The translations under genes were made by a program, and so were the position numbers. The notes beneath the pieces were generated by a model, which did not search any database, was not told the DNA's origin, and saw only the letters and a program-made list of their open reading frames with translations. A stretch of DNA of 64,000 nucleotides, from NCBI GenBank assembly GCA_006738865.1, contig AP019701.1, forward strand, positions 3,468,001 through 3,532,000. The letters are read 5' to 3'. Source of the DNA: Allostella sp. ATCC 35155. Lineage in GTDB: Bacteria > Pseudomonadota > Alphaproteobacteria > ATCC43930 > Allostellaceae. This document shows, piece by piece, positions 1 through 64,000 of this stretch; the first letter of the stretch is position 1, and each line of letters opens with the position of its first letter.

Positions 1-355
1 CGCACAGGACGAACCAGTTGATGACGAGGCTCGACCGCGGCAGCAGCTCGAGCCGGGTCGCGATGAAGACCAGGATGAGGAAGACGACCAGTCCGACGGT
101 GACGGCGCGGCCGATCGCCAGCATGTCGTCGAGCGAGGCATAGCGCCAGATGCCGCGATAGAGCCCGGCCATCCAGAACACCACGCCGCAGATCGCGGCC
201 AGCGTGACCGTATGCCCGACCAGCCAGTCGTTCGGGTACTGCGCGAAGCCGTCCGTCCCGACCCGCAGCCAGAGCGCGATCGGGAAGGACAGGGCCGCCA
301 TGCCGATGTCGTGGCAATAGGCGACGAATGCCCGCAGGTTCAGCCGAGTCATCAT
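1..355 (-). CDS. CapD/WbpM-type nucleoside-diphosphate-sugar dehydratase (N-terminal part only)
   Basis: Only the first 118 codons lie in the window; the gene runs off the left edge. The visible part is a hydrophobic N-terminal region with at least three membrane segments and the stretch GLYRGIWRYASLDD, which is characteristic of the membrane domain preceding the SDR catalytic domain in WbpM/CapD/FlaA1-type UDP-sugar 4,6-dehydratases/epimerases. These proteins make nucleotide sugars for O-antigen, capsule or protein glycans at the inner face of the membrane. The start is the first of two consecutive ATG codons (355-353 and 352-350). It lies 38 bases downstream of an SDR epimerase and a WecA-like initiating transferase on the same strand, which fits a glycan operon. 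The catalytic motifs are outside the window, so the assignment rests on the N-terminal region and context. Confidence 0.8.
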   Translation of the reverse strand, partial: MMTRLNLRAFVAYCHDIGMAALSFPIALWLRVGTDGFAQYPNDWLVGHTVTLAAICGVVFWMAGLYRGIWRYASLDDMLAIGRAVTVGLVVFLILVFIATRLELLPRSSLVINWFVLC

Positions 356-393
356 GTTGGGCGGCGATCCTAGCACGGCGGATCGCCCAAGGC

Positions 394-1317
394 TCACCCC
401 AGTGCCCGAACGAGGGCCGCCAGCTCGCGCTCGGGCACGTGCTCGGGGGCCCAGCCGAGACCGCGGAGCCCCGCCGGGTCGACCTCGAGCGGGCGCGTCA
501 GGCGGGCGACGGCTGCCCCGGCGCCGATCGCCGCCGCGGCCCGGAACCAGGCGGGCGGCACCGGCAGGAGCCAGGGCCGCCGCCCCACCGCGACCGCCAG
601 GGCCCGGACCAGCTCGGCCGTGGTCGGATGCCAGTCGGCGGCCAGCAGGCGGCGGCCCGGGGCGTCCGGATGGACCAGCGCCAGCGCGACCGCGGCGGTC
701 AGGTTGGTGACGCCGACCAGGCTGCGCCGGTTGTCGAGCCGGCCGAAGGGCAGCGGCAGCGGCAGCCGCGCGAGGCGGGCGAGCGCGCGCAGGTTGGCGC
801 GCACGCCGGGGCCGTAGACCAGCGGCGGCCGCAACACGACCGGCTCCAATCCGGGAATGCCGGCCAGCGCCTCCTCCGCCGCCAGCTTCGAGCGGCCATA
901 CGCGTCCTCGGGTGCCGGCGGCGAAGCGTCGCGGAACGGGCGCCCCGGGGCCGTCGCCTCGCCCAGAACCTTGACGCTGCTCATGAAGACGAAACGGCGC
1001 GCGCCGGCCGCAGCGGCAGCGCGCGCCAGCGCCCGCGTCGCATCGACATTGGCGGCCGCGAAGGCGGCTTCGGGATCGGCGGCGGTGTCGCGCATGACGT
1101 GGACGCGGGCGGCGAGATGGACGACGGCGTCGCAGCCCTGCACCGCCGCGGGCCAGTCGACCGGGCCGGTCATGTCGCCGATCGGGCAAACGGTCGCGCC
1201 CGGCGGGGCCGTCGCCGGGTCGCGCACCGCGGCGACGACGGTGTCTCCACCCGCCACCAGCCGACGGACCAGCGCGCCGCCGACGAAGCCCGAGGCGCCG
1301 GTGACGAGCACCCTCAT
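394..1317 (-). CDS. NAD-dependent epimerase/dehydratase (extended SDR)
   Basis: A 307-residue extended short-chain dehydrogenase/reductase. The N-terminus starts directly with the Rossmann fold, G7-x2-G10-x2-G13 (TGASGFVG), and the catalytic pair is visible as Y140-x3-K144 (DAYGRSK) with a serine near residue 113-114 (FMSSVKV). Such enzymes interconvert nucleotide-activated sugars, often as UDP-glucose/GlcNAc 4-epimerase-like partners of a WecA/WbpL transferase. The start ATG (1317-1315) overlaps the stop of the upstream glycosyltransferase in an ATGA junction, so the two are translationally coupled. The capD-like gene follows 38 bases later. The exact sugar substrate cannot be read from the sequence. 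Confidence 0.88.
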   Translation of the reverse strand: MRVLVTGASGFVGGALVRRLVAGGDTVVAAVRDPATAPPGATVCPIGDMTGPVDWPAAVQGCDAVVHLAARVHVMRDTAADPEAAFAAANVDATRALARAAAAAGARRFVFMSSVKVLGEATAPGRPFRDASPPAPEDAYGRSKLAAEEALAGIPGLEPVVLRPPLVYGPGVRANLRALARLARLPLPLPFGRLDNRRSLVGVTNLTAAVALALVHPDAPGRRLLAADWHPTTAELVRALAVAVGRRPWLLPVPPAWFRAAAAIGAGAAVARLTRPLEVDPAGLRGLGWAPEHVPERELAALVRALG

Positions 1318-2294
1318 CGGCGGCGCCCCAGTTCCCACAGCAGGGCCGCGACCAGCGCCGCCGCCCCCGCCAGCGCCAGCCCGGGCGTCGTCAGCGAAGC
1401 CAGCGCCAGCGCCACCAGCGCCGCGCCCGCGACCGCCACCCGCAGCGCGATCGCGGCATGCCCGAGCCCCTGGCGCGTCGCCTCCTGGTAGAAGTGCTCG
1501 CGATGCGCCCGCCAGACGGCCTCGCCACGGAGAAGACGGCGGACGAGCGTGATCGTGGCGTCGGCCAGATAGTAGAGCGGCAGGACGAGCGCCGGCGCCC
1601 AATGGCCGCCGGCCGCCAACACGAGCAGCAACCCGCCGGTCAGGAAGCCGAGCGGGACGCTGCCGACATCGCCGAGGAAGACCCGGGCCGGATGCCAGTT
1701 CCAGGCAAGGAAGCCCATGGCCGCGGCCGCGAGCAGCAGGCCGAAGCCGCCGGCATCGGCCGGCCCGACGACGGCCGCGACCAGGAAGAGGCCGAGACCG
1801 ATTGCCATGGTCTCGACACCGCTGATGCCGTCGATGCCGTCCATGAAGTTGTAGAGGTTGACGAACCAGACCCAGCACAGAACCGCCAGCGCCGTGTCGA
1901 CCGGTCCCGGCAGCCATCCCTGCGCGATCGGCCCGGGCAGGAGCGCCGCGGCCGGAACGACGGCCGCGCATTGCGCCAGGAGCCGGATGCCGGCGGACAG
2001 GCCGCGGCGGTCGTCCGCCCAGGAGACGGTGGCGAGCAGCGCGGCGCCACCCGCGAGCGCCCAGTGGATCGTGTCTCCGGCCAGGAACGCCAGCAGGCAC
2101 CACCCGGCGAGCAGCGGCGGCAGCAGCCCCAGGCCGCCGCCGCGCGGCGTCGGTACGCTGTGCGAGGAGCGGGCGTTGGGCCGGTCGAGGATCGCGCGAC
2201 GGGCCAGCCATCGCGTGACGCGCCCGGTCGCGAACCAGGCGGCAAGGCCGACGGCTGCCGCGATGAGCAGCAGATAGACGGGGATCGGCGTCAT
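1314..2294 (-). CDS. WecA/WbpL-like undecaprenyl-phosphate sugar-phosphate transferase (GT4, MraY superfamily)
   Basis: A 326-residue polytopic membrane protein of the polyprenyl-phosphate N-acetylhexosamine-1-phosphate transferase family, which loads the first sugar-phosphate onto undecaprenyl phosphate to initiate O-antigen or exopolysaccharide. Family marks are visible in order: HSVPTPRGGG (45-54), the Asp pair in DDRRGL (94-99), NFMDGIDG (149-156), FLGDVGS (206-212) and the cytoplasmic HREHFYQ (264-270) typical of the WecA/WbpL branch rather than MraY. It is followed with a 4-base overlap by an SDR epimerase and then a CapD/WbpM homologue, the same gene company as wbpL-wbpM regions. It lies 33 bases downstream of the heparinase-like gene, so it may be co-transcribed from the htpX/rsmB promoter region. 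Confidence 0.9.
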   Translation of the reverse strand: MTPIPVYLLLIAAAVGLAAWFATGRVTRWLARRAILDRPNARSSHSVPTPRGGGLGLLPPLLAGWCLLAFLAGDTIHWALAGGAALLATVSWADDRRGLSAGIRLLAQCAAVVPAAALLPGPIAQGWLPGPVDTALAVLCWVWFVNLYNFMDGIDGISGVETMAIGLGLFLVAAVVGPADAGGFGLLLAAAAMGFLAWNWHPARVFLGDVGSVPLGFLTGGLLLVLAAGGHWAPALVLPLYYLADATITLVRRLLRGEAVWRAHREHFYQEATRQGLGHAAIALRVAVAGAALVALALASLTTPGLALAGAAALVAALLWELGRRR

Positions 2295-2327
2295 CGTCCC
2301 GGCGTCAGGCCGGCCGGGCGGGGCGGC

Positions 2328-3995
2328 TCACGCCTTGCGGTCCTCGCGCTGGAGGGCCCACTTGACCTTGGCACCGTTGGCCGAAGTCTCGCCCGAAAGC
2401 AGGATCTGCTGCGTCCGCCGCGGGTCGCCGCGACCGCCGAGATAGACGCTGTCGGCGAGGCTGACCGCGGCGCCCGACACCCGCAGGCGCCAGCCCGCAC
2501 CGCTCGGGCCACGCAGGAAAGCCGCGCTGCCGCCTTGGGTCACCGAGACCTGCACGGTCGGGTGGACATGGAAGCGGACGACGAACGGCCGGCCGGCCGG
2601 CCCCTCCAGCCGGTCCTCGCCCCGCAGATCCTCACCGCCCGCCGCGAGATAGAGGGTGCGGAAATGGGTGATCCCGAAGGCCGGCGCATAGCCGTCATGG
2701 CTGAGTTCCAGCAGCGTGGCCCCGTCGACCTCGCGGCGGTCGCACTCGATGGTGCGTGGCCGGCGCCCGACCCCGCGGCCGGCGACGATCTCGATGCTGT
2801 TGCGGTCCTCGATCGAGAGCGTGGAATGGGCAGCGGTCGAGCGCTGCGCCAGATCCCAGTCCCCCGCGCCCGTCGGATGGGCGCCGCAATTGACGATCAG
2901 CCGCTCCTTGCCGACCGTCATCTCGAAGGACAGCAGCCCGGCATGGGCGCCCCGGTCGTAGCCCCGCGGCGCCGGCGCGCCGGCATCGACCAGGATCGTC
3001 GTGCGCTCGGCGGTCATGCGCTGGAAGCCGGTGTGCGGCAGGCTGACCGGCGGGCGCCCCTTGGCGTCGGCATGGGTCAGGAGCGTGTCGAGCCATTTCG
3101 GGTCGCCCTCGCGGCTGCCGTTGAACAGCGCGAGGCCGCCATCGCCGTAGCGGAAGAAGCGCAGCACCGGCACGCCGCGGTCGATCGCCTGGGTCAGGCT
3201 GTCGGGGATCGGATGGCGGGCACCCGCCAGGGCGCCGCGAATCTCGACGAGATGGGCGAGCACCCGGCCCTGGGCCGTGGGATTGCGCGACAAATGTCCG
3301 CCGTCGGCGGCGATCTGGACCGGCAACTCGCGCTCGAGGATGCGCAGTGCGCCGCGGATGTAGCCTTCGGCTCCGACCAGCGAGGTGCCGACCGCGACCA
3401 GCCCCTTGGCAGCGGCGATGCAGCCCTCGCCGTCGAGTTCCCAACCGGCGACGCGGGCGAGATGGCGGCAGCCGGTCGAAATTCCGTCGAGCAGCCGGCG
3501 GTCGAAGGCGGGATCGGAGCTGCCGGCGAACCAGTCGGCATGGGCGAGCCAGGCGAACAGCCGCTCGCCGATCACGTCGCTGCGCCAGGCGATGGCCTGC
3601 CACAGCGGCGGGATTGCCAGCCATTCGTCGACGAAGCCGCGCGCGGCGGCCGCAGCGGCGGGCGAGCCGATCGCGCGCAGATCCCGCAGCCAGCGAAAGC
3701 CATGCATTCCGGCCATGGTCGAGGTCGGCAGCAGGCTCGTCCGCCACATGCCCTCGGTGCGCACCCGGTCGCCGGCGACGCGCAGTTCGCCCTGCAGGAT
3801 ATGACCGCCCAGGACCGGATCGCCGGCCCAGGGGTCGACCGGCAGACGGGCGACCGAACGCGGCTTCGATCCCACCAGGGTCCAGCGATAGGTGGGACTG
3901 TCGAACATGACCGGTGCGACGCTCCGCAACAGCCCGCGGCCCCAACGTCGCGAGCCGCCGCTGCGCGGAACCGGGCCGACCCCCACCGCGTTCAT
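2328..3995 (-). CDS. Heparinase II/III family protein
   Basis: A 555-residue protein with the two-part architecture of heparinase II/III-like proteins: an all-helical half (to about residue 270, with SLVGAEGYIRGALRILERELPVQI and similar helices) and a beta-rich C-terminal half (VDAGAPAPRGYDRGAHAGLLSFE onward). No signal peptide is evident, unlike true secreted heparinases. In many alphaproteobacteria a gene like this sits between rpe/rsmB and purine or cell-surface genes, and its real substrate is not established; polysaccharide lyase activity is only a family label. It lies 17 bases downstream of rpe on the same strand and 33 bases upstream of the GT4 gene, so it is probably in one transcript with both. 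Confidence 0.85.
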   Translation of the reverse strand: MNAVGVGPVPRSGGSRRWGRGLLRSVAPVMFDSPTYRWTLVGSKPRSVARLPVDPWAGDPVLGGHILQGELRVAGDRVRTEGMWRTSLLPTSTMAGMHGFRWLRDLRAIGSPAAAAAARGFVDEWLAIPPLWQAIAWRSDVIGERLFAWLAHADWFAGSSDPAFDRRLLDGISTGCRHLARVAGWELDGEGCIAAAKGLVAVGTSLVGAEGYIRGALRILERELPVQIAADGGHLSRNPTAQGRVLAHLVEIRGALAGARHPIPDSLTQAIDRGVPVLRFFRYGDGGLALFNGSREGDPKWLDTLLTHADAKGRPPVSLPHTGFQRMTAERTTILVDAGAPAPRGYDRGAHAGLLSFEMTVGKERLIVNCGAHPTGAGDWDLAQRSTAAHSTLSIEDRNSIEIVAGRGVGRRPRTIECDRREVDGATLLELSHDGYAPAFGITHFRTLYLAAGGEDLRGEDRLEGPAGRPFVVRFHVHPTVQVSVTQGGSAAFLRGPSGAGWRLRVSGAAVSLADSVYLGGRGDPRRTQQILLSGETSANGAKVKWALQREDRKA

Positions 3996-4012
3996 CGCCC
4001 CCCCTCCGGCAT

Positions 4013-4675
4013 TCAGCCGCCCTTCAGACGCGCGATGTTCCCGGCATAGGCTGCCGGTCCTCCGGCAAAGGAGGCGGTACCGGCGACCAGCATGTCAGCC
4101 CCCGCCGCCACGCACAGGCCCGCCGTCTCCATGTTGACGCCGCCGTCGACTTCGAGGTCGATGGCCCGCTCCGCGGCGTCGATGCGCGCCCGGACCGCCC
4201 GGATCTTGTCGATCTGCGAGGCGATGAAGGCCTGGCCGCCGAAGCCGGGATTGACCGACATGACGAGCACCAGGTCGATGTCGCCGATGAGATAGTCGAG
4301 CACCTCGACCGGCGTGCCCGGGTTGAGGGCGATCCCGGCCCGGCAGCCCAGCGAACGGATGAGCTGGACCGTGCGATGCACGTGCGGGCCCGCATCCGGG
4401 TGGACGGTGAGGATATCGGCGCCGGCCTCCGCGAATGCCGGCAGCAGGCCGTCGACGGGGGCGCACATGAGATGCACGTCGAACGGCAGCGTCGTCAGGG
4501 GTCGCAGCGCCTTCACCACGCCGGGCCCGATCGTCAGGTTCGGGACATAGTGCCCGTCCATGATGTCGACATGGATCAGGTCGGCGCCGGCGGCTTCCAT
4601 CGCCCGCACCTCGTCGCCGAGACGCGCGAAATCCGCCGAGAGAATCGACGGTGCAATGCGCACCCGCTGCCGCAT
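4013..4675 (-). CDS. rpe: Ribulose-phosphate 3-epimerase
   Basis: A 220-residue TIM-barrel enzyme interconverting D-ribulose 5-phosphate and D-xylulose 5-phosphate in the pentose phosphate and Calvin pathways. Diagnostic motifs are IAPSILSADF (7-16) with the phosphate-side serine, HVDIMDGHYVPN (35-46) carrying metal-binding His/Asp, DVHLM (67-71), VMSVNPGFGGQ and LEVDGGVN with the second catalytic Asp. The ATG at 4675 is preferred over an in-frame ATG 24 codons further out because the family begins at MxxxVxIAPSIL. The gene follows rsmB by 13 bases on the same strand and precedes the heparinase-like gene by 17 bases. Confidence 0.97.
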   Translation of the reverse strand: MRQRVRIAPSILSADFARLGDEVRAMEAAGADLIHVDIMDGHYVPNLTIGPGVVKALRPLTTLPFDVHLMCAPVDGLLPAFAEAGADILTVHPDAGPHVHRTVQLIRSLGCRAGIALNPGTPVEVLDYLIGDIDLVLVMSVNPGFGGQAFIASQIDKIRAVRARIDAAERAIDLEVDGGVNMETAGLCVAAGADMLVAGTASFAGGPAAYAGNIARLKGG

Positions 4676-4688
4676 GGTCAATTTCCTA

Positions 4689-6041
4689 TCAACCGGTCGA
4701 GAGTCGCCGCAAGCGGGCGGCGAAGAAGCCGTCCATACCGCCGGCATCGGCCCAGAAGGACGGCAGCGTACGCAAGGTTCCGTCCGCCGTCACCGCCTCC
4801 GGGAGACCCGGCACCTCGTCCAGCCGCAGCGGGTCGAGTACGACCGGCGCGCCGCCGGCGATCAGGGCAGCGATGCGGGCCATCCCCTCCTCGGGCTGCA
4901 GCGAACAGGTGGCGAAGACGATCCGGCCGCCGGGCCGGACCATGTCGACGGCGGCGGCCAGCAACTGGTCCTGGAGCGGCAGCAGACGCTCGATCTCCTC
5001 CCGTCGCCGCAGATGCAGGATGTCGGGGTGGCGGCGGATCGTGCCGGTCGCCGAGCACGGTGCATCGACCAGCACCGCGTCGGCCGGCTCGGGCGGTCGC
5101 CAGGAGACGGCATCGGCCGTGATCACCTCCGCCGGCAGGCCGACCCGCCGGAGGTTCTCGGCGAGCAGGCGGCTGCGCCGCGGCGAGAGGTCGACGGCGG
5201 TCACCCGGGCGCCGGCGGCGGCCAGCTGGGCCGACTTGCCGCCGGGCGCGGCGCAGAGATCGAGGACCGACTGGCCGGCGACGTCGCCCAGCAGGCGCAC
5301 CGGCAGGGTGGCCGCGACGTCCTGCACCCACCACGCGCCCTCCGCATAGCCCGGCAGCTCGGCGACCGGCCCGGCATCGACCACCCGGATGCTGCCGGTG
5401 GGCTGCACCAGGCCGCCGATGCGGTCCGCCCAGCCTTCGGCATCGGCCGGCACCGTCAGGTCGAGCGGCGGGTCGGCGAGATGCGCGGCCGCGATCGCCG
5501 CCGCGGCATCGGCGCCGTAGGCACGCTCCCAGGTCGTCCACAGCCATTGCGGCGTGTTCTTGCGCGCCGCCGCCAAGCCCTCGCGGGGCTGATGGCCGCC
5601 GTCGGCGACGCGGCGCAGCACGGCATTGACCAGTCCCTTGAGGCGGTCCGTCCCGTGCCCGGTCATCATTTCGACCGTCGCCGAGACGGCGGCGTGGGCC
5701 GGCGTGCCGAGATGGACGATCTGCGCGACCCCCAGGCGCAGCGCCGAGCGGGCGCGCGGGTGGGCGCGTTCCAGCGGCTGGGCAAGGTGACTCGCCAGGA
5801 CCGCGTCGATCTCGCCCAGACGCCGCAGGGCGGTTGCGACCAGTCGTCGCGCGAAGGCCCGGTCGCGGCCGGCGAGCTTCCCGTCGCCGAGTTCCGCCAG
5901 GGCATCGTCGAGGGGGCGAAGCTGTTCCAGCACCGCGAAGAGCACGGCGGCGGCGGCCCGGCGCGCGGGCAGCCCGGCAGCCGGCTCGGGCGACGGCGCG
6001 GCGCTCTCCGGCCGCCCCGGCCCGCGCGGCCTCAGCCCCAC
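4689..6041 (-). CDS. rsmB: 16S rRNA (cytosine(967)-C(5))-methyltransferase RsmB
   Basis: About 450 residues: an N-terminal NusB-like RNA-binding domain (roughly 20-160) followed by a C-terminal class I methyltransferase. Visible motifs are the SAM-binding [14 protein letters not shown], then [17 protein letters not shown] with one conserved Cys and [11 protein letters not shown] with the other; the two cysteines are the nucleophile and leaving-group residues of m5C methyltransferases. It methylates C967 of 16S rRNA. No ATG fits the N-terminus; the GTG at 6041-6039 overlaps the last ten bases of htpX and gives the family's normal length, so I use it. The end is a tandem TGA-TAG stop. It is followed by rpe at 13 bases. 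Confidence 0.93.
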
Positions 6042-6931
6042 GGACGGCGACGCGCTGCGGCCGCCCGGCGACCGACGCCCATGTGCTGGGCAAGCTGCTC
6101 CAGGCGTGCGACCCGATTCTCGACCGCGGGATGGGTCGAGAAGAGGCTGTCGGCGCCGCGTCCGTGCAGCGGGTTGTAGATGAACATGTGCGCCGTCGCG
6201 GGATTGCGCTCGGCATCCTCGTTGGGGATGACGTCGGCAGCGCGATGGATGCTCTCGAGCGCCGAGGCGAGCCACAGCGGCTGGCCCGCGATCTCCGCAC
6301 CGATCCGGTCCGCCTCGTATTCCCGCGAGCGCGAGATCGCCATCTGCACGAGGGCCGCCGCCATCGGCGCCAGGATCATCAGCAGGATTCCACCGACGAT
6401 GCCGACGCCCCGGTTCTCGCCGTTGCTGCTGGAGCCGCCCATGAACATCGCCATGTTCGCCAGCATGCCGATGGCACCGGCGATCGTGGCGGTGATGGTC
6501 ATGGTCAGCGTGTCGCGGTTCTTCACATGGGCGATCTCGTGCGCCATCACGCCCGCGACCTCCTCGTTGGAGAGGCGGCTCAGCAGGCCGGTGGTGGCCG
6601 CGACGGCCGCGTTCTGCGGGTTGCGCCCGGTCGCGAACGCGTTCGGCTGGTCGTTGTCGATGATGTAGACGCGCGGCATCGGAATCTCGGCCCGCTGGGC
6701 GAGCTGCTCGACGATGCCGTAGAGGCCCGGCGCCGACTGCCGGTCGACCTCCTCGGCGCCGTACATCCGCAGCACGACCTTGTCCGAGTTCCAGTAGGCG
6801 AACAGGTTCATGCCCGCCGCGATCAGGAACGCGATCACCATGCCCTGCGGGCCGCCGATGAGAAAGCCGATGCCGGCGAACATCGCCGTCAAGGCGGCGA
6901 TCAGGACGCCCGTGCGCAGATAGTTGCTCAT
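6032..6931 (-). CDS. htpX: Membrane zinc metalloprotease HtpX
   Basis: A 299-residue M48B peptidase of the inner membrane, which degrades misfolded membrane proteins together with FtsH. Two N-terminal transmembrane helices (about 7-27 and 29-47), the zinc motif HEIAH at 131-135, two further hydrophobic segments (about 145-165 and 178-198) and the third zinc ligand in SREYEAD (E204) are all in place. A strong Shine-Dalgarno GGAGG lies about 13 bases before the ATG. It is the first gene of the leftward run and overlaps the rsmB start by ten bases, the usual htpX-rsmB arrangement of alphaproteobacteria. Confidence 0.96.
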
Positions 6932-7069
6932 TTGTTCGGTGGTATCCTCCGACCGAGGAAATGGCCCGGTTTCGCTTGCCGTTCAAGCCCCCACGCAGCG
7001 TAGGCCCTTGCGCCGCTGCGGCGGCAGTCGGCTCTTGGAAAGAGCGGCCGGCGGCGTATCTTCCCGGTC

Positions 7070-7246
7070 ATGGAAGATGCCAGGAACGATCTCAAGCCGG
7101 CCGCCAGCCAGCCGACGGAACCGAAGCCGGCGCCCGATGCGCCACAGCCGGCCGCCCCGCCCCCGCGCGAGATCGGCGGCCCGCCGGGCCCCGAGCCGAC
7201 CCGCCACGGCGACTGGCATTACAAGGGCCGCTGCACCGACTTCTGA
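7070..7246 (+). CDS. Succinate dehydrogenase assembly factor 4 (DUF1674)
   Basis: A 58-residue protein: a low-complexity Pro/Ala-rich N-terminal half followed by the conserved C-terminal signature GGPPGPEPTRHGDWHYKGRC and the terminal TDF. This ending is the hallmark of the DUF1674/SdhAF4 family, whose members bind flavinylated SdhA and help succinate dehydrogenase assembly. Alphaproteobacterial members are commonly encoded beside htpX/rsmB, as here, where it is divergent from htpX with 138 bases between. A perfect 7-bp stem hairpin follows the stop at 7252-7268. The gene is too short for most gene finders' confidence but the C-terminal motif is decisive. Confidence 0.93.
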   Translation: MEDARNDLKPAASQPTEPKPAPDAPQPAAPPPREIGGPPGPEPTRHGDWHYKGRCTDF

Positions 7247-7251
7247 TACGG

Positions 7252-7268
7252 AAACCGCGGCGCGGTTT
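7252..7268 (+). terminator. Hairpin terminator after the sdhAF4-type gene
   Basis: Perfect inverted repeat AAACCGC / GCGGTTT with a 3-base GGC loop, starting six bases after the TGA at 7246 and continuing with a T residue before TTGCCC. Short stem and short T run, so termination efficiency is uncertain, but the position between the small gene and the following glycosyltransferase is right for it. Confidence 0.6.
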
Positions 7269-7345
7269 TGCCCGGAGGGCCGGGCGTGCTACAGACGCGC
7301 CCGACTCGTCGGGCGCAGAGGCCCGCCACAGGAACACCCTCCCCC

Positions 7346-8074
7346 GTGCCCGAACTCGCCGTCGTCATTCCGGTCCGCAATGAGGCCGAAAACATCGCGC
7401 CGCTGGTGGCGGAGATCCGTGCCGCGCTGGGCGGCCGGGTGTCCTTCGAGATCGTCTATGTTGACGACGGCAGCAGCGACGACACCGCCGCCCGCGTCCG
7501 GGCGCTGCAGCCGTCGGTGCCGGAGCTGCGGCTCGTGCGGCACCGGGAAAGCTGCGGCCAGAGCGCGGCCGTGCGCACCGGCGTCAAGGCGGCGCGGGCG
7601 CCCTGGATCGCGACCCTCGACGGCGACGGGCAGAACGATCCGGACGACATCCCGAACCTCTGGGCGCTGGCGACCGGACCCGACGCGCCGCCGCGGCTCG
7701 GCCTCGTCGCCGGACGGCGCACCAAGCGGCAGGACAGCCGGGCGAAACGCTGGGCGTCACGCATCGCCAACGGCGTGCGCTCGCGGCTGCTGGGGGACGA
7801 CACCCAGGATACGGGCTGCGGCTTGAAGCTGTTCCGTCGCGACGATTTCCTCGACCTGCCCGGCTTCGACCACATGCACCGCTTCCTGCCGGCGCTCTTC
7901 ATCCGCCGGGGGCAGACCGTGGTCTCGGTGCCGGTGAACCACCGGCCGCGCACGCGCGGCCGCTCGAACTACGGCAACCTCGACCGGCTGCTCGTCTCCT
8001 TCGGCGACCTCGTCGGCGTCATGTGGCTGATGCGTCGCGGCCGCCGACCCGAAGTCCTCCCCGAGGGCGAATGA
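7346..8074 (+). CDS. Family 2 glycosyltransferase (dolichol/undecaprenyl-phosphate mannose synthase-like)
   Basis: About 242 residues of a GT-A fold: VVIPVRNEAENI (6-17), the nucleotide-binding VDDGSSDDT (39-47), LDGDGQNDPDD with the metal-binding Asp (91-101), and an R-rich C-terminal end (RPRTRGRSNYGN) typical of DPM1/ArnC-like enzymes that transfer a sugar from a nucleotide donor to a polyprenyl phosphate. I place the start at GTG 7346 because the family starts right at the first beta strand and a CAGGAAC stretch precedes it; an in-frame ATG at 7268 would add 26 residues unlike the family. It is followed after 24 bases by the LABN membrane protein, a widespread pairing in lipid A/glycolipid modification. 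Confidence 0.88.
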   Translation: MPELAVVIPVRNEAENIAPLVAEIRAALGGRVSFEIVYVDDGSSDDTAARVRALQPSVPELRLVRHRESCGQSAAVRTGVKAARAPWIATLDGDGQNDPDDIPNLWALATGPDAPPRLGLVAGRRTKRQDSRAKRWASRIANGVRSRLLGDDTQDTGCGLKLFRRDDFLDLPGFDHMHRFLPALFIRRGQTVVSVPVNHRPRTRGRSNYGNLDRLLVSFGDLVGVMWLMRRGRRPEVLPEGE

Positions 8075-8098
8075 CGCCCGGCAGCAGCAGGATCAGGC

Positions 8099-8395
8099 AT
8101 GGACTTCGACATCCCGACCTTCTGGCTCATCATCGGCTTCGCCGGTCAGGCCCTGTTCTCGGCCCGCTTCTTCGTGCAGTGGATCATGAGCGAGCGGATG
8201 CGCAAGAGCGTGATCCCGGTCGCCTTCTGGTATTTCAGCCTGGCCGGCGGAGTCACCCTGCTGGCCTATGCCATCCACCGCGAGGATCCCGTCTTCATCG
8301 CCGGCCAGGGCCTCGGCCTGCTCGTCTATTGCCGCAACCTCTGGTTCATCTGGAAGGAGCGGCAGTCGGGCGGCGGCACGGTCGAGGGCAGCTAA
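8099..8395 (+). CDS. Lipid A biosynthesis N-terminal domain (LABN) small membrane protein
   Basis: A 98-residue protein with three predicted transmembrane helices (about 7-25, 42-60, 67-85). The sequence FARFFVQWIxSERxxKSVIPxxFWYFSLxGG-like region (here SARFFVQWIMSERMRKSVIP) identifies the LABN (PF07578) family. Stand-alone LABN proteins are regularly encoded next to an ArnC/DPM1-like GT2, as here, and probably act with it in transfer or flipping of a polyprenyl-linked sugar; the exact role is not established. Its TAA stop overlaps the stop of the convergent vapC by three bases. Confidence 0.92.
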   Translation: MDFDIPTFWLIIGFAGQALFSARFFVQWIMSERMRKSVIPVAFWYFSLAGGVTLLAYAIHREDPVFIAGQGLGLLVYCRNLWFIWKERQSGGGTVEGS

Positions 8396-8817
8396 GGATT
8401 CCGGCCGAAATCGTCCAGTCCGCAGACGCGCCCTTCCCAGTCCGTCCTCTGGACAATGGACAATAGTCGACGGTCGGCGGTCACCAATCGAAGTCCCGTG
8501 CTGCGAGCAGCCACCAGATAGAGACAGTCATAGATCGGGTGCCCCAGCTGCATCGCCAGCAGAAGGGCATCGACGACCAGGGGCGTCGTCGCCACCAGCC
8601 GGTCGAAGACCGCGCCAAGCCCGGCAAGGGCCCGTTCCGCATCCACAGCGCTGATCTCGCCCCGCCGGTGACACCGCCAGAGGGCGCTTCCAGCCTCCAC
8701 GAGCAGGATATCCGGCGCCGCCAGTTCTTCACCGCTGGCGACAATGGCGCGCGCCGCGTCGGAACCCGGTTCGTCGAGATACCATTTGCAGGCGACCGAG
8801 GCGTCGATGAGCAGCAT
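8392..8817 (-). CDS. vapC: VapC-type PIN-domain toxin ribonuclease
   Basis: A 141-residue PIN domain with the acidic residues expected for a Mg-dependent RNase: the N-terminal LLIDASVACKWYLDE (Asp5), LLVEAGSAL (Glu), YDCLYLVAA (Asp) and VTADRRLL (Asp). VapC toxins cleave tRNA or rRNA when their antitoxin is degraded. It lies 11 bases downstream of the antitoxin gene, the usual order. The pair sits between the LABN gene and glcF with no mobile-element sequence around it. Confidence 0.9.
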   Translation of the reverse strand: MLLIDASVACKWYLDEPGSDAARAIVASGEELAAPDILLVEAGSALWRCHRRGEISAVDAERALAGLGAVFDRLVATTPLVVDALLLAMQLGHPIYDCLYLVAARSTGLRLVTADRRLLSIVQRTDWEGRVCGLDDFGRNP

Positions 8818-8828
8818 GGCGGGCGCGC

Positions 8829-9062
8829 CTAACGCCGGTCCCGTTCCTCCCGTATGATCTGGGTGCTGTCGATCGTGACTTGGCCGCGCGTTGCCGCCCG
8901 GACCCGATCCATCTCCTCCAACAGAGCCTGGCGGCTCGGCTTGGCCGCCTCCCGGAGGATGTCGCGCACCTGCTGCTCAAGCGACAAGTTGGCCAAGCGC
9001 GCGCGATCCTTCAACCGTTCGATCACGTCGTCGTCGAGGTTGCGCACCAGGATCTGGCCCAT
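8829..9062 (-). CDS. vapB: VapB/FitA-type ribbon-helix-helix antitoxin
   Basis: A 77-residue protein whose first 45 residues (MGQILVRNLDDDVIERLKDR onward) form a ribbon-helix-helix DNA-binding domain of the FitA/Arc type and whose charged C-terminal tail would wrap the toxin. I choose the ATG at 9062, ten codons inside the longest frame, because GGAG sits at the right distance before it and the RHH strand begins there. By analogy with vapBC operons the antitoxin and the complex repress their own promoter, which would lie in the 65 bases up to the glcF stop. Confidence 0.88.
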   Translation of the reverse strand: MGQILVRNLDDDVIERLKDRARLANLSLEQQVRDILREAAKPSRQALLEEMDRVRAATRGQVTIDSTQIIREERDRR

Positions 9063-9127
9063 GCTCACCGCTCCACGGAATTCGGTCCGCACATACGCGG
9101 CCGGTCCGCCACGCTAGCGGTATGCTA

Positions 9128-10441
9128 TCACACCGGCAGAGGCTGCGCGACCACCGGCCCGAGCTTCCCGGGCACCGGCCCGCCGGTCGCCCAGTCGAGC
9201 AGCTCCACCGTATGGACGACCGGCGTGTCGGTGCCGGCGGCGAGTTGGGTCATGCAGCCGATGTTGCCGGTGGCGACCACGGCGGGTGCCGTCGCGGCGA
9301 TGTTGGCGAGCTTGCGGTCGCGCAGCCGGGTCGCGAGGTCCGGCTGCAGCAGGTTGTAGGTGCCGGCAGAGCCGCAGCAGAGGTGCCCTTCGGCCGGCTC
9401 GGCGACGGCGAAGCCGGCTGCCGCCAGCAGCGCCTTGGGCGCCTCGCGGATCCGCTGGCCGTGCTGCAGCGAGCAGGCGGCGTGGTAGGTCACGCGCATG
9501 GCCGGCAGCGCCACCGTCGGGCCGAGCCCGAGGTCGGCCATGACCTCCGACACGTCGCGCGCCAGGGCCGAGACGCGGGCCGCGCGCTCCGACCATTCGG
9601 GGTCGTCGCGCAGCATGAAGCCGTAGTCCTTGACCGTCGTGCCGCAGCCCGAAGCGTTCACGACGATCGCGTCCAGCCCCGCACCCTCGATCTCGCGCAT
9701 CCAGGCGGCGACGTTCGCCCGCGCCTGGGCCAGCGCCGGCCGCTCGCGGCCCATGTGATGGACGAGCGCGCCGCAGCAGCCGGCGCCCTTCGCCACCACC
9801 ACCTCGCAGCCATGGCGCGTGAGAAGGCGCACGGTCGCCTCGTTGATCGCCGGGTCCAGCACCTTCTGGGCGCAGCCTTCGAGCAGGGCGACCCGCCGCC
9901 GGCGCGCGCCCTCGGCCGGGAACACCCGTGGCCCCTCCCATGGCGAGGGACCGGCGGCATCCCGCGGCAGCAGCCGGAAGAGCGCGCCGAGCCGTCCGGG
10001 CAGGCGCCGGCCCACGGGCCCCAGCACCGAGCCGCCGAGCAGGGCGAGCCGGAAGATGGTCGGCCGCGGCAGGACGAAGGCGAGCAATGCCCGCAGCGCC
10101 CGGTCGTGCCAGGCGCGCCGGCCCGTCTCCTCGACATGGCGCCGCGCGTGGTCGACCAGATGCATGTAGTGGACGCCCGACGGGCAGGTCGTCATGCAGG
10201 AGAGGCAGGAGAGGCAGCGGTCGATGTGCGGCACCACGTCCTCGGTCGCCGGCCGCGCGTTCTCGAACATCTCCTTGATGAGATAGATGCGCCCGCGCGG
10301 GCTGTCGCGCTCGTCGCCGAGGAGGACATAGGTCGGACAGGTGGCCGTGCAGAAGCCGCAATGGACGCAGGCGCGCAGGATGCGGTCCGCCTCCGCGATG
10401 TCCGGGTCGGCGAGCTGCGCGATCGAGAAATGAGTCTGCAT
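9128..10441 (-). CDS. glcF: Glycolate oxidase iron-sulfur subunit GlcF
   Basis: 437 residues. Two ferredoxin-like cluster motifs are visible at C25-x2-C28-x2-C31-x3-C35 and C76-x2-C79-x2-C82-x3-C86, followed by two cysteine-rich CCG domains (GCCGALVHHMG and LCCGSAGTYN). This is the architecture of GlcF, which passes electrons from the flavin subunits GlcD/GlcE to the quinone pool during glycolate oxidation to glyoxylate. It is last in the glcD-glcE-glcF operon, 15 bases after glcE. No regulator (GlcC) or malate synthase gene is nearby. Confidence 0.96.
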   Translation of the reverse strand: MQTHFSIAQLADPDIAEADRILRACVHCGFCTATCPTYVLLGDERDSPRGRIYLIKEMFENARPATEDVVPHIDRCLSCLSCMTTCPSGVHYMHLVDHARRHVEETGRRAWHDRALRALLAFVLPRPTIFRLALLGGSVLGPVGRRLPGRLGALFRLLPRDAAGPSPWEGPRVFPAEGARRRRVALLEGCAQKVLDPAINEATVRLLTRHGCEVVVAKGAGCCGALVHHMGRERPALAQARANVAAWMREIEGAGLDAIVVNASGCGTTVKDYGFMLRDDPEWSERAARVSALARDVSEVMADLGLGPTVALPAMRVTYHAACSLQHGQRIREAPKALLAAAGFAVAEPAEGHLCCGSAGTYNLLQPDLATRLRDRKLANIAATAPAVVATGNIGCMTQLAAGTDTPVVHTVELLDWATGGPVPGKLGPVVAQPLPV

Positions 10442-10456
10442 GGCCGCCTCGATCGC

Positions 10457-11674
10457 CTAGAGGTCCGGCGCCATGCGGCCGGGGTTGAGGATGCCGCGCG
10501 GATCGAAGCCCGCCTTGACCCGGGCCGACAGCGCCGCGACGCCCGGCGCCTGGGGCTGGAAGGGCGGCACCGCGGCGCGCAACGCCTCCGGCGCCCGCAC
10601 CAGCGTCGCGTGTCCGCCGACGCCCGCGACCGCACCGCGCACGATGGCGGCGCCGGCATCGCCCTCGGCCGGCACGGCAAGCCAGACGAGGCCGCCCGCC
10701 CAGTCGAAGAGCAGCTCCGCCGGCAGGGCACGGCCGACCTCGGCCGCCACCCGGTGCCCGTCCATCGGCGCCACGGACAGGCGCCAGAGTGCCGTCGCCG
10801 GATCGGGCAGCAGGCCCGCGACGTCCCGCACCTCGGCCCAGAACCGCGCCGACCGGCTCGAATGGAGCTCCTCGACGGCCCCGTGCGCGCCGAGCAGTTC
10901 GCGCAGCGCCGTGCAGCGGACCGCGACCGACGGGCCGGGCCCCTCGACGCGGACGGCGGTCACCGCGGCGCCGGCGCCGCGCACGAAATCGACGGCCGAG
11001 CGGGCCGCGATGCCGGGCGGCAGGTGCGCCGCCGAGGCGACTTCGTGCGGGCTGCCCAGCGCGGCCGCCATCGCGGCGGCGGCCGTCGCCGGATCGAGGC
11101 CGAAGACGAGCACCGTGCGCGCCTTCTCCGGCGCCGGCAGCACCTTGAACGTGACGGAGTGCAGCACGGCCAGCGTGCCGTGCGAGCCCGCCAGCAGCTT
11201 GCAGAGATCGTAGCCGGTGACGTTCTTGACCACCCGGCCGCCGGCCTTGAAGGCCTCGCCGCGGCCGCTGACGGCGCCGGTCCCGAGGAAATGGTCGCGC
11301 GCGGCCCCCGCCTTGATGCGGCGCGGGCCGGCGAGGTTGGTGGCGAACACGCCGCCGATCGTCTGCCGCCCCGCCGGCCCGCCGTAGAGCGGCCCGTAGT
11401 CGGGCGGTTCGAACGCCAGCATCTGGCCATTGGCCGCGAGCTCGGCCTCGATCGCCGCGAGCGGCGTGCCGGCGCCGGCCGCCATCACCAGCTCGGCCGG
11501 CTCGTAGAGCTGGATGCCCGCGAGCCCGGAGAGGTCCAGCGTGGCCGCCGCCTGCATCGGCCGTCCGAGGCCGCGCTTGGTGCCGCCGCCGACCAGCTCC
11601 AGCGGGGTGCCGTCGGCGAGCGCACCGGCCACCATCTCCGCCAGGCGGGCGGGATCTTCGGGGCGTAGCAGCAT
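10457..11674 (-). CDS. glcE: Glycolate oxidase FAD-binding subunit GlcE
   Basis: 405 residues, a short FAD-linked oxidase with the N-terminal PCMH FAD-binding fold (VGGGTKRGLGRP near residue 30, and TIGGVFATNLAGPRRIKAGA further on) but with a reduced C-terminal cap compared with GlcD. GlcE is required for glycolate dehydrogenase activity in E. coli. The ATG at 11674 shares one base with the glcD stop (TGATG), so translation is coupled; the coding frame stays open upstream but homology starts at MLLRPEDPARLAEMV. Confidence 0.95.
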   Translation of the reverse strand: MLLRPEDPARLAEMVAGALADGTPLELVGGGTKRGLGRPMQAAATLDLSGLAGIQLYEPAELVMAAGAGTPLAAIEAELAANGQMLAFEPPDYGPLYGGPAGRQTIGGVFATNLAGPRRIKAGAARDHFLGTGAVSGRGEAFKAGGRVVKNVTGYDLCKLLAGSHGTLAVLHSVTFKVLPAPEKARTVLVFGLDPATAAAAMAAALGSPHEVASAAHLPPGIAARSAVDFVRGAGAAVTAVRVEGPGPSVAVRCTALRELLGAHGAVEELHSSRSARFWAEVRDVAGLLPDPATALWRLSVAPMDGHRVAAEVGRALPAELLFDWAGGLVWLAVPAEGDAGAAIVRGAVAGVGGHATLVRAPEALRAAVPPFQPQAPGVAALSARVKAGFDPRGILNPGRMAPDL

Positions 11675-13158
11675 CAGAAGCGCGGCAGGTCGGGAAAGGG
11701 TAGCTTGCCGCCCGAGACGTGCAGGCGCCCGAGTTCGGCACAGCGATGCAGGGTCGGGAAGACCTTGCCGGGATTGAGCAGGCCGTCGGGATCGAAGGCG
11801 CATTTCAGGCGCTGCTGATGGGCGAGATCGTTCTCGTCGAACATCGTCCCCATGAGGTCGCGCTTCTCGACGCCGACCCCGTGCTCGCCGGTCAGCACAC
11901 CGCCGACCTCGACGCACAGGCGCAGGATGTCGGAGCCGAACGCCTCGGCCCGCTCGAGTTCGCCCGGCCGGTTGGCGTCGTACAGGATCAGCGGATGCAG
12001 GTTGCCGTCGCCGGCATGGAAGACGTTGGCGACGCGCAGGCCGTACTGCGCCTCCATCTCGCGCATCCGCGACAGCACCAGTGGCAGGCGATGGCGCGGA
12101 ATCGTGCCGTCCATGCAGTAATAGTCCGGGCTGATGCGGCCGACGGCCGGAAAGGCCGCCTTGCGCCCGGCCCAGAAGGCGAGCCGCTCGGCCTCGCTCT
12201 CGCTGACGCGCAGCGTCACCGAGCCGCGCTCGCGCGCGATTTCCGCGACGCGCTCGATGAGGTGGTCGACCTCCGCCGCCGGCCCGTCGAGTTCGACGAT
12301 CAGGAGGGCCTCGACGTCGCGCGGATAGCCCGCATGGACGAAATCCTCGGCGGCGTGGATCGCCAGCCGGTCCATCATCTCCATGCCGCCCGGAATGATG
12401 CCGGCGGCGATGATCGCTGCGACGCAGTCGCCCGCCGCCTCGCTGGTCGGAAAGCCGATGAGGACGGCGCGCGCGGTCGACGGCTTGGGCAGGATGCGCA
12501 CCGTCACCTCGGTGACGACACCCAGCAGCCCCTCCGATCCGACGACGATCCCGAGCAGGTCGTAGCCCGCCGAGTCGAGGTGCCGGCCGCCGAGGCGCAC
12601 GACCTCTCCGTCGATGGTCACCATCTCGACGCCGAGCACGTTGTTCGTCGTCAGTCCGTATTTCAGGCAATGGACGCCGCCGGAATTCTCGGCGACGTTG
12701 CCGCCGATCGTGCAGGCGATCTGGCTCGACGGATCAGGTGCGTAATAGAACCCGAGATGGGCGACGGCCTGCGAGATGCCGAGATTGGTGACACCCGGCT
12801 GCACCACGGCGCAGCGGTTGTCCGCGTCGATCTCCAGCACCCGGTTGAACCGGGCCATGCCGAGCAGCACGCCGTCGGCGAGCGGCAGGGCACCGCCGGA
12901 AAGCGACGTGCCGGCGCCGCGCGGCACCACCTTGACGCCGTTCCGCCCGCACCAGCGCAGCACGTCGGCCACCTGCTGCGTCGTCCCGGGCAGGACCACG
13001 ACCAGCGGCAACTGGCGATAGGCCGTCAGCCCGTCCGACTCGTAGACACGCATGCCTTCGGCACGGTCGATCACGCCGTCCGGCACGATCACGCGCAGCG
13101 CGGCAACGATCTCGTCCCGCCGCGCGATGGTCGCGCGGTCGGGCTCGGGCATCAGCAT
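11674..13158 (-). CDS. glcD: Glycolate oxidase subunit GlcD (FAD-linked oxidase)
   Basis: 494 residues, close to the 499 of E. coli GlcD. The PCMH FAD-binding domain shows VPRGAGTSLSGGALPL and CTIGGNVAENSGGVHCLKYG; the C-terminal FAD-linked oxidase domain shows FHAGDGNLHPLI and GEHGVGVEKRDLM. It catalyses the flavin-dependent oxidation of glycolate. I use the ATG at 13158 rather than the in-frame ATG at 13215: GGAAGGGG lies at normal spacing and the extra 19 residues are unlike the family. First gene of glcDEF, 132 bases after rpmJ on the same strand. Confidence 0.96.
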   Translation of the reverse strand: MLMPEPDRATIARRDEIVAALRVIVPDGVIDRAEGMRVYESDGLTAYRQLPLVVVLPGTTQQVADVLRWCGRNGVKVVPRGAGTSLSGGALPLADGVLLGMARFNRVLEIDADNRCAVVQPGVTNLGISQAVAHLGFYYAPDPSSQIACTIGGNVAENSGGVHCLKYGLTTNNVLGVEMVTIDGEVVRLGGRHLDSAGYDLLGIVVGSEGLLGVVTEVTVRILPKPSTARAVLIGFPTSEAAGDCVAAIIAAGIIPGGMEMMDRLAIHAAEDFVHAGYPRDVEALLIVELDGPAAEVDHLIERVAEIARERGSVTLRVSESEAERLAFWAGRKAAFPAVGRISPDYYCMDGTIPRHRLPLVLSRMREMEAQYGLRVANVFHAGDGNLHPLILYDANRPGELERAEAFGSDILRLCVEVGGVLTGEHGVGVEKRDLMGTMFDENDLAHQQRLKCAFDPDGLLNPGKVFPTLHRCAELGRLHVSGGKLPFPDLPRF

Positions 13159-13290
13159 GGGCGACCCCTTCCCCGCCTCGTCGTCCGGCCGGCCCGCGGC
13201 AGATCGGGTGGCCAAGCCCTCAAGGTAAAGGCTGGGCGGTCGGGGTCAAGCGCGGGCGGCTGCGCGCAGGCGGCCGCCCCAGGAGCAGAC

Positions 13291-13416
13291 TCAGCCCTGG
13301 CGCGCCTTGAAGCGCGGATTGCTCTTGTTGATGACGTAGACGCGACCCTTGCGCCGGATGACCCGGCAGTTCTTGTCGCGCTTCTTCATCGACTTCAGTG
13401 AATTGACGACCTTCAT
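13291..13416 (-). CDS. rpmJ: 50S ribosomal protein L36 (C-minus type)
   Basis: A 41-residue basic protein, [20 protein letters not shown] followed by [21 protein letters not shown], matching the longer L36 paralogue common in alphaproteobacteria. The zinc ribbon cysteines of classical 37-residue L36 are absent (only one Cys, C17), so this is the zinc-independent C(-) form. It stands alone rather than in the spc operon, again usual for this form. A good promoter lies upstream at 13467-13495. A 7-bp GC stem at 13254-13279 follows the gene but lacks a T run. Confidence 0.96.
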
Positions 13417-13466
13417 CGCACACCCTCGAGGCCCGCGCCGGGTGGGCGGGCGGAAATGAGCCGCGG

Positions 13467-13495
13467 ACCATAGTGAGGCGCCCCCGCCAAGTCAA
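13467..13495 (-). promoter_or_regulatory. Sigma-70-type promoter for rpmJ
   Basis: On the minus strand TTGACT (13495-13490), a 17-base spacer and TATGGT (13472-13467). Five of six bases match the -35 consensus and four of six the -10. It would start transcription near 13460, giving a leader of about 45 bases before the rpmJ ATG at 13416. Confidence 0.6.
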
Positions 13496-13525
13496 CGACC
13501 GCAGAGCGGCGCGTTGCCGGGGATC

Positions 13526-13552
13526 GGCGGCGGCGGTGGCGGTGGCGGTGGC
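13526..13552. repeat. Short GGCGGT simple-sequence tract
   Basis: A 27-base run built from GGCGGC/GGCGGT units lies in the 166-base gap between rpmJ and the IalB gene. It is probably replication slippage in GC-rich noncoding DNA; no coding or regulatory role is visible. Confidence 0.5.
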
Positions 13553-13582
13553 GAAGCGGCGGGATAGCGACTAGATAGCGGT

Positions 13583-14170
13583 ATGTCCAATCCATCGTTC
13601 GAGCCGTCGATCCGGCCCCTGCGCCGGGGGGCTGCCGCCGCAGCCGCCCTGGCACTCATCCTCGGTGCCGCCGGCCCTGCCGTCGCCCAGACGCCGACCC
13701 CGCCGCGGCCGCCCGCCACCCGTCAGCCGCAGCAGCCGCCGGCCGCAGCCGGGCAGCCGCAGACCTTCGGCAGCTGGGTGCGCGCCTGCGAACGCGCCGG
13801 CCGCACCGAGATCTGCTCGCTGCGCCAGCTCGTCGCCCCCAGGGAGAACCCGAAGCAGCCCATCATGGCCGTGGCGATCGGCCGCCTCACCCCCGACCGC
13901 AAGATGGCGATGGTCATCAAGCTGCCGACCCAGATCAACCGCGAGGCCGGCATCGGCTTCCGGATCGACGGCGGCGAGGTCATGGCCATCCCGGTGCAGG
14001 GCTGCGACGCCGGCTCTTGCACGGTGGCGATCACCCTCGACGACGCGCTCCTGAAGCAGCTCCGCGCCGGCAACGAGGCGCTGGTCGCCTTCCGCGGCCA
14101 GCAGGGCCAGGTGGCACCGATGCCGGTGTCGCTGGCGGGACTGACGCGCGGGCTCGCCTCGCTGAAATGA
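13583..14170 (+). CDS. Invasion-associated locus B (IalB) family exported protein
   Basis: 195 residues. An N-terminal signal sequence (about 14-36, ending AVAQ) and a Pro/Gln-rich linker precede the IalB domain: FGSWVRACE, then ICSLRQLV, KLPTQINREAGIGFRIDGGE and PVQGCDAGSCTVAI, with paired cysteines likely forming disulfides in the periplasm. IalB was named in Bartonella, but homologues are widespread in free-living alphaproteobacteria, where the role is unknown. The stop overlaps the next gene's start in ATGA, so it is coupled to the exported protein downstream. Confidence 0.9.
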   Translation: MSNPSFEPSIRPLRRGAAAAAALALILGAAGPAVAQTPTPPRPPATRQPQQPPAAAGQPQTFGSWVRACERAGRTEICSLRQLVAPRENPKQPIMAVAIGRLTPDRKMAMVIKLPTQINREAGIGFRIDGGEVMAIPVQGCDAGSCTVAITLDDALLKQLRAGNEALVAFRGQQGQVAPMPVSLAGLTRGLASLK

Positions 14171-16104
14171 CCGTCCGGCGACCGCTTGCGACGGCGCTGC
14201 TCGCAGCGCTCGTCGGCCTGTCCGCGCCGGCCGCGGCGCAGGCGCCCACGGCCGAGGAACTGACCCGCCTGCTCGGCCCGCTCGCGCCGCAGGGCGCGGT
14301 CGGACGATCCGGCGACTGGGCGATGGCAGTCGCCGACGGCGCCTACGTCCTGACCAATCGCAATGCCACCTACGGTGCGCGGTTCGTCTCGATGAACGCG
14401 CCCGCCGGGCCGCTCCGCCTGTCGGCCGAGATCCGCAGCGAGCCGGGCAACGCCCCGGCCGACGCGCTGGTCGGCGCCGGCCTGCTCTACGATGTCCGTG
14501 GCAGCGGCGCCGCCCGCCGCTTCGCCCTGGTGCTGGTCGAGCGGTCGGGGGAGGTCGGGCTGTTCCGCGGCGACTCGACGGGCGTGAAGAAGGTCGACAG
14601 CCGCGCCCTGCCCGGCGCGCAGGGCTTCGTTCGCCTCGCCGCCGACCAGGTCGGTGATCACGTCCGGATCACGGCCAACGGCATCGCGGTCGCCGAGGTC
14701 GAGGCGACGCCGGCGGCCGGGTCGCGTCTCGGGGTGGCGGCGATCGGTCCGGGTCGCTTCGCCTTCCGGCAGGTCCGGATCGGCGCCGATCCGGCGATGG
14801 CCGACGCGCCGGTCCGGGCGGGCCGGGTCGCGGCACGCCTGCCCGCCGGCTGGCGCGCCGCGGTCGGCGGCGACGGCGACTGGACGGCGCACGGGCCCGA
14901 CGGTGCCCGGGTCGTGTGGTGGCCGGTCCGCGCCGATGCGCCGATCGACGGCCCGGCGGCGGGCCAGCTGTTGGCGGAACTCGTGCGGCGGCAGGATGCG
15001 CGCCTGAAGGTGGCCGCCCTGCAATCCACCGCCGGCGGTGTGGCGGCCGGACTGCTGCGCGACGGCCGGTCGGTCGGGCGCGCCTGGCTGGGCGCCGGCA
15101 GGAATGGCGCGGAGGGCACCACCAGCATCTTCGCCATGGCCGACGCCGCCGACTGGACGGCCGCGCGGGCCGCGATGGCGGGCGGGATCCTGGAATCGAT
15201 CCGCCTTGCCGGCGCGCCGCCGTCGACCGCCGGCAGCACCGCCACCTATCGCTGGACCGATCCCGGCGGCGCCTTCACCGCCGACCTGCCGCGCGGCTGG
15301 GGCGTCACCGGCGGCTCCGGCGCCGGCCGCGACGGCGCGCTCGCCTGGACGCTGGCGGTGACCGCCCCGGACGGTGCCGCGCGGGTCTTCCTCGGCGATC
15401 CCGAGCTGCCGCTCTTCGTTCTGCCGACGGACCGGCTGAAGGCGGCCGGCGTCGAGGAAGGACAGACCTTTCGCCACGGCGACGGCACGCCGGTGCTGGT
15501 CGCCAAGCTGATGCCCGGGCTGGGCTTCGCCGAAATCCAGGGAATGCGCATCCTCGCCGGCCGCTGCACCGACGAGCCCAAGGCCGAACATCGCCGCCGC
15601 CGCGCCGACCTTGCCGGCATCCTCGGCCTCGCCCTGATGCCGAGCCCGCCGGCGGGGGAACTCGAAGTCGGCGAGGTCGCCCTGTCCTGCAACGGCAAGT
15701 CCGGGCCCCTGGCCGCCTACATCCTGGCCGCGACCGACGCCACCCAGCGGCGCGACCAGGGCGCCTGGTCGGTCCCTGTGCTCTACGGCTTCGTCGCGCC
15801 GGTGCCCCGTGCGGCCGAGGCGGTCGGCGTGCTCGGCACGCTGGTCGCCAGCATCCGGCCGACCACGACGGCGCTGCTCGGCCGCACCGAGGACACCGTG
15901 CTGCGCAACGACGCGGCCGCGCGGGTCGCCGCCGCCGTGACCGGAAGCTGGTGGGCGGAGCACGCGCCGCGGCCGCCGGGCCCGCGCCGGCTGGCGGTGC
16001 TCGGCGGCGCCCGCCCGACGACGGTCGAAGGCGACGGCCGCTTCCCCTGGCTGCCCGAAGGGGCCGCCCCGTCGCGGGACTGGGCGGCCGTGCTGGCGCC
16101 GTGA
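14167..16104 (+). CDS. Exported protein of unknown function, 645 residues
   Basis: I do not recognise a named family for the whole protein. It has a cleavable signal peptide (residues 1-24, ending AAAQ). Residues about 40-185 look like a beta-sandwich of the concanavalin/DUF1080 sort (alternating strands, YGARFVSMNAPAGPLRLSAE, ending FAFRQVRIG). Residues about 200-300 and 310-400 are two further units each starting with R-x-PAGW or DLPRGWGVTGG-like strands, suggesting repeated modules similar to domains that bind lipids or glycans. A C-terminal stretch (GRCTDEPKAEHRRRRADLAG) precedes a last domain. It is coupled by ATGA to the IalB gene, so the two exported proteins may act together in the cell envelope. 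Its stop is 15 bases from that of the convergent acyl-CoA ligase. Confidence 0.8.
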   Translation: MTVRRPLATALLAALVGLSAPAAAQAPTAEELTRLLGPLAPQGAVGRSGDWAMAVADGAYVLTNRNATYGARFVSMNAPAGPLRLSAEIRSEPGNAPADALVGAGLLYDVRGSGAARRFALVLVERSGEVGLFRGDSTGVKKVDSRALPGAQGFVRLAADQVGDHVRITANGIAVAEVEATPAAGSRLGVAAIGPGRFAFRQVRIGADPAMADAPVRAGRVAARLPAGWRAAVGGDGDWTAHGPDGARVVWWPVRADAPIDGPAAGQLLAELVRRQDARLKVAALQSTAGGVAAGLLRDGRSVGRAWLGAGRNGAEGTTSIFAMADAADWTAARAAMAGGILESIRLAGAPPSTAGSTATYRWTDPGGAFTADLPRGWGVTGGSGAGRDGALAWTLAVTAPDGAARVFLGDPELPLFVLPTDRLKAAGVEEGQTFRHGDGTPVLVAKLMPGLGFAEIQGMRILAGRCTDEPKAEHRRRRADLAGILGLALMPSPPAGELEVGEVALSCNGKSGPLAAYILAATDATQRRDQGAWSVPVLYGFVAPVPRAAEAVGVLGTLVASIRPTTTALLGRTEDTVLRNDAAARVAAAVTGSWWAEHAPRPPGPRRLAVLGGARPTTVEGDGRFPWLPEGAAPSRDWAAVLAP

Positions 16105-16119
16105 GGCGCAGCGGCGGCC

Positions 16120-17757
16120 TCAGCGCCAGATGCCGTCGATCCGGTCGAAGGTGCCGACCCGCGCATCGCCGCCGGCCGGAACGATCCGGTGCTTGGCCAG
16201 CTTGTTCGACGCCGTGCGCGGCAGCGCCTCGGCGAAGGCGTAGTAGCGCGGGATCTTGAAGCGCGCGAGGTTGGCCTCGCAGTGGGCGATCACCCGCCGC
16301 AGGAGCGGCTCGTCGGCCTCGCGGCGACCGTCCTCGGCCGCCGACGCGCGCTCGATGGTGATCCGCACCTCCTCGCCGCGCGTCTCGTCCGGAACCGGCG
16401 TCACCGCGCAGTCGACGACCTCCGGCAGCTGGCGCACGACGCTCTCGATCTCGAACGCGGCGATGTTCTCGCCGGCCCGGCGGATCATGTCCTTGATGCG
16501 CCCGACGATATAGAAGAAGCCCTGGTCGTCCTCGCGCGCGAGGTCGCCGGTGCGGAACCACTCGCCGTCGAAGGACCGCGCCGTCGCATCCGGCTTGTTG
16601 ACGTAGAGCTTCATCATCGACGGCCCGGCGACCTGCAGCTCTCCCCGCTCGCCGAGGGGCACCGGCCGTCCCTCGGGATCGCGGATGCGGGCCCGGCGGA
16701 AGATCGAGGGCGCCCCGATCGAGCCCGAACCCACCATGTCCGTCACCTCGAAGGGCATGTAGGTGCCGGGCCCGATCTCGGTCATGCCGAAGATCTCCCG
16801 CGCGGGCACGGCGAAGCGCCGCTCCAGCTCGCGGTGGCCCTCGCCGCTGAAGGCGGCGATCGCGACGCCCGCGAGCTGGGTCTGCCGGTCGTCGTCCGCG
16901 GCCGGCTGCTTCAGCACGACCTCGGGGAAGATGCACCAGTTGGCGCCGAGTTCCTTGATCCAGCCGATGAAGCGCGTGGCGCTCGGCCGCTCGGCCATGT
17001 AGAGCGTCGCGCCGCTGTTGAGCGCCGTCAGCAGCAGGAACTGGGCGTTCATGTAGAAGAAGAGGTTCTGCACCAGGAGCCGCCTGGCCGGCACCGTCGT
17101 GCGTGCGGTGGCGCCGCGCGCGAGCAGAAGCCAGTAGCTTTGCGGCAGAAGGCAGCCCTTGGGCAGCCCGGTCGTGCCTGAGGTGTACTGGATGCCGACC
17201 GGGTCGTCGCCGCGCACCGGCCGGGCCGGCGCGAAGCGGTCGGAGGCCCGCTCCATCAGCGCGCTCCAGGAGCGGGCGCCGGCAATCGGCGAGGGACCGA
17301 CGACGACGATGCGGTCGTCGGTCAGGTTGCCGGGTCGCTCGGGCGCTGCCGCGAAGGTCGGGATGCAGGTGGCGTCGACAATGGCGAAGCCGGCGCCGCC
17401 ATCGGTCAGGGCATAGGCGATCTCGCGCGGCGTGTAGCCGTTGTTGATCGGGATCATCAGGGCACCGAGGCGCGCCAGGGCCAGCCAGGCGACCGGGTAC
17501 TCGATCCGGTTGGGCAGCATGACCGCGACCCGGTCGCCATGACCGACGCCGATCGCGGCCAGGGCGTTGGCGGCGCGATCGACCGCGCGGTCGAGCCCGG
17601 CATAGGTGAGCTGCTCGCCGCGCTCGAAGAAGACGACGGCGAGCCGGTCCGGATCGCGCCGGGCGGCATCCGCCAGCAGGTCCCCCATCGTCTCGTGGAA
17701 CGGCTCGCGCTCGAGGCGGCGCAGCCGCTCCTGCATCGCGGCGACGCCGGGATGCAT
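16120..17757 (-). CDS. AMP-forming acyl-CoA synthetase/ligase
   Basis: 545 residues of the ANL superfamily. The phosphate loop IQYTSGTTGLPKGC is complete, followed by the large domain region FGMTEIGPG, the hinge region TGDLAREDDQGFFYIVGRIKD with its conserved Asp/Arg, and the C-terminal lysine in PRTASNKLAKH. It activates a carboxylic acid with ATP to an acyl-AMP and then to the CoA thioester. The substrate cannot be read; the closest look is to crotonobetaine/carnitine-CoA ligase-like (CaiC-type) proteins, which is tentative. The ATG at 17757 shares one base with the stop of the upstream amidohydrolase-like gene (TGATG), so the two are coupled and may act in sequence. Confidence 0.9.
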   Translation of the reverse strand: MHPGVAAMQERLRRLEREPFHETMGDLLADAARRDPDRLAVVFFERGEQLTYAGLDRAVDRAANALAAIGVGHGDRVAVMLPNRIEYPVAWLALARLGALMIPINNGYTPREIAYALTDGGAGFAIVDATCIPTFAAAPERPGNLTDDRIVVVGPSPIAGARSWSALMERASDRFAPARPVRGDDPVGIQYTSGTTGLPKGCLLPQSYWLLLARGATARTTVPARRLLVQNLFFYMNAQFLLLTALNSGATLYMAERPSATRFIGWIKELGANWCIFPEVVLKQPAADDDRQTQLAGVAIAAFSGEGHRELERRFAVPAREIFGMTEIGPGTYMPFEVTDMVGSGSIGAPSIFRRARIRDPEGRPVPLGERGELQVAGPSMMKLYVNKPDATARSFDGEWFRTGDLAREDDQGFFYIVGRIKDMIRRAGENIAAFEIESVVRQLPEVVDCAVTPVPDETRGEEVRITIERASAAEDGRREADEPLLRRVIAHCEANLARFKIPRYYAFAEALPRTASNKLAKHRIVPAGGDARVGTFDRIDGIWR

Positions 17758-18617
17758 CAGTCGAGTCCCAGCAGGCGGGCCGCGTTGCCGCCGATCCACT
17801 TGGCCGTGACCTCCGGCTTCAGCGGCAGGGCCCGGACCTCGTCGAAGCCGCGGCCGATCGGCTGCAGCGGGTGGGAGGTACCGAAGATGACCTGGTCCTG
17901 GAGGATCGAGTTGCCGTAGCGGATCAGCGGCTCATAGCCGGAATCCTCCGCCTCCAGATATTTCGGCCGCACCGCGGACACCCCGATGAAGACGTTCTTG
18001 TGGCGCCACGCGACCCCGATGAGCTCCTGGACCCATGGCCAGCCGGGCGGGGCGGCGATGACGCGCAGCTCTGGGAAATGCACCATCACCTCGTCGAGGA
18101 GGATCGGCCGCCCATGCTCCATCAGGCATTCGGTCGAGAAATTGATCGAGGAGTGCACCGTGACCGGGATGTCGAGCTCGATGCACTTGGCATAGAGCGG
18201 ATAGAGCTTCTTGTCGTTGATCGCGATCTTGTGCTCGAAGCACTGCAGGTTGAGGCCGCGCAGCCCCAGCTCCCGGACGGCGTGCTCCAGCTCGCGGATC
18301 GCCGCCATGCCCTTGTGCGGATCGACACCGGCAAAGCCGATGAAGCGCCCGCCCTGCTCGCGGCAGAAGCCGGCGACGAACTCGTTGCTGGTCTTGAGGC
18401 CGAAGGTCGTCTCCGTGTCCTTGGCCCGGACCACGACATGGTCGACCCCGGCCGCATCGTACGCCGCCAGATAGGCGGCCATCGGCTCCGCTTCGCCCGC
18501 CGACGCCTCCGCCGCGGCCGTCTCGCTCGAACGGTAGACACGCCGATAGTTGGCGAGGTGCCCGGCACGCACGCCGAAGTCGGCCAATGGCGGACGGCTC
18601 GAAAAGTCGATGATCAT
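17757..18617 (-). CDS. Amidohydrolase-fold protein lacking the canonical metal ligands
   Basis: 286 residues with the overall pattern of amidohydrolase-2 (ACMSD-like) TIM barrels: a first strand at MIIDFSSRPPLADF, GFAGVDPHKG (94-103), GLRGLNLQ (118-125), PVTVHSS (151-157), VHFPELRVIAAPPG (179-192), KNVFIGVSA (207-215) and IFGTSHPLQPIG (244-255). In the active family the first strand carries HxH, the sixth a second His and the last strand an Asp (FGSDxP). Here these positions read S6-x-R8, A189-P190 and S248. H155 is kept. It is therefore either a metal-free decarboxylase/hydrolase, a pseudoenzyme, or a distinct subfamily. It is coupled to the downstream acyl-CoA ligase and divergent from a dioxygenase. 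Confidence 0.82.
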   Translation of the reverse strand: MIIDFSSRPPLADFGVRAGHLANYRRVYRSSETAAAEASAGEAEPMAAYLAAYDAAGVDHVVVRAKDTETTFGLKTSNEFVAGFCREQGGRFIGFAGVDPHKGMAAIRELEHAVRELGLRGLNLQCFEHKIAINDKKLYPLYAKCIELDIPVTVHSSINFSTECLMEHGRPILLDEVMVHFPELRVIAAPPGWPWVQELIGVAWRHKNVFIGVSAVRPKYLEAEDSGYEPLIRYGNSILQDQVIFGTSHPLQPIGRGFDEVRALPLKPEVTAKWIGGNAARLLGLD

Positions 18618-18709
18618 GGCGGGGAGCCTCGGATTCGCGCGGGAGACGGGCATGGGCGGCCGCCGGGCGGCCTCGGCGCCACGGTATGCCGTCCGGGCGG
18701 GCGGAAAAA

Positions 18710-18724
18710 ATGCCGAATCGGCAT
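18710..18724. promoter_or_regulatory. 15-bp palindrome in the divergent amidohydrolase/dioxygenase promoter region
   Basis: ATGCCGA-A-TCGGCAT is a perfect inverted repeat with 7-base arms around one centre base. The octamer ATGCCGTC also occurs at both sides (about 18685 and 18723). It lies in the 268-base gap between divergent starts at 18617 and 18886 and is a good candidate operator controlling both transcripts. No regulator gene is adjacent; the LysR gene at 29883 is the nearest. Confidence 0.55.
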
Positions 18725-18885
18725 GCCGTCTTTCGCGGACGGAATGAGCAGCCGGGCGCTCCCACGGTTCCGGCGATTGCCTTTGATCGCCCGATCGGAG
18801 AAGCTTTCGCGAATGGCACGCCCTTCGCAACGCGGGTCGCGGCTCTGGCCCGACGCATGCGTGCGGCGCGGGCGAGGGCCCCGAC

Positions 18886-20064
18886 ATGAGGAGCACGGAC
18901 GTGGCGTTCGAGAAGATCGAGACGGAATCGGCCTGGAAGGGGTCGGAGGTCGACTACCGGGCGGAGATGATGCACCGCTTCACCGCCGACGAGGTGGCGG
19001 AGGTCGATGCCGCGCTGAAGGCGTGCGGCGAGCGCGACATCCCGGAAATCACGACCGCGACCTTCCCCCTGCCCGGCCTCGGGCCGACCATGAAGCGGCT
19101 GCGCGACGGCCTCCTCGACGGACGCGGCGTGCTGCTGATGCGCGGCTTTCCCCGCGACCGCTACACGGCCGACGAGATGGCGCGGGTCTATATCGGCCTC
19201 GGCGCCCATCTCGGCCGCCCCCTCGCCCAGTCCTGGCAGGGCCAGCTGCTCGGCAGCGTCATCGACATCTCGGACGTGGTCGAGAAGGTGCGCGGCTACA
19301 ATGCCGGCGGCGGCCAGCATTTCCACATCGACGGATCCGCCTGCGACATCGTCTCGCTGATGTGCCTGCGGGCTGCCAAGTCGGGTGGCGCCAGCCGCAT
19401 CGTCAGCGTGGCCGCGCTCTACAACTGGTTCGTCGAGCACCGGCCGGACCTGCTCCAGGTGCTGATGCGCGGCTACTACCACCGCAACCACGAGATGGAC
19501 GCGCAGCATTCCCTCCAGCCGCCGCAGAGCGCCGGCCGCATCCCCGTGTTCGCCATCCGGGACGGCCGCATCTCCTGCGTCATCGATACCGGCTGCCTGC
19601 GCTATGCCGTGCATTTCGGCGGCGTGACGCTGACGCCCGAGGAGGTCGAGGCCTACGACGTGCTGCAGGCGCAGGCCCGCTCGGAGGAGTTCTTCCTCGA
19701 CATGAACTTCGAGGCAGGGGACATCCAGTTCCTCAACAACCGCGCCGTCATGCACGGCCGTACCGACTATGAGGACCATGACGACGTCGAGCGCCGCCGG
19801 CACCTGCTGCGGCTCTGGCTGCATGTGCCCGACTGGCCGGCCCGGCCCGACGACCAGATCTTCATGACGCTGGGCGACTGCCACCACTGGGCCAGGCGGC
19901 GCACGCCCTTCATGGACATGCCGACCGAATATCTGGCCAGGCTGACGGCCGAACAGGAGGAGCGCCGGCGCCGGCAGACCGTCCTGCCGCGACTTGCCCC
20001 TTCCCAACGCTATCGCAGCGCCGGAGACTGGCAACCGGAGGCACAGCCGGCATCGGCGGGCTGA
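18886..20064 (+). CDS. TauD/TfdA-family (gamma-butyrobetaine hydroxylase-like) Fe(II)/2-oxoglutarate dioxygenase
   Basis: 392 residues. The iron-binding facial triad is visible: H147-x-D149 in QHFHIDG and distal H290 in NRAVMHGRTDY, followed by an arginine-rich strand (RRRHLLRLW) that would bind 2-oxoglutarate. Enzymes of this family hydroxylate small organic acids, amines or sulfonates, coupled to decarboxylation of 2-oxoglutarate. GVLLMRGFP and LGRPLAQS fit the clavaminate synthase-like fold. No export signal, so cytoplasmic. It is divergent from the amidohydrolase-fold/CoA-ligase pair and 104 bases upstream of two binding-protein genes, which suggests a shared catabolic role. The substrate is unknown. 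Confidence 0.87.
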   Translation: MRSTDVAFEKIETESAWKGSEVDYRAEMMHRFTADEVAEVDAALKACGERDIPEITTATFPLPGLGPTMKRLRDGLLDGRGVLLMRGFPRDRYTADEMARVYIGLGAHLGRPLAQSWQGQLLGSVIDISDVVEKVRGYNAGGGQHFHIDGSACDIVSLMCLRAAKSGGASRIVSVAALYNWFVEHRPDLLQVLMRGYYHRNHEMDAQHSLQPPQSAGRIPVFAIRDGRISCVIDTGCLRYAVHFGGVTLTPEEVEAYDVLQAQARSEEFFLDMNFEAGDIQFLNNRAVMHGRTDYEDHDDVERRRHLLRLWLHVPDWPARPDDQIFMTLGDCHHWARRRTPFMDMPTEYLARLTAEQEERRRRQTVLPRLAPSQRYRSAGDWQPEAQPASAG

Positions 20065-20168
20065 CCGCCCGCCGACGACGCAACCGGCATACCTTCGAGG
20101 AAGATGATACGGGCCACGCGACGCTTCACAACCAGACGGGCAATGCCCGGAAGGCAGGAGAGGTTCGG

Positions 20169-21872
20169 ATGACTGCACATGACGACGACCGGTCCCGCGC
20201 GGGATCGCAGCAAGGCATCTCCCGGCTCGCCCTGCCCCGACGCCACTTCCTCGGAATGGCGGCAGCGGGCGGCATCGCCGCCGCCCTGCCGGTCCATCGG
20301 CCGGCCTGGGCCCAGGCGGCCAAGCCGCCCAAGGGCACCCGCAAAGGGCAGATCGTCGTCGGCCTGTCGCAGGAGCCGACGGTCTTCAACCCGCTGCGCG
20401 CCCGCATCGAGGTCGACGACGGCGTCCATCTCAACATCTTCAGCCCGCTCTGGTCCCTCGACACGAAGGGCACTCTCGTGCCGGAACTGGCGGCCGAGAT
20501 CCCGACCGTCGCCAATGGCGGCCTGTCCGAGGACGGCCTGACCTGGAAGGTGAAGCTACGCCCCGGGGTGACCTGGCACGACGGCAAGCCCTTCACCGCC
20601 GAGGACGTCAAGTTCACCATCGAGCTGATCCAGGATCCCAAGTTCCCGGCAATGAGCCGGAATGGGCACGCCCTCGTCCGCGACATCCAGATCATCAGCC
20701 CGACCGAGATCAGCTGGAAGCTGGAGCGCTTCTTTGCGCCCTATTTCTCGATCCTCGCCTGGACGATGATGGTGCCCAAGCACATCCTCGGCGCCGGTGG
20801 CGACCCGAAGGATTCCCCGTTCAACAACAAGCCGGTCGGCACCGGCCCCTTCAAGTTCGTCGAGCGGCGCCCGGGAGACTATATCCTGCTGGAGGCGAAC
20901 GAGAAGTTCTACGGCGACGGCCCCCATGTCGAGCGCCTGATCTTCAAGTACATCCCCGACCTGATCGTCCTGAAGACCCAGTTCATGACGGGCGCGGTCG
21001 ACGCCGTCGGCATCCAGGGCATCACCCCCGACAATTTCGAGGAGGTGAGCAAGGTCAAGACGGTCAAGCTGTTCCGGGCGCCGATGCCGTTCCTGGAGAG
21101 CCTGTCGCTGAACAACGGGCGCCCGCAGTTCCAGGAACTCGCCGTGCGCCAGGCGCTCTACCTGGCGCTCGACAAGGAATCGATCATCCGGGACATCTAT
21201 TACGGTGCCCACCGGCCGACCGAGACCTACCTGCCGCAGCAGTCCTGGGCCTACAACCCGGACCTGCCGAAACACCGGTTCGATCCGAAGGCGGCGATCA
21301 AGCTGCTCGACGACAATGGCTGGAAGCCGGGCGCCGGCGGCGTGCGCGAGAAGAACGGCGTGCGGCTGGAATTCTCGAACTCGACCACCGCCGGCAACCA
21401 TCTGCGCGAGCAATTGCAGCAGTTCGTGCAGCAAGGCTGGCAGCAGATCGGCGTCAAGCTGGCGATCAAGAACTTCCCGCCGGCCGTCATGTGGGGCACC
21501 TACTGGCGTCAGAGCGAGTGGGATACGGTCGTCGTCGGCTCGGCCTTCGGCGTCGGCTCCGATCCCGATGCCAGCGACCGGCTGGGCAGCTGGGCGATCC
21601 CGGCGAAGACCGGAACCGGCGCCAACACGATGCAGTACTCCAACCCGCAGGTCGACGCGCTGCTCAAGGAGAGCGTCGGCCTCGTCGACCGCGAGCAGCG
21701 CCGCAAGAACTACCTGAAGGTCCAGGAACTCTTCCGCAACGACCTGCCGCTGCTGCCGATCTACCAGCCGCAGCAGACCGAAGGGACCAAGGTCAACCTC
21801 ATCGGCTACGCGGCCAACGTCAACTATCGGTCCAATTGCTGGAACATCCGGGACTGGTACTGGGCAAGTTGA
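20169..21872 (+). CDS. Tat-exported family 5 (peptide-type) ABC substrate-binding protein, copy 1
   Basis: 567 residues. The N-terminus carries a twin-arginine signal (LPRRHFLGMAAAGGI, R24-R25) with a likely cleavage after AWAQA near residue 47; export of a folded protein to the periplasm is implied. The mature part is a SBP_bac_5 protein: VVGLSQEPTVFNPL, LVPELAAEIPT, LRPGVTWHDGKPFTAEDVKFT, GTGPFKF and RQALYLALDKESI. Such proteins deliver peptides, opines, nickel or related solutes to Dpp/Opp-type permeases. No permease or ATPase of that class is adjacent. The next gene is a close paralogue, nearly identical over long DNA stretches, so the pair arose by tandem duplication. GGAGAGG precedes the ATG. 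Confidence 0.93.
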   Translation: MTAHDDDRSRAGSQQGISRLALPRRHFLGMAAAGGIAAALPVHRPAWAQAAKPPKGTRKGQIVVGLSQEPTVFNPLRARIEVDDGVHLNIFSPLWSLDTKGTLVPELAAEIPTVANGGLSEDGLTWKVKLRPGVTWHDGKPFTAEDVKFTIELIQDPKFPAMSRNGHALVRDIQIISPTEISWKLERFFAPYFSILAWTMMVPKHILGAGGDPKDSPFNNKPVGTGPFKFVERRPGDYILLEANEKFYGDGPHVERLIFKYIPDLIVLKTQFMTGAVDAVGIQGITPDNFEEVSKVKTVKLFRAPMPFLESLSLNNGRPQFQELAVRQALYLALDKESIIRDIYYGAHRPTETYLPQQSWAYNPDLPKHRFDPKAAIKLLDDNGWKPGAGGVREKNGVRLEFSNSTTAGNHLREQLQQFVQQGWQQIGVKLAIKNFPPAVMWGTYWRQSEWDTVVVGSAFGVGSDPDASDRLGSWAIPAKTGTGANTMQYSNPQVDALLKESVGLVDREQRRKNYLKVQELFRNDLPLLPIYQPQQTEGTKVNLIGYAANVNYRSNCWNIRDWYWAS

Positions 21873-22007
21873 GCGAGCGCGAACACCGGCACATGGAGAG
21901 ACCGCGGGCGACCGGCTGATCAACGGCCGGGCCCCGAACCGATCCGGCGAACCCGCAGGGACAAGGCGGGAGCCCGCGACCCTCGACGGAACAGGAAAGA
22001 GGTCAAT

Positions 22008-23696
22008 ATGAGCAACAGGCACGACGTTCCCCCGACGGCCCCGAAGGGCCTGCTACTGCCGCGGCGCGACTTCCTCGGCGTCGCCGTCGCCAGTGGGCTG
22101 GCGGCCGCGCTGCCCGGTACCGCGACTGCCTGGGCCCAGGCGGGCAAGCCGCCGAAGGGCACCCGCAAGGGCCAGGTGACCATTGGCCTGTCGCAGGAAC
22201 CGACCGTGATGAACCCACTCCGGGGCCGCATCGAGGTCGACGAAGGCCTGCACATGAACCTGTTCAGCTCGCTGTGGTCGATCGACCCCAAGGGCAACCT
22301 GGTGCCCGAGCTGGCGGCCGAGATCCCGACCGTCGCCAATGGCGGCCTGTCCGAGGACGGGCTGACCTGGAAGGTGAAGCTGCGCCCCGGCGTGACATGG
22401 CACGACGGCAAGCCCTTCACCGCCGAGGACGTCAAGTTCACCATCGAGCTGATCCAGAACAAGGACTTCCCGGCCGGCAGCCGCAACGGGCACTCGCTGG
22501 TGAAGGATCTGAAGGTCATCAGCCCGACGGAGATCAGCTGGAAGCTGGAGCGCTTCTACGCGCCCTATTTCTCGATCATGGCCTGGACCTACATCGTACC
22601 GAAGCACATCATCGGCGCGGCCGCGGACATCAAGAATTCGTCCTTCGAGACGAAGCCGATCGGCACCGGCCCCTTCAAGTTCGTCGAGCGCCGCCCGGGC
22701 GACTACATCCTGCTGGCGGCCAACGAGAATTATTACGGCGAAGGCCCGTACATCGAGCGGCTGATCTTCAAGTACATCCCGGATCTGATCGTCCTCAAGA
22801 CCCAGTTCATGACCGGGGCGGTCGATGCGGTCGGTATCCAGGGCATCACCCCCGACAATTACGAGGAGGTGAGCAAGGTCAAGTCGGTCAAGCTGTTCCG
22901 CTCGCCGATGCCGTTCGTCGAGTGCATCATCCTCAACAACGAGCGGCCCTACTTCAAGGATCCGGCCGTCCGGCAGGCGCTCTACCTCTCCCTCGACAAG
23001 GAAACGATCATCCGGGACATCTATTACGGTGTCCATCGGCCCTCCGAGACCTACCTGCCGCCGCAGTCCTGGGCCTTCAACCCGGACCTGCCGAAGCAGC
23101 AGTACGACCCCAAGGCCGCGATGAAGCTGCTCGACGATGCCGGCTGGAAGCCGGGATCCGGCGGCGTGCGCGAGAAGAACGGCGTGCGCCTCGAATTCTC
23201 GAACTCGACCACGGCCGGCAACCATCTGCGTGAACAGACGCAGCAGTTCATGCAGCAGAGCTGGCAGCAGATCGGCGTCAAGCTGTCGATCAAGAACTTC
23301 CCGCCGGCCGTCATGTGGGGCACCTACTGGCGCCAGAGCGAGTTCGACACCGCGATGGCGGGCTCGGTCTACACCATCGGATCCGACCCCGACGCCAGCG
23401 ACCGCTTGGCGAGCTGGTCGATTCCGGCGAAGACCGGCACCGGCTCGAACACCTCGCAATATTCCAACCCCGAGGTCGATGCCCTCTTCAAGGAGAGCGT
23501 CAGCCTGGTCGATCGCGAGAAGCGCAAGGCGAACTATCAGAAGATCCAGGCGATGGTGCGCAAGGACCTGCCGATCCTGCCCGTCTTCCAGTACGTGCAG
23601 ACCGAAGGCACCAAGACCAACATCGACGGCTTCGCGGCGAACGTGAACTACCGCTCCAACCACTGGAACGTCCGCACCTGGTACTGGACGAGCTGA
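22008..23696 (+). CDS. Tat-exported family 5 (peptide-type) ABC substrate-binding protein, copy 2
   Basis: 562 residues, colinear with the preceding gene over its full length. It also has a Tat signal (LPRRDFLGVAVASGL) ending near AWAQA. The core is almost unchanged (LRPGVTWHDGKPFTAEDVKF, KFVERRPGDYILL), while differences are concentrated at positions that may line the ligand pocket, for example LSLNNGRPQFQ versus IILNNERPYFK, and the VVVGSAFGVGSDPD versus AMAGSVYTIGSDPD region. This suggests divergence of ligand preference after duplication. An AGAGG Shine-Dalgarno precedes the ATG. A strong hairpin follows the stop, so the transcript probably ends here. Confidence 0.93.
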   Translation: MSNRHDVPPTAPKGLLLPRRDFLGVAVASGLAAALPGTATAWAQAGKPPKGTRKGQVTIGLSQEPTVMNPLRGRIEVDEGLHMNLFSSLWSIDPKGNLVPELAAEIPTVANGGLSEDGLTWKVKLRPGVTWHDGKPFTAEDVKFTIELIQNKDFPAGSRNGHSLVKDLKVISPTEISWKLERFYAPYFSIMAWTYIVPKHIIGAAADIKNSSFETKPIGTGPFKFVERRPGDYILLAANENYYGEGPYIERLIFKYIPDLIVLKTQFMTGAVDAVGIQGITPDNYEEVSKVKSVKLFRSPMPFVECIILNNERPYFKDPAVRQALYLSLDKETIIRDIYYGVHRPSETYLPPQSWAFNPDLPKQQYDPKAAMKLLDDAGWKPGSGGVREKNGVRLEFSNSTTAGNHLREQTQQFMQQSWQQIGVKLSIKNFPPAVMWGTYWRQSEFDTAMAGSVYTIGSDPDASDRLASWSIPAKTGTGSNTSQYSNPEVDALFKESVSLVDREKRKANYQKIQAMVRKDLPILPVFQYVQTEGTKTNIDGFAANVNYRSNHWNVRTWYWTS

Positions 23697-23704
23697 CCCG
23701 TCGT

Positions 23705-23735
23705 CCGGCCGGGGTGAGCATTTCACCCCGGCCGG
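23705..23735 (+). terminator. Strong hairpin after the second binding-protein gene
   Basis: Perfect 13-bp stem CCGGCCGGGGTGA / TCACCCCGGCCGG with a 5-base loop, eight bases after the TGA. No T run follows, which is common for GC-rich genomes; it may act as terminator or as a 3' stabiliser separating binding-protein mRNA from the downstream genes. Confidence 0.65.
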
Positions 23736-23885
23736 CCCGGCTTACTTGACGGAGACTTGGTCAGCACTGCAAGAGCCGAGCGGTATTCCAGATTGGAAAT
23801 AGGACATAACAAGTCCGCTACTTGACCCCCCGCCGTGCGCGGACCCAACCTTCGGCATCCATGTGCCGAGGAGGTGGCGGGCGGA

Positions 23886-26060
23886 ATGGCGGCAGCGGCA
23901 GTCGAGCAGTTCGAACAGGCATTTGCACCGCCGACGGCCGATCTGAGGCGCCTGTTCGATCCGCGGACCATCGCCTTCATCGGCGCCAGCGAAGATCCCG
24001 GGCGCAACGTCGCCCGCTCGCTGCAGGCGACCATGTGGGCCGGCTTCCGCGGCCGCATCCTGCCGGTCAACCCGAAATACGAGACCGTCTTCGGCCAGCC
24101 CTGCTTCGCCGACATCGGCGACATTGCCGAACCGATCGACATCGTCATGGCCTTCGTCGGACCCGATCGGCTGCTCGACGTCTACCGGGCATGCCGCGGT
24201 GCGGGCTTCTTCATCGCCGTCGGTGACATCGTGCCCAAGGGCACTACCGGCGCGGATGTGCTGGAGCAGGAGATCCGGGCGCTCGCGCACAGCGGCTGGC
24301 CGCGCATCGTCGGACCGCAATGCGTCGGTATCGTCTCGCCCGAGACCGGGGCGGCGGCGACCATCTCCACGGCCGTCGACGACACGGGCCTGCCGCGCGG
24401 CCCGATCGGGATCGTCTCGCAGAGCGGCGGCATCGTCTCGTCCCTGATCGAGCGGGCACGGACCCTCGGGGGCGGCTTCAGCCACCTCGTCTCCAGCGGC
24501 GGCGAGTTCGACCTCGCGACGCCGGACTACCTGCGCTTCCTCGTCGACGATCCCGCGACCAGCGTCATCGGCATCTATGCCGAGAGCGTCGCCGACTATG
24601 GCGCGCTGCTGGCGATGGGGCGGCTGGCGCAGGCGCGCGGCAAGCCAGTCCTGCTGCTCCAGCCCGGACGCTCCGTCGCCGGTGCGGCGGCGGCGCAGTC
24701 GCACAGCGGCCGCATCGTCGGCGACCGCCAGGTCAAGGACGCCGCCTATCGGCGCAACGGCATCGTCACGGTCGACGATATCGACGACCTGCTGGTCGCG
24801 GGCATGCTTCTCGCACGCCATCGTCCGCAGCCCGGCACCGGGCTCGCGGCCTGCTCGCTGTCGGGCGGCTATGCCGCCGCGCTCGGCGATCGCATCGTCG
24901 ACCACGGCCTGCGGGCTGCCAGCTTCTCGCCCGCGACGGTCGCGCGCATCCGGGCCGAGACCAACCAGCAGAACCCGGCCAACCCGATCGATGCCGGCGG
25001 GCGCGGGCGGCCCCGCGCCGGCTATCTCGACGTGGTCCGCACGCTCGAGATCCTCGATGCCGAGCCGGATGTCGGGGCCACCATCTATGCCGAGACGCTG
25101 TTCAGCTACATGGAGGACATCGTCCCGGTGCTGCCGGAATTCGTGCGCAGCGCCGCCAAGCCGCATCTCGTCTGCTGGCAGGCCGGGCCCATGGTCGAGC
25201 CGGTGCTGGCGGATCTCCGCCGGGCCGGCGTCCTGACCTGCCGGGAACCGCACACGGCGCTGAGCGCGCTCCGCGCCTTCTACGACGTCGGTGACCTGCC
25301 GCCCGGTGACGTGCAGTCCGGTGACGTGCAGTCCGGCAACACGCCGGACGCCGTCCCGCCCGGCGCGGTGGACCTGCCGCCGGGGCCGGTCGACGACGAG
25401 GCGGCCCGTCGCCTGCTGGCCCGATACGCGGTGCCCTTCGTGCCGGAAATCGCCGCGGCCGATCCGGATGCGCTGTTCGCGCTCGCAGGCGGCATCGCCT
25501 TCCCGGTCGCGCTCAAGGGCGAAGTGCCCGGCCGCCTGCACAAGTCGGAGGCCGGGCTCGTGGCGCTCGACATCGTGGACGCCGATGGGCTGCGCGATGC
25601 GGCGGCGGCGATGGCAGCACGCGCGCCCGGCATCGTCCGGTTCCGGGCGCAGGCGATGGTCCGGGGCGGGCTCGAACTCATCGTCGGCCTCAAGAGCGAT
25701 CCTGCGGTGGGCACCGCCGTGCTCCTCGGCTTCGGCGGGATCTACGCCGAGGCCATGGGGCCCCCGGTCGTCGAGATGGCGCCCCTCGACACCGACCTTG
25801 CCGATGCCATGGTCTCGCGGCTCGATCGCAAGGGGATCCTCGAAGGCTATCGCGGCCGGACGCTGGCACGCGACCGCCTCGTCGCGCTCCTGGTGGCGGT
25901 CGGGCGGCTGGGCGCCGCCATGGGACCGACGCTGGCCGAACTCGACCTCAACCCCGTCATCGTCACCGCCGATGCCGCCATCGCCGTCGATGTGGCGATG
26001 GTCGCGGCGACGTCCGGCCCGGCACAGGCACCGAAAGCATCAACAGGGAGAACGCCATGA
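23886..26060 (+). CDS. ADP-forming acetate/acyl-CoA synthetase (single-chain)
   Basis: 724 residues. Domain order: CoA-binding Rossmann domain (about 20-115, FDPRTIAFIGASEDPGRN), a succinyl-CoA synthetase-like domain with the phosphohistidine region SHSGRIVGD (near 275), then a C-terminal ATP-grasp_5 domain from about residue 500 (RLLARYAVPFVPEI, ALKGEVPGRLHKSEAGLV, VELLVGLKSDPAVG-like IVGLKSDPAVG). Such enzymes make acyl-CoA from an organic acid with ATP giving ADP and phosphate. The hinge contains a 15-base tandem duplication (25303-25332). I use ATG 23886, preceded by AGGAGG; the frame is open 17 codons further. It overlaps the next binding-protein gene by ATGA, an unusual coupling of a cytosolic ligase to an importer. 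Confidence 0.92.
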   Translation: MAAAAVEQFEQAFAPPTADLRRLFDPRTIAFIGASEDPGRNVARSLQATMWAGFRGRILPVNPKYETVFGQPCFADIGDIAEPIDIVMAFVGPDRLLDVYRACRGAGFFIAVGDIVPKGTTGADVLEQEIRALAHSGWPRIVGPQCVGIVSPETGAAATISTAVDDTGLPRGPIGIVSQSGGIVSSLIERARTLGGGFSHLVSSGGEFDLATPDYLRFLVDDPATSVIGIYAESVADYGALLAMGRLAQARGKPVLLLQPGRSVAGAAAAQSHSGRIVGDRQVKDAAYRRNGIVTVDDIDDLLVAGMLLARHRPQPGTGLAACSLSGGYAAALGDRIVDHGLRAASFSPATVARIRAETNQQNPANPIDAGGRGRPRAGYLDVVRTLEILDAEPDVGATIYAETLFSYMEDIVPVLPEFVRSAAKPHLVCWQAGPMVEPVLADLRRAGVLTCREPHTALSALRAFYDVGDLPPGDVQSGDVQSGNTPDAVPPGAVDLPPGPVDDEAARRLLARYAVPFVPEIAAADPDALFALAGGIAFPVALKGEVPGRLHKSEAGLVALDIVDADGLRDAAAAMAARAPGIVRFRAQAMVRGGLELIVGLKSDPAVGTAVLLGFGGIYAEAMGPPVVEMAPLDTDLADAMVSRLDRKGILEGYRGRTLARDRLVALLVAVGRLGAAMGPTLAELDLNPVIVTADAAIAVDVAMVAATSGPAQAPKASTGRTP
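25303..25332 (+). repeat. Tandem 15-base repeat in the interdomain linker
   Basis: Two exact copies of CCGGTGACGTGCAGT lie head to tail and encode repeated GDVQS units in the linker between the CoA-ligase domain and the ATP-grasp domain of the acyl-CoA synthetase. The frame is kept, so the expansion only lengthens the hinge. Confidence 0.85.
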
Positions 26061-27136
26061 CCGAGAGCAAGCGCATCAGCCGGCGCGACGCCGGCCGCTG
26101 GATCGCAGGCCTGTCGCTGACGGCCGCAATGATCTCCGGCGGAAGCCGCGCCCAGGAGCCGCCGAAGCCCCGCCAGATCGTGGTCAACGCCTCGATCGGC
26201 GATACGCTGGTCGCGACCCGCAAGGTCTACTACGCCGAGTTCGAACGGCTCTACGGCATCAAGGTCGTGGAAAGCGGGCCGGTCAGCCTCGCCAAGCTGC
26301 GGGCGATGGTCGAGTCCGGCAACATCGAATGGACGATCTCCGAGGTCGGCGGCGAGGATGCGATCCGGGCCGAGAAGCTCGGCCTGTTCGAGCCGATCGA
26401 CCGCAAGATCGTCGACATGGATGCGCTGCCGGGCGCCGTCGGCCAGCGCAAGGTGACCCTGGCACGCGGCATCTATTCGACGACGCTGGCCTATCGCAAG
26501 GACGCCTTCAAGAACGGCAAGTATCCGCAGAGCTGGGTCGACTTCTGGGACGTGAAGAACTTCCCAGGGCCGCGCTCGCTGCGCGGACGCGCCATCGACA
26601 CGCTGGAGTTCGCCCTGCAGGCCGACGGTGTCCCGGTGGACAAGCTCTATCCGCTGGATCTCGACCGCGCCTTCCGGAAGCTCGACGAGATCAAGCCCCA
26701 CATCGCGGTCTGGTGGACGACCGGGCAACAGCCGGCGCAGCTCCTGATCGATCGCGAAGTGGTGATGACCAGCGGCTGGAACGGCCGCTTCTACAAGCTG
26801 CAGCGCGACCCGGCGAGCGGCATCGACACGGCCTGGACGGGTTCCATGGTCAAGATCGGCACGTTCGGCGTCGTCAAGGGGACACCCCACGCCTACTGGG
26901 GCCAGAAGATGCTGGCGGTGATGAACGATCCGAAGCTGCAGGCGGCCTACGCCGAGCAGGTCGGCTATCCCGGCACGCATCCCAAGTCCTGGGACTATGT
27001 GCGCGCGGAATCGCACCGGTACTTTCCGACCTCGCCCGTGAACCTGCCCAAGGTCGGCTGGACCAACGACGAATGGTGGGCCGCCAACGGCGGCGCCGTC
27101 GAGGAGCGCTTCGCGCGCTGGCTGCTCGCGCGCTGA
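26057..27136 (+). CDS. Spermidine/putrescine-type ABC substrate-binding protein
   Basis: 359 residues. The N-terminus SRRDAGRWIAGLSLTAAMIS resembles a Tat signal with twin Arg, cleaved near RAQEP. The mature part follows the PotD/AfuA-like family 1 pattern: VVNASIGDTLVATRKVYYAEFE, VESGPVSLAKLRAMVESGN, SWVDFWDVKNFPGPRSL and an acidic Trp-rich C-terminus. It would capture a polyamine-like or small organic ligand in the periplasm for the PotABC-like genes that follow directly. It begins inside the stop of the acyl-CoA synthetase (ATGA) and is followed after one base by the ATPase gene. Confidence 0.9.
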   Translation: MTESKRISRRDAGRWIAGLSLTAAMISGGSRAQEPPKPRQIVVNASIGDTLVATRKVYYAEFERLYGIKVVESGPVSLAKLRAMVESGNIEWTISEVGGEDAIRAEKLGLFEPIDRKIVDMDALPGAVGQRKVTLARGIYSTTLAYRKDAFKNGKYPQSWVDFWDVKNFPGPRSLRGRAIDTLEFALQADGVPVDKLYPLDLDRAFRKLDEIKPHIAVWWTTGQQPAQLLIDREVVMTSGWNGRFYKLQRDPASGIDTAWTGSMVKIGTFGVVKGTPHAYWGQKMLAVMNDPKLQAAYAEQVGYPGTHPKSWDYVRAESHRYFPTSPVNLPKVGWTNDEWWAANGGAVEERFARWLLAR

Positions 27137-27137
27137 C

Positions 27138-28220
27138 ATGGCATCGACCAGCCTGTCGCAGCCGCTGCACCTGGCCGGCATCGAGAAGCGCTTCGGCACG
27201 GTGGTCGCCATCGGCGGGGTCGATCTGGCGGTCGAGCAGGGTGAGTTCCTCACCCTGCTCGGCCCGTCCGGGTCGGGCAAGACCACGCTGCTGAAGATCA
27301 TCGCCGGCTTCGAGCATCCCGATCGCGGAACGGTGCGGATCGGGCCGGTCGACGTCACCCACACGCCGCCGGGCCGGCGGAACATCGGCATGGTGTTCCA
27401 GAACTACGCGCTGTTCCCGCACCTCACGGTCGAGCGCAACGTCGCCTTCCCGCTGGCGGTCCGCCGGGTCGCGAAGGCCGAGATCGCCCATCGCGTGCAG
27501 GCGGCCCTGGCCCTCGTCGAGCTGGACGGCTATCAGGCACGGATGCCCTCGCAGCTGTCCGGGGGCCAGCAGCAGCGCGTCGCGCTCGCCCGCGCCATCG
27601 TCTTCGATCCGGGGCTGCTCCTGCTCGACGAGCCCTTCGGAGCGCTCGACCGGCGGCTGCGCCAGCAGCTGCAGGAGGAGGTCCGGCGCCTCCAGCGCCG
27701 GCTCGGCCTGACCGCCATCTTCGTCACGCACGACCAGGAGGAGGCGCTCCTGATGTCCGACCGGATCGCCGTGATGAACGGTGGCGCGATCGAGCAGCTG
27801 GGCGCCCCGCACGAGATCTATGCCCGCCCGCGCACCGTGTTCGCGGCCGGCTTCATCGGCGAATCCAACCTCTGGCGCGGCGCGGTCGCCGGCAGGGAGG
27901 GCGACCGGACGACCCTTCGCCTCGACGACGGAACGACGCTCACCACCACCGCCGCGCCCACGGGCGGCCCGGTAGCGGCAATCGTCCGGCCGGAGAATGT
28001 GCGGCTGCTCGCGGACGGCGAGACGGCCGACAACCGGCGCGCGGTGACGGTCGAGGAGGTTGCCTATCTCGGCCAGAACCAGAAGTACCTGCTGCGCGAC
28101 GGCGGACACAGCCTGATTGCCGTGTGGTCGCTGGCGACCGTTCCCGTCGGGCGCGTCTCGCCCGGCGAGCGCGTCACGATCGGCTGGCCCGCCGAGGACG
28201 TCCATGTCATCCCCGGCTGA
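27138..28220 (+). CDS. PotA-like ABC transporter ATP-binding protein
   Basis: 360 residues with all ATPase motifs: Walker A GPSGSGKTT, Q-loop FQNYALFPHLT, signature LSGGQQQRVALAR, Walker B LLLLDEPFGALD, H-switch VTHDQEEAL, and a C-terminal TOBE domain (about 280-355, VRPENVRLLADGE). It energises import by the two permeases encoded next. Start ATG is one base after the stop of the binding protein; its last 17 bases overlap the first permease gene. Confidence 0.94.
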   Translation: MASTSLSQPLHLAGIEKRFGTVVAIGGVDLAVEQGEFLTLLGPSGSGKTTLLKIIAGFEHPDRGTVRIGPVDVTHTPPGRRNIGMVFQNYALFPHLTVERNVAFPLAVRRVAKAEIAHRVQAALALVELDGYQARMPSQLSGGQQQRVALARAIVFDPGLLLLDEPFGALDRRLRQQLQEEVRRLQRRLGLTAIFVTHDQEEALLMSDRIAVMNGGAIEQLGAPHEIYARPRTVFAAGFIGESNLWRGAVAGREGDRTTLRLDDGTTLTTTAAPTGGPVAAIVRPENVRLLADGETADNRRAVTVEEVAYLGQNQKYLLRDGGHSLIAVWSLATVPVGRVSPGERVTIGWPAEDVHVIPG

Positions 28221-29046
28221 GCCGCGGCGCCCGCGGTGGCTTCGCCTCGAGGGCCCGTTCGTGCTGGGGCTGCCAGCGATCCTGTTCCTGATGCTGCTGT
28301 TCGTCGGCCCGGTCCTGCGGCTGATGCTGATGTCGGTCGAGGGGGGCTCTCTCGCCGCATATGAGAAGGCCCTCACCGACGGGCTCTACCTCCGGGTCTT
28401 CCTCGACACGTTCGAGATCGCCGCCATCGTCACGGTCGCCTGCGCGCTGCTGGGCTACCCGGTTGCCTATGTCCTGACCACCCTGTCGCGCGGCTGGGCC
28501 GCGCTGGGCTTCGCCTGCATCATGATCCCGATGCTGACCAGCGTGCTGGTCCGCACCTATGCCTGGATGGTCCTGCTCGGCCGCAGCGGCATCATCAACC
28601 GGACGCTGATGGACTGGGGGCTCACCGATCGGCCGCTGGCCCTCATGTACAACCTGCCGAGCGTGATCGTCGCCATGGCCCACGTCCTGCTGCCGATGTT
28701 CATCTTGCCGGTCTATTCGGTGATGGTCAGGGTCGACCGCGAGCTGCTGCGCGCCGCCGACGGGCTCGGCGCCAGCGGCTGGCAGACATTCACGCGGGTC
28801 TACCTGCCGCTGACCTGGCCCGGCGTTCTGGCCGGGGCGACCCTCGTCTTCATCATCTCGCTCGGCTTCTACATCACGCCGGCGCTGCTGGGCGGCGGCC
28901 GCATCGTGATGATCGCCAACGTCATCGAGAACCAGGTGCAGGCGCTGCTCGACTGGCGCTTCGCCAGTGCCCTGTCCGTGGTCCTGCTCGTCGCCACCCT
29001 CGCGGTCCAGGCCGCCTCGAACCGTGTGCAGGCGCCCCGTGGCTGA
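28204..29046 (+). CDS. PotB-like ABC transporter permease
   Basis: 280 residues with six hydrophobic segments, beginning with LGLPAILFLMLLFVGPVLRL. The cytoplasmic EAA loop that contacts the ATPase is visible as RAADGLGASGWQTFTRVYLP. The ATG at 28204 (MSSPAEPRRP) overlaps the ATPase gene by 17 bases; it is preferred over earlier in-frame starts because it begins just before the first membrane helix. The following permease starts within about ten bases of its stop. Confidence 0.92.
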   Translation: MSSPAEPRRPRWLRLEGPFVLGLPAILFLMLLFVGPVLRLMLMSVEGGSLAAYEKALTDGLYLRVFLDTFEIAAIVTVACALLGYPVAYVLTTLSRGWAALGFACIMIPMLTSVLVRTYAWMVLLGRSGIINRTLMDWGLTDRPLALMYNLPSVIVAMAHVLLPMFILPVYSVMVRVDRELLRAADGLGASGWQTFTRVYLPLTWPGVLAGATLVFIISLGFYITPALLGGGRIVMIANVIENQVQALLDWRFASALSVVLLVATLAVQAASNRVQAPRG

Positions 29047-29056
29047 GCCGCATTCC

Positions 29057-29839
29057 ATGCGCCCCTGGCTGCGGCGGCTGCTGCGCGGCTATGCCCTGGC
29101 CGTCTTCGCCCTGCTGCTGCTGCCGCTCCTCATCATCGTGCCGATCTCGTTCAGTTCCGCCCGCTACCTGCAGTTTCCACCCCCCGGCTGGTCGCTGCAA
29201 TGGTATCGCCGCTACCTCGACGATCCGACCTGGATCGAGGCGACCTTCGTCAGCCTGCGGGTGGCGTCGGGCGCCACGGTCCTGGCGCTCGTCCTCGGCA
29301 CCGCGATGGCCTACAGCGTCGTGCGGGGGCGCTACCGCGGCCGGGTGCTCGTGGAGCGGCTGGGCAGCGGACCGATGATCGTGCCGCACATCATCATCGC
29401 CATCGCCATCTATGGCCTGTTCGCGCGGCTGCACCTGACGAGCAGCGAGGCCGGGCTGATCCTCGCCCACGCGGTGCTCGCGATCCCGTTCGTGCTGGCG
29501 GTGATGTCGGCGGCGCTGCGCACGGTCGATCCGGCCCTGGAGCAGGCGGCGATGAGCCTCGGGGTCGGGCGGGTCGGCGCCATCGTCCGGGTGACCCTGC
29601 CGCTCGTGCGTCCGGGCCTCGTCTCGGCGGCGGTGCTCGCCTTCCTCTCCTCGTTCGACGAGGTGGTGGTGGCGCTCTTCCTCAGCGGCACGACCAAGAC
29701 CCTGCCCAAGCAGATGTTCGACAACATCCAGAACGAGATCGACCCGACGGTGGCGGCCGTCTCGGTGCTGCAGATCGCGCTCGTGCTCGTGGCGCTGCTG
29801 ATCGTCTCGCGCTTCGGACAGAAGACGGTGCCCCGCTGA
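29057..29839 (+). CDS. PotC-like ABC transporter permease
   Basis: 260 residues with six transmembrane segments (first at YALAVFALLLLPLLIIVPIS) and the EAA motif EQAAMSLGVGRVGAIVRVTLP. The start is taken as ATG 29057; an in-frame GTG at 29039 overlapping the upstream stop codon is an equally possible coupled start that would add six residues. Completes the binding protein-ATPase-permease-permease importer. Confidence 0.92.
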   Translation: MRPWLRRLLRGYALAVFALLLLPLLIIVPISFSSARYLQFPPPGWSLQWYRRYLDDPTWIEATFVSLRVASGATVLALVLGTAMAYSVVRGRYRGRVLVERLGSGPMIVPHIIIAIAIYGLFARLHLTSSEAGLILAHAVLAIPFVLAVMSAALRTVDPALEQAAMSLGVGRVGAIVRVTLPLVRPGLVSAAVLAFLSSFDEVVVALFLSGTTKTLPKQMFDNIQNEIDPTVAAVSVLQIALVLVALLIVSRFGQKTVPR

Positions 29840-29882
29840 TCGCGATTTGCCGGGCGTTGCGATTCATGATCCTGTCACGGAC

Positions 29883-30809
29883 ATGAACGTGCGCCAGTTG
29901 GAAGTGCTGCGGACGATGATCCGGACCGGCTCGGTCAGCGAGACCGCCCGCCGCCTGGGCATGTCCCAGCCGGCGGCCAGCAAGATCCTGGGCGCGATCG
30001 AGCAGGATCTCGGCATGTCCCTGTTCAGCCGCGCCAACGGCCGGCTGCACACGACGCGCGAGGCGCAGGACCTGTTTCCCGAGATCGAGCGGATCTTCGG
30101 CGACATGGCGAGCTTCCGGCAGCGCGCCGCCGAACTGCGCGAGGGCCGGGCGGGCGAGGTGCGGATCGCGTCCGCGCCGGTCCTGGGCACGCTGCTGCTG
30201 CCGGCGGCGATGAGCCGCTTCGGCGCCGAGAACCCGGGCGTGCGCTTCGACGCCGTCGTCATGCCGACGCCCGAGATCATCGAGCGGGTGCGCAGCAACC
30301 GCGCCGACCTGGCGCTGGTCCAGGCAATCCCCGACGACACGCTGGTCGTCGCCGCCCGACTCTGCCACGGGCGGGTCGTGTGCATCCTGCCGCCGGACCA
30401 CCCCCTCGCCGACCGGCCGCAGGTGACGCCGAACGACCTCGCGCAGGAGCGCATCATCACCTTCCATCCCGGCGCACCCACCGGCGACCGCATCCGCGAG
30501 ACCTTCCGGGACTGCGGCGTCGCGATGGAGCAGACGGTCCTGACCAACCAGGCGTTCTTCGCCGCCTCGCTGGTCCGCAACCGGGTCGGCGTGGCCTTGG
30601 TGGATTCCCTGTTCCCCTTCGGCGAGTACCTGCCGGAGCTGGTGGTCGTGCCGCTGGAGCCCGAGATCCGGCTGAGCCTCAACGCCCTGTCCTCGCGCCT
30701 CCGCCCCCTGACGCCGGTCGCGCAGAACTTCGTGCGCACGCTTGCGACCGTGGCGGCGGAGCTGGTGGGTACCCACCCGGGCGTACTGTCGCCCGAACGG
30801 GGCAATTGA
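29883..30809 (+). CDS. LysR-type transcriptional regulator
   Basis: 308 residues: an N-terminal winged HTH (MNVRQLEVLRTMIRTGSVSE and ARRLGMSQPAASKILGAIEQ, about 1-60) and a periplasmic-binding-protein-like effector domain (VRIASAPVLGTLLLPAAMSRF onward). It would sense a metabolite and activate its target promoters. Unlike most LysR genes it is not divergent but lies 43 bases downstream of the permease in the same direction, so it may be the last gene of the uptake operon. ATG 29883 is used since the HTH begins there. Confidence 0.92.
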   Translation: MNVRQLEVLRTMIRTGSVSETARRLGMSQPAASKILGAIEQDLGMSLFSRANGRLHTTREAQDLFPEIERIFGDMASFRQRAAELREGRAGEVRIASAPVLGTLLLPAAMSRFGAENPGVRFDAVVMPTPEIIERVRSNRADLALVQAIPDDTLVVAARLCHGRVVCILPPDHPLADRPQVTPNDLAQERIITFHPGAPTGDRIRETFRDCGVAMEQTVLTNQAFFAASLVRNRVGVALVDSLFPFGEYLPELVVVPLEPEIRLSLNALSSRLRPLTPVAQNFVRTLATVAAELVGTHPGVLSPERGN

Positions 30810-30873
30810 CAGCTCGTCGCGGATCGCCGCATCCTCCGCTCCAAGGGGGCCTTTCCGCGATCGCCCCGTGAGG

Positions 30874-30885
30874 CCTCGGCCGAGG
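30874..30885. promoter_or_regulatory. 12-bp palindrome upstream of the chrB-like gene
   Basis: CCTCGGCCGAGG is a perfect palindrome 42 bases before the ATG of the rhodanese-ChrB gene, in the 118-base gap after the LysR gene. It could be an operator for chromate-responsive control, but its high GC content makes chance occurrence fairly likely. Confidence 0.35.
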
Positions 30886-30927
30886 TATCGCGTCTGTCAA
30901 CTTCCCGACCGGAAGGAAAAGACGCCC

Positions 30928-31752
30928 ATGCCCGGCCCCGAATCCATCACTGTTGCCCAGTTGGCCCGCCTCGTCGGAACGCCCGACGCGCCGGAGATCG
31001 TCGATGTCCGCATCGACGAGGATCATGCAGCCGACCCGCGCATGCTGCCCGGTGCCCGACGCCGCAGCCATCGCGACGTCGCCCGGTGGGCGGAAACCTG
31101 CCGTGGCCGCGCAGTCGCCGTCGTCTGCCAGCGCGGCCTCAAGCTGAGCCAGGGAGTAGCCGCCTGGCTACGCCACGCCGGAGCCCGCGCCGAGACGCTC
31201 GACGGCGGCTTCGAGGCCTGGGCGCAGGCCGGGGGTCTGCTCGTCCGGCCCGATGCGTTGCCGCCACCGGATGCCGAGGGCCGCACCGTCTGGGTCACCC
31301 GCGCCCGGCCCAAGATCGACCGCATCGCCTGCCCCTGGCTGATCCGCCGCTTCGTCGACCCGCGGGCGGTGTTCCTCTTCGTCTCCGCGTCGGAAGTCGC
31401 CGCCGTCGCCGACCGGTTCGGCGCGGCGCCCTTCGACATTCCCGACACCTTCTGGAGCCACCGCGGCGAAGCCTGCACGTTCGACGTCATGCTGGCCGAG
31501 TTCGGGCTCGCTTCGGAACCCCTCGAACGGCTGGCGCTCATCGTCCGCGGTGCCGACACCGATCGGCTCGATCTCGCCCCGCAGTCGGCAGGACTGCTCG
31601 CCGCCTCCCTCGGGCTGTCGCGGATGTACCGCGACGACCTCGGTCAGCTCGACGCCTCCATGGGCCTCTACGACGCATTCTACCGCTGGGCCCGCGACGC
31701 GACCGGAGAGACGCATGACTGGCCGGCGGCCGCTGCACGGGTGACCCCGTGA
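30928..31752 (+). CDS. chrB: Rhodanese-ChrB fusion, chromate resistance protein
   Basis: 274 residues. The first about 110 form a rhodanese domain (EIVDVRIDEDH, and the active-site loop VCQRGLKLS with a Cys at the catalytic position), the rest is the ChrB C-terminal (Chrome_resist) domain beginning TVWVTRARPKIDRIACPWLIRRF and RAVFLFV. ChrB proteins regulate or assist chromate efflux. The N-terminal ChrB domain of classical ChrB is replaced by the rhodanese. Shine-Dalgarno AAGGA precedes the ATG. The stop overlaps the GTG start of chrA, so the two are coupled. Confidence 0.88.
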   Translation: MPGPESITVAQLARLVGTPDAPEIVDVRIDEDHAADPRMLPGARRRSHRDVARWAETCRGRAVAVVCQRGLKLSQGVAAWLRHAGARAETLDGGFEAWAQAGGLLVRPDALPPPDAEGRTVWVTRARPKIDRIACPWLIRRFVDPRAVFLFVSASEVAAVADRFGAAPFDIPDTFWSHRGEACTFDVMLAEFGLASEPLERLALIVRGADTDRLDLAPQSAGLLAASLGLSRMYRDDLGQLDASMGLYDAFYRWARDATGETHDWPAAAARVTP

Positions 31753-33083
31753 CGGTCGCGATCCCCACATTCCGCGAGGCTCTGCGGGTCTGGCTGCGCA
31801 TCGGGCTGCTGTCCTTCGGCGGCCCGGCCGCGCAGATCGCGATGCTGCACCGCGCCGTCGTCGACGAACACCGCTGGATCTCCGACCGGCGCTTCCTGCA
31901 CGCGCTCAACTTCTGCACCCTCCTGCCCGGGCCGGAGGCGCAGCAGCTCGCCACCTATCTCGGCTGGCTGATGCACGGCGTCCGCGGCGGGCTCGCCGCC
32001 GGCATCCTCTTCGTGCTGCCGGGTGCGCTCGTCATGTTGGCGCTGTCCGTCATCTACGCGACGCTGGGTTCGGTGCCGACGATCGCCGCCCTGTTCTTCG
32101 GCCTCAAGGCGGCCGTCCTGGTCCTGGTGGTCGAGGCACTGCTGCGCGTCGCCCGGCGCGCGCTCAAGGGCCGGGCGGCCTGGGCATTGGCGACGCTCGC
32201 CTTTCTCGCCCTCTATGTCATGGGCGTACCGTTCCCCCTGGTGGTCCTGGCGGCCGCGCTCGTCGGCTTCCTTGCTCCCGCCGCCTTCGCCGCCGGGGGC
32301 CACGGAACGGCCGGCGGCGGCGACACGCCAACCGGCCTCGACGCGGCACTGGCGGCCGACCCGGGCCGGCCCGTGCGCCTGGCAGCGGCCGCCCGTCGTG
32401 CGGGGTGGACCGCACTGGTGCTCTGGCTGCTGCCGGTCGCCGCGCTGGCGGCCGCCGGTGCCGGCACCTATGCCGACATCGCGTGGTTCTTTTCGACCAT
32501 GGCCGTCGTCACCTTCGGCGGCGCCTATGCCGTGCTCGCCTATGTCGCGCAGGAGGCGGTCGAAATCTATCGCTGGCTGTCCGCAGCCGAGATGCTGGCC
32601 GGCCTCGGCCTCGCGGAGACGACGCCCGGCCCGCTCATCCTGGTGCTCCAGTTCGTCGGCTTCCTCGCCGGCTATCGCGAGGGCGGCATCGGCGGTGGCC
32701 TGCTGGGGACGGCGATCACGCTCTGGGTGACCTTCGCCCCCTGCTTTGCGTTCATCTTCCTGGGCGCTCCCGCCGTCGAGCGGCTGCACGGCAATCGTAA
32801 GCTCACCGGAGCCCTCGCCGCGGTGACCGCCGCGGTCGTCGGCGTCATCGCCAACCTGGCGCTGTGGTTCGGGCTGCGCGTCCTCTTCACCGAGGTACGC
32901 GAGCATCGCGCCGGGCCCTTCGCGATCGACCTGCCGGCGCTGTCCAGCCTCGACCCGCTCGCCGCCGCCATCGCCGTGCTCGCCGCGGCCTGCCTCTTCC
33001 GGCTGCGCCTCGGCGTCGTCCGCACCTTGGGCATCGCGACGGTCGCGGGCCTCGCCCTGCATCTTGCCGTCGGGCGCCTCTGA
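31749..33083 (+). CDS. chrA: Chromate transporter ChrA
   Basis: 444 residues made of two homologous CHR halves; the first is marked by LRIGLLSFGGPAAQIAMLHR and the second by AVVTFGGAYAVLAYVAQEAV, each with about five or six hydrophobic segments. ChrA exports chromate from the cytoplasm using the proton gradient. The start is GTG 31749, overlapping the chrB stop (GTGA). It ends 80 bases before hyuA. Confidence 0.94.
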   Translation: MTVAIPTFREALRVWLRIGLLSFGGPAAQIAMLHRAVVDEHRWISDRRFLHALNFCTLLPGPEAQQLATYLGWLMHGVRGGLAAGILFVLPGALVMLALSVIYATLGSVPTIAALFFGLKAAVLVLVVEALLRVARRALKGRAAWALATLAFLALYVMGVPFPLVVLAAALVGFLAPAAFAAGGHGTAGGGDTPTGLDAALAADPGRPVRLAAAARRAGWTALVLWLLPVAALAAAGAGTYADIAWFFSTMAVVTFGGAYAVLAYVAQEAVEIYRWLSAAEMLAGLGLAETTPGPLILVLQFVGFLAGYREGGIGGGLLGTAITLWVTFAPCFAFIFLGAPAVERLHGNRKLTGALAAVTAAVVGVIANLALWFGLRVLFTEVREHRAGPFAIDLPALSSLDPLAAAIAVLAAACLFRLRLGVVRTLGIATVAGLALHLAVGRL

Positions 33084-33163
33084 GCCACGAGCCGCCGTTG
33101 CCGGGCGCGCGGCTTGCAAGCTAGGCTCCGACGAGGCACGAAAACGACGGGGGAACGGCCGGC

Positions 33164-35266
33164 ATGTATCGCATCGGTGTCGATATCGGGGGCACCTTCA
33201 CCGACTTCGCCCTCTTCGACGCCGCAGGCGGCCGGATGGCGATCCACAAGCAGCTGACGACGCCGCGCGACCCTTCGGCCGCGGTGCTGGAAGGCGTGGC
33301 GACGATGCTGGCGCACAGCGGTGTCGCCATCGACCGCGTGCACGACGTCGTCCACGGCACGACGCTGGTCACCAACGCGGTGATCGAGCGCCGCGGCGCG
33401 GTCACCGGCATGCTGGTGACAGCCGGCTTCCGCGACATCCTCGATATGGGCTACGAGAGCCGGTACGACCTCTACGACCTCCGGCTGCGCTTCCCGCCGC
33501 CGATCGTGCCGCGCCGCCTGCGGGCGGAGATCGACGAGCGGATGCGGCCCGACGGCAAGGTCGAGCGCCGGCTCGACCGCGCATCCGTCCGCACCGCCGT
33601 CGCGGGGCTGAAGGACCAGGGCATCGAGGCGCTCGCCGTCTGCCTGCTGCATTCCTACGCCAACCCCGCCCACGAGCAGGCGGTGGCCAAGCTCGTCGCC
33701 AAGGAGTTCCCCGACCTCTACGTCTCGACCTCGGCCGACGTCTTCCCCAACATGCGCGAGTTCGAGCGCTGGACGACGACGACCGTCAACGCCTTCACCC
33801 AGCCGATGTTCGACCGCTACCTGCGGCGGCTGGAGGACGGGCTGGCCGGCCAGGGCTTCCGCGGCCGCGTCTACATCATGACCTCGAGCGGCGGCACCGT
33901 GACGACGGAGACGGCCCGGCGCTATCCGGTCCGCGCGCTGGAATCCGGCCCGGCCGCCGGCGCCCTGATGTCGGCCCACCACGGCCGCAACCTCGCGCTC
34001 GACAACGTGCTTGCCTTCGACATGGGTGGGACCACCGCCAAGGGCGCGCTGATCCGCAACGGCCAGCCGCTCAAGAAGTACATGATGGAGGTCGCGCGCG
34101 TTCACGAGTTCAAGCGCGGCAGCGGCCTGCCGGTGCGCATCCCGGTCATCGACATGATCGAGATCGGTGCCGGCGGCGGCAGCCTCGCCGGGGTCGACGA
34201 TCGCGGCCTGCTGCGGGTCGGGCCGAAGAGCGCCAGCGCCGATCCCGGCCCCGCCTGCTACGGCCGCGGCGGCACCGGCGCGACCCTGACCGACGCCAAC
34301 CTCGTGCTCGGCTTCCTCGATGCCGGCTTCTTCCTCGGCGGCGCCATGCGCCTCGACCGCAAGGCGGCCGAGGGCGCGATCCGCGAGGCCGTCGCCAAGC
34401 CTCTCAAGCTGTCGCTCGCGCGGGCCGCCTGGGGCATCCACGAGGTCATCAACGAGGACGTGGCGCGCGCCTTCCGCATCCACGCCTCCGAGCGCGGCTT
34501 CGACTATCGCGGCGCCAGCATGGTTGCCTTCGGCGGCTCCGGCCCCGTCCACGCCATGGCGATCGCCCGCAAGCTCAAGATCCCGCGCGTGATCTTCCCG
34601 GTCGGCGCGGGCGTCATGTCGGCGCTCGGCCTGCTGGCGAGCCCGCTCTCCTTCGAGGTCGCCCGCTCCCGTCGCGTCCATGTCGCCGACCTCGACGCGG
34701 CCGGCTTCGCCGAGACGTTCGGCCGCCTCGTCGCCGAGGCCTCGGGCTTCCTCACCCGCGCCGGGGTTGCCGAGACCGACGTGCGGGTCACCCTGCGCCT
34801 CGACATGCGCTACCAGGGCCAGGGGCACGATATCGAGGTGACGCTGCCGCAATCGGCCGACCTCGCAACGGGCGACCTCGCCGCCCTCTTCGCCGACCTG
34901 CCCCGCCTCTTCGCCGCCGCCTATGCCGAGACCTACCTCGTCAGCTTCCTCGAGGAGCCGATCGAGATCATCAACTGGAAGGTCGAAGCGGCCGGCCCGG
35001 CGCCGGACTTCACCTCCGGCTACAGCCTGGGCGACCCGCCCTCGGGCAATGCGAAGGCGGCCCTCAAGGGCAAGCGCCGGATCTATCTCAGCGAGGACGG
35101 CGACTATGCCGAGGTGCCGGTCTACGACCGCTACAAGCTGGCGCCCGGCACCCGCATCAGCGGCCCCTGCGTCGTCGAGGAGCGGGAGTCGACCTGCATC
35201 ATCGGCAAGGGCGACCGGGCGGAGGTCGACCGCCACTACAATCTCGTCGCCGAGCTGGCGCGGTAG
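33164..35266 (+). CDS. hyuA: Hydantoinase A / acetone carboxylase beta-like ATPase subunit (HyuA family)
   Basis: 700 residues starting with YRIGVDIGGTFTDFALFD, the phosphate-1 motif of the ASKHA-fold Hydant_A N-terminal domain, with a second phosphate motif at LAFDMGGTTAKGALI near residue 290 and GAGGGSLAGVD after it. HyuA pairs with HyuB to cleave ATP while acting on cyclic amides (N-methylhydantoin, 5-oxoproline, hydantoins) or to carboxylate ketones (acetone and acetophenone carboxylases). Which one applies cannot be told from this subunit. It lies 12 bases upstream of hyuB, followed by a dialkylglycine-decarboxylase-like gene with a GTGA overlap. Confidence 0.93.
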   Translation: MYRIGVDIGGTFTDFALFDAAGGRMAIHKQLTTPRDPSAAVLEGVATMLAHSGVAIDRVHDVVHGTTLVTNAVIERRGAVTGMLVTAGFRDILDMGYESRYDLYDLRLRFPPPIVPRRLRAEIDERMRPDGKVERRLDRASVRTAVAGLKDQGIEALAVCLLHSYANPAHEQAVAKLVAKEFPDLYVSTSADVFPNMREFERWTTTTVNAFTQPMFDRYLRRLEDGLAGQGFRGRVYIMTSSGGTVTTETARRYPVRALESGPAAGALMSAHHGRNLALDNVLAFDMGGTTAKGALIRNGQPLKKYMMEVARVHEFKRGSGLPVRIPVIDMIEIGAGGGSLAGVDDRGLLRVGPKSASADPGPACYGRGGTGATLTDANLVLGFLDAGFFLGGAMRLDRKAAEGAIREAVAKPLKLSLARAAWGIHEVINEDVARAFRIHASERGFDYRGASMVAFGGSGPVHAMAIARKLKIPRVIFPVGAGVMSALGLLASPLSFEVARSRRVHVADLDAAGFAETFGRLVAEASGFLTRAGVAETDVRVTLRLDMRYQGQGHDIEVTLPQSADLATGDLAALFADLPRLFAAAYAETYLVSFLEEPIEIINWKVEAAGPAPDFTSGYSLGDPPSGNAKAALKGKRRIYLSEDGDYAEVPVYDRYKLAPGTRISGPCVVEERESTCIIGKGDRAEVDRHYNLVAELAR

Positions 35267-35278
35267 GGAGGGCTCGTC

Positions 35279-36982
35279 ATGGCCAAGCGCAGCAAGGACG
35301 CCTTCGACGCCGTCAGCCTCGGCATCCTCTGGGACCGGCTGATCTCCATCACCGACGAGATCGTCTCGACGCTGGTGCGCAGTTCCTTCTCGACCATCGT
35401 GTCGGAGAGCTACGACCTCTCCTGCGTCGTCCTCGACGCCGAGGCGAACTCGATCGCCCAGGGCACGATGAGCGTGCCGATCTTCATCGCCAGCGCGCCC
35501 GTCACCGCGCGCCACATGCTGGAGCGCTTCCCGCCGGAGACGCTGCGGCCGGGCGACGTCATCTTCACCAACGATCCGTGGCTCGGCACCGGCCACCTCT
35601 TCGACGTGACCCTGCTGCGGCCCGTTTTCCGCAAGGGCCGCATCGTCGCCTACACGATGAGCATCACCCACCTGCCGGACATCGGCGGCATCGGCTTCGG
35701 CTCGTCGGCGACCGAGATCTATCACGAAGGCCTGCGCTTCCCGATCTGCAAGCTGGCCGAGGCCGGCCGTGTCGACGAGCGCCTGATCGAGATCATCCGC
35801 ACCAACGTGCGCGTGCCCGAGCAGGTGGTCGGCGACCTGATGGCCAACGTCGCCTGCAACGAGGTCGGCGGCCGCCAGGTGCTGGAGTTCATGGACGAGT
35901 ACGGCATCGAGGATCTGGGCCCGCTGTCGCGCGCCATCCGCGCGCATGCCGAGCGCGCGATGCGTGATCGCATCCGCACCAGCCTGAAGCCCGGCACCTA
36001 CCGCAACCGCATCGACCTCGAAGGGCTGGACGGGCCGATCCGCTTCGCCGTGCGCATCGACATCGACGGCGACCGGGTGCATTTCGACTTCGACGGCACG
36101 GGCCCCTGCGTGCGCGCCGGCATCAACGTGCCCTTCTGCTACACGCGCGCCATGTCGCTCTATTCGGTGAAGACGCTGACCCTGCCGTCGATCCCGAACA
36201 ATGGCGGCATGGCCGCGCCGATCACCGTCGAGGCGCCCAAGGGCTGCATCCTCGACGCCCAGCACCCGTTTGCCACCGGCGGCCGGCACGCCATGGGGCA
36301 CTTCGTCGTGCCGCTGATCTATGGCGCGCTGGCGAAGGCCGCGCCCGACCGGGTGCAGGCCGATTCCGGCATGATGAACCTCGTCACCTTCCAGGGCCGG
36401 CACCGCAACGGCCGCGGCGTCTCGACCATCTACTTCGCCGCCGGCGGCTATGGCGCGCTCGACGGCACCGACGGTGCGCCGACCGTGCCGCATCCCTCCA
36501 ACATGGCGGTCGTCCCGGTCGAGATCTGGGAGACGATCACCAGCACCACCATCGAGCGCAAGGAGCTGCTGACCGACAGCGGCGGCGCCGGCGCCTGGCG
36601 CGGCGGCCTCGGCCAGGAGGTGGTAGTCCGCAACGACTCGGGCGGCCCGATGACCCTGCTCGGCATGGGCAACCGCACCCAGTTCCCCGCCCGCGGCCTC
36701 TTCAAGGGCGGCGACGGGGCGATGCGCATGCATGCGATCGACGGCCAACCGATCAACGCCAAGGCCCGCGTCGAGCTGCCGGCCGGCGCCCGCCTCACCG
36801 TCCGCGAGGCCGGCGCCGGCGGCTTCGGCGATCCCGCCAAGCGCGACCCCGAGCGCGTGCTGGCCGATGTCCGCGAAGGCTTCGTCAGCCCCAAGGCGGC
36901 ACTCCGCGACTACGGCGTGAAGGTCGACCTCGTGAAGGGAACGGCGACGCGGCCGGCGCCGAAGAAGCGGGTCGCCAAGTGA
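35279..36982 (+). CDS. hyuB: Hydantoinase B / acetone carboxylase alpha-like subunit (HyuB family)
   Basis: 567 residues matching the Hydantoinase_B family: SLGILWDRLISITDEIVSTL near the start, GTMSVPIFIASAPVT, RPGDVIFTNDPWLGTGHLFD and HLPDIGGIGF, then RGGLGQEVVVR and GFGDPAKRDPERVLADVREG at the C-terminus. It contains the metal-ligand-rich region of the family and forms the complex with HyuA. Its stop TGA overlaps the GTG start of the next gene. No gamma subunit of acetone carboxylase type is encoded here. Confidence 0.94.
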   Translation: MAKRSKDAFDAVSLGILWDRLISITDEIVSTLVRSSFSTIVSESYDLSCVVLDAEANSIAQGTMSVPIFIASAPVTARHMLERFPPETLRPGDVIFTNDPWLGTGHLFDVTLLRPVFRKGRIVAYTMSITHLPDIGGIGFGSSATEIYHEGLRFPICKLAEAGRVDERLIEIIRTNVRVPEQVVGDLMANVACNEVGGRQVLEFMDEYGIEDLGPLSRAIRAHAERAMRDRIRTSLKPGTYRNRIDLEGLDGPIRFAVRIDIDGDRVHFDFDGTGPCVRAGINVPFCYTRAMSLYSVKTLTLPSIPNNGGMAAPITVEAPKGCILDAQHPFATGGRHAMGHFVVPLIYGALAKAAPDRVQADSGMMNLVTFQGRHRNGRGVSTIYFAAGGYGALDGTDGAPTVPHPSNMAVVPVEIWETITSTTIERKELLTDSGGAGAWRGGLGQEVVVRNDSGGPMTLLGMGNRTQFPARGLFKGGDGAMRMHAIDGQPINAKARVELPAGARLTVREAGAGGFGDPAKRDPERVLADVREGFVSPKAALRDYGVKVDLVKGTATRPAPKKRVAK

Positions 36983-38304
36983 CGCCCGAGGCCCCCCACG
37001 GCGCCTGGAGCGCCGACGTCGCGGACCACCTCATCCGCTACACGGCCAAGGGCTTCCTGCCGGGCATGATCACCCGCGCGAAGGGCGTCTATGTCTATGA
37101 CGCCGAGGGCCGCGCGATCCTCGACTTCGCGTCGGGGCAGATGTGCGCGACGCTGGGGCACAATCACCCCGCCGTGGTCGCAGCCATGCACGAGGCGGCG
37201 GCGGAACCGCTGCACCTCTATTCCAACATGCTGTCGCCGGCCGTGGTCGAACTGGCGGTCGAACTCGCCCGGCTGCTGCCGCCGACCCTGCAGAAGGCGA
37301 TGTTCCTGTCGACCGGCAGCGAGTCGAACGAGGCGGCGATCCGCATCGCCAAGCTCGCGACCGGCGGCTTCGAGGTCATCGCCATGGGCCATTCCTGGCA
37401 CGGCATGACGGCGGCCTCCAACGCCAGCACCTATTCCGGCGCCCGCAAGGGCTACGGCCCGGCGATGCCCGGCACCATGGCCCTGCCGCCGCCCAACGGC
37501 TATCGCTGCCCGATCCGCCACTGCGCCGGCACCTGCGACACCACCTGCCTCGATGTCGGCTTCGAGATGGCCGATATGCAGTCGGTCGGCGCCTATGCCG
37601 CCGTGATGTGCGAGCCGGTGCTGGCGGCGGGCGGCATCGTGGTGCCGACGGCGGACTACATGCGCCGCCTGCGCGAGCATTGCGACCGCCGCGGCCTGCT
37701 GCTGATCTTCGACGAGGCGCAGACCGCCTTCGGCCGGCTCGGCTCGCAGTTCGTCTTCGAGCAGCAGGGCGTCGTACCGGACATCCTGACCCTGTCGAAG
37801 TCGCTCGGCGGCGGCCTGCCGCTCGCCGCCACGGTGACGAGCGCCGCGATCGAAGCGGACATCCATGCCAAGGGCTTCCACTTCTACACCTCGCACGTCT
37901 CCGACCCCTTCCCGGCCCGCGTCGCGCTCGCGATCCTGCGCCTGATGGAAGCCGAACGGCTGGTCGAGAAGGCCAAGGCGGACGGCGCCTATTTCCTGGA
38001 CGGCCTGCGCGCCCTGCAGCAGCGCCACGAGGTGATCGGCGACGTGCGCGGCCTCGGCCTCCTCGCCGGCATCGAACTGGTGGAGGACCGCGCCTCGAAA
38101 CGGCCGGCGACGGCGCTGGGGCCGGCGGTCGTCCGCCGCTGCTACGAGCTCGGACTGCAGATCACCCAGTCCGGCGCCGCCCGCGACCCCGCCAGCGGGA
38201 CCGTCCTCAAGCTCGCCCCGCCGCTGGTCGCGACCCGCCCGGAGATCGACCTCGGGCTCGACATTCTCGATCGGGCGCTCACAGACAGCATCGGCAACGC
38301 GTGA
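36979..38304 (+). CDS. Class III PLP enzyme of the 2,2-dialkylglycine decarboxylase branch
   Basis: 441 residues, fold-type I PLP enzyme. The cofactor lysine is K274 (TLSKSLGGGLP), preceded by FDEAQTAFGR. Several residues that set 2,2-dialkylglycine decarboxylase (DGD) apart from ordinary aminotransferases occur in place: Q54 in ASGQMCATLGH, W140-H141 in SWHGMT, with the same spacings to the lysine as Q52, W138 and K272 of DGD (numbering from memory). The carboxylate-binding Arg of DGD (406) reads lysine here (K411 in LKLAPPL). A four-cysteine cluster C177-x4-C182-x3-C186-x3-C190 is also unusual. The GTG start overlaps the hyuB stop. Could decarboxylate/transaminate a quaternary or ordinary amino acid. 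Its stop abuts that of the convergent DMT gene (TGATCA). Confidence 0.85.
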   Translation: MTPEAPHGAWSADVADHLIRYTAKGFLPGMITRAKGVYVYDAEGRAILDFASGQMCATLGHNHPAVVAAMHEAAAEPLHLYSNMLSPAVVELAVELARLLPPTLQKAMFLSTGSESNEAAIRIAKLATGGFEVIAMGHSWHGMTAASNASTYSGARKGYGPAMPGTMALPPPNGYRCPIRHCAGTCDTTCLDVGFEMADMQSVGAYAAVMCEPVLAAGGIVVPTADYMRRLREHCDRRGLLLIFDEAQTAFGRLGSQFVFEQQGVVPDILTLSKSLGGGLPLAATVTSAAIEADIHAKGFHFYTSHVSDPFPARVALAILRLMEAERLVEKAKADGAYFLDGLRALQQRHEVIGDVRGLGLLAGIELVEDRASKRPATALGPAVVRRCYELGLQITQSGAARDPASGTVLKLAPPLVATRPEIDLGLDILDRALTDSIGNA

Positions 38305-39252
38305 TCACTCCGGCCGCACCGGCCGCTCGGTGAAGACGGCCGAGGCGGCGGGGGTGCGGCGGGTCTGGGTGAGGGCGATGTAGATGCCGGCACTGCAGAT
38401 CACGGCCGCGCCGATCCAGGTGTAGATGTCGGGCAGGAGTCCGGCGATCGCCCAGCCGATGGCGACCGAGCCGATGATCTGGGCGTACTGGAAGGGTGAG
38501 ACGATGTTCGCCTCGGCATAGGCGAGCGAGCGGACGACGCAATAGTGGCCGCTGGCGCCCAGCACGCCGAGCGCCAGCATGAGGCCGGCATCGAGAGGCG
38601 TCTTCGGCGTCACCCACACCCAGGGCACGATCGCCGACATGACGATGGTGCCGACCAGGGCCGAATACATGACCGAGGTCTCCGGCCGGTCGTGCCCCGC
38701 CACGCGCCGGGCGACGATCTGGTAGACGGCATAGCAGGCGGCGCTGACGACGATCAGGATGGAAGCCCACTGCACCACCTCCAGCCCCGGCCGGATCACG
38801 ATCAGCACGCCGGCGAAGCCGATCGCGACCGCGGCGAGGCGCGGGCCGCGGATGCGCTCGCCCAGGAACGCCCAGGCGAGCAGCGCGACGAAGAAGGGCG
38901 CGGTGAAGCTGATCGCCGCCGCCTTGGCGAGCGGAATGCTCTTCACCCCGAAGAAGAACAGCGCCGTCGAGGTGATCAGGCAGATGGAGCCCAGGATCTG
39001 CAGCGCCGGCCGCCGCGTCCGCAGGGCGGCGAAGCCCTGGCTCGGCAGCAGCCACAGCAGCGCGACCAGCAGGTGCGAGGCGGTGCGCGCCCAGATGATC
39101 TGCTCGGACGGATAGTCGCGGCTGAGGATCTGCACCAGCCCGTTCATGAACGGGAAGATCATGGCCGAGATGCACATGAAGAGGATGCCGAGCAGCACCC
39201 GCCGGTCGCGGCCGCCGTGCCCGGCGGCCGCGTCGCCTCTGCCTGCCGTCAT
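38305..39252 (-). CDS. EamA/DMT-family transporter
   Basis: 315 residues with ten hydrophobic segments arranged as two EamA repeats; first helix LLGILFMCISAMIFPFMNGL. Members export amino acids, nucleobase-like metabolites or drugs across the inner membrane. The ATG at 39252 begins just before the first helix (MTAGRGDAAAG); earlier in-frame starts add Cys/Arg-rich sequence unlike the family. It converges with the class III PLP enzyme with stops back to back. Confidence 0.87.
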   Translation of the reverse strand: MTAGRGDAAAGHGGRDRRVLLGILFMCISAMIFPFMNGLVQILSRDYPSEQIIWARTASHLLVALLWLLPSQGFAALRTRRPALQILGSICLITSTALFFFGVKSIPLAKAAAISFTAPFFVALLAWAFLGERIRGPRLAAVAIGFAGVLIVIRPGLEVVQWASILIVVSAACYAVYQIVARRVAGHDRPETSVMYSALVGTIVMSAIVPWVWVTPKTPLDAGLMLALGVLGASGHYCVVRSLAYAEANIVSPFQYAQIIGSVAIGWAIAGLLPDIYTWIGAAVICSAGIYIALTQTRRTPAASAVFTERPVRPE

Positions 39253-39286
39253 CCTCGAATTCCGTCCCCGTCGTCCTGAGCCGCCC

Positions 39287-40144
39287 TCAGGATGGGCAGG
39301 CGGGAGCCGCCGCGCAACCGTCGATCCGGGCATGGCGCCGCAGCAGCATCGCCTTGGCCCGGTCGATCCCGCGGCGCGAATCCGCCAGCCGCCCGATCCG
39401 CGCGCGCGACAGACGGCGTCCCGTGCCGGCCTCATAGGCCGTGACCACCGCCTCGAGGAACCCGGCGCCCATGTCGCCGAGATGGCGGAAATCCCAGTGC
39501 GGGTCGGCGATCGTCACGTCGGCGAAGTCGATGATGCCGACGAGGCGGGCCGGCGCCCCGTCGACCAGCATGTTCGCGGGATGCAGATCGTGATGGACGA
39601 GGACCGCGGGCAGCGCCTCGGCACCGTCGCGGGCAAGCGCGAAGGCCGTCCGCATCCCGGTATCGCGCGCCTCCGGTGGCAGTTCGCGCTCGGCAAGTTC
39701 GAGAAAGCCCGCCCAGAAATCGGGCACGACGCCCGCGGCCCGGGCGTCGGCCAGCGGCACCGCATGCAGCGCGGCCAGGGACGCGGCCAGATCGGCGGCC
39801 AGGGATGGCCCGGCCTCGGCCGGTTGCGGCCGGCGGCCCGGCAGCCGGACATGGCATTCCATCGCCGGCGGTCCCCCGGCGACCGGGCGGGGGACCGCGA
39901 CCGGCAGCCGCCCGGCGACCAGCGCCGCGACGGCGGCCGCGACCCGGAACCGATCGGCCACGAAGGGATGGTGGGGAATGCGCACGATGCGCTGCCCGAA
40001 CTCGAGGACGATGGAGGCGCCGCCGCCGGCCAGCAGCCGCGGCGGGCCGGGATCGAGGTCGGGGAAGGCGGTGCGGGCGGCCGCGACGAGATCGGCCGGG
40101 ACTCTGGTCCCGGCCGACGGTCGTGCGGAGGACGGCGTGTTCAG
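39287..40144 (-). CDS. APH/choline-kinase-like phosphotransferase
   Basis: An aminoglycoside-phosphotransferase fold kinase; the true substrate is unknown. The catalytic HHDLHPANML with Asp and Asn, and the metal-binding IDFADV, are clear in the C-terminal half. The only standard start in frame is GTG 39985, but it lies inside the N-lobe. Reading upstream, GGGASIVLEFGQRIVRIPHH and DLVAAARTAFPDLDPGP form the usual N-lobe, and no ATG, GTG or TTG occurs up to clpA. The frame reaches a CTG at 40144 that overlaps the clpA stop exactly as in a coupled start (CTGA). I therefore annotate 40144 as the likely start (285 residues); with GTG it would be 232 residues and lack its N-lobe. Confidence 0.75.
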   Translation of the reverse strand: MNTPSSARPSAGTRVPADLVAAARTAFPDLDPGPPRLLAGGGASIVLEFGQRIVRIPHHPFVADRFRVAAAVAALVAGRLPVAVPRPVAGGPPAMECHVRLPGRRPQPAEAGPSLAADLAASLAALHAVPLADARAAGVVPDFWAGFLELAERELPPEARDTGMRTAFALARDGAEALPAVLVHHDLHPANMLVDGAPARLVGIIDFADVTIADPHWDFRHLGDMGAGFLEAVVTAYEAGTGRRLSRARIGRLADSRRGIDRAKAMLLRRHARIDGCAAAPACPS

Positions 40145-42462
40145 CGCGTCTCGACCAGTTCCGGCTCCTTGGCCGGGCCGCCGCCATCCTTGGGGTCGCC
40201 ACGCTTGGGCTCGTCGGGGTAGGTGAAGGTCAGCTTGCCGTCGGCGACGCCGACCCGGACCGTGCCGCCCTTGGCGAGGCGGCCGAACAGCAGTTCGTCC
40301 GCAAGCGGCTTTTTGATGTGGTCCTGGATGACGCGGCCGAGCGGCCGGGCACCGTAGAGCCGGTCATAGCCCTTGGCCGCCAGCCACTTCCGCGCCTCGT
40401 CGTCGAGCTCGATGGCGACCTGGCGGTCGCCGAGTTGCGCCTCGAGCTGGGCGACGAACTTGTCCACGACCTGGGCGATGATCTCCTGCGTCAGATGCTG
40501 GAAGCCGATGGTCGCGTCGAGGCGGTTGCGGAACTCCGGCGTGAAGAGGCGCTTGATCGCCTCCTCGTCGTCGCCCTCGCGCACGCCCGAACCGAAGCCG
40601 ATCGCCGCCTTGGCCATGTCGGCCGCGCCCGCGTTCGTCGTCATGATGATGATGACGTTGCGGAAGTCGACGTTCTTGCCGTTGTGGTCGGTCAGCTTCC
40701 CGTAATCCATCACCTGCAGCAGGATGTTGAAGAGATCGGGATGCGCCTTCTCGATCTCGTCCAGCAGCAGGACGCAGTGGGGGTGCTGGTCGATGGCGTC
40801 GGTCAGGAGGCCGCCCTGGTCGAAGCCGACATAGCCGGGCGGGGCGCCGATCAGGCGCGAGACCGTATGGCGCTCCATGTATTCCGACATGTCGAAGCGC
40901 TTCATCTCGATGCCGAGCACGCGGGCGAGCTGGCGCGCGACCTCGGTCTTGCCGACCCCGGTCGGGCCCGAGAAGAGGTAGGAGCCGATCGGCTTTTCCG
41001 GCTCGCGCAGGCCGGCACGGGCCAGCTTGATCGCCGCCGCCAGCGCCTCGATTGCCTTGTCCTGGCCGAACACCAGCGTCTTCAGGTCGCGCTCCAGGGT
41101 GCGCAGCACGACGCCGTCGTCGCGCGAGACGGTCTTGGGCGGGATGCGGGCGATCTTCGCGACCACCGCCTCGACGTCGCGGACGGCGATCGTCTTCTTC
41201 CGCCGGTTCTCGGGCACCAGCATCTGGGCGGCGCCGGACTCGTCGATGACGTCGATCGCCTTGTCGGGCAGTTTGCGGTCGTTGATGTAGCGGGCCGAGA
41301 GTTCGACCGCCGCCTTGATCGCGTCGTTGGTGTAGCGGACGCGGTGATGGTCCTCGTAATAGGGCTTGAGGCCCATCAGGATCTTCACCGAATCGTCCAG
41401 CGACGGCTCGTTGACGTCGATCTTCTGGAAGCGCCGGACCAGCGCCCGGTCCTTCTCGAAGTAGCTGCGATACTCCTTGTAGGTGGTCGAGCCGATGCAG
41501 CGGATGGTGCCGCTGGCGAGTGCGGGCTTCAGCAGGTTGGAGGCGTCCATCGCCCCGCCGCTGGTGGCGCCGGCGCCGATCACCGTGTGGATCTCGTCGA
41601 TGAAGAGGATGGCGTTGGGCATCGCCTCGAGTTCCCCCAGGACCGCCTTCAGCCGTTCCTCGAAATCGCCGCGATAGCGGGTTCCGGCCAGCAGCGAGCC
41701 CATGTCGAGCGAGAAGATCACCGCCTCGCGCAGCACCTCGGGCACCTCGCCCGCGATGATGCGGCGGGCCAGACCCTCGGCGATGGCGGTCTTCCCGACC
41801 CCGGGATCGCCGACATAGAGCGGGTTGTTCTTCTGCCGCCGGCAGAGGATCTGGATCGTCCGCTCGACCTCGTTCTCGCGGCCGATCAGCGGGTCGATCT
41901 TGCCGCTGCGTGCCTTCTTGTTGAGGTTGACGCAGTAGGCGTCGAGTGCCTCGTGTCCCTTCTTCACGACCTTCTCCGCCGCCGCATCCTCGTCGGCGCC
42001 CTGGACCCGGCGGGACTCGCCCTTGCCGGGAACCTTGGCGATGCCGTGCGAGATGTAGTTGACCGCATCGAACCGCGTCATCTCCTGCTCTTGCAGGAAA
42101 TAGACCGCATGGGATTCCCGCTCGGCGAACATGGCGACGAGCACGTTGGCGCCCGTCACCTCCTCCCGGCCGGACGACTGGACATGGATCGCGGCGCGCT
42201 GGAGCACGCGCTGGAAGCTGGCAGTCGGCTTGGCGTCCTCGAGCCGGCTGCTGACGAGGTTTGACAGTTCGGTGTCGAGATATTCGATCAGTTCCCGGCG
42301 CAGCCGGTCGAGGTCGACGCCGCAGGCGCGCAGCACCGCGACCGCGTCACGGTCCTCGGTCAGGGCCAGCAGCAGATGTTCCAGCGTCGCATATTCGTGC
42401 CGGCGCTCGTTGGCGTTCGCCAGGGCGCGGTGCAGCGTCTCCTCGAGATTTCTGGACAGCAT
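40141..42462 (-). CDS. clpA: ATP-dependent Clp protease ATP-binding subunit ClpA
   Basis: 773 residues. N-terminal Clp_N repeats ([20 protein letters not shown] and [15 protein letters not shown]), then two AAA+ modules with Walker [16 protein letters not shown] and [15 protein letters not shown], Walker [15 protein letters not shown] and [12 protein letters not shown], and the ClpA-type IGL/IGF loop region. It unfolds substrates for ClpP, using ClpS as N-end-rule adaptor; clpS lies three bases upstream. clpP is not in the window. Confidence 0.98.
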
Positions 42463-42465
42463 CGT

Positions 42466-42798
42466 TCACTCCTTCTCGAGGGTGCATTGCAGGGGGTGCT
42501 GGTGCTGGCGGGCGAAGTCCATCACCTGGGTCACCTTGGTCTCCGCGACCTCGTAGGTGAAGACCCCGCAGATGCCGACGCCACGCCGGTGGACGTGCAG
42601 CATGATGCGTGTGGCCTCCTCCCGCGACTTGGAGAAGAAGCGCTCCAGGACGTGGACGACGAACTCCATCGGCGTGTAGTCGTCGTTCAGCATCAGCACC
42701 TTGTACATGGACGGCTTCTTCGTCCGGGGCTTGGTCTTGACGACCACGCCCGTGACGGACCCGTCGTTGCCGCGGCGCTCGTTGTCACTCATCCGCAT
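42466..42798 (-). CDS. clpS: ATP-dependent Clp protease adaptor ClpS
   Basis: 110 residues. A flexible N-terminus leads into the fold [23 protein letters not shown] with the NDDYTPM ligand-binding segment, then [27 protein letters not shown]. ClpS delivers N-degron proteins to ClpA. Two ATG starts are possible (42798 and 42792); I use the outer one. It precedes clpA with three bases between, so the two form an operon. The 292 bases upstream toward the phasin gene hold a terminator hairpin but no gene that I can see. Confidence 0.96.
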
Positions 42799-43037
42799 AT
42801 CCGAGGCCCGGCTCGCGCCGCGCCCGCTCCTTCATCCATGCGACCGGCTGGCACCATGTGGGGATAGAAGGCCGGAAGTCTCCTCGTCCGTTGAATCATA
42901 TTGCGTTCCGGCGCCGCCAGAAAAGAGCGACGGCGGCAGGCGGGATTAAAAGCCGTCCATGCAAGGTCCCGGCCATGGCGGCGGCTGCCGGCCGGAGACG
43001 GCGATCCGGCGGCGAATCCCGCCCCCAGAACGGAAAC

Positions 43038-43062
43038 GGCCCGGCGGGGTTACCGCCGGGCC
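43038..43062 (-). terminator. Rho-independent terminator of the phasin gene
   Basis: Perfect 10-bp stem GGCCCGGCGG / CCGCCGGGCC with a 5-base loop, about 30 bases after the phasin stop; on the minus strand it is followed by GTTTCCGTTC, a modest T run. Confidence 0.8.
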
Positions 43063-43090
43063 ATCCGATGCCGTCGATGTCTGGAGCCGG

Positions 43091-43636
43091 TCAGGCGGCC
43101 GCGGCAGACTTGGTCATCTTCTCGACGACGACGTTGACGCGGGCGTTGAGCGGGGCGAAGGCGTCGTTCGTCACCTTCACGCCGATTTCCGACAGCTTGG
43201 TCGTCTCGGTCACCATCTGGTCGAAGCTCGAGCGCGCATACTCGGTCTGCAGGTCGACGAGCTCCTTCAGGGTGCGCGCACCCATCATGGCCTTCATCGC
43301 CGCCATGTTGGACTCGAGCCGCGCCTGGGCATAGCTCATGAATTCCTTGCCGATGACCTCGACGCCCTTGGCGTAGATGGTGCCGGCCTGGACGACCGCG
43401 TCGACATTGTCCTTGTTGAGCGAGCTCATCTCGTCGACGCTCTTGGCGACGACGTCGCGGGCCTTCTCGACCTGCTCCTTGGTCATGGTCACGGCCTGCT
43501 CGTAGCCCTTCTGGGCCGCTTCCTGGCCGACCTTGACGAAGTTGTCGACGATGTCCTTGCCGGCGACGAAACCGCTGTCCATGGGCTTCGTCATCTCATC
43601 GACCGCCGCAGCGGCCGCCTTGCTCTTCTGGTTCAT
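43091..43636 (-). CDS. phaP: Phasin family protein
   Basis: 181 residues, highly helical and rich in Ala, Lys and Glu, with the Phasin_2 pattern: MTMTKEQVEKARDVVAKSVDEMSSLNKDNVDAVVQAG and SYAQARLESNMAAMKAMMGARTLKELVDLQTEYARSSFDQM (each part quoted in short pieces: VDAVVQAG, GARTLKEL, DLQTEYAR). Phasins coat polyhydroxyalkanoate granules and limit their size. No PHA synthase is in the window. It has its own promoter flanked by two PhaR-like boxes and its own terminator, so it is a monocistronic, regulated gene. Confidence 0.93.
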   Translation of the reverse strand: MNQKSKAAAAAVDEMTKPMDSGFVAGKDIVDNFVKVGQEAAQKGYEQAVTMTKEQVEKARDVVAKSVDEMSSLNKDNVDAVVQAGTIYAKGVEVIGKEFMSYAQARLESNMAAMKAMMGARTLKELVDLQTEYARSSFDQMVTETTKLSEIGVKVTNDAFAPLNARVNVVVEKMTKSAAAA

Positions 43637-43726
43637 GCTCGGGGTCTCCCTCGGCCTCGGCCGATGTCGGATCGATCACGGGATCGCTTCGCAGTGCCGT
43701 GCAACGGTCCTGATCCCCAACCGCCA

Positions 43727-43741
43727 TGCTGCACTGCAACA
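43727..43741 (-). promoter_or_regulatory. PhaR-like operator at the phasin transcription start
   Basis: On the minus strand TGTTGCAGTGCAGCA, a quasi-palindrome TGC-N3-GCA with extended arms. It begins about where transcription from the promoter below would start (near 43742), so a bound protein would block initiation. Resembles the TGC/GCA-type sites of the alphaproteobacterial PHA regulator PhaR. Confidence 0.6.
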
Positions 43742-43748
43742 CGATGTG

Positions 43749-43777
43749 GTATATCGGCACCGATCCGGCTGGGTCAA
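43749..43777 (-). promoter_or_regulatory. Phasin gene promoter
   Basis: On the minus strand TTGACC (43777-43772), exactly 17 bases, then ATATAC (43754-43749). It predicts a start near 43742 and a leader of about 105 bases before the ATG at 43636. Both sides carry copies of the TGTTGCAGYGCA repeat. Confidence 0.65.
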
Positions 43778-43784
43778 GGGTCTA

Positions 43785-43799
43785 TTGTGCGCTGCAACA
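43785..43799 (-). promoter_or_regulatory. Second PhaR-like operator upstream of the phasin -35
   Basis: On the minus strand TGTTGCAGCGCACAA, sharing the first ten of twelve core bases with the site at 43727-43741. It lies eight bases before the -35 element; the two sites start 58 bases apart, allowing cooperative or looped binding. A weaker third copy (TGCCGTGCAAC on plus) occurs near 43695-43706. Confidence 0.55.
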
Positions 43800-43831
43800 T
43801 AACGCGGCGAACTGTCGCATCCGGCACGGCG

Positions 43832-46006
43832 TCAGCCGGCCCCCGCCTCCACCCGGCGGCGCCATTCGTCGCGATAGACCGTCTCGACAGCCCGCGCGAA
43901 CGACCCCGCGTCGCACAGGAGGGACGCGCGCAGGCGGTCCGGCAGGGTCGCGCGCAGCCGGGTCCGCCACACATCGTCCCGGGCAAGGCGCACCGCCGTC
44001 GCCACGTAGGCGGCGACATCCCCGGCAACCAGATCCCCCAGCCCGAGCGGCCCGAGGATCGCGGCCCCGACCCGCCCCGAATGGCGCGTTCCGGCGAGGG
44101 CGACCACCGGCACGCCCATCGCAAGCGCCTCCATCGTCGTCGTCGTGCCGTTGTAGGGGAACGGGTCGAGCCCGACATCGACGTCGGCATACCGCGCAAG
44201 ATGGCCCTCCGTGGCGGCGACCCGGCCGACCAGTTCCAAGCGGTCGGGCGCGACCCCGGCGGCCGCGAAGCCGGCGCGCCACCCGTCGGCCGTCTCCGGA
44301 TCGGCGAACCCGCGCGCCTTGAGCAGCAGCCGCGCCTCCGGAACCGCCGTCAGGATCGCCGCCCAGGCGGCGACGGTCGCGGGCGACAGCTTGGCCAGCG
44401 CATTGAACGAGCCGAAGGTCAGCGGCCCTGGTCCGCGGGGGAGAGGCGCCAGCGGCGGCGGATCGTAGCAGAGGAACGGCCGGTCGAGCCGGACCAGCCG
44501 CTCGCTATGGTCCGCGTCGCCGCGGCCGGGCGGGTCGGCGACGGCATCGGTGAGGCGGAAGTCGATCGCGGCCAGGCCCGTGGTGTTGGGATAGCCGAGC
44601 CAGGTCGCCTGGAGGGGGGCCGGGCGCCGGGCAAAGACCGCCAGCCGGTTGTCTGCCGTGTGCCCGGCGAGGTCGACCAGGATGTCGATGCCGTCCGCGC
44701 GGATCATCGCGGCCAGGGCATCGTCGTCCAGCCCATGGACCTCGCGCCAGCGGTCGCAGCAGGCGGCCAGCCGGGCGGTCGTCGCGTCCGGTTCGGCGAC
44801 ATCGGAATAGCCGACGATCTCGAACCCGGCACGGTCGTGCGCCGCCAGCAGCGGCCCGAGGAACCAGGCGACCGAATGGGTGCGGAAGTCCGGCGACAGA
44901 TAGCCGACCCGCAGCCGGCGGTCGCCTTCGCGCGCGACGGTAGCGGCGGGCGGGGCCGGCAGGCGCCGCGCCAGCGCCGCGCCCCATTCGCGATGCGCGG
45001 CCGCGATCTCGCCGTCCGTCAGATCGTCGCGATAGTTGAGCGCGAAGAGCCGGGCCGAGGCAGCGCCCGGATGATCGGGAGCGATCGCCAGCGCCGCTAC
45101 GAAGGACCGCTCGGCCTCCGTCGGCCGGCCCTGCTCCAGCAGCAGGAAGCCGCGGTGCATATGCGCCGCGACGAACCGCGGATGGCGGGCGAGCGCCCGG
45201 TCGAGGGCGGCGATGGCCGCCGCAAAGCGATCGCGCGCAAGCTCCGCATTCGACCGGTTGAAGGCGGTCTCCGGGTTCGCCGGATCGAGGCTCTCTGCCT
45301 GCGCCAGCGCCAGACAGGCGCCATCGATGTCGCCATCGGCAAGCCGGGCGAGGCCGAGGGCCGCATGGACCGGCGCGGCATTCGGTGCTTCGCGCGCGGT
45401 CTGCTCGAGGAGCGCCAGCGCCGCCGCCGCGTCGCCGGTCGCACCGAGCGCGGCCGCCCGCACCATCGCCAGCTCGGCGTCCGGCCCGACGCGCACCCGC
45501 GCCCGGTCCAGCGTCGACAGGGCCTCGGCCGGCCGGCCCGAACGGCAGAGACAGTCGGCGAGGCCGACCCAGGCAGCACGCTGGTTGGGATCGGCCTGCA
45601 GCGCGCTGCGGAAAGCCGGCACCGCGTCGGCGAAGCGGCCGAGCGCCGCCAGGGCCGTGCCGCGATTGGCATGGGCCGACGCCATCCGCGGCGCGATGCG
45701 CGTCGCCTCGGCCCAGGCCGCGGCGGCCTCGGTGAAGCGTCCGAGGGCGGCCAGCGCATGGCCGCGGTCGTGATGGATGGCAGCGTCCCGCGGCGCCAGC
45801 GCGGCCGCCCGCTGCAGCGGCTCCAGCGCCTCGGTCGCCTGCCCCGCCTGCAGCGCCAGCACGCCCAGCCGATGCCAGGCCGCGGCATGGTCCGGCCGAG
45901 TCGCGAGGACGGCGCGACAGGCCTGGGCGGCCTCGGCAAGGCGCCCCGCGCGATGAAACCGCTCCGCCATGACCATGGCAGGGTCCGTCTGCTGCGCCCG
46001 CTTCAC
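43832..46006 (-). CDS. TPR and SPINDLY/OGT-like glycosyltransferase (GT41)
   Basis: 724 residues. Residues 1 to about 330 are tetratricopeptide repeats (AAWHRLGVLALQAGQATEALEP type, about nine copies). The C-terminal half is a GT-B domain of the SPINDLY/O-GlcNAc transferase family: LRVGYLSPDFRTHSVAWFLGP with the conserved His, DILVDLAGHTADNRL, ATWLGYPNTTGLAAIDFRLTD, LLLKARGFAD, and YNGTTTTMEALAMGVPVVAL. These transfer a sugar from a nucleotide donor to Ser/Thr of proteins or serve in surface glycosylation; bacterial substrates are mostly unknown. It begins at ATG 46006; the next ATG is ten codons in. The divergent gene is a D-Ala-D-Ala carboxypeptidase. Confidence 0.9.
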   Translation of the reverse strand: MKRAQQTDPAMVMAERFHRAGRLAEAAQACRAVLATRPDHAAAWHRLGVLALQAGQATEALEPLQRAAALAPRDAAIHHDRGHALAALGRFTEAAAAWAEATRIAPRMASAHANRGTALAALGRFADAVPAFRSALQADPNQRAAWVGLADCLCRSGRPAEALSTLDRARVRVGPDAELAMVRAAALGATGDAAAALALLEQTAREAPNAAPVHAALGLARLADGDIDGACLALAQAESLDPANPETAFNRSNAELARDRFAAAIAALDRALARHPRFVAAHMHRGFLLLEQGRPTEAERSFVAALAIAPDHPGAASARLFALNYRDDLTDGEIAAAHREWGAALARRLPAPPAATVAREGDRRLRVGYLSPDFRTHSVAWFLGPLLAAHDRAGFEIVGYSDVAEPDATTARLAACCDRWREVHGLDDDALAAMIRADGIDILVDLAGHTADNRLAVFARRPAPLQATWLGYPNTTGLAAIDFRLTDAVADPPGRGDADHSERLVRLDRPFLCYDPPPLAPLPRGPGPLTFGSFNALAKLSPATVAAWAAILTAVPEARLLLKARGFADPETADGWRAGFAAAGVAPDRLELVGRVAATEGHLARYADVDVGLDPFPYNGTTTTMEALAMGVPVVALAGTRHSGRVGAAILGPLGLGDLVAGDVAAYVATAVRLARDDVWRTRLRATLPDRLRASLLCDAGSFARAVETVYRDEWRRRVEAGAG

Positions 46007-46143
46007 GCCGCTTTCATCCGATTCCGTCCGATCGAAAAGCCATCAATATCATGGCTATCCCTGATTCCGCGTAGACTCGCGGTGAGGAAGCCGTTAGGGA
46101 ATCCGGATCGACGGGACGATGACGCACAGGGGGGCATCCGAAC

Positions 46144-47445
46144 GTGACGATCTGGGGACGATTCTGCGCCGTTCTGTTGGCAATCGCGGTTCTCGCGACG
46201 GCCACCGGCGCCGAGGCCGCTTCCAAGCGCCGCTCCGCCAAGGCGGTGAAGGACCGGTACGCGGCCCTCGTCGTGGACGCCCGGACAGGCGAGATCCTGC
46301 ACGCCGCCAATGCCGACGCACCGCGGCATCCAGCGTCCATCACCAAGATCATGACGCTGTACCTCGTCTTCGAGGCGCTCGAACGCGGGCGCCTGAAGAT
46401 GGACCAGCCGCTGACGGTTTCGGCCCACGCCTCGACCGTGCCCTGGGGCCTGCCGCTGCGGCCGGGCATGACGATCACCGTCGAGGAGGCGATCCTCGGG
46501 CTGATCACGAAGTCTGCGAACAATGCGGCGACGGTCCTCGCCGAGCACATGGCCGGCTCGGAAAGCGCGTTCGCCCGCACCATGACGGTCCGTGCGCGCC
46601 GGCTGGGCATGAACAACACGACGTTCCGCAACGCGTCCGGCCTGCCCGATCCGCGCCAGATCACGACCGCGCGGGACTTCGTGATCATGGCGCGTGCGAT
46701 GCTGCGCGACCATCCCAAGTACTACCCGCTCTTCGCGACGCGCGGCTTCACGTTCCGCGGCAATTTCTACCACAACCACAATCGCCTGCTGGAACAGTTC
46801 GACGGGCTGGACGGCATCAAGACGGGCTTCGTCAACGCGTCGGGCTTCAACCTCGTCGCCTCCGCCGTCCGCAACGGCCGTCGCCTCATCGGGGTGGTGA
46901 TGGGCGGCAATACCGCCGCCAGCCGCGACGTGCGCATGGCCGACCTGCTGGAGGCCGGTTTCCAGAAGCCGCCGGGTCGTGGGCCAACCATCCGGATCGC
47001 CGGCGACCCGATCATCCCGCCCCCCCTGCCGGAGGGCCTGCGCGACTTCGCGGCGGTTGCCGAGGCCCCAGCGGCCGTACTGCCGCCCGCGCTCGGCCGT
47101 TCCGAGACGTTGCGCCTTGTCGTTGCATCGAACGACGCCGCCGGGCAGCTGGCACAGTCGGTCGCATCGCGGGACGCGTTCAGCGACAGCTGGTCGATCC
47201 AGGTCGGCGCCTTCAGCAGCCGCGACGCCGCGGGCCGGGCGCTCAAGGCCGCGCAGACGAAAGCGCCGCAACTCCTTCGCGACAGCACCTCCTCGATCCT
47301 GGATCATGACGAGCGCCTGTTCCGCGCCCGCTTCGTCGGCCTGGAGGAGCGCGATGCCAAGGCGCTGTGCCGCCGGCTGGGGGAACGGACCTTCCCCTGT
47401 GCGGTGATCGCCCCGGGTCAGTCGACCTTCGCCCGCATCGATTGA
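46144..47445 (+). CDS. D-alanyl-D-alanine carboxypeptidase with SPOR domain
   Basis: 433 residues, peptidase family S11. After a signal peptide (FCAVLLAIAVLATATGAEAA) come the penicillin-binding motifs SITK (active-site Ser), SANN and KTG (GIKTGF). The C-terminal about 75 residues form a SPOR domain (SWSIQVGAFSSRDAAGRAL) that binds denuded peptidoglycan at the septum. It trims the terminal D-Ala of stem peptides. The start is GTG 46144 after a GGGGGG-type Shine-Dalgarno. The last 28 bases overlap the convergent GGCT-like gene. Confidence 0.95.
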   Translation: MTIWGRFCAVLLAIAVLATATGAEAASKRRSAKAVKDRYAALVVDARTGEILHAANADAPRHPASITKIMTLYLVFEALERGRLKMDQPLTVSAHASTVPWGLPLRPGMTITVEEAILGLITKSANNAATVLAEHMAGSESAFARTMTVRARRLGMNNTTFRNASGLPDPRQITTARDFVIMARAMLRDHPKYYPLFATRGFTFRGNFYHNHNRLLEQFDGLDGIKTGFVNASGFNLVASAVRNGRRLIGVVMGGNTAASRDVRMADLLEAGFQKPPGRGPTIRIAGDPIIPPPLPEGLRDFAAVAEAPAAVLPPALGRSETLRLVVASNDAAGQLAQSVASRDAFSDSWSIQVGAFSSRDAAGRALKAAQTKAPQLLRDSTSSILDHDERLFRARFVGLEERDAKALCRRLGERTFPCAVIAPGQSTFARID

Positions 47446-48002
47446 CGGGGGCCGCAGGGCCACTCGCCTTCCGGCCACGGTGGCCGCTCTCGCCAGGGGG
47501 CGGCCGCCCTGGCGATATCACCATCGCTGACCCCTGATCGCCAGGCGCGCAGACGCTTGAGCGCTGCTGCCTTGTGAGCTTCGCGCCAGCCTTCGAGCGT
47601 CCAGGGCAGCGGTGCCACGACCGTCCGCCGCGGCAGGAACACCCAGCAGGGACGCGGCCCGGCCGAGGTGTCGGGAACCACCGCCGCGACACGGTATCCC
47701 CTGCCCTCGTACAGCGTCAGGATGGCAGCCGCCTCGGGGCTCAACCCGTCCGCCACCAGTCCCGGCACGCGGCTTTCCGGAGCCGGCAGGAGATAGGGAT
47801 AGGTGCGGCCGGGGCTACGACCCCGCCGATGACCGGGCAGTTCTGCCGGGACCAGATCCCACCCGTCCGCCGCAGGCCCGCAGAGCGCGCGGCGCAGGTC
47901 GGCGTCCAGGAGCGTGCCGTAAAAAAAGAAGGTGTGTGTCCTCGGAATCTGTTGGTTCGCTTCGCCTTGGCTCGAGAGGCCGATCCTACTCCGCGCTTCC
48001 AT
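47418..48002 (-). CDS. Gamma-glutamylcyclotransferase-like (AIG2/GGCT) protein
   Basis: 194 residues with the GGCT fold signature: the glycine loop FFYGTLLDADL near residue 26-36, the conserved acidic site in LTLYEGRGYRVA, and an end rich in Arg/Trp. Members cleave gamma-glutamyl-amino acids or release 5-oxoproline from glutathione-like substrates, but many are uncharacterised. The FFFYG region is encoded by a run of seven T, odd in this GC-rich DNA. It overlaps the 3' end of the convergent carboxypeptidase gene by 28 bases. The 175 bases to the next gene hold nothing that I recognise. Confidence 0.82.
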   Translation of the reverse strand: MEARSRIGLSSQGEANQQIPRTHTFFFYGTLLDADLRRALCGPAADGWDLVPAELPGHRRGRSPGRTYPYLLPAPESRVPGLVADGLSPEAAAILTLYEGRGYRVAAVVPDTSAGPRPCWVFLPRRTVVAPLPWTLEGWREAHKAAALKRLRAWRSGVSDGDIARAAAPWRERPPWPEGEWPCGPRQSMRAKVD

Positions 48003-48177
48003 CGGAGAATGCCCTTTCTACGCCGCTGCCATGGCTGGCCGGAGAGCTTGTTCGGGCGGAATTGGTTATCGCATCGGGCGGCTGGAAGTGCGGGTTGCAG
48101 GACTTCGCCTGCCAGGCATCATCCAGCCCTCGCTGCTGTCTGTCGTCCGATGGGTGTGGGCGTCCGCGTCGAGCCCC

Positions 48178-48687
48178 TCACTGGCGGCCAGGAACATGCC
48201 GATAGACAAGATCGCCCGGGTCCTGCGGGCGAGCATGCACATCAAGAGTGGCGCCGAGGCGTTCAGCGAGACGGATGGAGCGGACATTCTCCGGACCGAT
48301 GTAACTCACCAGAGTATCCAGCTTGCGCTCCTGAAAGGCCCAATCGCGCATCGCGCTAGCGGCTTCGAATGCGTACCCCTTGCCTTCGGCCTCGATCTTC
48401 ATCTGCCACCCGAGTTCCGGCTCCGGGAAACGCGGCCCTTGATTGATTTCGATCTGCCCAATGCACTGTTCGGTCTCTCGGAGCTCAATCGACAGATTGC
48501 CGATGCCGAAAAGGTGCCATAACGCGATCCCGTGGCAAAAGGTGCCCCACGCACTCGCGATTGAAAACGGCCCGCCCATGTACTTGGCACGATCCGATGT
48601 CATCACCTCTGCGAAACTGGGCCAGTCCGCGAGCATAGGCTCCCGCAGGAGAAGACGATCGGTCCTGATGATCGGGACGGTCTTCAT
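48178..48687 (-). CDS. GNAT-family N-acetyltransferase
   Basis: 169 residues of the RimJ/RimL-like Acetyltransf_3 group: IIRTDRLLLREPMLADWPSFAEVMT at the start, LGWQMKIEAEGKGYAFEAASAMRDWAF with the acetyl-CoA pyrophosphate loop (EGKGYA), and YIGPENVRSIRLAERLGATLD. It moves an acetyl group from acetyl-CoA to an amine; substrate unknown. Lower GC than neighbours in places (such as LWHLFGIGNL), suggesting possible transfer. ATG 48687 is chosen because the family begins at the TDRLLLR strand. Divergent from the peptide-binding protein gene, with an intervening 12-base direct repeat. Confidence 0.88.
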   Translation of the reverse strand: MKTVPIIRTDRLLLREPMLADWPSFAEVMTSDRAKYMGGPFSIASAWGTFCHGIALWHLFGIGNLSIELRETEQCIGQIEINQGPRFPEPELGWQMKIEAEGKGYAFEAASAMRDWAFQERKLDTLVSYIGPENVRSIRLAERLGATLDVHARPQDPGDLVYRHVPGRQ

Positions 48688-48716
48688 GACAACCAAGCGC
48701 TTCGGGCGTGCACGTA

Positions 48717-48744
48717 CCTGTATGCCAGGAGGCCTGTATGCCAG
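48717..48744 (+). repeat. Direct 12-base repeat in the divergent promoter region
   Basis: CCTGTATGCCAG occurs twice with a period of 16 bases (48717-48728 and 48733-48744), spaced 1.5 helical turns. It lies between the GNAT start (48687) and the binding-protein start (48858). It may be a tandem regulator site; no matching regulator gene is adjacent. Confidence 0.6.
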
Positions 48745-48857
48745 CCGGTCCGCGCCATGACCAGTCGCATTGTCCGCATCCTTGTCACGCAGCCGCGACG
48801 TCGACCGTGCTAGGCTTCCGGTCGCTCGCGCCCGATTACGCAAGAGGACCACTCCCC

Positions 48858-50342
48858 ATGCGCCCATTCCATGCTCTGGCAGCCGCCGCCCTCGTGCTCG
48901 GCGCCGGCTTCGCACCCGCCATTGCCAAGGATCGCGTCGTCGTCGGGATGCAGGCGGAACCGCCGGTCCTCGACCCGACCATCAACGCCGCGGCGGCGAT
49001 CGACAGCATCGTCTCGGGCAACGTCTTCGAGAGCCTGACGCTGATCGACGACAATGGCGGCGTGACGCCAGGGCTGGCCGAGAGCTGGACCGTCTCCGCC
49101 GACGGCAAGGTCTTCACGTTCCGGCTGCCGGAGAAGGTGACCTTCCACAATGGCCGCGCCCTGACGTCGGAGGACGTCAAGACCAGCTTCGGCCGGGCCA
49201 TGGCCGGCGACAGCGTCAACCCGTCGAAGAAGATCTTCCAGCCGATCGAAGCGGTCGAGGCGCCGGACGCCCGCACCGTCGTCATCCGCCTGAAGCGGCC
49301 GAGCAGCATCTTCCTGTTCACGATGGCCGCCGGCGATGCCGCGATCGTCGCCGCCGAGACCGTCGAGCAGAACCGGACGAACCCGGTCGGCAGCGGCCCA
49401 TTCCGTTTCAAGGAATGGGTCAAGGGCGACCGCGTGGTCCTCGAGCGCTATCCCGCCTATCGCAACGTCGGCCAGATCAAGATGCGCGAGGCCGTGTTCA
49501 AGTTCATCCCCGACCCCTCGGCCCAGGTGGCCGCCCTGCTGGCCGGCGACGTCGACGCCTTCCCGGTGATCGGCGCGCCCGAGAGCATGACCCGCTTCCG
49601 CCGCGACGCGCGCTTCAAGGTGGTCGTCGGCACCACCGAGGGCGAGGTCATCCTCGCGCTCAACAATGCCCGCAAGCCGTTCGACGACGTCCGCGTGCGG
49701 CGGGCCATCAACCACGCGATCGACCGCCGGGCCGTCATCGACGGCGCGATGTTCGGCTACGGCACGCCGATCGGCTCCCACTTCCCGCCGCACCATCCCG
49801 CCTATGTCGATCTCACGGGCCGCTACCCGCACGACATCGCCAAGGCGAAGGCCCTGCTGGCCGAGGCGGGGCTGCCCGACGGCTTCGAGGCGACCATCAA
49901 GCCGCCGCCCTTCACCTATGCCCGCCGCGGTGCGGAGGTCATCGCGGCACAGCTGACCAAGGCCGGCATCCGCGTGAAGATCGAGCCGATCGAGTGGGCC
50001 CAGTGGCTCGACGTCGTCTACAAGCAGCGCAACTACGACATGACCATCGTCGCCCACACCTCGCCCTACGACATGGACAACTACGTCCGCGGGCCGAAGT
50101 ACTACTACGGCTACCAGAACGAGGAACTGGACGCCCTGATGAAGCGGATCGACGCCGAGGTCGACCAGCCCAAGCTCTTCGCCCTCTATGGCGAGGCGCA
50201 GCGGATGATCGCCGAGGATGCCGTCCACGGCTTCCTGTTCCAGCTCGCCAAGACGGGTGTCTATGCCGCCGGTCTCAGCGGCTATGGCCAGAACGAGCCG
50301 ATCGTCCAGACCGAGCTGTGGCAGTGGGGCTGGGCCAAGTGA
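48858..50342 (+). CDS. Dipeptide-type (family 5) ABC substrate-binding protein
   Basis: 494 residues. A Sec signal peptide (HALAAAALVLGAGFAPAIA, cleaved before KDR) is followed by the SBP_bac_5 fold: VVVGMQAEPPVLDPTIN, TPGLAESWTVSADGKVFTF, LTSEDVKTSFGRAMA, NPVGSGPFRFKEW, VRRAINHAIDRRAVIDG. Periplasmic receptor of the Dpp-like importer encoded downstream. Unlike the two binding proteins at 20169 and 22008 it has its permeases and ATPases in the same operon. Its stop overlaps an in-frame GTG of the next gene. Confidence 0.93.
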   Translation: MRPFHALAAAALVLGAGFAPAIAKDRVVVGMQAEPPVLDPTINAAAAIDSIVSGNVFESLTLIDDNGGVTPGLAESWTVSADGKVFTFRLPEKVTFHNGRALTSEDVKTSFGRAMAGDSVNPSKKIFQPIEAVEAPDARTVVIRLKRPSSIFLFTMAAGDAAIVAAETVEQNRTNPVGSGPFRFKEWVKGDRVVLERYPAYRNVGQIKMREAVFKFIPDPSAQVAALLAGDVDAFPVIGAPESMTRFRRDARFKVVVGTTEGEVILALNNARKPFDDVRVRRAINHAIDRRAVIDGAMFGYGTPIGSHFPPHHPAYVDLTGRYPHDIAKAKALLAEAGLPDGFEATIKPPPFTYARRGAEVIAAQLTKAGIRVKIEPIEWAQWLDVVYKQRNYDMTIVAHTSPYDMDNYVRGPKYYYGYQNEELDALMKRIDAEVDQPKLFALYGEAQRMIAEDAVHGFLFQLAKTGVYAAGLSGYGQNEPIVQTELWQWGWAK

Positions 50343-50356
50343 CGGGTGGCGGCACC

Positions 50357-51556
50357 ATGCCCGGCTGCCCCGTGCGGCTCAACATCGGCAGCGGCCGGGC
50401 CTTCGACGACACGGCCGTCAACATCGACATCCAGCCGACGGCCGCCCCCGACATCGTCGCCGACATGAGCCGCCGCGACCTCGTCGGGCTGACCTTCGAG
50501 ACCCGCCGCTTCGGGCCGGTGGAACTCGCCGCCGGCCGTTTCGAGCAGATCGTGGCGTCGCATGTCCTGGAGCATGTGCCGGACCTGCTTAGCCTCATGA
50601 CCAACTGCCTCGCGCTGCTCCAGGACGGCGGCCGGATGTCGATCAAGGTGCCCTACGACCTGTCGCACGGCGCCTGGCAGGATCCGACCCACCTGCGCGC
50701 CTTCAACGAGCGCAGCTGGCTCTACTTCACGGGCTGGCACTGGCAGATCGGCTGGGAAGAGGACCGCTTCGACATCGTCGACCACCAGCTCGTCCTCGGC
50801 CCGGAGGGCAGTGCCCTGCGCAAGGAGGGCATGACGGCCGAGGAGATCCGGCAGCGGCCGCGCATGGTGATGGAGATCTCCGTCGAGCTGCGCAAGCGCC
50901 GCGTCACCGAAGAGGAACGCGCGGCCGCGCAGGTTCTCGCCCGCGGCCATCTGGAGCGCTTTCCGGAGCTCGCCGTTCCGGTCACGTGCCCGCCGGTGCG
51001 GCGGGCGCCGCCGGGCGCCGCGCGCTACCTCGATCTGCTGACCGCGAGGATCGCGGAGTTGGCGCCGGAACGCGATCTCGCGGCACTGGCAATGCTCGGC
51101 GGCTTGTCGTTCGACGACGGGCTGGGCGGTGATTTCCTGGCGGCCGGGCACGTCGCCGACGGCGCGATCCTGGCCGGCGTGCGCGCCAGCCGGTCCGCGC
51201 CCGGCCGCACCTGGATCGTCGTGCCGGACGCCGACGCCGAGGCTGCACGTGGCGCGCTGGAGCGGTTGCGGCTCGACGACGAGGCGGTGCGCCTGCTTGC
51301 GGGGCCGGCCGCAGAGAACCTGGCCTTCGCGCCGTTCACGCAGCTCTCCCTGATGGTCCTCGACGGTGACGGTGCCACGGTCGGACCGCTGCTGCCGCTC
51401 GTCTTCGACCGACTGCTTCCGGGTGGCGTCATCCTCGTCACCCGGCAGGGCGCCGCGGCGCTGACGGCGTTTCTCACGCGCCGCGATATCCCGGACAGCC
51501 CGGCAAGATCGACCAACGGCTGGATTTCCTGGCGACGCGCGACGCAGCCGGCTTGA
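50357..51556 (+). CDS. SAM-dependent methyltransferase inside the dipeptide-type ABC operon
   Basis: 399 residues. The N-terminal domain (about 5-220) is a class I methyltransferase: RLNIGSGRAFDDTAVNIDIQ as motif I, SHVLEHVPDLLSLM and LLQDGGRMSIKVPYDLSH, and DPTHLRAFNERSWLYF, a pattern of predicted small-molecule or sugar methyltransferases. The C-terminal about 150 residues form a second alpha/beta domain I do not recognise (TWIVVPDADAEAA, LLPGGVILVTRQG). The start is ATG 50357 with GGGTGGC before it; GTG 50339, overlapping the binding-protein stop, is an alternative. A methyltransferase between the binding protein and permeases is not part of standard dpp operons. Confidence 0.85.
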   Translation: MPGCPVRLNIGSGRAFDDTAVNIDIQPTAAPDIVADMSRRDLVGLTFETRRFGPVELAAGRFEQIVASHVLEHVPDLLSLMTNCLALLQDGGRMSIKVPYDLSHGAWQDPTHLRAFNERSWLYFTGWHWQIGWEEDRFDIVDHQLVLGPEGSALRKEGMTAEEIRQRPRMVMEISVELRKRRVTEEERAAAQVLARGHLERFPELAVPVTCPPVRRAPPGAARYLDLLTARIAELAPERDLAALAMLGGLSFDDGLGGDFLAAGHVADGAILAGVRASRSAPGRTWIVVPDADAEAARGALERLRLDDEAVRLLAGPAAENLAFAPFTQLSLMVLDGDGATVGPLLPLVFDRLLPGGVILVTRQGAAALTAFLTRRDIPDSPARSTNGWISWRRATQPA

Positions 51557-51592
51557 CGGCGCGGGGCGCCGGCCTTAGCCGGTTGCGCCGCG

Positions 51593-52540
51593 ATGGCCTT
51601 CTTCCTCCTGCGACGATTCGCAACCCTGCTCGGGACGCTGCTGGCGGCCTCGCTCGTCGTATTCCTCGTCCTCGAAGTGCTGCCGGGCGACCCCGCCCAG
51701 GTCATGCTCGGGGTCGACGCGCAGCCCGACACGCTGGAGGCCCTGCGGCGCAAGCTGGGGCTCGACCGCCCGCCGCTCGAACGCTACCTCGCCTGGGTGG
51801 TCGGGCTGGCGACCGGCGACCTCGGCGTCAGCTACACCTATTCGGTGCCGGTCTCCGAACTGATCGCCGAGCGCCTGGTGCTGACCGTGCCGCTCGCCCT
51901 GATCGCGATGGCGCTGACGGTGGTGATCGCGCTGGGTCTCGGCCTCTTCGCCGCCAGCCATCACGGGCGCCCCGGGGACTGGGGCGTCATGACGTTCAGC
52001 CAGCTCGGCATCGCCATCCCGAACTTCTGGTTCGCGATCCTGCTGATCCTCTACTTCTCGGTCCATCTCGGCTGGTTCTCGGCGGGAGGATTTCCCGGCT
52101 GGAGCGCGGGCGTGTTGCCCGCCCTGCAGTCGCTGCTGCTGCCGGCGATATCGCTCGCGATCGTCCAGGCGGCGATCCTCGCCCGCGTCACCCGCTCGGC
52201 GGTGCTGGAGGTGCTGCGCGAGGATTTCGTCCGCACCGCCCGCGCCAAGGGCCTGACCCGGCGCCAGGCGCTGTGGCGGCACGTCCTGCGCAACGCGCTC
52301 ATCCCGGTCATCACCATCATGGGGCTGCAGTTCGCCAACCTGCTGACCGGCACCATCATCATCGAGAACGTCTTCTACCTGCCCGGCGTCGGCCGGCTGG
52401 TCTTCCAGGCGATCACCCAGCGCGACCTCATCGTGGTCAAGGACGTGGTGGTGCTGATCGCCGCCCTCGTCGTCATCGTCAACTTCCTGGTCGACGTGCT
52501 CTACGCGGTGATCGACCCGCGCCTGCGGACCCAGCGATGA
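51593..52540 (+). CDS. DppB-like ABC transporter permease
   Basis: 315 residues with six membrane segments, N-terminal RRFATLLGTLLAASLVVFLV and the family marks PGDPAQVML, GVMTFSQLGIAIPNFWFAI, and the EAA loop EDFVRTARAKGLTRRQALWRHVLRNA. First permease of the dipeptide/opine/nickel-type importer. ATG 51593 lies 36 bases after the methyltransferase stop. Its own stop overlaps the next gene by ATGA. Confidence 0.94.
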   Translation: MAFFLLRRFATLLGTLLAASLVVFLVLEVLPGDPAQVMLGVDAQPDTLEALRRKLGLDRPPLERYLAWVVGLATGDLGVSYTYSVPVSELIAERLVLTVPLALIAMALTVVIALGLGLFAASHHGRPGDWGVMTFSQLGIAIPNFWFAILLILYFSVHLGWFSAGGFPGWSAGVLPALQSLLLPAISLAIVQAAILARVTRSAVLEVLREDFVRTARAKGLTRRQALWRHVLRNALIPVITIMGLQFANLLTGTIIIENVFYLPGVGRLVFQAITQRDLIVVKDVVVLIAALVVIVNFLVDVLYAVIDPRLRTQR

Positions 52541-53376
52541 GCGGAGGAATGATCGCCCGGGCCTTCCGCCACCGCAGCTTCGCGATCGGCGCCTTCCTGA
52601 CCGGCCTGGTCGTGCTGGCGGCCCTCGTCTCCTACGTCTGGACGCCCTGGTCGGCGACCGAACTGGTGGTACCGCGCAAGCTCCGGCCGCCGTCGGGCGA
52701 GCACCTCTTCGGCACCGACCATTTCGGCCGCGACATCCTGTCGATGATCATGGTCGGCGCCCGCAACTCGATCGTCGTCGGCGTCGTCGCCGTCGCCATC
52801 GGCTGCACCGCCGGCACCGCCCTCGGCCTGCTCGCCGCCGCCCGCCGCGGCTGGGTCGAGGAGCTGGTCATGCGCTTCTCGGACTTCACCTTCGCCTTTC
52901 CGGCGATCCTGTCGGCCATCATGATCACGGCGCTGCTGGGGCCCGGCACCGTCAACTCGATCCTGGCGATCGGCATCTTCAACGTGCCCGTCTTCGCGCG
53001 CCTCGCACGTGGCGCCGCCGCCAGCATCTGGGCCCGGGACTTCATCCTGGCGGCGCGGGCGGCCGGCAAGGGCACGACGCGGATCACGGTCGAGCATGTC
53101 CTGCCCAACATCCTCAGCATCATCATCGTGCAGGCGACCATCGCGTTCGCGCTCGCCATCCTGGCCGAGGCCGGCCTCTCCTATCTCGGCCTCGGCACCC
53201 AGCCGCCGCAGCCGAGCTGGGGACGCATGCTGAACGACGCGCAGACCTTCATGTACGACGCCCCCTACCTGGCGATCTTCCCCGGCGTCGCGATCGCCGT
53301 CGCCGTGCTCGGCCTCAACCTCCTGGGCGACGGGCTGCGCGACCTGATCGACCCCCGCCTCGCGCGCAAGCGATGA
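52537..53376 (+). CDS. DppC-like ABC transporter permease
   Basis: 279 residues with six membrane segments and the DppC hallmarks PSGEHLFGTDHFGRDILSMI and the EAA loop RDFILAARAAGKGTTRITVEHVLPN, ending LNLLGDGLRDLIDPRL. The start is ATG 52537 in the ATGA overlap with dppB; another ATG at 52549 has a GGAGGA too close to be the better choice. Confidence 0.94.
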   Translation: MSGGMIARAFRHRSFAIGAFLTGLVVLAALVSYVWTPWSATELVVPRKLRPPSGEHLFGTDHFGRDILSMIMVGARNSIVVGVVAVAIGCTAGTALGLLAAARRGWVEELVMRFSDFTFAFPAILSAIMITALLGPGTVNSILAIGIFNVPVFARLARGAAASIWARDFILAARAAGKGTTRITVEHVLPNILSIIIVQATIAFALAILAEAGLSYLGLGTQPPQPSWGRMLNDAQTFMYDAPYLAIFPGVAIAVAVLGLNLLGDGLRDLIDPRLARKR

Positions 53377-54352
53377 CGCTCCTCCAGGTCGAGGACCTGA
53401 CCGTAGCGCTGCCGACGCGGCGCGGGTGGGCGCGCGCCGTGCGCGACCTCTCCTTCACCCTCGATCGCGGCCAGACGCTGGGGCTGGTCGGCGAATCCGG
53501 CTGCGGCAAGTCGATGACCGCGCTTGCCCTCATGGGCCTGCTGCCCGAAGGCGCGCGCGCCTCGGGTCGCATCGCGCTCGACGGCGAGGACCTGCTGATG
53601 CTGGACGAGCCGGAGATGTGCCGCATCCGCGGCAATCGCGTCGGCATGATCTTCCAGGAGCCGATGACGGCGCTGAACCCGCTGCAGCCGATCGGCCGGC
53701 AGGTCGCCGAGCCGCTGCAACTGCATCGCGGGGTCGGACGGGCCGAGGCCGAGCGCGAGGCGGTGCGCCTGCTCGACCGGGTGGGCCTGCCCAACGCGGC
53801 CCAGCGGGCGCATGCCCATCCCCACCAGCTCTCGGGCGGACAGCGCCAGCGCGCGATGATCGCGATGGCGCTTGCCTGCGAGCCCGACCTGCTCGTCGCG
53901 GACGAGCCGACCACCGCCCTCGACGTCACGATCCAGGGCCAGATCCTCGATCTCGTGACCGAACTGGTCGACGAGCGCGGCATGGCGCTCATCCTCATCA
54001 CCCACGACCTCGGCGTCATCGCCGAGACCGTCGACCGGGTGATCGTGATGTATGGCGGCGCCGGCGTCGAGGAGGCGGCGACCGACGACCTCTTCGCCTA
54101 CCGCGCGCACCCCTACAGCCAGGGACTGTTCGCCGCCCTGCCCCAGATCGGCCTTGCGCGCGGGACGCGGCTCGAGCCCATCCCGGGCACCGTTCCCGAG
54201 CTGGCCGACATGCCGGACGCCTGCACCTTCGTCGACCGCTGCCCGATCGCGGTCGGGGCCTGCCGCGCCACGCCGCCGCCGCCGCTTGCCGTCGGACCCG
54301 GGCATCGGGCACGCTGTATCCGCCTCGACGAGGCGCGAAGACGGAGCCAAGG

Positions 54353-54356
<4 letters not shown>
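53373..54356 (+). CDS. DppD-like ABC transporter ATP-binding protein
   Basis: 327 residues: Walker A GESGCGKSMTA, Q-loop MIFQEPMTALNPL, signature LSGGQRQRAMIAMA, Walker B LLVADEPTTALD, H-switch ITHDLGVIAE, and the C-terminal oligopeptide/dipeptide domain with TFVDRCPIAVGAC cysteines. Couples ATP hydrolysis to peptide uptake. Starts in an ATGA overlap with dppC. Confidence 0.95.
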
Positions 54357-55330
<974 letters not shown>

Positions 55331-55421
55331 CCGGGACGCCTACCGGCCCTCGGCTCGCCCCCCTTGCAGAAGGGGCAGGACGAGGCGACCTTCAAGGAAC
55401 TTGCGAGGGAGTTCGATCGCC

Positions 55422-55649
55422 ATGGACAGCACCGCGGCCGCCGAAGAGAAGGATCTGGGAGACCTCCTGATCGAAGGGGTCGAACGAGAGGGTGATCGCG
55501 CCGTGCGGGAGCACTTCGCGGCGGGCCGTGCGGTCTATTATTGGGAGGAAGACACCCCGAAGGATCATGCCATCCGCAAGTACCCCGACGGCCGGCGGGA
55601 ACTCGTTCGGCGCGAAGCCGGCAAGGTCGTCGTCGTCCGCTCCTTGTAG
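55422..55649 (+). CDS. Small acidic protein upstream of a zeta-type toxin (putative antitoxin)
   Basis: 75 residues, no recognised domain with certainty. It is acidic in its first half (EEKDLGDLLIEGVEREGDRA) and beta-like in its second half (AVYYWEEDTPKDHAIRKYPD then GRRELVRREAGKVVVVRS). The ATG at 55422 follows GAGGGAG at good spacing; an in-frame TTG at 55401 is less likely. Its TAG stop shares one base with the GTG start of the kinase gene (TAGTG), the coupling expected for antitoxin-toxin pairs. The antitoxin role is inferred from position and size. Confidence 0.72.
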   Translation: MDSTAAAEEKDLGDLLIEGVEREGDRAVREHFAAGRAVYYWEEDTPKDHAIRKYPDGRRELVRREAGKVVVVRSL

Positions 55650-56275
55650 TGCATCGCCCGCAGATCTGGGCTCTGGCCGGGCCAAACGGCGCCGGGAAAT
55701 CCACCCTGGCCGAGCTCCACATCAGAGGGCGATTGCCGATCGTCAATCCGGATGTGATTGCCCAGGCATTGCCGCGCATGGCGGATGGCCGGCTGGATGA
55801 AGGCGCGGCCGGCAGGCGGGCGATTCTTGAACGGGCGGGCCATCTTGCAGCCGGCCGCAGTTTCGCCTTCGAGACGACGCTGTCCGGCCATTCCGAACTG
55901 CGTGCCATGCAGGACGCCGCAGCCAGGGGATTCAAGGTCAATCTCGTCTATGTCGGTGTCCCCGACGCTGGGGCGTCCGCGTTTCGGGTCGAAGTCCGCG
56001 TGCAGGCAGGCGGCCACGATGTCCCGCCGAATCACATCGAGCGCCGGTTTGAGCGCTCCATGGCAAATCTTCCCGCTGCGATGAGAGCGGCAGATCGAAC
56101 ATACCTGTTCGACAATTCCGGCGATCGGCACCGCCTGATTCTCGTCCGCGAGGACGGTCAGACGCGCATCGTCGCCAAGCGCATGCCGGACTGGATCCGG
56201 GCTGCCCTTCCAGAAGAATTGAGGCGGGCTACCGCCGCCGACCCCGCCCCGACAGCACTTCCCCCAGGACGATGA
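55649..56275 (+). CDS. Zeta-toxin-family P-loop kinase
   Basis: 208 residues: Walker A AGPNGAGKSTLAE (10-22), conserved Asp in IVNPDVIAQ (D35), FAFETTLSGHSE (73-84) which binds the substrate sugar nucleotide in zeta toxins, and a downstream Arg-rich region (HIERRFERSMANL). True zeta toxins phosphorylate UDP-N-acetylglucosamine and stop wall synthesis; this branch (COG4185-like) is less studied. The GTG start overlaps the small upstream gene by one base. Its last 47 bases overlap the convergent permease gene, so the 3' ends compete for the same DNA. Confidence 0.88.
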   Translation: MHRPQIWALAGPNGAGKSTLAELHIRGRLPIVNPDVIAQALPRMADGRLDEGAAGRRAILERAGHLAAGRSFAFETTLSGHSELRAMQDAAARGFKVNLVYVGVPDAGASAFRVEVRVQAGGHDVPPNHIERRFERSMANLPAAMRAADRTYLFDNSGDRHRLILVREDGQTRIVAKRMPDWIRAALPEELRRATAADPAPTALPPGR

Positions 56276-57056
56276 CGAGGCTGCACAGCGCGACCAGGAC
56301 GATCGAGATGGCCGCGGCGCTGGGCAGGTCCGTGCCGGTTTCGGAGATCTTGCTGTAGAGCAGCAGCGGCAGGATGTTGACCTGGGTTCCGACCAGCGCC
56401 AGGGCCGTGCCGTAGGCGCCGATGGCGACGGCCGCGGTCAGGCAGTAGGCGGCGAGCAGGCTGGGCACGATCTGGGGCAGCAGCACGTCGACGATGCGGC
56501 GCAGCGGCCCGGCCCCGAGCGACCGCGCGGCGGCGAGCTGCGCCGGGTCGAAGTTGCGCAGGGCCGGCAGCACGATCAGCACGACCCGCGGAATGAGGTA
56601 GTAGGAATAGGCGAGCCCGAGGCCGGCCGGGCTGAAGATGAAGCCGCCCGCCACCGCCGGATCGACTCCGAGATAGGCCAGCAGCTGGGTCACGAACCCC
56701 GCCCGCCCGAGCAGCAGGATGAAACCGTAGGCGACGATCAGCCCGGAAAAGGTGAGCGGCAGCGAGATGGCGAAGAGGGCTGCCGTGCGGCGCGCCGGCG
56801 ACATCCGCGCGAGCGCCATGGCGACGAGGAATCCGACGACGAGCGAGATGCCGGGGGCGACGGTGCCGATGAGGAGGCTGCCGGCGAGCCCGTTCCAGAA
56901 GACGCGATCGGACGGCAGCGCGGCGAAGGCGACGCCGCCGTCCGACCATGCCTCGGCCAGGATCAGGCCGAGGGGCAGCAGGAAGAACAGGGTGAAAACG
57001 GCGACGCCCGGCGCGAAGAACGCCAGCAGGGCCCCGCGCGGGACGAGCGCCGTCAT
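56229..57056 (-). CDS. ABC transporter permease (PotB/AfuB-like)
   Basis: 275 residues with six hydrophobic segments starting FFAPGVAVFTLFFLLPLGLIL. The ATPase contact loop is AARSLGAGPLRRIVDVLLPQ. Part of the binding protein-ATPase-permease set on the minus strand, where it is last and 40 bases after the binding-protein gene. Its 3' end overlaps the convergent zeta-type gene by 47 bases. Confidence 0.9.
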   Translation of the reverse strand: MTALVPRGALLAFFAPGVAVFTLFFLLPLGLILAEAWSDGGVAFAALPSDRVFWNGLAGSLLIGTVAPGISLVVGFLVAMALARMSPARRTAALFAISLPLTFSGLIVAYGFILLLGRAGFVTQLLAYLGVDPAVAGGFIFSPAGLGLAYSYYLIPRVVLIVLPALRNFDPAQLAAARSLGAGPLRRIVDVLLPQIVPSLLAAYCLTAAVAIGAYGTALALVGTQVNILPLLLYSKISETGTDLPSAAAISIVLVALCSLVIVLGEVLSGRGRRR

Positions 57057-57096
57057 TCCCCGACCGTTCCGGGACTGCCGCCCCCAGCCCGCCCGA

Positions 57097-58167
57097 TCAG
57101 CGACCGAGCACCGCCTTGGCCCAGCCGGCGTCGATTTCCGCCTTCTTTGCGGTCGCCTTGGCGATGTCGATCGGCTTCAGCTGGGGCGCGGGCGGCAACT
57201 TGTCGGCGACGCTGGCGGGCAGCGCGACGCCGGGCACCGACGGCCGCACGAAGCCCTCGGCGAAGATGCCCTGGCCCTTCTCGGTCATGATGAAGTTGAG
57301 CCAGAGCTTGCCGGCGTTCGGATTGGGCGCACCCTTGACGAGGCTGATCGCGTAGGGGGCGGCGGCCGAGGCCTCCTTCGGCATCACCACGGCGACGCTG
57401 TCGCCCATGCCGTCGATGTACTTGGCCTTGAGGCCGTCATTCTCGTAGCCGATCCAGATCGGGATCTCGCCCTTGAGGAACTGGGCATAGGGCGTCGTGC
57501 CGACCGTGCGCAGGACATTGCCGGCCTTGCTCAGCTTGCCGAGATAGTCGAGCCCGGGCTGGACGTTGTCCATGCTGCCGCCATTGCCGAAGGCAGCCGC
57601 GAAGGCGACGACCTGGCCCTGACCGGTCGAGCGAGGATCGAGATAGACGATCGCGTTCTTGTAGTCGGGCTTCAGCAGGTCGGCCCAGCTCGCGGGCGGC
57701 GTCTTCACCAGCTTGGTGTTGACGAGGAAGGCGACGTTGAGCGTGTGGATCGTGAACCACTGGCCGCCGGGATGCCGGAACGGCTCGGGCAGCTTCTCGA
57801 AGTTGACCGGCTTGAAGTCGGCGACGAGGCCCTTGGCCACCGCGTCGAGCGCCGAGGCGGCGAAGTAGTAGGCCGTATCGGCCTGCGGCCGGTTGCGCGA
57901 CTTGTCGAGTGCCACCACCGTCGCCGCCGAGCCGAGGTCGTTGTAGACCATCTCGACGCCGGGATAGCGCGCCTTGAAGGCCTTGAACTGGGCGGCCCAG
58001 TTGGCCCAGGTCGGGCCGGTGTCGAAGGAGGCGACGATGCCCTCCTTCTGCGCCGCCTCGTAGAGGGCGCGTTCGCCGGGGTAGAGTTCGGCCCCCTCGA
58101 AAGCGCGGGCGGCCGGCGACAGTGCCAGGGCTGCGGCAATCGCAGGCCCGATGATGCGCATGTTCAT
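57097..58167 (-). CDS. ABC substrate-binding protein (spermidine/iron/phosphonate type)
   Basis: 356 residues. Signal peptide AAALALSPAARA, then FEGAELYPGERALYEAAQKEG, VVALDKSRNRPQADTAYYFA, PASWADLLKPDYKNAIVYLDPR, SLVKGAPNPNAGKLWLNFI and a C-terminal IDAGWAKAV. The pattern is that of extracellular solute-binding family 1 (AfuA, PotD and PhnS-like). Ligand unknown; the gene order permease-ATPase-binding protein-permease is also met in 2-aminoethylphosphonate and iron systems. Its ATG overlaps the stop of the ATPase (ATGA). Confidence 0.9.
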   Translation of the reverse strand: MNMRIIGPAIAAALALSPAARAFEGAELYPGERALYEAAQKEGIVASFDTGPTWANWAAQFKAFKARYPGVEMVYNDLGSAATVVALDKSRNRPQADTAYYFAASALDAVAKGLVADFKPVNFEKLPEPFRHPGGQWFTIHTLNVAFLVNTKLVKTPPASWADLLKPDYKNAIVYLDPRSTGQGQVVAFAAAFGNGGSMDNVQPGLDYLGKLSKAGNVLRTVGTTPYAQFLKGEIPIWIGYENDGLKAKYIDGMGDSVAVVMPKEASAAAPYAISLVKGAPNPNAGKLWLNFIMTEKGQGIFAEGFVRPSVPGVALPASVADKLPPAPQLKPIDIAKATAKKAEIDAGWAKAVLGR

Positions 58168-59234
58168 GGTCTGGTCCTTCCTCCGTGTGGGACGTTCGGG
58201 TCGGGAAGCAGCCGGATCGCGGACGGCGGAATCGCGACCGCCGCCACGCTTTCCTGGGAATGGGTCTCGAGCCGCACGAGGCCGCCCGTGACCGCGAAAT
58301 CGATGCGCCGCGCGGCGCCGAGAAAACGGTCGGCGACGATGCGGCCGGGCAGCAGGCCGGGCCGGGCCGGCTCGAGCGCCGCGAGCGGCAGTACCCGCTC
58401 GGGCCGCACCAGCACGGTCACGGCGGCACCGGGGGCAAGGCCGCCGGTATCGCAGGCGAACGCGCCGAGCGCGGTCGCAACCTGTCCCTCGCCGGCGACG
58501 GTGCCGCGCCAGAGGTTGGACTGGCCGACGAAGCCGGCGATCTCGGCGTCGGCCGGCCGGTCGTAGAGTTCCCGCGGCGTCGCCACCTGGACCAGCCGGC
58601 CGTCGCGCATGACGCAGACCCGGTCGGCGATCGACAGTGCCTCCTCCTGGTCGTGCGTCACGAGCAGGGTGGCGATGCCGGCCTCGCGCTGGACGCGCAG
58701 GATCTCGTCGCGCATCTCGATGCGCAGGCCGGGATCGAGCGCCGACAGGGGCTCGTCGAGAAGCAGTCCGTGCGGCCGGAAGACGAGCGCCCGGGCGAGC
58801 GCCACCCGCTGCTGCTGCCCGCCCGAGAGGGCGGCCGGGTGGTGGCCGGCACGCTGGTCGAGCCCGACCCGGGCGAGCGCATCCGCCGCCTCGCGCCGCC
58901 GTTCCGCCCTGCCGATGCCGCGCACCTTCAAGGGATAGGCGACGTTGTCGAGGGCCGTCATGTGGGGGAAGAGCGCGTAGGACTGGAAGACCACGCCGAG
59001 GTTGCGCGCCTCGGCCGCGAGCCCCGTCACGTCGCGGCCGCCGATCGCGATGCGCCCGCGGTCCGGCAGGACGAATCCGGCAAGGAGCTTCAGCATCGTC
59101 GTCTTGCCCGAGCCCGAGGCGCCGATCACCGCCACGAGTTCGCCCTCGCCGATCGCGAGGTCGATGTCGAAGACGCCCGCATCGCTGCTCGGATAGCGGT
59201 AGGACACGCCCTGGTAGGCCATGGCCGCAATCAT
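58164..59234 (-). CDS. ABC transporter ATP-binding protein (PotA/FbpC-like)
   Basis: 356 residues: Walker A GASGSGKTT, Q-loop FQSYALFPHMTALDN, signature LSGGQQQRVALARAL, Walker B GLLLDEPLSALD, H-switch VTHDQEEALS and a C-terminal TOBE region (VLVRPERVLPLAAL). ATG 59234 sits in the ATGA overlap with the upstream permease; a second ATG four codons in is possible. Energises the importer. Confidence 0.93.
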   Translation of the reverse strand: MIAAMAYQGVSYRYPSSDAGVFDIDLAIGEGELVAVIGASGSGKTTMLKLLAGFVLPDRGRIAIGGRDVTGLAAEARNLGVVFQSYALFPHMTALDNVAYPLKVRGIGRAERRREAADALARVGLDQRAGHHPAALSGGQQQRVALARALVFRPHGLLLDEPLSALDPGLRIEMRDEILRVQREAGIATLLVTHDQEEALSIADRVCVMRDGRLVQVATPRELYDRPADAEIAGFVGQSNLWRGTVAGEGQVATALGAFACDTGGLAPGAAVTVLVRPERVLPLAALEPARPGLLPGRIVADRFLGAARRIDFAVTGGLVRLETHSQESVAAVAIPPSAIRLLPDPNVPHGGRTRP

Positions 59235-60037
59235 GCCGCGCGTCCCGCCAGCCGGGTCGTGGCGCTGCTCAGCAACGAGGCCGCCACCGCCAGGACCAGC
59301 AGCACCACCGTCGCCGCGCAGGCGAAGCCGGTGGCGCCGTAGAAGGCCTGGAGCAGGACGATCGGATAGGTGCGCGAGAAGAAGCCGGCGATCAGGTTCG
59401 AGAGCTGGAACTCCCCGATCGAGAGCGCGGCCACCGTCAGCATCGCCGAGAGCAGGCTGGTGCTGACGAGCGGCAGCACGACGTCGCGGAAACGTGCCGG
59501 GAAGCTCGCCCCCAGCGTCGCGGCCGCCTGCTCGAACTCCGCCAGCCGCAGCTGCTGCATGTCGGCCGCCAGCGTGTTCACGGTGTAGGGCAGCGTCAGG
59601 ACGAGGTGCCCCGCGACCAGCAGCCAGAAGCTGCCGAGCCAGGGCAGTGCATCGGAGGAGAAGACCAGGATGAAGCCGAAGGCGAGCACGAGGTCCGGCA
59701 CCGCGATCGGCAGCAGGGTCATCAGCCGCGCCGCCAGCCGCACGCCGCGCCGCGCCGCCGCCTGGATGGCATAGGCGAGCGGCAGGCCGATCAGGACGTT
59801 CAGGAGGCAGGTCAGGCCGACGACCTCGAGGCTGGTGACGAAGGCGCGGCGGAAGCTCGAATCGCTCGCGACCTCGACGTACCAGCGCCAGGTGAAGCCC
59901 GACGGCAGCAGCGTGTTGGTCCAGCTCTCGCCGAAGGAACCCACGAACAGCAGCGCCATCGGGGCGAACAGGAAGAGCAGGTAGAGAATGGTGACGAATG
60001 CCATGGCCGCCCCGTCCCCGTTTCCCTGCGCCGTCAT
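59231..60037 (-). CDS. ABC transporter permease (PotC-like)
   Basis: 268 residues with six membrane segments (first VTILYLLFLFAPMALLFVGS) and the contact loop EQAAATLGASFPARFRDVVLPL. First gene of the four-gene importer, about 40 bases after the LOG-like gene on the same strand. ATG 60037 is used; a second ATG at residue 12 just before the first helix is equally possible. Confidence 0.9.
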   Translation of the reverse strand: MTAQGNGDGAAMAFVTILYLLFLFAPMALLFVGSFGESWTNTLLPSGFTWRWYVEVASDSSFRRAFVTSLEVVGLTCLLNVLIGLPLAYAIQAAARRGVRLAARLMTLLPIAVPDLVLAFGFILVFSSDALPWLGSFWLLVAGHLVLTLPYTVNTLAADMQQLRLAEFEQAAATLGASFPARFRDVVLPLVSTSLLSAMLTVAALSIGEFQLSNLIAGFFSRTYPIVLLQAFYGATGFACAATVVLLVLAVAASLLSSATTRLAGRAA

Positions 60038-60077
60038 CCATGATCGAATTCGACCATAGACGCCAGCGATGATCGTT

Positions 60078-60716
60078 TTATGACACCGCGCCGTCGGGCG
60101 AGCGCAGCAGGCGCGCGGCGATCCGCTCCAGCACCTCGGACACCGAGGCGCAGGCGACCGTCCCCTCGACCGGCGGCGCCTTGTCGAGCGTCAGCACCAG
60201 CCGTTCGAAATGCAGGCCGAACGCCATCTCCGACAGCGTGCCGTAGCCGCCGCCCACCGCGACCAGGACAAGGCAGGCACGCGCGATCAGCGCGTTGCGG
60301 GCCTGGCCGATGCCGGTGGCGATCGGGATGGCGACATAGGGGTTGGCGGCGTCCCATTCGGTGTCGGGCAACAGGCCGATTGGGCTGCCGCCGGCCGAAA
60401 GCGCGCCCTTGCAGGCCGCCTCCATGACTCCACCGCGGCCGCCGCACAGCAGTTGAAGGCCGGTTTCCGCCAGCGCCGTGCCGAGCTGCTCGGCCAGTTC
60501 GAGCTGGTCGGCGCTGGCGTCGCGCGGGCCGATCACGCCGATGGGAATGCGCCGCGCCCGCCCGGACATCAGGCGCCGCAGCCCGTCGACGGCCGCGACC
60601 GGCCGCGCATCGCCCGGCGCCACCCCCGGCTCCCAGGCAAAGGCCCAGCCGTCAAAGCGGCCCGCCTCGCCGAAGAGCGCGCGCGCGGTGTCGGACCAAA
60701 GCAGATCGGTCGCCAT
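60078..60716 (-). CDS. LOG/SLOG-fold nucleotide-binding protein (TIGR00725-like)
   Basis: 212 residues with a Rossmann-like SLOG core: IPIGVIGPRDASADQLE, LLCGGRGGVMEAACKGAL (the GGxGGxMxA motif), IATGIGQARNALIARA and VAVGGGYGTLSEMAFGL. Related to LOG cytokinin nucleosidases and to proteins that bind nucleotides or cofactors; this branch has no established reaction. It is first in the leftward operon with the ABC importer, divergent from the DeoR regulator 72 bases away. Confidence 0.82.
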   Translation of the reverse strand: MATDLLWSDTARALFGEAGRFDGWAFAWEPGVAPGDARPVAAVDGLRRLMSGRARRIPIGVIGPRDASADQLELAEQLGTALAETGLQLLCGGRGGVMEAACKGALSAGGSPIGLLPDTEWDAANPYVAIPIATGIGQARNALIARACLVLVAVGGGYGTLSEMAFGLHFERLVLTLDKAPPVEGTVACASVSEVLERIAARLLRSPDGAVS

Positions 60717-60769
60717 TCCGTCCTTTCCCTCCCGGTCGCCGGCCGCTAGCGTGGCGGCGCTTCCTTTCG

Positions 60770-60785
60770 TGTAAGATATCTTACA
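60770..60785. promoter_or_regulatory. Perfect 16-bp palindrome between the LOG-like gene and deoR-type gene
   Basis: TGTAAGATATCTTACA reads the same on both strands and stands out by its low GC. It ends three bases before the ATG at 60789 and 54 bases from the divergent start at 60716. It is very likely the operator of the DeoR regulator, and also covers a -10-like TAAGAT. Confidence 0.75.
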
Positions 60786-60788
60786 TCC

Positions 60789-61589
60789 ATGGCGAACGAA
60801 ACGGTTTTCGCAAGTGACCCCGAGGACGAGATCGGCCGACGCCGGCAGGCGATCCTCGCCATGGTGCGCGAGCAGGGATTCGTCACGATCGAGGCCCTCG
60901 CCCGCCGCTTCGGCCTGTCCGCCCAGACCGTGCGCCGCGACATCGTCCGCCTCGACCGCGACGGGCTGCTGCAGCGCTTCCACGGCGGCGCGGGAATGCC
61001 GGGCGGCCATGTCCGCCTGGGCTATGCCGAGAAGCGGGCGGTCGCGCCCGATGCGAAGGAGCGGATCGGGCGTGCCGCCGCCGCCCTGATCCCCGACGGT
61101 TCCTCCGTCTTCCTCGACGTCGGCACGACGGTCGAGGCCGTCGCGCATGCGCTGCACGGCCGACGGCGGGGCCTGCGCATCTTCACGAACTCCCTGCCCG
61201 CCGCCGCCATCCTGGCGGCCGGCGGACAGGCGGAGGTCTATGTCCTCGGCGGCAGCGTCCGCGGCCAGGACGGCTCGCTGGTCGGCGACGCCACCACCAC
61301 CGCCATCGCGGGTTTCCGCTTCGACTGTGCCGTCATCGGCTTCTCCGGCTGCGAGCCGGACGGCACCCTGATGGATTTCGACCTCCACAAGGTCGCGGTC
61401 AAGCAGGCCGCGATCCGCCACTCGCGCCGCACGATCGCGGTCGGCACCGCCGACAAGTTCCAGCGCTCGGCCCTGGTCGCCGTGGCCGGCTTCGCCGCGC
61501 TCAGCGATCTCGTCACCGACGCGCCCCTCGCGCCGCCCGTCGCCGAACGGCTGGCGGCGAGCGGCACGGCGCTGCTGATCGCCGACTGA
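60789..61589 (+). CDS. DeoR/GlpR-family transcriptional regulator
   Basis: 266 residues: N-terminal HTH (about 15-72: RRRQAILAMVREQGFVTIEA, RRFGLSAQTVRRDI) and a DeoRC sensor domain (VFLDVGTTVEAVAHAL, ALRIFTNSLPAA-like GLRIFTNSLPAA, VYVLGGSVRGQDGSLVG, FDCAVIGFSGCEPDGTL). Such regulators respond to sugar phosphates. No Shine-Dalgarno is present because the palindrome occupies that place; translation may start from a leaderless mRNA. It is divergent from the LOG/ABC operon and is the best candidate for its repressor. Confidence 0.92.
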   Translation: MANETVFASDPEDEIGRRRQAILAMVREQGFVTIEALARRFGLSAQTVRRDIVRLDRDGLLQRFHGGAGMPGGHVRLGYAEKRAVAPDAKERIGRAAAALIPDGSSVFLDVGTTVEAVAHALHGRRRGLRIFTNSLPAAAILAAGGQAEVYVLGGSVRGQDGSLVGDATTTAIAGFRFDCAVIGFSGCEPDGTLMDFDLHKVAVKQAAIRHSRRTIAVGTADKFQRSALVAVAGFAALSDLVTDAPLAPPVAERLAASGTALLIAD

Positions 61590-61608
61590 GCCGCGCGGCC
61601 GGTGCGGC

Positions 61609-62571
61609 CTACGCCTGCGCCGCCGCCTGCTTGTAGCGGGTCAGCGTGCCGCCCTTCATGACCTTGCCGGGCAGTTCGTGGCCGACCAGTTCCTCGGCCA
61701 TCCGCGCGACCTCGACCAGCGCGTCGAGGTCGATGCCGGTGTCGATCCCCATCTCGTGACAGGAGAAGACGAGATCCTCGGTCGAGACGTTGCCGGCGGC
61801 GCCCTTGTGGCCCGCGAAGGGGCAGCCGCCGAGGCCGCCGACCGAGGAGTCGAAATAGGCGACGCCCATCTCCATCGCCGCCACCGCATTGGCGATCGCC
61901 TGGCCGCGGGTGTCGTGCAGGTGCAGCTTGATCCGCAGGTCGGGCCAGCGGTCGCGCACGGCACCGACCAGTCGCTTGACCTGCAGCGGCGAGGCCCAGC
62001 CCATCGTGTCGGCGAGGCTGACCGTCGTCAGCGTGCAACCGTGCTCGGCCATCGCCCGCTCGGTCCGCGCGATGAGGTCCAGCACCTTGGCCTCGGGAAT
62101 GTAGCCCTCGAAGTTGCAGCCGAAGGCCGCCATCAGGCCCAGCGTCCGCACCGGGATGCCGTTCGCCTGGTACCGGGCGATCCAGTCCGGCATCTGCGCC
62201 AGCGTGTCGTCGATGCTGCGGTTGGTGTTGCGGCGGACGAAGGTCTCGCTCGCGGTCAGGGTCAGCTTGCCGTTGACGTCGACATGGCCGTTGGCGATCG
62301 CCCGCTCCAGCCCCTTGGCGTTGAGCCAGAGCGCGCGGTAGGCGACCCCGTCCTTCCGGCGGATGCCGGCGAAGACGGCGTCGCCGTCGGCCATCTGCGG
62401 CACCGCCCGCGGGTTGACGAAGGAACCGGCCTCGATCTCGCCGCAGCCGGCATCGGCCAGCGCCTCGATCATGCGGATCTTGTCGGCCGTCTCGACGAAC
62501 TTCGGCTCGATCTGCAGGCCGTCGCGCGGCCCCACTTCCTGGATATGAACGAACTTCGGCAGGTCGGACAT
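61609..62571 (-). CDS. Hydroxymethylglutaryl-CoA lyase-like enzyme
   Basis: 320 residues of the HMGL-like TIM-barrel family: VHIQEVGPRDGLQIEPKFV (with the catalytic RDG), RNTNRSIDD, TTVSLADTMGWASP, IKLHLHDTRGQAIAN with the metal-binding HLHDT, and SSVGGLGGCPFAGHKGAAGN, the HMG-CoA lyase signature loop with its Cys. It would split 3-hydroxy-3-methylglutaryl-CoA (or a related acyl-CoA) into acetoacetate and acetyl-CoA. It lies 11 bases after tctA on the same strand, suggesting the imported substrate feeds it. Confidence 0.9.
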   Translation of the reverse strand: MSDLPKFVHIQEVGPRDGLQIEPKFVETADKIRMIEALADAGCGEIEAGSFVNPRAVPQMADGDAVFAGIRRKDGVAYRALWLNAKGLERAIANGHVDVNGKLTLTASETFVRRNTNRSIDDTLAQMPDWIARYQANGIPVRTLGLMAAFGCNFEGYIPEAKVLDLIARTERAMAEHGCTLTTVSLADTMGWASPLQVKRLVGAVRDRWPDLRIKLHLHDTRGQAIANAVAAMEMGVAYFDSSVGGLGGCPFAGHKGAAGNVSTEDLVFSCHEMGIDTGIDLDALVEVARMAEELVGHELPGKVMKGGTLTRYKQAAAQA

Positions 62572-62582
62572 CGCGGGGTCTC

Positions 62583-64000
62583 CTATGGGGCGGCCGCGGC
62601 GCGAGCGCGCCGGCGGCCGCGCAGTTCGAAGGTCACGGCGGCGGCGATCATCGCGATGCTCACGACATGCAGGCCGACCGAGAGCGGGCTCTGGACCAGG
62701 ATCGCCCAGTCGCCGCCGCTCGCCTGCATCGCCCGCCGCAGGTTCTGCTCCATCGGCCCGCCCAGCAACATGCCCAGCACCAGCGGGATCATGGAGAAGC
62801 CCATCTTCCGCATGACGAACCCGAGGATGCCGAACAGCGTCATGAGCAGGAGGTCGAACGGGCTGTTGCTGATCGAGTAGACGCCGACATAGCTGACCAC
62901 GACGACGAACGGCATGAGATAGCGCGTCGGGATGGTGAGCAGGCGGGCGAACACGCCGACCAGCGGGATGTTCATCACCAGCAGGATGAAGTTGCTGACG
63001 TAGAGCGCGGCGACCAGGCCCCAGATGAGCTCCGGCTGGCGCTCGAACAGCAGCGGCCCCGGCTGGATGTTCAGGGTCACCAGCATGCCGAGCATGATCG
63101 CGGTGGCGCCGCTGCCGGGGATGCCGAGCGTCAGCATCGGCACGAGGTTGCCGCCGGCGGCCGCGTTGTCCGCCGCCTCCGGCGCGGCGACGCCGCGCGG
63201 GTCGCCCTTGCCGAAGGTGCCGTCCTTGTCCGACAGCTTCTTCTCCAGCGTGTAGCCGAGGAAGCTCGCCATGGTCGCGCCGGCGCCGGGCAGGACGCCG
63301 ATGACGAAGCCGAGCGCGCTCGATCGCAGCGTCGCTGCCGGGAAGATGAGGTCGCGGAAGGACGAGCGGATCTGGCCGACCGGCAGGCGCTTGCCCTGCC
63401 CGCCCTCGCGGTCGGTGAGGAACATCAGGAACTCGCTGATCGCGAAGAGCCCGATCGCCGCCACCACGAAGTCGATCCCGTCATAGAGTTCGAAGCTGTC
63501 GAAGGTGAAGCGCGGCACGCCGCTGGCCGGGTCGATCCCGACGGTGGACAGCACCAGCCCGAGGATGCCGGCGATCAGCGTCTTCGCCGGGTTGCCGGTG
63601 CCGACGCCGCCGACCGCGACGACCGCCAGGACGAAGAGCGCGAAATACTCCGGCGGTCCGAAATAGATCGCCGCCGAGGCGAGCAGCGGCGCGCAGATCG
63701 TCAGGCCGATCGTCGCCAGCGTGCCGCCGACGAAGGACGATATGGCCGATATCGCCAGCGCATCGGCCGCCCGCCCCTTGAGCGCCATCGGGTAGCCGTC
63801 GAGGCAGGTCATCACCGCCGGCGCGTCGCCCGGGATGTTCAGGAGGATGCTGGAGATGCGCCCACCGAACATGGTGCCGTAGTAGACGCTGGTCAGCAGG
63901 ATCATCGATTCGATCGGCGTCAGCTTCAGGCTGAAGGCCAGCGGAATCAGGATCGCGATGCCGTTGACCGGCCCGATGCCGGGAAGCGCGCCGATGACCG
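62583..64000 (-). CDS. Tripartite tricarboxylate transporter large permease TctA (5' end beyond the window)
   Basis: At least 472 codons; the start lies beyond the right edge, as the reading frame stays open to 64000 (VIGALPGIGPVNGIAILIPL is the conserved N-terminal signature). Multiple hydrophobic segments and the family motifs YYGTMFGGRISSILLNIPGDA, GYPMALKGRAADALAI, VLPGAGATMASFLGYTLEKK and GVAAPEAADNAAAGG are plain. TctA forms the channel of a secondary TTT transporter for tricarboxylates or other carboxylates; TctB and TctC would be to the right. It precedes the HMG-CoA lyase-like gene by 11 bases. Confidence 0.95.
   Translation of the reverse strand, partial: VIGALPGIGPVNGIAILIPLAFSLKLTPIESMILLTSVYYGTMFGGRISSILLNIPGDAPAVMTCLDGYPMALKGRAADALAISAISSFVGGTLATIGLTICAPLLASAAIYFGPPEYFALFVLAVVAVGGVGTGNPAKTLIAGILGLVLSTVGIDPASGVPRFTFDSFELYDGIDFVVAAIGLFAISEFLMFLTDREGGQGKRLPVGQIRSSFRDLIFPAATLRSSALGFVIGVLPGAGATMASFLGYTLEKKLSDKDGTFGKGDPRGVAAPEAADNAAAGGNLVPMLTLGIPGSGATAIMLGMLVTLNIQPGPLLFERQPELIWGLVAALYVSNFILLVMNIPLVGVFARLLTIPTRYLMPFVVVVSYVGVYSISNSPFDLLLMTLFGILGFVMRKMGFSMIPLVLGMLLGGPMEQNLRRAMQASGGDWAILVQSPLSVGLHVVSIAMIAAAVTFELRGRRRARAAAAP

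Follow-up and report, generated by a model that had tools for sequence, protein, structure and literature searches.

A dialkylglycine decarboxylase-like enzyme with a changed substrate subsite is linked to hydantoinase-type hyuAB genes in six genomes, possibly for cyclic-amide catabolism

The window analyzed here is a 64,000-nucleotide stretch of the Allostella sp. ATCC 35155 genome, and its central part carries genes for two hydantoinase-type subunits followed by a class III pyridoxal phosphate (PLP) enzyme (Table 1). The HyuA product contains the Hydant_A_N, Hydantoinase_A and Hydant_A_C domains (PF05378, PF01968, PF19278), the HyuB product matches Hydantoinase_B (PF02538) with 470 bits, and the PLP protein contains Aminotran_3. 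The first-pass annotation had described these genes as one tight unit, and its coordinates and strand proved right: the HyuA stop codon ends at 35266 and the HyuB ATG stands at 35279, leaving a gap of 12 bases, while hyuB and the PLP gene share the GTGA overlap at 36979-36982. A promoter scan and a terminator scan of the locus returned no site of either kind. Upstream of hyuA, a LysR-type regulator gene lies on the same strand in the window, S. humosa and S. vacuolata, and its product may regulate hyuAB.

Table 1. Genes and key codons at the locus (positions within the window)
Feature	Position	Strand	Basis
ABC importer genes: SBP_bac_8 binding protein, ATPase with TOBE_2, two permease ORFs	26057..29839	+	
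LysR-type regulator gene	29847..30809	+	PF00126, PF03466
hyuA-type gene, 700 aa, ATP-binding (ASKHA) subunit, hydantoinase/oxoprolinase family	33164..35266	+	Pfam
HyuA Lys293 codon, equivalent of CapA Asp302, phosphorylation site	34040..34042	+	Alignment to CapA
hyuB-type gene, 567 aa, metal-site subunit of the same enzyme as the hyuA product	35279..36982	+	Pfam
DGD-like class III PLP enzyme gene, 441 aa	36979..38304	+	Pfam and alignment to DGD 1d7r
Ala216-Ala217 codons, equivalents of DGD Ser214-Ser215	37624..37629	+	Alignment, residue census
Lys411 codon, equivalent of DGD Arg406	38209..38211	+	Alignment, residue census

The closest solved structures to the PLP enzyme are those of 2,2-dialkylglycine decarboxylase (DGD), at 428 bits; the alpha-amino-epsilon-caprolactam/amino acid amide racemases come next with 220 bits. 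The PLP enzyme is 51% identical to DGD 1d7r over 410 aligned residues. Six hyu-linked PLP proteins form a clade of their own (support 100/99) outside the canonical DGD clade, in which 1d7r groups with G000b, G003b, G019a/b and Marinibacterium DgdA at 100/100. The first-pass annotation had named a phylogeny among ordinary omega-aminotransferases as a refutation of its reading; both the structure-match scores and the tree place the enzyme with DGD instead and rule out an ordinary omega-aminotransferase. DGD stands out among PLP enzymes in that a single active site carries out both decarboxylation and transamination (PMC6411801). The residue equivalences between DGD and the PLP enzyme given below rest on sequence alignment; an AlphaFold model of the PLP enzyme, made from a 7-sequence alignment, had a mean pLDDT of 60.5.

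Gln52, Trp138, Met141, Ser215, Arg406 and Lys272 are given as DGD subsite residues in a published study (PMC10169451). It had been claimed for the PLP enzyme that Gln54, Trp140 and Lys274 correspond to Gln52, Trp138 and Lys272 of DGD, which the alignment to 1d7r confirms, and that these residues indicate conversion of 2-aminoisobutyrate to acetone, which our census does not bear out. The three are nearly universal among DGD-like rows outside the hyu clade (Gln52 in 37/37, Trp138 in 34/37 and Lys272 in 37/37, with Met141 in 22/37), whereas the hyu-linked enzyme has Ala and Lys in place of Ser215 and Arg406. Because Gln52, Trp138 and Lys272 occur so widely, we dropped them as proof of the DGD reaction, and by themselves they are poor ground for calling any enzyme a DGD. 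In the hyu clade, Gln52 and Trp138 are kept by all six members, Met141 and Lys272 are kept too, and the PLP enzyme of the window also keeps Tyr301. However, Ser214, Ser215 and Arg406 of DGD (Burkholderia/Pseudomonas cepacia DgdA; 1d7r, 1dka) are replaced by Ala, Ala and Lys, and the loop ahead of position 406 is 3 to 4 residues longer. Lys occupies position 406 in all five readable hyu-clade members and in none of 36 other DGD-like sequences, and Ala occupies position 214 in 6/6 members compared with 0/37 other rows. At position 215, Ala (A217) is found in all readable members but also in 9 of the 37 other rows, so the Ser215-to-Ala change alone is not special. The allocation of each DGD residue to a particular subsite is presumed throughout. 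Neither the Arg406-to-Lys nor the Ser214/Ser215-to-Ala changes had been mentioned in the first-pass annotation; our literature search for DGD with Arg406 found nothing, and no mention of R406K in the DGD literature appeared among the matches listed.

It is unlikely that the PLP enzyme no longer decarboxylates and acts as a transaminase or racemase/epimerase on the substrate or product of HyuAB. The alpha-amino-epsilon-caprolactam racemases (2zuk, 3dxv), which would be its model, belong to the same class III family and rank second among its structural matches, their amide substrates lack a free carboxylate, and 2zuk carries Glu rather than Arg at position 406. However, 2zuk has Trp at position 52 and Tyr at position 138 and thus lacks the Gln52 and Trp138 that the hyu clade invariably keeps, and the racemase bit score is half that of DGD.

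The first-pass annotation had proposed an acetone or 5,5-dialkylhydantoin pathway. In its full form, HyuAB would open a 5,5-dialkylhydantoin, which is a possible substrate, a carbamoylase encoded elsewhere would free the dialkylglycine, and the PLP enzyme, as an ordinary DGD, would yield a ketone, CO2 and alanine. We consider this route improbable. The DGD affinity and the conserved linkage behind it stand, and Gln52, Trp138, Met141 and Lys272 are those of an ordinary DGD; furthermore, the 51% identity to DGD is close to the 51.9% at which yeast DGD1 works as a DGD, although yeast DGD1 keeps Ser215 and Arg406, according to that report (PMC10169451), and the hyu-linked enzyme does not. The proposal is also weakened by a second, canonical DGD elsewhere in the window genome (genome positions 4180374-4181642), which was missing from the first-pass annotation. 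This gene has a divergent LysR-like gene alongside and no hyuAB beside it, in contrast to the PLP gene of the window, which has hyuAB in place of the divergent LysR gene of DGD, and S. vacuolata has the same arrangement of canonical DGD and LysR-like gene. Of the four genomes of Stella, a star-shaped bacterium, only the window genome and S. vacuolata yielded the canonical enzyme. At E 1e-100 it was not detected in S. humosa and G002, and in G108 no further DGD-like match came up at E 1e-95, so that in these three the hyu-linked enzyme could itself serve as the DGD.

Carbamoylases of the HyuC type belong to the M20 family. The 23 M20-family matches in the window genome are possible carbamoylases, but none of them lies in the window: no PF01546 match fell within the genome range 3468001-3532000, the nearest being at 3634256, which agrees with the earlier remark that no carbamoylase is visible at the locus, M20 being the one family searched. 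In the library searched, we found no literature linking dimethylhydantoin to hydantoinase, and none of the matches listed for dimethylhydantoin degradation with 2-aminoisobutyrate was on point by title. The only paper found to contain both "hydantoinase" and "dialkylglycine decarboxylase" concerns, in its available part, transaminases for beta-amino acids (PMC3281772).

The best solved relatives of HyuA are the N-methylhydantoinase 7hk5 (416 bits) and the caprolactamase subunit CapA 6yra (353 bits), and that of HyuB is again N-methylhydantoinase (207 bits). HyuA keeps the phosphate motifs D7-x-GGTFTD and D286-x-GGT as well as the PGP motif, its GxxPGP reading SADPGP with the first Gly changed, and HyuB keeps all four metal ligands (D41, H99, D102 and H124 of CapB being D46, H106, D109 and H131). 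The catalytic motifs of both subunits are largely intact, and HyuAB has a hydrolase-like length. HyuA is of the "DMGGTTAK" subtype; compared with CapA, N269 is replaced by E260 and D302 by K293. Asp302 of CapA has been placed at the phosphorylation site and called conserved (PMC8453981), an expectation that failed here: 23/27 of the HyuA rows compared have Lys, whereas CapA, 7hk5 and two distant rows have Asp. The Glu/Lys pair was dropped as a trio-specific trait, because it is common to 17 HyuA proteins without a DGD-like neighbor in their stretch (a class III match lay near 0/17, several of the stretches ending at contig ends) and Lys is found in 5/11 other readable HyuA paralogues of the window genome. 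This E/K-type subtype is large, and we know of no characterized member.

Acetone and acetophenone carboxylases have HyuA- and HyuB-like subunits of the same superfamily, and from this homology it had been suggested that an acetone carboxylase-type HyuAB consumes the acetone or other ketone made by the PLP enzyme. We find this very improbable, and subunit size and scores rule it out as the main reading. The carboxylases scored 167 to 275 bits for HyuA, against 353 to 416 for the hydrolases, and 66 to 84 against 189 to 207 for HyuB. At 567 aa, HyuB is near CapB (581 aa) and short of the carboxylase subunits of 684 and 776 aa (PMC8453981), the latter that of acetone carboxylase, and no gene for the extra gamma subunit was seen beside hyuAB. 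A search of the genome for the gamma subunit (PF08882) gave no match, as did control genomes, so its absence is not shown by this search.

The orthologous HyuA, HyuB and PLP genes are side by side in four genomes (the window genome, G002, G053 and G108), with 4-base overlaps or a 9-base gap at the hyuB/PLP junction in the latter three, while the distance from hyuB to the PLP gene is 6.0 kb in S. vacuolata and 8.1 kb in S. humosa. Linkage, adjoining or within 6 to 8 kb, thus holds for all six members of the PLP clade, whereas its absence had been set beforehand as refuting. In the latter two species the intervening DNA holds other ORFs, some on the opposite strand, and therefore co-transcription is not general. 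A single adjacency is not striking, because the window genome has 14 HyuB and 16 class III matches and random placement yielded one or more pairs as close as this, irrespective of orientation, in about 14% of trials; it is the conserved linkage that raises the trio above chance. That the genes are neighbors only through co-transfer or chance, sharing no pathway, would fit this abundance, the split trio of two Stella species and the nesting of the G053 HyuA within the Stella group, as block transfer or a binning error could produce. We nevertheless judge such an origin distinctly improbable, since the PLP residue changes coincide with hyu linkage, the close junctions persist in G002, G053 and G108, and S. 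humosa and S. vacuolata retain both halves of the trio despite their separation. The PLP clade is rare, occurring in 3/385 class genomes sampled (the window genome included); among 398 phylum genomes, E 1e-145 was reached only by the window's own PLP gene, and this wider sampling added no members.

The explanation that we tentatively prefer, at somewhat less than an even chance, is that the trio is a two-step module for cyclic-amide catabolism, resembling the pairing of caprolactamase with a transaminase. HyuAB, using ATP and its metal site, would open the ring of a cyclic amide taken up by the cell, be it a lactam, a hydantoin or an imide, and free an amino acid; the DGD-like enzyme would then strip off the amino group, and probably the carboxylate as well, with a keto acid as the amino acceptor. 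The amino acid handled would have a different or bulkier substituent and is probably not 2-aminoisobutyrate, because the subsite with Ser215 and Arg406 now reads Ala, Ala and Lys. The observed base of this module is gene content, conserved linkage, clade-specific residue changes and kept ATP and metal motifs, from which we infer the order of the steps, decarboxylation, transport, and a change of substrate rather than of reaction type. Weighing against it are the frequent occurrence of E/K-type HyuA without a DGD-like neighbor, the rarity of the clade, the split trio in two Stella, the failure to detect a separate canonical DGD in S. humosa, G002 and G108 at the thresholds given above, and the poor support (51/70) for a single clade of HyuA from the six linked genomes.

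The module has a precedent in its architecture: the caprolactamase CapAB shares a gene cluster with a class III aminotransferase (PMC6061476), and this cluster of Pseudomonas jessenii GO3 (CapAB and PjAT) likewise joins a two-subunit ATP-dependent cyclic-amide hydrolase family to a class III PLP enzyme. However, its PLP enzyme is an omega-aminotransferase rather than DGD-like, CapA has N269/D302 in place of Glu/Lys, and the vicinal cysteines 410-411 of CapB are absent from HyuB here. N-methylhydantoinase (7hk5/9h03), in turn, is a single chain of 1288 aa with Asp at the 302 position, in contrast to two genes and Lys.

It is possible, but rather unlikely, that the trio is a pathway not described before. 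ATP-dependent opening of a cyclic amide by an E/K-type HyuAB would then supply a decarboxylating transaminase derived from DGD, its substrate clamp remodeled by the Arg-to-Lys and Ser-Ser-to-Ala-Ala changes to accept a new amino acid, quaternary or bulky. If true, the PLP enzyme would be a natural DGD paralogue whose shift to another substrate came about by a change at a position reported to belong to a subsite. The natural, conserved Arg406-to-Lys clade tied to a ring-opening enzyme offers a ready test of substrate choice in the DGD site, and since Lys-type HyuA makes up 5/11 of the genome's own other readable paralogues, knowing what this trio acts on could aid the assignment of many hydantoinase-like genes.

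The ABC importer encoded upstream may be the uptake system for the trio's substrate; its second permease ORF (28967-29839) was assigned by its position and by visual inspection. These ABC genes are syntenic in S. humosa (L052), but none turned up in the stretch surrounding the S. vacuolata hyu genes (L053). Same-strand upstream transport genes occur elsewhere as well, namely TRAP DctPQM in G002 and a DctP-type binding protein in G053.

The window is part of the only contig of the Allostella genome (G000:C1:3468001-3532000; 5,339,096 bases), and the trio of hyuA, hyuB and a class III PLP gene within it is real and conserved. Checking of the ORF coordinates bore out the 12-base gap between hyuA and hyuB and the GTGA overlap between hyuB and the PLP gene. 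Among the 14 Hydantoinase_B and 16 Aminotran_3 matches genome-wide, only the pair in the window lies close together (1.8 kb start to start, against 32 kb for the next pair). Random placement in this genome gave at least one pair as close in about 14% of trials.

Features of the trio (window positions) and the second decarboxylase gene (genome positions)
Feature	Position	Strand	Basis or remark
Hydantoinase_A protein gene (hyuA)	33164-35266	+	ORF call and Pfam
Hydantoinase_B protein gene (hyuB)	35279-36982	+	ORF call and Pfam
Aminotran_3 (PLP) protein gene	36979-38304	+	ORF call and Pfam
Canonical DGD copy	G000 4180374-4181642		71% identical to 1d7r; Ser214, Ser215, Arg406 kept

Five other genomes encode orthologues of the PLP enzyme at 64% identity or more: Stella humosa, S. 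vacuolata, G002 (same genus as the window), and G053 and G108, which are assigned to the same class, not the same order. Together with the window protein, these hyu-linked proteins (n=6) form one clade (support 100/99) in a 27-row, midpoint-rooted tree with a very long racemase branch; a separate clade (100/100) unites the solved 2,2-dialkylglycine decarboxylase (DGD, 1d7r), the second copies of Allostella and S. vacuolata, G019a/b and Marinibacterium DgdA. Searches at E 1e-145 of 15 genomes of the G108 order, one of the G053 order and 398 of the phylum gave no further members of the hyu-linked clade. The first-pass annotation had named genome-neighbourhood conservation as a check, and the linkage was found: orthologous HyuA and HyuB genes lie directly upstream of the PLP gene in G002 and G053 (4-base ATGA overlap) and in G108 (9-base gap), while 6.0 kb in S. 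vacuolata and 8.1 kb in S. humosa separate hyuB from the PLP gene, with ORFs between, some on the opposite strand. The HyuA of G053 (G053:C18, L016) nests among Stella sequences though this genome is assigned to another order, which would fit either a laterally transferred unit or faulty binning.

Another 36 DGD-like loci were searched for HyuA and HyuB, 20 of them in stretches of 3.9-25 kb with tblastn limits of 1e-20 or 1e-12 and 16 in stretches of 2.4-4.3 kb at 1e-8. Matches were absent beside 34 of the 36 (stretches of 2.4-25 kb, where flanks of about 1.5 kb show immediate neighbours only). In genome G018, a HyuB match lies about 12 kb from the DGD-like gene; in G224, a fused HyuA-HyuB gene directly follows it, the frames overlapping or abutting. 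This fused protein differs from the trio HyuAB (30% identity for HyuA, 26% for HyuB), and the pairing is possibly an independent joining of both chemistries. The DGD-like gene at that locus (G224:C67, L051) keeps Arg406, and the fused gene after it is of a different subtype.

The window PLP enzyme shares 51% identity with DGD 1d7r (211/410 aligned residues) and scores 428 bits against it, compared with 220 bits against the racemases. PMC10169451 lists Q52, W138, M141, S215, K272 and R406 for DGD subsites A, B and C, all kept in yeast DGD1, which is 51.9% identical to bacterial DGD and converts AIB to acetone. Judged by alignment, the window enzyme keeps four of these six residues, and two are changed. 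A census covered 44 aligned rows: the six hyu-linked proteins, one racemase and 37 further DGD-like sequences, 1d7r among them. Two rows, one from the hyu-linked set and one of the other DGD-like sequences, end before position 406. Gln52, Trp138 and Lys272, cited in the first-pass annotation, turned out to be general in the other DGD-like rows (37/37, 34/37 and 37/37). Position 406 is Lys in all five readable hyu-linked rows and Arg in 36/36 others; position 214 is Ala in 6/6, against Ser in 36/37 and Gly in 1/37; and position 215 is Ala in 6/6, the others having Ser (27), Ala (9) or Val (1). We take Ser215 and Arg406 to be the DGD B subsite. Laboratory R406K and R406M mutants of DGD reportedly bind substrate poorly, and the positive charge is reported to help decarboxylation. 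The changed subsite points to a substrate other than that of DGD, while the presence of Gln52 and Lys272 suggests that the enzyme can still decarboxylate. A plasmid of Leptolyngbya sp. BL0902, a cyanobacterium, carries a DGD-like gene (L103 12001-13311) whose product is 61% identical to the window enzyme and keeps Ser214, Ser215 and Arg406.

Next to the canonical DGD gene of Allostella lies a LysR-like gene transcribed divergently from it, and the same holds for the copy in S. vacuolata and for Marinibacterium dgdA; the first-described DGD was reported with a repressor gene, according to a title cited in PMC10169451. No HyuA or HyuB match occurs in the 19 kb stretch around the Allostella copy. 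Searches gave no second DGD-like match in S. humosa or G002 at E 1e-100, where only the hyu-linked match appeared, or in G108 at E 1e-95; at the latter limit G053 has a second match of 43% identity. By these searches the canonical copy is not universal, and S. humosa, G002 and G108 may have no DGD-like enzyme besides the hyu-linked one.

Among solved relatives, N-methylhydantoinase is closest (HyuA 416, HyuB 207 bits) and caprolactamase next (353 and 189 bits), with acetophenone and acetone carboxylases scoring below both. The alternative of a ketone carboxylase is disfavoured by the length of HyuB, which at 567 aa falls short of the 684 and 776 aa given for the carboxylase subunits in PMC8453981. 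In the CapA/CapB numbering of that source, HyuA keeps the ATP-site residues Asp11 and Asp295, and HyuB keeps the four metal ligands of CapB; in the GxxPGP motif, Ser replaces the first Gly. CapA Asn269 and Asp302, described there as surrounding the phosphorylation site, correspond to Glu260 and Lys293 in the window HyuA. This E/K pair occurs in 23/27 HyuA rows, the 23 forming one clade (100/100; reference placements are unsure owing to long branches); the remaining four, CapA, 7hk5, G397far and the fused G224 protein, have Asp. Asp is also found in 5/5 solved HyuA-like chains compared (four enzymes; five of the six chains found), and the motif, readable in 11 of 13 other HyuB neighbourhoods of Allostella, has Lys in 5 (Glu too in 4) and Asp in 6. 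These counts make the E/K-type HyuA a broad subtype. We know of no characterised E/K-type HyuA; Pseudomonas NS671 HyuA and IaaC lie outside the sequences compared. Elsewhere, E/K-type HyuAB has varied neighbours by eye, with no class III match beside it in 17 aligned cases, or in 21 with four more stretches; several of the 21 stretches are truncated at contig ends. In G108:C10 (L087 5585-8869), HyuA is followed by two tandem HyuB genes with abutting matches. At G000:C1:3782598-3787615, another HyuB of Allostella and an M20-family match share a strand and are separated by about 2.6 kb, which comes closer to a classical hydantoinase-carbamoylase layout.

The caprolactam cluster, CapAB with the aminotransferase PjAT (PMC6061476), offers a model for a two-step scheme. 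By analogy, HyuAB would spend ATP on opening a cyclic amide, and in the second step the amino group would be taken off the product by the PLP enzyme. The dialkylhydantoin-to-ketone pathway of the first-pass annotation is possible but not favoured.

The neighbourhood is consistent with the import and breakdown of a small molecule, without naming the compound. TRAP DctPQM genes lie upstream in G002, and a DctP-type gene with a second, apparently similar ORF in G053. The window and S. humosa share, in the same order before hyuA, an acyl-CoA-ligase-like gene, an ABC importer, a LysR gene and a ChrB-like rhodanese/chromate transporter pair (window 30742-33083), the pair lying between LysR and hyuA. 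Of these, only the LysR gene is present in the stretch examined upstream of S. vacuolata hyuA, 87 bases from hyuA, which suggests that the ChrB/chromate-transporter pair was inserted or lost.
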